Assembly: GCA_017999235.1 (NCBI GenBank)
Contig: JAGOBN010000037.1
Coordinates: 1-12,877, forward strand
Length of the DNA stretch: 12,877 nucleotides
Origin: Anaerolineales bacterium
GTDB taxonomy: Bacteria; Chloroflexota; Anaerolineae; Anaerolineales; UBA6663
Direction: 5' to 3'
Position numbers and translations under genes: made by a program. The notes under the pieces were generated by a model. It did no database searches. It was not told where the DNA came from and worked only from the letters and a program-made list of their open reading frames with translations. Positions 1 to 12,877 of this stretch are shown in pieces (the first letter of the stretch is position 1; each line of letters starts with the position of its first letter).

Positions 1-655
1 CGCCGGCGGCCACATCCCAGGCCTGCAAATTGAGATGGAAGCTGCCATCCAGCCGGCCGGCGGCGATGTAGGCCAGGGTCAGGGCGGCGCTGCCCGGCAG
101 ACGCAGGCTGTGGCCGACGTTGGCCAGACGCGGGGTGAGCACGGCGGCCTGATCGCGTAAGGCGGCCTCGCGCGGCCAGCCGGCGCCCAGGACGGCGGCG
201 CCGATCTCGGCCACCGAGCTGACCGCCAGCCGGCGCGGCCGGCCACGGCCTTGCCGAACGAAGGCGCCCTGGCCGCGTTCGCCATAGAACAGCTCGCGGC
301 GCATAGGGTCGTAGATGACGCCCAGATACGGGGCGCCGGCCTCCGCGACTCCCAGCGAGACGGCAAAACAGGGCAGTTGGCGGGCGTAGTTGGACGTGCC
401 ATCCAGCGGATCGATCACCCACGTGGGGCCAGGCGCGGTCAGGTCCGCCGTCAGCAGACCCTCTTCAGACAGCACGGCATCCTCCGGAAAGGCGGCGTGC
501 AGGTGCTTCAAGATCAGGGTTTGGGCGGCAACGTCGGCGTCGGTCACCAGATTGCGCGGCCCTTTGAGGGAGACGGTGCGGGGGCGGTTGAGCTTGCGGC
601 GCAGGAGGTCGCCGGCCGCCAGCGCGGCTTCAATGGCGGTGGTCAAACGGCTCAT
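1..655 (-). CDS. Inositol monophosphatase family protein (3' end outside window)
   Basis: A Mg2+-dependent sugar/inositol phosphate phosphatase of the IMPase (SuhB-like) superfamily is the likely product. The minus strand from the ATG at 655-653 gives 218 residues before the window edge; the family is usually about 260 aa, so roughly 40-50 C-terminal residues are missing. Both signature motifs are visible: S-E-E-G at residues 63-66, the metal site IDPLDGTSN at 81-89 (Asp82, Asp85), and the second motif WDVAAG at 213-218 (Asp214), which ends exactly at the window edge. The start is chosen because nothing in frame upstream looks coding and the ATG sits 8 nt below a perfect TATAAT. There is no Shine-Dalgarno sequence, so translation is probably leaderless. 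The gene diverges from the SorC-type operon. Its exact substrate (inositol phosphate, a histidinol-phosphate-like compound or another sugar phosphate) cannot be told from the motifs. Confidence 0.9.
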   Translation of the reverse strand, partial: MSRLTTAIEAALAAGDLLRRKLNRPRTVSLKGPRNLVTDADVAAQTLILKHLHAAFPEDAVLSEEGLLTADLTAPGPTWVIDPLDGTSNYARQLPCFAVSLGVAEAGAPYLGVIYDPMRRELFYGERGQGAFVRQGRGRPRRLAVSSVAEIGAAVLGAGWPREAALRDQAAVLTPRLANVGHSLRLPGSAALTLAYIAAGRLDGSFHLNLQAWDVAAG

Positions 656-663
656 AGTGGGTG

Positions 664-669
664 ATTATA
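664..669 (-). promoter_or_regulatory. -10 element of the IMPase-family gene (leaderless promoter)
   Basis: On the minus strand the hexamer is a perfect TATAAT, with 8 nt between it and the ATG at 655. A start point 6-8 nt downstream would fall on or next to the A of the start codon, giving a leaderless mRNA. No recognisable -35 hexamer is seen at 16-18 bp spacing. There is also no Shine-Dalgarno sequence, which fits a leaderless transcript. Confidence 0.55.
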
Positions 670-780
670 GTCTATTTGTTCGATGGCCGCGGTGGCGTGA
701 CCGAACGGAGTCGCAGCCGCCGTCACCCAAGGCCGACGAGAAAAAAAATTAATAAACTTAAATGACGTCTCCAAAAAAAT

Positions 781-792
781 TCACAAAAGTGA
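781..792. promoter_or_regulatory. Short inverted repeat TCAC-AAAA-GTGA, possible operator
   Basis: A 4+4 bp palindrome with a 4 bp spacer lies in the AT-rich divergent intergenic region, about 18 bp upstream of the proposed -35 of the regulator gene. A second weaker dyad, TTGT-N5-ACAA, follows at 793-805. SorC-family proteins commonly bind dyads near their own promoters, but these repeats are short and could occur by chance in AT-rich DNA. Confidence 0.25.
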
Positions 793-809
793 TTGTATTG
801 CACAAATGC

Positions 810-838
810 GTGACTTTCTTTGGCGAATGGGTTATATT
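810..838 (+). promoter_or_regulatory. Probable sigma70-type promoter of the operon
   Basis: GTGACT at 810-815 (4 of 6 matches to TTGACA) is followed after 17 bp by TATATT at 833-838 (5 of 6 matches to TATAAT). It lies in the only markedly AT-rich stretch of the window and points toward the regulator gene. The predicted start near 845 gives a leader of about 70 nt before the GTG at 917. No equally good promoter was found in the longer intra-operon gaps, so this is the best candidate for the whole cluster. Confidence 0.5.
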
Positions 839-848
839 CTGTAGTACC

Positions 849-873
849 AATTCATTAGACAACAATGTGAATT
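849..873. promoter_or_regulatory. Candidate regulator operator, AATTCA-N13-TGAATT
   Basis: A perfect 6+6 bp inverted repeat (849-854 and 868-873) with a 13 bp spacer begins about 10 bp after the proposed -10 element, covering the expected transcription start and early leader. This is where a repressor would block initiation. Its position in front of a SorC-family gene suggests autoregulation by that protein. The dyad is short, so the assignment is tentative. Confidence 0.35.
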
Positions 874-916
874 TGTCCGGTTCTAGGAAGACATAACCGC
901 CCTGGCGAGGCCGCTT

Positions 917-1918
917 GTGGTTCGGAGATCTTCTAATTCACCTCAACCTGCCCTGACGGGCGAGCGTTTGGAGCTCTTGGCGCGCATCTCGGAGCTGTAT
1001 TACGAGGACCGCCTAACCCAAGAGCAGATCGCGGCGCAAACCGGGTATTCCCGTTCGATGGTGTCGCGCTTCTTGACCGAAGCGCGGGATCAACAGGTGG
1101 TGGAGATCAAGGTCCATCACCCGCTGGAGCGCCGGCGGGACATGGAAGACCTGCTCCAGAACCTGTTGGGGCTCAAAGTGGTGCAGGTGCTGGCGCGGGG
1201 GACATTGAACTACATCCAGATGCTGCGCCGGCTGGGCGTTTTGGCGGCGCGGTTTGTGGAAGACCTGATCTTTGACAACGCCACGATTGGAGTGTCGTGG
1301 GGCGAGGCGATCTCCGAGACGATCACGGCCCTGCGGCCGCGCACCCGGACGGGCATTCACGTTGTCCAGATGATCGGCTCGCTGGGGCCGCCGAACCCGG
1401 AGATTGACGGGCCGGAACTGGCGCGGCGTCTGGCGCGCACGCTGGGCGGCCAGTATTCCACCTTCCCGGTGCCGCTGTTCGTGGACAGCGAGATGACGCG
1501 CCAGATGCTGATGAACGACACGCGCGTGCAGCGGGTGGTGGAGCATTTCAAGGACGTCGATCTGGCGCTGTTGGGCGTCGGCACGGTGGAATCGGAACGC
1601 TCGAGTCTGCTGCGCGGGAACTATCTGGCCGAGGCGCAGCTGCTGGGTTTGCAGCAGGCCGGCGCGGTGGGAGACGTGGCCGTCATCCACTTCGACCTGC
1701 AGGGCCAGGTGGTGGATATCCCGCTAGCCCGGCAGGTGATGGGGATTGACGCGGCCACGCTGCTGGAGCGGCCGCTGCGGGTGGGGGTGGCCGGGGGGCA
1801 GTTCAAGAGCAAGCCGATTTTGGGCGCGAGCCGGGCCGGCTTCATCAACATGTTGATCACGGATGAGGTCGCCGCTTCGGGCGTCCTTCAGTTATTGCGG
1901 GCCGAAGGGCGCGCCTGA
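917..1918 (+). CDS. SorC-family transcriptional regulator
   Basis: This 333-residue protein has the two-domain layout of SorC/DeoR-type regulators such as SorC, CggR, DeoR (B. subtilis) and LsrR. A helix-turn-helix lies at about residues 30-56 (L-T-Q-E-Q-I-A, then S-R-S-M-V-S-R-F-L). A large sugar-binding domain follows at about 80-330, with the family-typical G-V-S-W-G-E-A, L-L-G-V-G-T and, near the end, V-A-G-G-x-x-K plus N-M-L-I-T-D-E. These regulators respond to phosphorylated sugars, so the effector is probably the PTS product or the next intermediate. The GTG at 917 is chosen because GGCGAGG (904-910) sits 6 nt upstream. It is the first gene of the operon: its TGA ends at 1918, 24 bp before the E1 alpha start. 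Whether it activates or represses cannot be read from the sequence. Confidence 0.9.
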   Translation: MVRRSSNSPQPALTGERLELLARISELYYEDRLTQEQIAAQTGYSRSMVSRFLTEARDQQVVEIKVHHPLERRRDMEDLLQNLLGLKVVQVLARGTLNYIQMLRRLGVLAARFVEDLIFDNATIGVSWGEAISETITALRPRTRTGIHVVQMIGSLGPPNPEIDGPELARRLARTLGGQYSTFPVPLFVDSEMTRQMLMNDTRVQRVVEHFKDVDLALLGVGTVESERSSLLRGNYLAEAQLLGLQQAGAVGDVAVIHFDLQGQVVDIPLARQVMGIDAATLLERPLRVGVAGGQFKSKPILGASRAGFINMLITDEVAASGVLQLLRAEGRA

Positions 1919-1931
1919 GTGCATCCTCAGC

Positions 1932-1937
1932 AGGAGG
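1932..1937 (+). promoter_or_regulatory. Ribosome binding site deciding the E1 alpha start
   Basis: A perfect AGGAGG stands 5 nt before the ATG at 1943. An in-frame GTG at 1919 directly after the regulator stop would give an 8-residue longer protein but has no such site, so 1943 is preferred. Confidence 0.85.
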
Positions 1938-1942
1938 CAAGG

Positions 1943-2941
1943 ATGGGTATTTTAGAAAACGGCCAGCCGGCCGCCGCGACGCCGCTGCCAGCGGAATGGA
2001 CTCCGGCGGCGGCGCGCGAGAAACTGGCCCAGATGCTGGTCATCCGCGCGTTTGAGGCGAAGGCCGAAGAGCTGTTTGCGCTGGGGCGCGTGCACGGCAC
2101 CATGCATCTGTCCATCGGCCAGGAAGCCACGGCGGTGGGCGCGGCCAGCGCTTTGCGGCGCGGCGATTACCTGCTCAACCACCATCGCGGCCACGGCCAT
2201 TGTCTGGCCTGGTTCGACAGCGATGTGGACGCGATGATGGCCGAATTCATGGGCAAAGAGACCGGCTACTGCCGCGGGCGGGGCGGCTCGATGCACATCG
2301 CCAACGTGGCCGCCAACAACCTGGGCGCCAACGGCATCGTGGCCGGCGGCGTGCCGCTGGCGGTGGGCGTGGGCCTGAGCATCAAGATGCGCGGCACCGA
2401 CCAAGTGGGCATGGTGAATTTCGGCGACGGCGCCTCCAACGAAGGCGCCTTCCACGAATCCTTGAATATGGCCAGCATCTGGAAGCTGCCCATCATCTAT
2501 CTGTGTGAAAACAACCAGTACGCCATGTCGATGCCGGTGACCAAGGCCATGACCGTGGCCCGGATCAGCGACCGGGCGGTGGCCTACGGGATTCCCGGGG
2601 TCACCGTGGACGGCAATGACCTGCCGGCCGTGTACGCGGCGGTGGGGGCGGCGGCGGCACGGGCGCGCGCCGGCGAGGGGCCGACGCTGCTGGAGGCGGT
2701 CACCTACCGCTGGCGCGGCCACTCCAAGAGCGACAAGCAGGCGTACCGCACGCGGGATGAAGTGAAAGAGTGGCAGCAGCGCGACCCGATCCTGCGCTTC
2801 GCGGCGCTTATCGAACTCAGTGACACCGAGCTGGAGGCCATGCGGCAGGCCGCCAACCAGCGCGTTGAGGCGGCCGTGGCGTTTGCCGAGGCCAGCCCGG
2901 AACCGACGGTCGCGAGCATCCTGGAGGGCGTCTATGCCTAG
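1943..2941 (+). CDS. acoA: Acetoin/pyruvate dehydrogenase-type E1 component, alpha subunit
   Basis: This thiamine-diphosphate-dependent E1 alpha subunit is 332 aa, the usual size for AcoA and short PdhA proteins. The ThDP/Mg2+ motif begins with G-D-G at residues 161-163 and closes with C-E-N-N at 188-191. Earlier, [12 protein letters not shown] matches the E1 alpha N-terminal signature. The W-R-G-H-S-K-S-D stretch near residue 260 is the active-site loop that carries the conserved His-Ser. With the beta subunit it would form a hetero-tetramer that makes hydroxyethyl-ThDP and passes an acetyl group to the E2 lipoyl arm. Its stop overlaps the E1 beta start by 8 bp, indicating translational coupling. 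Pyruvate, acetoin and branched-chain enzymes look alike at this level. The operon context (polyol PTS, DXR-like enzyme) argues for an acyloin substrate, possibly a deoxyketose phosphate. Confidence 0.88.
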
Positions 2942-3974
2942 CGCAGCCGTGGCGGTTGAAACCCTGCCGGTGGCCCCGCCGGCCGGCGGGCGCGAGATCA
3001 CGTATGTGGAAGCCGTGCGCGAGACCCTGCGCCAGGTGATGGCCGCGGACGAGCGCGTCTTTGTCATGGGCGAGGATATCGGCGTGTACGGCGGCGCCTT
3101 CGGCGCCACGGCCGGCCTGCTGCCGGAGTTTGGCGAGCAGCGCGTCATCGACACGCCCATCTCCGAGGCCGCCATCGCCGGCGCCTGCATCGGCGCGGCC
3201 CTGACCGGCATGCGGCCGGTGGGCGAGATCCAGTTCATGGATTTTGTCACCCTGAGCATGGAGCAGCTGGTCCTGCAGGCGGCCAAGATCCGGTTCATGT
3301 TTGGCGGCAAGGCCACCGTGCCGATGGTGCTGCGCATGCCGGGCGGCTCCGGCACCGGCGCGGCCGCCCAGCACTCCGAGAGCCTGGAAAACTGGTTTGT
3401 GCATGTGCCCGGACTGAAAGTGGTGATGCCCAGTAACCCTTACGATGTTAAGGGGTTATTAACTTCAGCCATTTACGACGACAATCCCGTCATCTTTATC
3501 GAGCATAAGCTCCTGTACAAGACCAAAGGCTGTGTGCCTGAGCAGCTGTACACCCTGCCGCTCAGCCAGAGCCACGTGGCGCGGGAAGGCCGGCACCTGA
3601 CGATTGTGGCCACCTCCATGATGGTCAACCGCTCCCTGGAGGCGGCCAAGCAGCTGGCGGCGGAGGGGATCGAGTGCGAGGTGATTGATCCGCGCACGCT
3701 CAACCCGCTGGATGTGGACCCCATCGTGGCCAGCGTCAAGAAGACCGGGCGCGTGCTGATCGTGCATGAGGCGGTGAAGACGGGCGGCTTCGGCGGCGAA
3801 GTGGCCGGCCGGATCGTCGAGAGTGAGGCCTTTGATTACCTGGAGGCGCCCGTGCGCCGGCTGGCTGGATTGGATATCCCCATCCCGTACAACCGCACCC
3901 TGGAAATGAACTCCGTCCCGCAAGTGGACAAGATCGTGGCCGAAGCGCGCCAGTTGGCGAAAGGCGAATTCTAA
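2934..3974 (+). CDS. acoB: Acetoin/pyruvate dehydrogenase-type E1 component, beta subunit
   Basis: This 346-residue E1 beta partner carries the transketolase-like pyrimidine-binding and C-terminal domains. Family landmarks include [13 protein letters not shown], then [11 protein letters not shown] with the Glu that activates ThDP, and [10 protein letters not shown]-terminal features are [10 protein letters not shown] and [13 protein letters not shown]. The ATG at 2934 is chosen because GGAGGG (2923-2928) lies 5 nt upstream and the residues before it are alpha-subunit codons in another frame. It overlaps acoA by 8 bp and shares the A of its TAA with the ATG of acoC. About 20 poorly conserved residues precede the conserved R-E-I-T-Y-V-E-A-V start, slightly longer than many homologues. 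Positions 3431-3540 are noticeably more AT-rich than the rest of the gene, with two adjacent TTA codons. Confidence 0.9.
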
Positions 3975-5296
3975 TGGCCAAGGCCGTCATCATGCCGAAG
4001 TTCGGCTTCACGCAGGAGAGCGCCCAGATCGTGCGCTGGCTGAAAAAGGCCGGCGACGCGGTGGAGCAGGGTGACCCGATCGCGGAAGTGACGACCGACA
4101 AGGTCAACATGGAGGTCGAGGCGCCGGAGTCCGGCATCCTGGACGGCTTGCGCTTCCAAGAAGGCGACACGGTGCCGGTGACCGAGATCATCGCGTATCT
4201 GCGCGCGCCCAATGAGACTTTAGCGGCGAGCGCTCAACCCGCCGGCGCCGCGCCGGCCGCGGCGGTAGCCGCGGCCCCGGCGGCGGCCACTGCGGCAACC
4301 CCCGTAGCCGCCAAGCTAGCGCAAGACCTGGGCGTGGATGTGAGCCAGGTGGCCGGCACCGGCCCGGGCGGACGCGTGACGCGCCGGGATGTGGAAGCGG
4401 CCGCCGCGGCCGCTGGAGCAGCGGGCGGCCGGCCGCGCGCGGTTCCGGCCGCGCGCCGGCTGGCGCGTGAGCTGGGGGTGGACCTGGCGGCCGTGCCCGG
4501 CAGCGGCCCGCACGGGCGGGTGCAGTCAGCGGATGTTAAAGCGGCGGCCGAGAGTGCGGCGGCCAGCGTCCCGGCGGCGGCGCCCGCGGCCAGCCCGGCG
4601 CCGGCCGGCGTCAAGGTCATCCCCCTGGTCGGTATGCGCCGCACCATCGCGACGCGCCTGCAGAAGAGCTTCCAGGACGCGCCGCATATTTTCTTCGACG
4701 CCGAGATCGACGTGACGGCGGCGGAAGCGCTGCGCGCGGCCGCCAACGCGCGCCAGGCCAAAGAGCAGCCCAAACTCAGCCTGACGGTGCTGATCGCCAA
4801 GGCCTGCGCCTGGGCGCTGGGCCGGCACCCCTTGCTGAACAGCTGGCTGGTGGGCGACGAGATCCGGGTGCTGGACGCCGTGAACCTGGGCGTGGCCGTG
4901 GCGCTGGAGGACGGCCTGATCGTGCCGGTCGTCAAAGACGTGGCCCACAAGGGGTTGGCCCAGCTGGCGGTCGAGATCGCGGGCCTGGCCGAGCGGGCGC
5001 GCACCAACCGCCTGCGCCCGGATGACGTGGCCGATGGCACCTTTACGATCAGCAACTTGGGGATGTTTGGGGTGGACCGCTTCACGGCCATCCTTAACCC
5101 CCCGCAGGTGGGCATTCTGGCCGTCAGCCGGGCGCGCTCGCAGTTTGTGCCGGACGCGCACGGCCAGCCGGTGGCGCGGCCGCTGATGACGGTGACCCTC
5201 TCGGCCGACCACCGCGTGGTGGACGGCGCGGTGGCGGCCCGGTTCCTGAAAGACCTGCGGGACGGGCTGGAGCAGCCCAGCCTGCTGCTGGTTTAG
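3974..5296 (+). CDS. acoC: Dihydrolipoamide acyltransferase (E2) with tandem peripheral-subunit-binding domains
   Basis: This 440-residue E2 core would carry acetyl groups from E1 to CoA. Domains in order: one lipoyl domain (1-78) with lipoyl-Lys43 in T-T-D-K-V; an Ala/Pro linker (about 81-108); two peripheral-subunit-binding domains (about 109-142 and 154-190), each with the L-G-V-D...G-x-G-P-x-G-R-V pattern; a second Ala/Pro linker (191-212); and the catalytic domain (213-440). The latter has D-A-P-H near 235-238 and the active-site D-H-R-V-V-D-G at 412-418 (His413). Two E1/E3-binding domains are unusual, since one is typical. The start ATG shares its A with the acoB stop. Family members use acetyl, branched-chain or 2-oxoglutarate-derived acyl groups. 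The AcoA/AcoB context favours acetyl. No E3 lipoamide dehydrogenase gene accompanies it here. Confidence 0.92.
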   Translation: MAKAVIMPKFGFTQESAQIVRWLKKAGDAVEQGDPIAEVTTDKVNMEVEAPESGILDGLRFQEGDTVPVTEIIAYLRAPNETLAASAQPAGAAPAAAVAAAPAAATAATPVAAKLAQDLGVDVSQVAGTGPGGRVTRRDVEAAAAAAGAAGGRPRAVPAARRLARELGVDLAAVPGSGPHGRVQSADVKAAAESAAASVPAAAPAASPAPAGVKVIPLVGMRRTIATRLQKSFQDAPHIFFDAEIDVTAAEALRAAANARQAKEQPKLSLTVLIAKACAWALGRHPLLNSWLVGDEIRVLDAVNLGVAVALEDGLIVPVVKDVAHKGLAQLAVEIAGLAERARTNRLRPDDVADGTFTISNLGMFGVDRFTAILNPPQVGILAVSRARSQFVPDAHGQPVARPLMTVTLSADHRVVDGAVAARFLKDLRDGLEQPSLLLV

Positions 5297-5324
5297 AGCG
5301 CGGCCCGGCAGAGGAGACGACGAC

Positions 5325-5777
5325 ATGGAACTCACCGGCACGACCATTGTTTTGCTGCTGGCGTTCATGTGGGCGTTCCAGTATGGGCTGTCGTTTTGGC
5401 AGATGCGCCGCTATTACAAGCGTCTGGCGGAATTGCGCCGGGAAGGCTTGGTGTGGGTGGGGTTGGCCGGTTCGGCCTGGCGCCGGCGGCAGTACGCGGT
5501 GCTGGTGGTCACCCCGGAACAGCGGATTGTGCGGGCGGAGCAGTTGTCCGGCTGGACGGTTCTGGCCACGCTGAAACCTTTGCCCGGGCTGGAAGGCCGG
5601 CCGGTCAGCGACCTCTTGGATGACACCGTGACCCTGCCGGTGACCAAGAAGCAGCTGGCGGCTTTGCGCGACGCCGTAAAACATATGCAGGCGTACGCGG
5701 CCCGGAAAGCGGCGGAGGCCGCCGACGCGGCGCAGACCGAAAGCGGCGCGCTGCCGGCGTCCACCCCCGCGGCTTAA
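5325..5777 (+). CDS. gutM: GutM/SrlM family protein (glucitol operon activator protein)
   Basis: This 150-residue protein belongs to the GutM family. It has an N-terminal hydrophobic segment (about residues 6-26) ending in Q-M-R-R-Y-Y. A small conserved domain follows with G-L-V-W-V-G-L-A-G-S and Q-Y-A-V-L-V-V, then Q-R-I-V-R-A-E, W-T-V-L-A and L-P-G-L-E-G-R-P-V-S-D-L, matching the layout I recall for E. coli SrlM. The last 35 or so residues are Ala-rich and extend beyond the roughly 120 aa E. coli protein. E. coli GutM activates the glucitol operon, but a membrane-anchored segment suggests a signalling or permease-associated role. It sits directly before the PTS permease genes, as in known gut clusters, 28 bp after acoC, with GAGGAG (5311-5316) 8 nt upstream. 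The usual companion repressor GutR/SrlR is replaced here by a SorC-type protein. Confidence 0.82.
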   Translation: MELTGTTIVLLLAFMWAFQYGLSFWQMRRYYKRLAELRREGLVWVGLAGSAWRRRQYAVLVVTPEQRIVRAEQLSGWTVLATLKPLPGLEGRPVSDLLDDTVTLPVTKKQLAALRDAVKHMQAYAARKAAEAADAAQTESGALPASTPAA

Positions 5778-5882
5778 CCGCCCGCCCGGGACTTTTGAAA
5801 GGAGTGCTTATCGCCGATCGCCCAAGGTGTCACGCGTTTCCACTCGGAGAGTTCAGCTTTTATTTCAGACCCGTTGAAAAAT

Positions 5883-5888
5883 GAGGAG
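5883..5888 (+). promoter_or_regulatory. Ribosome binding site deciding the IIC1 start
   Basis: GAGGAG lies 6 nt before the ATG at 5895. An in-frame TTG at 5874 would add 7 residues but has no ribosome binding site, so the ATG is preferred. The 117 bp gap upstream (5778-5894) is the longest in the operon. I find no convincing promoter or hairpin in it. Confidence 0.75.
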
Positions 5889-5894
5889 TTCGCC

Positions 5895-6437
5895 ATGGAC
5901 TTACTAGTTCAATTGGCCACCGGTTTCATCGGCATCTTCCAAAAAGGTGCTGAATGGTGGTGGGCGGTGTTTGTCGGCATCGTCCCGCTGGTCATCGTGC
6001 TGATGACGGCCTTCAATGCGATCATCGCCTGGATCGGCCAGGAGCGCATCGAAGGCTTCAGCAAGTTCGCGTCCCAGGAAGGCATCCTCTTCCTGCCGTT
6101 CCGCTACCTGCTGCTCCCGATCGTGGCCGTCTTCGTGTTGACCAACCCGATGGCGTACACGATGGGCCGCTTCCTGCCGGAGCGCTACAAGCCGGCCTTC
6201 TATGATGCGGCTGTGTCCTTCGTGCATCCGCCGCTCGGCATTCTGCCGCACGTCAACCCCGGTGAGCTGTTTGTGTGGGCCGGCATCGCCAACGGCGTGC
6301 AGTCCGCTTACGGCAATACGGCGATGGCCGACCTGGCGGTCCGCTATCTGTTGACGGGCATGCTGGTCATCTTGATCCGCGGCATCGTCACCGAGCGCAT
6401 CACCGCCTTCATGTGGAAGAAGCCGGCCGCGGCCTAA
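5895..6437 (+). CDS. srlA: PTS glucitol-family permease, IIC component (SrlA/GutA type)
   Basis: This 180-residue integral membrane protein matches IIC1 of the glucitol/sorbitol PTS family (E. coli SrlA, 187 aa). Shared landmarks are F-I-G-I-F-Q-K-G-A-E near the N terminus, N-P-M-A at 84-87, G-R-F-L-P-E-R-Y-K-P at 91-100 and P-H-V-N-P-G-E-L-F at 118-126. Hydrophobic segments lie at about 22-48, 66-83, 122-142 and 150-163. With the second IIC protein it forms the translocation path for a polyol that is phosphorylated on entry by the IIB protein. It precedes the IIC2 gene by 10 bp. Family membership is clear, but the transported polyol need not be glucitol, because no sorbitol-6-phosphate dehydrogenase accompanies it. 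Confidence 0.93.
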   Translation: MDLLVQLATGFIGIFQKGAEWWWAVFVGIVPLVIVLMTAFNAIIAWIGQERIEGFSKFASQEGILFLPFRYLLLPIVAVFVLTNPMAYTMGRFLPERYKPAFYDAAVSFVHPPLGILPHVNPGELFVWAGIANGVQSAYGNTAMADLAVRYLLTGMLVILIRGIVTERITAFMWKKPAAA

Positions 6438-6447
6438 GGAGGACACC

Positions 6448-6981
6448 ATGCAAGCATTTACTGGTTTCTTGACGCGCTTTGGCCGAGCCATGGGCAGCCT
6501 GGTCGGCACCCTGTATCAAGCGGGGCGTGAGTCCGTCGATCAGGTCTGGAAGAACGTGCTGCCCTTCCTGGCCTTCGTCGCGGTGATCGTCGGTATCATG
6601 AACGGCACGGGCCTGGGGACGCTGATTGCCACGGCGCTCGAGCCGCTGGCCGGCAGCGTTGTCGGCCTGATCGTGCTATCCTTGATCATCGGCCTGCCGG
6701 TGCTCTCGCCCCTGCTGGGGCCGGGCGCCGTCATCGCTCAGATCATCGGCACCTTGCTGGGGACGCTGTTCGCCAACAAGACCCTGCCCCTGTCCGCGGC
6801 GTTGCCGGCCCTGTGGGCCATCAACCCGCAGGTCGGCTGCGACTTCATCCCCGTGGGCCTGGCCCTGGGCGAAGCCGAGCCGGAGACGGTGGAAGTGGGC
6901 GTGCCGGCCGTGCTGTTCTCCCGCTTTATCACCGGCCCCGTGGCCGTGCTGATCGGGTGGGTGGCCGCGCTCGGAATGTAA
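6448..6981 (+). CDS. srlE: PTS glucitol-family permease, second IIC domain as a free-standing protein
   Basis: This 177-residue membrane protein corresponds to the C-terminal half of E. coli SrlE (IIBC, about 319 aa). Matching stretches are L-P-F-L-A-F-V at 38-44, S-P-L-L-G-P-G-A-V-I-A-Q at 87-98, C-D-F-I-P-V-G-L at 131-138 and G-V-P-A-V-L-F-S-R-F near 151-160. Four or so hydrophobic segments are evident. It has its own start: AAGGAGG (6436-6442) ends 5 nt before the ATG. The IIB domain normally fused to its N terminus is encoded separately, downstream at 7065-7448. There is no sign of a recent break, as both pieces have intact starts, stops and ribosome binding sites. A perfect 17 bp hairpin follows the gene. 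Confidence 0.9.
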   Translation: MQAFTGFLTRFGRAMGSLVGTLYQAGRESVDQVWKNVLPFLAFVAVIVGIMNGTGLGTLIATALEPLAGSVVGLIVLSLIIGLPVLSPLLGPGAVIAQIIGTLLGTLFANKTLPLSAALPALWAINPQVGCDFIPVGLALGEAEPETVEVGVPAVLFSRFITGPVAVLIGWVAALGM

Positions 6982-6996
6982 GCTGTTGGTCCGCTT

Positions 6997-7037
6997 TGGT
7001 CGTCAGCCGGGCGCTTTCCCCGCCCGGCTGACGACCA
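6997..7037 (+). promoter_or_regulatory. Perfect 17 bp intra-operon hairpin
   Basis: TGGTCGTCAGCCGGGCG (6997-7013) is the exact reverse complement of 7021-7037, with a 7 nt loop CTTTCCC. It lies between the IIC2 stop (6981) and the IIB start (7065). No T-run follows, so it is not a standard intrinsic terminator. Protection of the upstream mRNA, RNase processing or partial termination are possible roles. Confidence 0.85.
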
Positions 7038-7064
7038 GCCTACCTTACCCAAAGAGGCTTCGAC

Positions 7065-7448
7065 ATGGCTGAAGAAAAGAAGTACAAGAAGGTCCGCATC
7101 AAAAAAGGCCCCAAAGGCTGGGGCGGCCCGCTGGTGGTGGATTGCAAGCCCGGACGCGACCTGATTTACTCCGTGACCGGCGGCGGCATCCATCCGCTGG
7201 CGGCCAAGATCGCCGAACTCACCGGCGGCCGGCCGTTCGATGGCTTCAAATCCAAGGCCGATTTCAGCGAGATCGCGGTAGCCGTTATCGACTGCGGCGG
7301 CACGGCGCGCGTGGGTGTCTACCCGATGAAGAAAGTGCTGACGGTGGATATTTATCCCACCTCGCCCTCCGGGCCGCTGATGCGGTTTATCACCGAAGAA
7401 CTTTTCTGTTCGGGTGTGCGGATCGAAGACCTGGAAGTGTTGCCCTAA
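7065..7448 (+). CDS. srlE: PTS glucitol-family IIB component as a free-standing protein
   Basis: This 127-residue soluble protein matches the N-terminal IIB domain of E. coli SrlE. Landmarks are K-G-x-x-G-W-G-G-P-L at about 14-23, A-V-I-D-C-G-G-T at 73-80 with the likely phosphocysteine Cys77, and S-G-P-L near 106-109. It would take phosphate from the IIA protein and pass it to the incoming polyol bound by the two IIC proteins. The basic N terminus (E-E-K-K-Y-K-K-V-R-I-K-K) is a little longer than the start of SrlE. The ATG at 7065 has AAGAGG (7052-7057) 7 nt upstream. Hairpins flank the gene on both sides. Having IIB as its own gene after IIC2 reverses the usual fused B-C2 order. Confidence 0.92.
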   Translation: MAEEKKYKKVRIKKGPKGWGGPLVVDCKPGRDLIYSVTGGGIHPLAAKIAELTGGRPFDGFKSKADFSEIAVAVIDCGGTARVGVYPMKKVLTVDIYPTSPSGPLMRFITEELFCSGVRIEDLEVLP

Positions 7449-7459
7449 GCCCTCCCCGG

Positions 7460-7489
7460 CCAGGCAAGGGGCTGCGGCCCCTTGTCTGG
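7460..7489 (+). promoter_or_regulatory. 13 bp intra-operon hairpin between IIB and IIA genes
   Basis: CCAGGCAAGGGGC (7460-7472) pairs with GCCCCTTGTCTGG (7477-7489) through 13 base pairs including one G-U, with a TGCG tetraloop. It starts 12 bp after the IIB stop and has no downstream T-run. It resembles the hairpins after IIC2 and IIA in placement but not in sequence. Confidence 0.75.
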
Positions 7490-7498
7490 GCTTCTCTT

Positions 7499-7505
7499 GG
7501 AAAGG
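7499..7505 (+). promoter_or_regulatory. Ribosome binding site deciding the IIA GTG start
   Basis: GGAAAGG lies 6 nt before the GTG at 7512. An earlier in-frame TTG at 7482 falls inside the hairpin arm and adds ten residues unlike the family, so GTG 7512 is preferred. Confidence 0.7.
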
Positions 7506-7511
7506 CAGACC

Positions 7512-7871
7512 GTGATTAAGTACGAAGCCCGCATCACGGCCATCGGGCCGCTGGTCACTGAATTTACGCAGGCCGGCATTCTCGTGCTGTTCGGCCAGAG
7601 CGCGCCCGAGGAAGTGGCCGAGTTCGCGCTTCTGCATGACGGCCAGGTGCTGCACAGCCCGCTGGCCGCCGGCGATCAGCTCTGGCTGGGGGACGAGACC
7701 TTCTCGATCCTGGCGGTAGGCGAAGTCGCGAATACTAATTTGGCCAACCTCGGCCATCTCGTGTTGAAATTTAACGGCCAGACCGCCCCGGAATTGCCGG
7801 GCGACGTATGTGTCGAGGCCCGGCCGCTCCCCGTTGTGACTGTTGGTCTGACGCTGAAAATCGTCGGCTAA
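7512..7871 (+). CDS. srlB: PTS glucitol-family IIA component (SrlB/GutB type)
   Basis: This 119-residue cytoplasmic phosphocarrier is close to E. coli SrlB (123 aa). It opens with Y-E-A-R-I-T-A-I-G, as in the family, and has I-L-V-L-F near 23-27. The likely phospho-acceptor is His42 in E-F-A-L-L-H, aligned with E-F-C-F-I-H (His43) of SrlB. Further matches are L-G-D-E-T-F-S-I-L-A-V-G, then N-L-A-N-L-G-H-L-V-L-K-F, and a Pro-Gly-x-V turn near the end. It accepts phosphate from HPr and hands it to the separate IIB protein. It uses a GTG start. It is followed by a GC-rich hairpin and then the DXR-like oxidoreductase, instead of the usual sorbitol-6-phosphate dehydrogenase. Confidence 0.92.
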   Translation: MIKYEARITAIGPLVTEFTQAGILVLFGQSAPEEVAEFALLHDGQVLHSPLAAGDQLWLGDETFSILAVGEVANTNLANLGHLVLKFNGQTAPELPGDVCVEARPLPVVTVGLTLKIVG

Positions 7872-7879
7872 GCCGGCGC

Positions 7880-7904
7880 CCCGCCGCTGGCCACCGGCGG
7901 CGGG
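7880..7904 (+). promoter_or_regulatory. 11 bp GC-rich intra-operon hairpin after the IIA gene
   Basis: CCCGCCGCTGG (7880-7890) pairs with CCGGCGGCGGG (7894-7904) through 11 pairs including one G-U, around a 3 nt loop. It begins 9 bp after the IIA stop. No T-run follows. It is the third consecutive intergenic hairpin in the PTS part of the operon. Confidence 0.65.
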
Positions 7905-7952
7905 ACCCCCGCCGTTCCTTCCCATCCGCGTGGCTTGCGAAAGTAGGATCCT

Positions 7953-9260
7953 ATGTCTCTTAAAGAACGTCTCCAGGCGCGCGCGACCGCCAGCGGCGCC
8001 CCGATTCGCGTTGGCTTAATCGGCGCGGGCCAGATGGGCACCGGCCTGATCAGCCAGATCGAGCGCATGGTGGGCATGCGCATCACGGCCGTGGCCGACG
8101 TGATCCCCGGCCGCGCGGCCGCGGCCTACGCCGAAGCCAGTGTGCCCGCGGACTTGGTCGTGACCCTGGACGACGACGCGGCCAAAGCCGCCGACGCCAT
8201 CGCCGCCGGCCGGCGCGTGGCCACCACCCAGGCCAACTGGCTGGTGACTATTCCCAACCTCGACATCATCGTGGAATGCACCGGCATCCCCGACATCGGC
8301 GCCCGCGTGTGCGCGGCCGCCATCGCGGCCGGCAAGCACACCGTCAACATGAACGTGGAGACCGACGCCACGGTGGGCTATATCCTGGCCCAGCGCGCCC
8401 GGCAGGCCGGCGTGGTCTACACCCTGGTGGCCGGCGATGAGCCTGGCACCGTCCGCGAGCTGTACGACTTCGCCGACGCCCTGGGTTTTGAGATTGTGAC
8501 CATCGGCAAGGGCAAGAACAACCCGCTGGATCAGACCGCCAACCCGGAGACGATGGGGCCGCGCGCCAAGCAGAACAACATGAGCCCCAAGATGCTGGCC
8601 TCCTTCGTGGACGGCACCAAGACCATGGTGGAGATGACGTCCATGGGCAACGGCATGGGCTACGCGCCGGAAGTCACCGGCGCCCACGGCCCCACCTGCA
8701 CCTGGCGCGACCTGGCCAAGGTCTTTGTACCCAAGGCCGACGGCGGCGTGATGAACGGGCGCGGCGCCGTGGATTACGCCGTGGGCGATGTGGCGCCCGG
8801 CGTCTTCGTCATCATCACCACCGACCAGCCCAAGATCATCACCGACCTGAAGTACCTGCGCCTGAGCGGGCACGGCAACTACTGGTCGCTCTACCGGCCG
8901 TACCACCTGGCCAATCTGGAAACCCCGATCACCGTGGCCAAGGCCGCGCTGGACCAGGAAGTGACCCTGGCCACCACGCAGGCGCCGGTGGCCGAGACCG
9001 TGGCTTACGCCAAACGCGACCTCCAGCCGGGCGAGAAGCTTGATTCGCTGGGCGGCTTCACCATGTACGGCGTCATCGAACGCGCCGGCGTGGCGCGGGC
9101 CGGCGATCAGCTGCCGCTGGGCGTGGCCGTCGGCGCGGTGGTCCAGCACGCGGTGAAGAAGGGCCAGCCGATCCGCTACGCGGACGTGGCCGTGGACGAG
9201 AGCCAGCTGATTGTGCAGCTGCGCCGGGAACAGGACCAATTCTTGGCGAAGGGAGCCTAA
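7953..9260 (+). CDS. DXR-like / homoserine-dehydrogenase-like oxidoreductase with SAF domain (DRL family)
   Basis: This 435-residue NAD(P)-dependent enzyme has a Rossmann motif G-A-G-Q-M-G at residues 24-29 and A-D at the end of the second strand. A homoserine-dehydrogenase-like middle follows (V-E-C-T-G-I-P near 109-115, then A-G-K-H-T-V-N-M-N-V-E-T-D). The C-terminal SAF-type domain spans about residues 350-425 (A-K-R-D-L-Q-P-G-E and a late K-K-G-Q-P-I). This layout is that of the family often labelled predicted homoserine dehydrogenase with SAF domain (COG4091). Brucella DRL, which converts DXP to MEP in place of DXR, belongs to it, and not every member is known to do this. Between a glucitol-type PTS and HPr, and with no SrlD, it most likely oxidises or isomerises the phosphorylated polyol. 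MEP to DXP is the most attractive option. A true homoserine dehydrogenase role is unlikely. TAGGA (7944-7948) precedes the ATG. Confidence 0.82.
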   Translation: MSLKERLQARATASGAPIRVGLIGAGQMGTGLISQIERMVGMRITAVADVIPGRAAAAYAEASVPADLVVTLDDDAAKAADAIAAGRRVATTQANWLVTIPNLDIIVECTGIPDIGARVCAAAIAAGKHTVNMNVETDATVGYILAQRARQAGVVYTLVAGDEPGTVRELYDFADALGFEIVTIGKGKNNPLDQTANPETMGPRAKQNNMSPKMLASFVDGTKTMVEMTSMGNGMGYAPEVTGAHGPTCTWRDLAKVFVPKADGGVMNGRGAVDYAVGDVAPGVFVIITTDQPKIITDLKYLRLSGHGNYWSLYRPYHLANLETPITVAKAALDQEVTLATTQAPVAETVAYAKRDLQPGEKLDSLGGFTMYGVIERAGVARAGDQLPLGVAVGAVVQHAVKKGQPIRYADVAVDESQLIVQLRREQDQFLAKGA

Positions 9261-9261
9261 G

Positions 9262-9552
9262 ATGCCCGCCGTAACCCTGACCATCCAGCACGCCTCCGGA
9301 CTGCACGCGCGGCCGGCCGCCCAGTTTGTCAAGATGGCGGCCTCGTTCCCCTGCGTTATCACGGTGCGGAACCTGGCCAAGGACAAGCCGGCCGTTAACG
9401 CCAAGAGCGTGCTGAGCGTGATCACGCTCGGCGTCAGCCAGGGTAATCAGGTGGAAGTGACGGCCGAGGGCGACCGGGCCGCGGAGGCGCTGACGGCGCT
9501 GCAAGAACTGGTGGCCGCCAACTTCGGCGAAGGCGCGGGGAGCGGGCACTAA
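9262..9552 (+). CDS. ptsH: Phosphocarrier protein HPr
   Basis: This 96-residue HPr has the active-site His15 in G-L-H-A-R-P-A-A, at the canonical position. A Ser in the regulatory region, Ser49 in N-A-K-S-V-L-S-V, aligns with Ser46 of Firmicute HPr, the target of HPr kinase. The loop between the two sites is about three residues longer than in B. subtilis HPr. The ATG at 9262 sits one base after the oxidoreductase stop, with AGGGAG just upstream (9250-9255), and the stop TAA shares its last A with the Enzyme I ATG. HPr takes phosphate from Enzyme I and would supply the IIA protein of the same operon. HPr kinase is not in the window, so regulatory phosphorylation of Ser49 is only a possibility. 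Confidence 0.95.
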   Translation: MPAVTLTIQHASGLHARPAAQFVKMAASFPCVITVRNLAKDKPAVNAKSVLSVITLGVSQGNQVEVTAEGDRAAEALTALQELVAANFGEGAGSGH

Positions 9553-11276
9553 TGAAACAGTATCGCGGCCTGGCCGCCTCCGCCGGGATCGCCATCGGGC
9601 CGGCCTGGGTCTACCGCCCGACGCCGGTGACCGTCGAGCGCCGGGTGCTCGCCGTCGCGGACCTCCCGGCGGAATGGGCGCGCCTGCAGGCCGCGCTCTC
9701 CATGGCGCGCACGCAATTGCAGGCCCTGGAGACCCGCGCCCGGGAGAATATCGGCGCGGACGAGGCCGCCATCTTCGGCGCCCATCAGCTTTTTTTGGAC
9801 GACGAAGAACTGCTGGGCAGCTTGAGCGGGCTGGTGAAAGACCAGCGCTTCAACGCCGAGGCCGCCGTCTACGACGCTTTTGAGCACTACGCGCACGCGC
9901 TGGAAAGCCTGGAAGAGGCCTACTTCAAGGCGCGCGCCGCCGACGTGCGGGATGTGCGCCGGCGCGTGCTGCGCTGTCTGATCGGCGCGGCCGAGGCCGA
10001 GACCGCGCTCACCCAGCCGGCGGTGATCTTTGCCGATGACCTGACGCCTTCGGACACGGTGGCCTTCGACAAGGATAAACTCCTGGGCCTGTGCACCATC
10101 AAGGGCGGCCCGACCTCGCACACCGCCATCCTGGCGCGCGGGCTGGGCCTGCCGGCCGTGGTCTCCGCCCCCTTCACCCTGGCCGATGTGGACGCCAACA
10201 TCCTGGTCATCCTGGACGGGACGACCGGCGCCGTCACCATCGGCCCCACCCTGACCGAGCTGGACCGGGCGCGCAAACGCCAGGCGGACTGGCAGGCCAC
10301 GCGGGCCGAGCAGCTCTCGGCCGCGCACGCGCCGGCGGCCACGCTGGACGGCCACGCGGTGGAAGTGGTGGCCAATATCGGCAGCGCCGCTGACGCCCAG
10401 CAGGCGCTGGAGCAGGGCGCCGAGGGCGTGGGCCTGTTCCGTACCGAGTTCCTGTATCTGGACCGTGACACGATGCCGACCGAGGCCGAGCAGGCGGCCA
10501 CGTATCGTGAGATTTTCCAAGTCATGGGCGGCCGGCCGCTGGTGGTGCGGACGCTGGATATCGGCGGCGACAAGGCCGTGCCGTATCTGGGTTTGCAGCA
10601 GGAGCCCAATCCCTTCCTGGGCTGGCGCGCCATCCGCATGATCCGCGAGCGCCCGGACATCCTGGAAGGCCAGCTGCGCGCCCTGCTGACCGCCGGCGCC
10701 GAGACCGATGCCGATCTGCGGATCATGCTGCCGATGGTCTCCAGCCTGGGCGAACTGACCCGCGCGCGGGAGATCTTGACGCAGGCCCAGGCCAGCCTGG
10801 CGGCCGAAGGCCGGCCCCTGCCCAAGCGCCTGCAGTTTGGCATCATGATCGAGGTGCCGTCGGCGGCGCTGCTGGCCGACCACCTGGCCCAGCACGTGGA
10901 CTTCTTCAGCATCGGCACCAACGACCTGACACAGTACACGCTGGCCGTGGACCGCACCAACGAGCGCGTGACCAAGCTGGCCACGCCTTACCACCCGGCG
11001 GTGCTGCGCCTGATCAAGCTGACCATCGACGCCGCGCACGCGCACGGCAAGTGGGTGGGGCTGTGCGGCGAGCTGGCCGGCGATGAAATGGCCGTCCCCT
11101 TGCTTTTGGGGATGGGGCTGGATGAGTTCAGCATGGCGCCGGCCTCCGTCCCGCCCGTCAAAGCCGCCATCCGCCAGTGGACGCTGCCGGTCTGCCGGGC
11201 GGTGGCCGCGCATGCCCTGGCGCAGCCGCAGGCCATCGAAGTGCTGGATTATCTGCGGGGTCTGACGCCGGCGTAG
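9552..11276 (+). CDS. ptsI: PTS Enzyme I (phosphoenolpyruvate-protein phosphotransferase)
   Basis: This 574-residue Enzyme I is full length for the family. The N-terminal HPr-binding and phospho-His domains lead to the active-site His190 in G-G-P-T-S-H-T-A-I-L-A-R-G (E. coli His189). The C-terminal PEP-binding barrel shows G-L-F-R-T-E-F-L, then V-R-T-L-D-I-G-G-D-K, I-M-I-E-V-P-S, the I-G-T-N-D-L-T-Q-Y signature, and the catalytic Cys505 in G-L-C-G-E-L-A-G-D. It uses PEP to phosphorylate HPr. Its start overlaps the ptsH stop by one base, so the two are translationally coupled. It is the last gene of the operon and is followed within 20 bp by a strong terminator. A ptsHI pair inside a substrate operon makes the transport system self-sufficient. 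Confidence 0.97.
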   Translation: MKQYRGLAASAGIAIGPAWVYRPTPVTVERRVLAVADLPAEWARLQAALSMARTQLQALETRARENIGADEAAIFGAHQLFLDDEELLGSLSGLVKDQRFNAEAAVYDAFEHYAHALESLEEAYFKARAADVRDVRRRVLRCLIGAAEAETALTQPAVIFADDLTPSDTVAFDKDKLLGLCTIKGGPTSHTAILARGLGLPAVVSAPFTLADVDANILVILDGTTGAVTIGPTLTELDRARKRQADWQATRAEQLSAAHAPAATLDGHAVEVVANIGSAADAQQALEQGAEGVGLFRTEFLYLDRDTMPTEAEQAATYREIFQVMGGRPLVVRTLDIGGDKAVPYLGLQQEPNPFLGWRAIRMIRERPDILEGQLRALLTAGAETDADLRIMLPMVSSLGELTRAREILTQAQASLAAEGRPLPKRLQFGIMIEVPSAALLADHLAQHVDFFSIGTNDLTQYTLAVDRTNERVTKLATPYHPAVLRLIKLTIDAAHAHGKWVGLCGELAGDEMAVPLLLGMGLDEFSMAPASVPPVKAAIRQWTLPVCRAVAAHALAQPQAIEVLDYLRGLTPA

Positions 11277-11293
11277 CGCCCGGCTGGAAATTA

Positions 11294-11323
11294 AAAAACG
11301 CCGCCTGACAAGGCGGCGTTTTT
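11294..11323. terminator. Bidirectional intrinsic terminator between ptsI and cysE
   Basis: CGCCGCCT (11299-11306) and AGGCGGCG (11311-11318) form an 8 bp GC-rich stem with a 4 nt loop. It is flanked by an A-run on the left (11294-11298) and a T-run on the right (11319-11323) that extend the stem. A U-tract therefore results in either direction, so it can end both the PTS operon and the converging cysK-cysE transcript. Confidence 0.93.
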
Positions 11324-11336
11324 CTTTCCGAATAAG

Positions 11337-11353
11337 CAGACCGGCGCGGTCTG
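11337..11353. other. Small inverted repeat in the convergent gap
   Basis: CAGACCG (11337-11343) and CGGTCTG (11347-11353) are perfect 7 bp complements around a 3 nt loop, just outside the main terminator. No T-run of note follows on either strand. It may help termination of the cysE transcript or may be incidental. Confidence 0.4.
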
Positions 11354-11403
11354 TCCCGTCCAACCGGGCTTCGAAAGCGGGCGAGGCCGCGTCGGTCTCT
11401 TAT

Positions 11404-12120
11404 CTAGATCGAGAAGTCCTCGCCATGCCACGCGCCGTGCTCCGGGGCGTGGACGTGCGGCACGGGGCGCAGCGCCTCGTGGTGGTGCAGTTCAAACTGC
11501 CGCTCCAGCTCATCCACCCGCTCCAGCAGGGTGGTCACCGAGACGCCCAGCGTGTCCGGCAGATTGGTGTGGTTGAGGTCCGGCGCGTCGCCGGCCAGAT
11601 GCTGGCGCGACCGGGTGACGATCTGGCCCGGCACCCCCACCACCACCGAGTTCGGCGGCACGGACTTCACCACCACCGCGTTGGCGCCGACGCGGCTGTC
11701 CGCGCCGATGGTGATGGCGCCCAGAATCTTGGCGCCGGCGCCCACCACCACCCGGTCCCCGAGCGTGGGGTGGCGCTTGCCCTTGCTCAGGCTGGTGCCG
11801 CCCAGGGTGACGCCGTGATAGAGCGTCACCTCCGCGCCCACCTCGGCGGTCTCGCCGATGACCACGCCCATGCCGTGATCAATGAAGAAGCCCGGCCCCA
11901 GCGTGGCGCCAGGATGGATCTCAATCCCGGTCAGCGCGCGCGCCGCCTGCGAGACCCAGCGGCCGAGCAGTTTGAAACCCCGCTGCCAGAGCCAATGCGC
12001 CAGCCGATACCCCCACACCGCGTGGACGCCGGGATACAGCAGGGCGATTTCCAGCGCGGACCGCGCCGCGGGATCGCGGTCAAAGACGGCTTGGATATCA
12101 CTGCGGAACGCGGCCAGCAT
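11404..12120 (-). CDS. cysE: Serine O-acetyltransferase
   Basis: This enzyme acetylates L-serine with acetyl-CoA to O-acetylserine, the first committed step of cysteine synthesis. The 238-residue protein has an N-terminal helical part (1-60) and a left-handed beta-helix of hexapeptide repeats (about 66-170). The catalytic region is G-I-E-I-H-P-G-A at 65-72, [12 protein letters not shown] at 81-92 (Asp81, His82) and K-R-H-P-T-L-G-D around His117. Its size fits the shorter bacterial CysE class. After the beta-helix comes a Leu/Glu-rich helix (about 197-211) and a His-rich tail ending in Asp-Phe-Ser-Ile. A C-terminal Ile is the residue that CysE inserts into the CysK active site in the cysteine synthase complex. 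AGGAGG (12131-12126) lies 5 nt before the ATG. It is 23 bp downstream of cysK in the same operon. Confidence 0.95.
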
Positions 12121-12143
12121 GGCGGCCTCCTACTGCGCGGGCC

Positions 12144-12877
12144 TTAGTCCGCCAGATGCGCGAAGAGCGGCGTGCTTAGATAGCGCTCGCCGAAGGACGG
12201 GATGATCACGACGATCAGCTGGCCGGCGTTTTCCGGCCGGCGGGCCACCTGGACCGCCGCCCAGACCGCGGCGCCGGAGGAGATCCCCACCAGCAGGCCC
12301 TCTTCGCGCGCCAGCCGGCGGGCGAAGTCGAAGGCGTCGTCGTTCTTGACGCGGACGATCTCGTCGTAAACCTTAGTATTGAGAATATCCGGCACGAAGC
12401 CGGCGCCGATGCCCTGGATGGGATGCGGGCCGCGCGCGCCGCCGGAGAGCACGGGCGAGGCATCCGGCTCCACCGCGATGGCCCTGAAACCCGGCTTGCG
12501 GGCTTTGAGCACCTCGCCCACGCCCGTGATCGTGCCGCCGGTGCCGATGCCGGACACCAGAATGTCCACTTGGCCGTCGGTGTCGCGCCAGATCTCCTCG
12601 GCCGTGGTTTGGCGGTGGATCTCCGGGTTGGCCGGGTTCTTGAACTGCTGGGGGATCAGGTAGCGCGCATCCTGGGCCGCCAGCGCCTCGGCCCGTTTGA
12701 TGGCGCCCGGCATGCCTTCCGGGCCGGGGGTCAGGATCAATTCCGCGCCGTAGGCGCGCAGGAGCATGCGGCGCTCCTTGCTCATCGTCTCCGGCATGAC
12801 CAGGGTGCATTTGTAGCCGCGCGCCGCGCAAACGAAGGCTAGGGCGATGCCGGTGTTGCCGCTGGTGGGCTCCAGGA
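12144..12877 (-). CDS. cysK: Cysteine synthase A, O-acetylserine sulfhydrylase (5' end outside window)
   Basis: This PLP-dependent enzyme converts O-acetylserine and sulfide to cysteine. The window holds the last 244 codons or so of a gene usually about 305-320 codons long. The N-terminal part with the PLP-binding lysine lies beyond 12877. The visible sequence begins inside the substrate loop (L-E-P-T-S-G-N-T-G) and continues through M-P-E-T-M-S-x-E-R-R. It includes the PLP-phosphate loop [10 protein letters not shown], then [10 protein letters not shown], and V-G-I-S-S-G-A-A near the C terminus. Reading frame and motifs continue without a break to the edge, so the internal Met at 12797 is not the start. 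It stands directly upstream of cysE, forming a two-gene cysteine operon. Cystathionine beta-synthase is excluded in practice by the cysE pairing. Confidence 0.95.

Follow-up and report, generated by a model that had tools for sequence, protein, structure and literature searches.

A candidate catabolic operon for 2-C-methylerythritol, joining a DXR-II type enzyme to an E1-E2 complex

Gene content of the operon

By profile searches of the ORFs, a single operon was recognized on the + strand at positions 917..11276 of the window, i.e., the whole analysed stretch of 12,877 nucleotides, whose nearest named relatives were Anaerolineales MAGs (Chloroflexota). The genes were placed in the order SorC, E1 alpha, E1 beta, E2, GutM, glucitol-family PTS, DRL/DXR-II, HPr, and EI.

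917..1918, +, SorC/DeoR-type sugar-phosphate-responsive regulator, likely the operon regulator (PF04198, E 1.4e-57)
1943..2941 (ORF from 1919), +, E1 alpha of a ThDP-dependent dehydrogenase complex (PF00676, E 4.2e-87)
2934..3974 (mechanical ORF from 2820), +, E1 beta (PF02779, PF02780)
3974..5296, +, E2 lipoyl acyltransferase subunit (PF00198, PF02817, PF00364)
5325..5777, +, GutM (PF06923, E 2.5e-19)
5895..6437, +, glucitol-family PTS IIC, SrlA (PF03608, E 9.6e-67; NF049923 above cut-off)
6448..6981, +, PTS IIC2 half of SrlE, separate gene (PF07663, E 8.5e-42)
7065..7448, +, PTS IIB half of SrlE, separate gene (PF03612, E 2.2e-46)
7482..7871, probable start 7512, +, PTS IIA, SrlB (PF03829, E 8.9e-34)
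7953..9260, +, DRL/DXR-II type oxidoreductase-isomerase, proposed to convert MEP to DXP (PF21135 DRL_cat, E 1.5e-60, plus SAF)
9262..9552, +, HPr (PF00381, E 1.4e-27)
9552..11276, +, PTS enzyme I (PF02896, E 4e-119; PF05524, PF00391)

Refined likely starts were 1943 for E1 alpha, 2934 for E1 beta, 5895 for SrlA, and 7512 for IIA. The start of E1 beta overlapped the stop of E1 alpha. Lipoyl, E3-binding, and catalytic domains were found in E2. The glucitol-family PTS was complete, with the IIC, IIB, IIC2, and IIA domains all matched.

The Pfam matches confirmed the gene content described in the sequence-only reading, and also the absence of SrlD. Neither an SrlD-type dehydrogenase nor a sorbitol-6-phosphate dehydrogenase, by which a sorbitol utilisation operon would be recognized, was present among the window genes scanned. 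That reading had also left no step without an enzyme. This is correct only if the dihydrolipoamide dehydrogenase (E3) is supplied from elsewhere, as no E3 gene was found among the genes of the window.

No Rfam match was obtained in the window at the gathering threshold, and promoter- or terminator-like sites showed no excess over shuffles. One promoter-like site was located at 810-838, immediately upstream of SorC.

Glucitol-PTS loci with and without DRL

The operon shares GutM, IIC, IIB/IIC2, and IIA with the srl/gut PTS operon. However, SrlD is missing and DRL with E1-E2 takes its place, and IIB and IIC2 are encoded by two genes. The glucitol-family type of GutM and of the PTS subunits would agree with an ordinary sorbitol operon in which DRL has replaced the dehydrogenase. 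By reverse sampling, 14 glucitol-PTS loci were collected from 150 genomes. E1 was found in seven of the eight loci with DRL, whereas the six loci without DRL all had sorbitol-6-phosphate dehydrogenase and none had E1 (Fisher p 0.0047 for the split of E1 by DRL). In the eight DRL loci, the presence of a dehydrogenase was judged by neighbour labels and not by a family model. The two kinds of loci were separate and E1 occurred only beside DRL, and the ordinary sorbitol operon was rejected by this split; its probability is close to negligible.

Recurrence of the locus and variation in uptake

Relatives of DRL were searched in genome contigs, and the best 80 of the 402 found were kept, giving 81 loci together with the window. 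Neighbour genes were assigned by mechanical ORFs and clustering, with Pfam and NCBIfam applied to representatives only, and 12 plasmid regions were chosen by hand among the matches listed (40 of 111 records).

DRL with E1-E2 was found in at least five phyla. The uptake parts were interchangeable, i.e., PTS, MFS with FGGY kinase, or ABC with sugar kinase, and DRL-E1-E2 was constant. A sorC cluster was present in 53 of the 81 loci (best 80 of 402 relatives and the window). Among the loci from these best 80 with at least 8 kb on either side of DRL, glucitol-PTS genes were found in 40/48 and E1 in 30/48, and because of these counts the arrangement is not due to chance. The predicted co-occurrence of COG4091-type genes with glucitol-type PTS and E1 therefore held in most of these loci, but not in all. 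One locus (L163), in what is probably the genome of C. aurantiacus J-10-fl, had a gene order identical to that of the window.

Some relatives lacked E1 or had another dehydrogenase nearby, and this is evidence against the catabolic scheme. E1 was not seen in 18 of the 48 long-flank loci, three of which (L067, L073, and L076) had E2/E3 at the edge. Listeria innocua showed SorC-DRL-PTS with no E1 annotated within that stretch. Five Acidimicrobiia-type loci, without E1, combined DRL with a different PTS (PF02378/PTS_IIB/EIIA_2) and a Mannitol_dh gene. Seven Bacilli operons (L061, L063, L065, L068, L071, L075, and L080) were flanked by Zn-ADH and GlpD-like genes.

In 25 loci (best 80 of 402 relatives), DRL was accompanied by a protein of the class II aldolase family, for which the scheme has no role; this also counts against it.

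The DXR-II type oxidoreductase

The oxidoreductase of the window aligned along its whole length with Brucella DRL 3UPL (E 3.1e-99, residues 5-432). Its domains were NAD-binding, DRL_cat, and SAF, and it retained each of the 11 DXR-II residues examined, including K186, K188, T224, and R315. In Brucella numbers, G121, K191, K193, T229, and R320 were found in 81/81 loci (best 80 of 402 and the window). T229 and R320 have been reported as separating DXR-II from DLO1/DLO2, and five DLO-type rows had Ile at 229 and Thr at 320. K191, K193, and T229 are the fosmidomycin anchors (PMC3847144). By its residues, the enzyme first named DRL/COG4091-type is thus a DXR-II.

The enzyme resembles Brucella DXR-II (PDB 3UPL/3UPY) in full-length homology and in substrate-anchor residues, but it is located in an operon for uptake and proposed cleavage. 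The two also differ at the nucleotide site, where beta-2 ended in an acidic residue in 98/98 readable DXR-II-type rows and in Arg in Brucella DRL. In the beta-2 comparison, the E1-linked list was set by hand from maps, and L004, L067, L073, and L076 were counted as linked (E2/E3 close to the end of a contig or locus). Because an acidic residue stands where Brucella DRL has Arg, this comparison suggests NAD+ as the cofactor. The first reading had allowed NAD+ or NADP+, and NADP+ is now the less favoured of the two.

The C. aurantiacus DXR-II was reported to rescue dxr-deficient E. coli, i.e., complementation from DXP to MEP, though the organism was listed as mevalonate-only. The gene published as active is inferred to be that of L163.

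Isoprenoid genes of the carriers

Carrier genomes of 49 of the 80 loci, mainly long-flank ones, were tested for isoprenoid genes. IspH and DXR-I were both below cut-off in 28/49, and HMG-CoA reductase was present in all 28. Therefore, DRL can hardly serve MEP-pathway synthesis in those carriers. Brucella DXR-II is the alternative reductoisomerase of that pathway. The loci of the same 28 genomes contained glucitol-PTS genes in 28/28 and E1 in 23/28. DXR-I was also present in 17 of the 21 tested carriers with IspH.

Several loci showed genes of the MEP pathway. In 4/4 Ktedonobacteria loci, ispD over cut-off was the first gene of the PTS-DRL operon, and these genomes have another ispD. An ispD-family gene was directly upstream of E1 alpha in L039 and L050. 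In L042, L044, L051, and L074, the ispD beside DRL was accompanied by ispF and is perhaps an adjacent housekeeping gene. The five Acidimicrobiia-type DRL genomes contained IspG and IspH. DXS (TIGR00204) and DXR-I were not over cut-off in the three of these tested, and partial matches to PF13292, used for the DXS search, were above its low cut-off in 5/5.

The ispD inside the Ktedonobacteria operons and the Acidimicrobiia-type genomes would fit a role in isoprenoid precursors, i.e., the PTS feeds MEP to IspD, or DRL is the DXP reductoisomerase of the organism. However, the lack of IspH in 28/49 carriers and the presence of DXR-I in 17 of the 21 with IspH disagree with such a role, and E1-E2 would be left unexplained. 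As the main function of DRL it was rejected for more than half of the tested carriers, and it is very improbable as an account of the locus.

The E1-E2 complex

The E1 alpha tree was built from 82 of 96 matches, leaving out 11 duplicates and L082, L086, and L101. One clade of 51 rows (support 99/94) was composed of 47 DRL-linked and four other sequences; Enterococcus AcoA, S. meliloti PdhA, and further paralogs fell outside it. Its signature was HGTxH and GHS(K/R)SD. In the search for clade-specific residues, which covered E1 alpha, position 270 was K or R in 51/51 members and in 0/31 outside. From these sequence features, the DRL-linked E1 is a dedicated clade with a distinctive, predicted active-site basic residue.

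As a point against the scheme, copies of the clade also occurred in the DRL-free stretches L157, L159, L160, and L161, with two FGGY-like kinase genes near the L159 copy.

It has to be considered that E1-E2 is simply an ordinary enzyme for pyruvate or acetoin under shared regulation with the PTS, e.g., for burning PTS-made pyruvate, as the best matches of E1 in named models and solved structures were PDH E1 and some public records label these E1-E2 genes PDH or acetoin dehydrogenase. The window E1 alpha, however, scored 354.2 bits against TIGR03182 (PDH E1 alpha equivalog), below the cut-off of 393.85, and the tree and signature ruled out both ordinary enzymes for E1 alpha. In addition, E1 was absent from the six sorbitol-type glucitol-PTS loci and travelled with non-PTS uptake systems too. 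This explanation is most improbable.

The sequence-only reading had called the complex Aco-type. This was not sustained for E1, which fell outside the acetoin dehydrogenase clade, i.e., the four-row group holding Enterococcus AcoA. Acetoin dehydrogenase cleaves an acyloin to acetyl-CoA and an aldehyde, and the same cleavage is proposed for the window complex, which shares the E1 alpha/beta-E2(-E3) layout of AcoABC(L). However, position 270 is K/R here and Glu in Enterococcus AcoA, and the regulator is SorC here and a sigma-54 regulator in the Enterococcus aco cluster.

The E1 of E. coli PDH is a single chain. E. coli PDH is reported to make 1-deoxy-D-xylulose from pyruvate and glyceraldehyde, and aceE mutants to have raised DXP (PMC3424233). 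The C-C bond in these suppressors is the one considered here, but it is formed there, in laboratory mutants and in the synthetic direction, and proposed to be cleaved here.

Proposed pathway and its meaning

The operon probably (roughly 70%) serves the catabolism of 2-C-methyl-D-erythritol or of a very closely related compound, and the earlier reading is partly supported. In favour are the conserved DXR-II residues, the identical gene order in L163, the carriers with neither IspH nor DXR-I over cut-off, the split of the glucitol-PTS loci, the E1 clade, the operons headed by ispD, the exchange of uptake parts around a constant DRL-E1-E2, and the acidic residue at beta-2. The PTS of the glucitol family, served by the HPr and EI of the operon, would import the branched tetritol as its 4-phosphate (MEP), and DRL would convert MEP to DXP. 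E1-E2, with E3 from elsewhere in the genome, would break the C2-C3 bond of DXP, so that glyceraldehyde 3-phosphate is set free and the acetyl group moves via lipoamide to CoA. SorC may sense a phosphorylated intermediate. The overall route would be 2-C-methylerythritol to MEP to DXP to acetyl-CoA and glyceraldehyde 3-phosphate. We infer the import substrate, the reverse direction, DXP cleavage, the cofactor, and the SorC effector. The DXP/MEP equilibrium, which favours MEP, and the synthetic direction of the published DXR-II activity speak against the scheme.

The same logic may apply to another compound, i.e., another 2-C-methyl tetritol, a branched polyol (e.g., apiitol), or a deoxy-alditol, from which DRL makes the matching ketose phosphate for E1 to split; the DXP/MEP activity would then be promiscuity. 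Such a substrate would suit the highly varied kinase and transporter types, the E1-clade copies in other loci such as L159, and the published DXR-II activity, which is in the synthetic direction only. By contrast, the DXR-II anchor residues are fixed in all 81 loci (best 80 of 402 and the window), and ispD, first in the Ktedonobacteria operons and directly upstream of E1 alpha in L039 and L050, points to MEP itself. Another compound is considered unlikely.

With 2-C-methylerythritol as substrate, a wider proposal can be made, which we hold somewhat less firmly but still favour. In at least five phyla, a pathway absent from the papers searched may run the first MEP steps backwards, from 2-C-methylerythritol to acetyl-CoA and glyceraldehyde 3-phosphate, via a new dehydrogenase complex that cleaves DXP. 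DXR-II would then be first of all a catabolic enzyme linked to NAD+, recruited only later for isoprenoid synthesis in Brucella and its relatives, with a switch of cofactor. Among the open-licence PMC papers listed, no title or abstract start dealt with methylerythritol catabolism or with DXR-II in PTS operons.

DXR-II activity is known from bacteria without the MEP pathway, i.e., C. aurantiacus and Finegoldia magna, and its purpose there was left unexplained (PMC3847144). A degradative role, if true, explains such enzymes in microbes without MEP-pathway isoprenoid synthesis, and does so testably. It would also advise caution against deducing isoprenoid synthesis from DXR-II genes, and would give E1-E2-E3 complexes a new class of substrate. 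Atmospheric papers name 2-methyltetrols among the isoprene oxidation products, and a cloud-water paper mentions methyltetrols in its reference list only. The pathway, if true, would identify bacteria as consumers of 2-methyltetrols. A gene set for taking up a branched sugar alcohol and burning it by reversed opening steps of isoprenoid synthesis appears to be present in many bacteria.

Operon in the window

One operon with all genes on the plus strand occupies 917-11276 of the window. The genes listed for it by the sequence-only reading, i.e., sorC, E1alpha, E1beta, E2, gutM, the glucitol-type PTS genes, the oxidoreductase DRL, HPr, and EI, were each matched by Pfam and NCBIfam. The starts of E1beta and E2 each overlap the stop of the gene before, and no E3 gene was found in the window. 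Among the matches listed, the closest named protein to the window DRL came from an Anaerolineales MAG (91% identity). The operon is bordered by the following genes.

2-655, minus, truncated inositol-phosphatase-family gene (family by neighbour cluster), on one side
minus, cysE/cysK-like genes, on the other side

The gene at 2-655 is divergent from the operon, and the same cluster adjoins DRL in Acidimicrobiia-type operons. At 6448-7448, SrlE is encoded by two genes, the IIC2 half ahead of the IIB half; a single longer gene is found in Bacilli loci, e.g., L060.

Spread of the module

Relatives were taken from genome contigs, and the best 80 of 402 were used with the window (81 loci). By neighbour clustering, in which counts are limited by contig ends because many contigs are short, these loci held srlB (64), IIC2 (60), srlA (58), gutM (55), sorC (53), IIB (44), E2 (41), HPr (39), E1alpha (37, plus 3 fused E1), E1beta (35), EI (33), and E3 (16). 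Among the 48 of the 81 loci with at least 8 kb on each side, glucitol-PTS genes were present in 40 and E1 in 30. All 30 E1-bearing loci also carried the glucitol PTS, and 8/48 had neither.

Eight Bacilli loci (L061, L063, L065, L068, L070, L071, L075, and L080) showed an unbroken gutM-srlA-srlE-srlB-DRL-E1alpha-E1beta-E2-E3 order. In L067, L073, L079, and a Priestia aryabhattai plasmid, DRL is accompanied by genes for an MFS transporter and an FGGY kinase, and no PTS was seen. Twelve plasmid regions were hand-picked among 40 listed of 111 records, and eight had DRL and E1-E2 in one cluster. On Alphaproteobacteria plasmids, DRL-E1alpha-E1beta-E2 was placed with glucitol PTS and EI (L103, L106, L110), with ABC transporters, sugar kinase, and E3 (L107-L109; lipoyl synthase in two), or beside an amino-acid-type ABC transporter (L104). 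The other four regions were those of Listeria innocua (PTS, no E1), Phyllobacterium (ABC only), and the DLO-type genes of Deinococcus and Paracoccus, in CDP-sugar clusters. DRL with E1 was found in Chloroflexota, Bacillota, Spirochaetota, Actinomycetota, and Alphaproteobacteria.

The lipoyl synthase gene ends the DRL-E1-E2-E3 operons of Agrobacterium (L108:13300-14274) and Sinorhizobium (L109:13220-14188). Near the Rhizobium operon (L103:15786-19281), thiC, an FAD-dependent oxidoreductase, thiS, and a thiazole synthase gene were found; DXP is a thiazole precursor. The Hakubella locus L062 reads sorC-DRL-E1alpha-E1beta-E2, and none of the genes on its 9.3-kb contig was recognised as belonging to a PTS; in its genome, IspH was present, and DXR-I and DXS were not over cut-off.

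Partners of the glucitol PTS

The association was also searched independently of DRL. The glucitol IIC family was found at 14 places in 13 of 150 genomes from the order of G031, a DRL-carrying genome. These places are 12 newly fetched loci plus L061 and L069 from the DRL set. DRL was present in eight and absent from six. E1 was found in 7/8 loci with DRL (not L172), versus 0/6 without (Fisher p 0.0047). Sorbitol-6-phosphate dehydrogenase was over its curated cut-off in 6/6 DRL-free loci, whereas no such label was seen in the maps of the eight DRL loci, judged by neighbour labels and not by the family model. By this split, the glucitol-family PTS is paired with one of two distinct sets, either SrlD or DRL plus E1-E2. 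When the window E1alpha was searched against plasmids by tblastn, records of Pseudoroseomonas, Rhizobium, Sinorhizobium, and Aminobacter came first among the matches listed, a sample taken at even steps, and the coordinates of five of the first six rows adjoin a DRL match.

The oxidoreductase

In PMC3847144, the family is split into DXR-II plus the uncharacterised clades DLO1 and DLO2; K191, K193, and T229 are assigned there to fosmidomycin anchoring and R320 to the dimer interface. Residues 5-432 of the window DRL align with Brucella DRL 3UPL (E 3.1e-99), and the Brucella residue is kept at 11/11 positions checked. In the 81 aligned loci (window plus best 80 of 402 relatives), there is no variation at G121, K191, K193, T229, and R320. 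Glu is kept at E174 in 75 loci and Phe at F178 in 77; at H250, 66 loci have His and the other 15 have Tyr, Arg, or Phe. In the five DLO-type rows fetched, T229 is replaced by Ile and R320 by Thr. Because of the alignment and the residues kept, unlike the DLO-type rows, the window gene is, judged by sequence, a DXR-II. Two DLO-type relatives (L105, L112) lie inside rfbF/rfbC CDP-sugar clusters, which suggests a sugar-nucleotide role for this sister group.

All 98 readable DXR-II-type rows among 104 have an acidic residue, Asp or Glu, where beta-2 ends; the remaining rows are five DLO-type rows with Asn and one unreadable row. Brucella DRL, in contrast, has Arg. By the usual Rossmann rule, an acidic residue here goes with NAD+, so the sequence points to NAD+ as the cofactor, as would be expected of a degradative enzyme. 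The acidic residue is just as constant in rows without E1.

The dedicated E1

In a tree of 82 E1alpha sequences, 47 DRL-linked rows and four others form one clade (99/94), apart from Enterococcus AcoA, S. meliloti PdhA, and the remaining paralogs. The four are a C. difficile record and other places in the DRL-carrying genomes G015, G024, and G031; no DRL was seen in their stretches. The 51 clade rows have GT at 60-61 (51), Ser at 271 (51), and His at 59 (50). Position 270 is Lys (48) or Arg (3) throughout the clade and basic in 0/31 rows outside, with Glu in AcoA and Met in PdhA. It aligns with the Met of the HSMSD loop of human PDH, which we take to be the phosphorylation loop lining the active-site channel. 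A basic residue here would suit a phosphorylated substrate. According to PMC3424233, PDH is able to form 1-deoxyxylulose, and aceE mutants of E. coli raise DXP, so the same bond is within reach of E1 enzymes.

The C. difficile plasmid-labelled record (L157 and L158) places the same-clade E1 with E2, E3, a sigma-54 regulator, PTS (IIA, IIB, IIC), a class II aldolase, and lipoate ligase, then ispD and ispF; no DRL is annotated there.

Isoprenoid pathway of the carriers

In 49 carrier genomes from the 80 loci, DXR-I (17), IspH (21), DXS (16), and IspD (15) were over cut-off; DXR-I was present in 17 of the 21 IspH-bearing carriers. In none of the 28 carriers without IspH was DXR-I or DXS over cut-off, and HMG-CoA reductase was present in every one. 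HMG-CoA synthase (PF08540) was over cut-off in just 12/49, so the mevalonate statement rests on the reductase. Among these 28, the locus held glucitol-PTS genes in 28 and E1 in 23. A role of DRL in isoprenoid synthesis in most hosts tested was rejected on these 28/49 carriers.

Among 82 genomes searched in the order of G028 (a Chloroflexota MAG, genome of L057), the closest DRL was in G056. Its locus, L163, reads sorC-E1alpha-E1beta-E2-gutM-srlA-IIC2-IIB-IIA-DRL-HPr-EI, gene for gene the window order. HMG-CoA reductase was present in G056 and IspH was not found. We infer that G056 is Chloroflexus aurantiacus J-10-fl. Because it holds two further family members (41% and 38% identity), the L163 DRL is taken only by inference as the DXR-II gene tested by complementation. 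PMC3847144 gives C. aurantiacus as mevalonate-only and reports rescue of dxr-deficient E. coli by the J-10-fl DXR-II.

Proposed route

The analysis demonstrates the operon, how widely it is spread, the identity of DRL as DXR-II, and the special nature of E1. Beyond this, a catabolic route is proposed at a probability of about 70%. 2-C-methylerythritol would be converted to MEP, MEP to DXP, and DXP to acetyl-CoA and glyceraldehyde 3-phosphate. The main rival is a different substrate, a branched or deoxy polyol closely related to methylerythritol. The methylerythritol route is the reading in which each core gene has a use, and it accounts for the presence of DXR-II in organisms with the mevalonate pathway.

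Some observations do not fit the route or have no place in it. E1 was not seen in 18 of the 48 loci with at least 8 kb on each side (window and best 80 relatives). A class II aldolase family protein lies alongside DRL in 25 loci (by cluster; Pfam on one) and follows DRL in many Anaerolineae operons, e.g.:

L027:11268-12002, class II aldolase family protein
L018:1647-2288, class II aldolase family protein

Zn-ADH and GlpD-like genes adjoin seven Bacilli operons. In five Acidimicrobiia-type MAGs (L046, L048, L052, L053, L054), DRL lies with a different PTS, Mannitol_dh, an inositol-phosphatase-family gene, and EI (Pfam on L054). IspG and IspH were found in 5/5 of these genomes, and neither DXS (TIGR00204) nor DXR-I was over cut-off in the three tested. 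PF13292 gave partial matches (~70 residues, at most 30 bits, over its low cut-off) in 5/5, and like matches in 13/14 control genomes. Methylerythritol import possibly feeds isoprenoid synthesis in these MAGs.

Hints of the substrate

In 4/4 Ktedonobacteria loci (L045, L047, L055, L058), ispD over the curated cut-off is the first gene of the PTS-DRL operon, and these genomes hold another ispD over cut-off. Since a second copy heads the operon, isoprenoid synthesis might also draw on the imported MEP there. In L039 and L050, an ispD-family gene immediately precedes E1alpha in the same orientation (158.9 bits in L050, under the 181.3 cut-off). An ispD at the operon head may be a hint of the substrate of the DRL operon. 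The ispD near DRL in L042, L044, L051, and L074 is accompanied by ispF and may be there as a housekeeping gene.

Nine loci have a gene for a galactitol-type PTS near DRL (assigned by the EIIC-GAT cluster, with Pfam run on L018); its product might import a related compound, e.g., 1-deoxyxylulose itself:

L009, L017, L018, L032, L043, L047, L058, L069, L071, galactitol-type PTS gene near DRL
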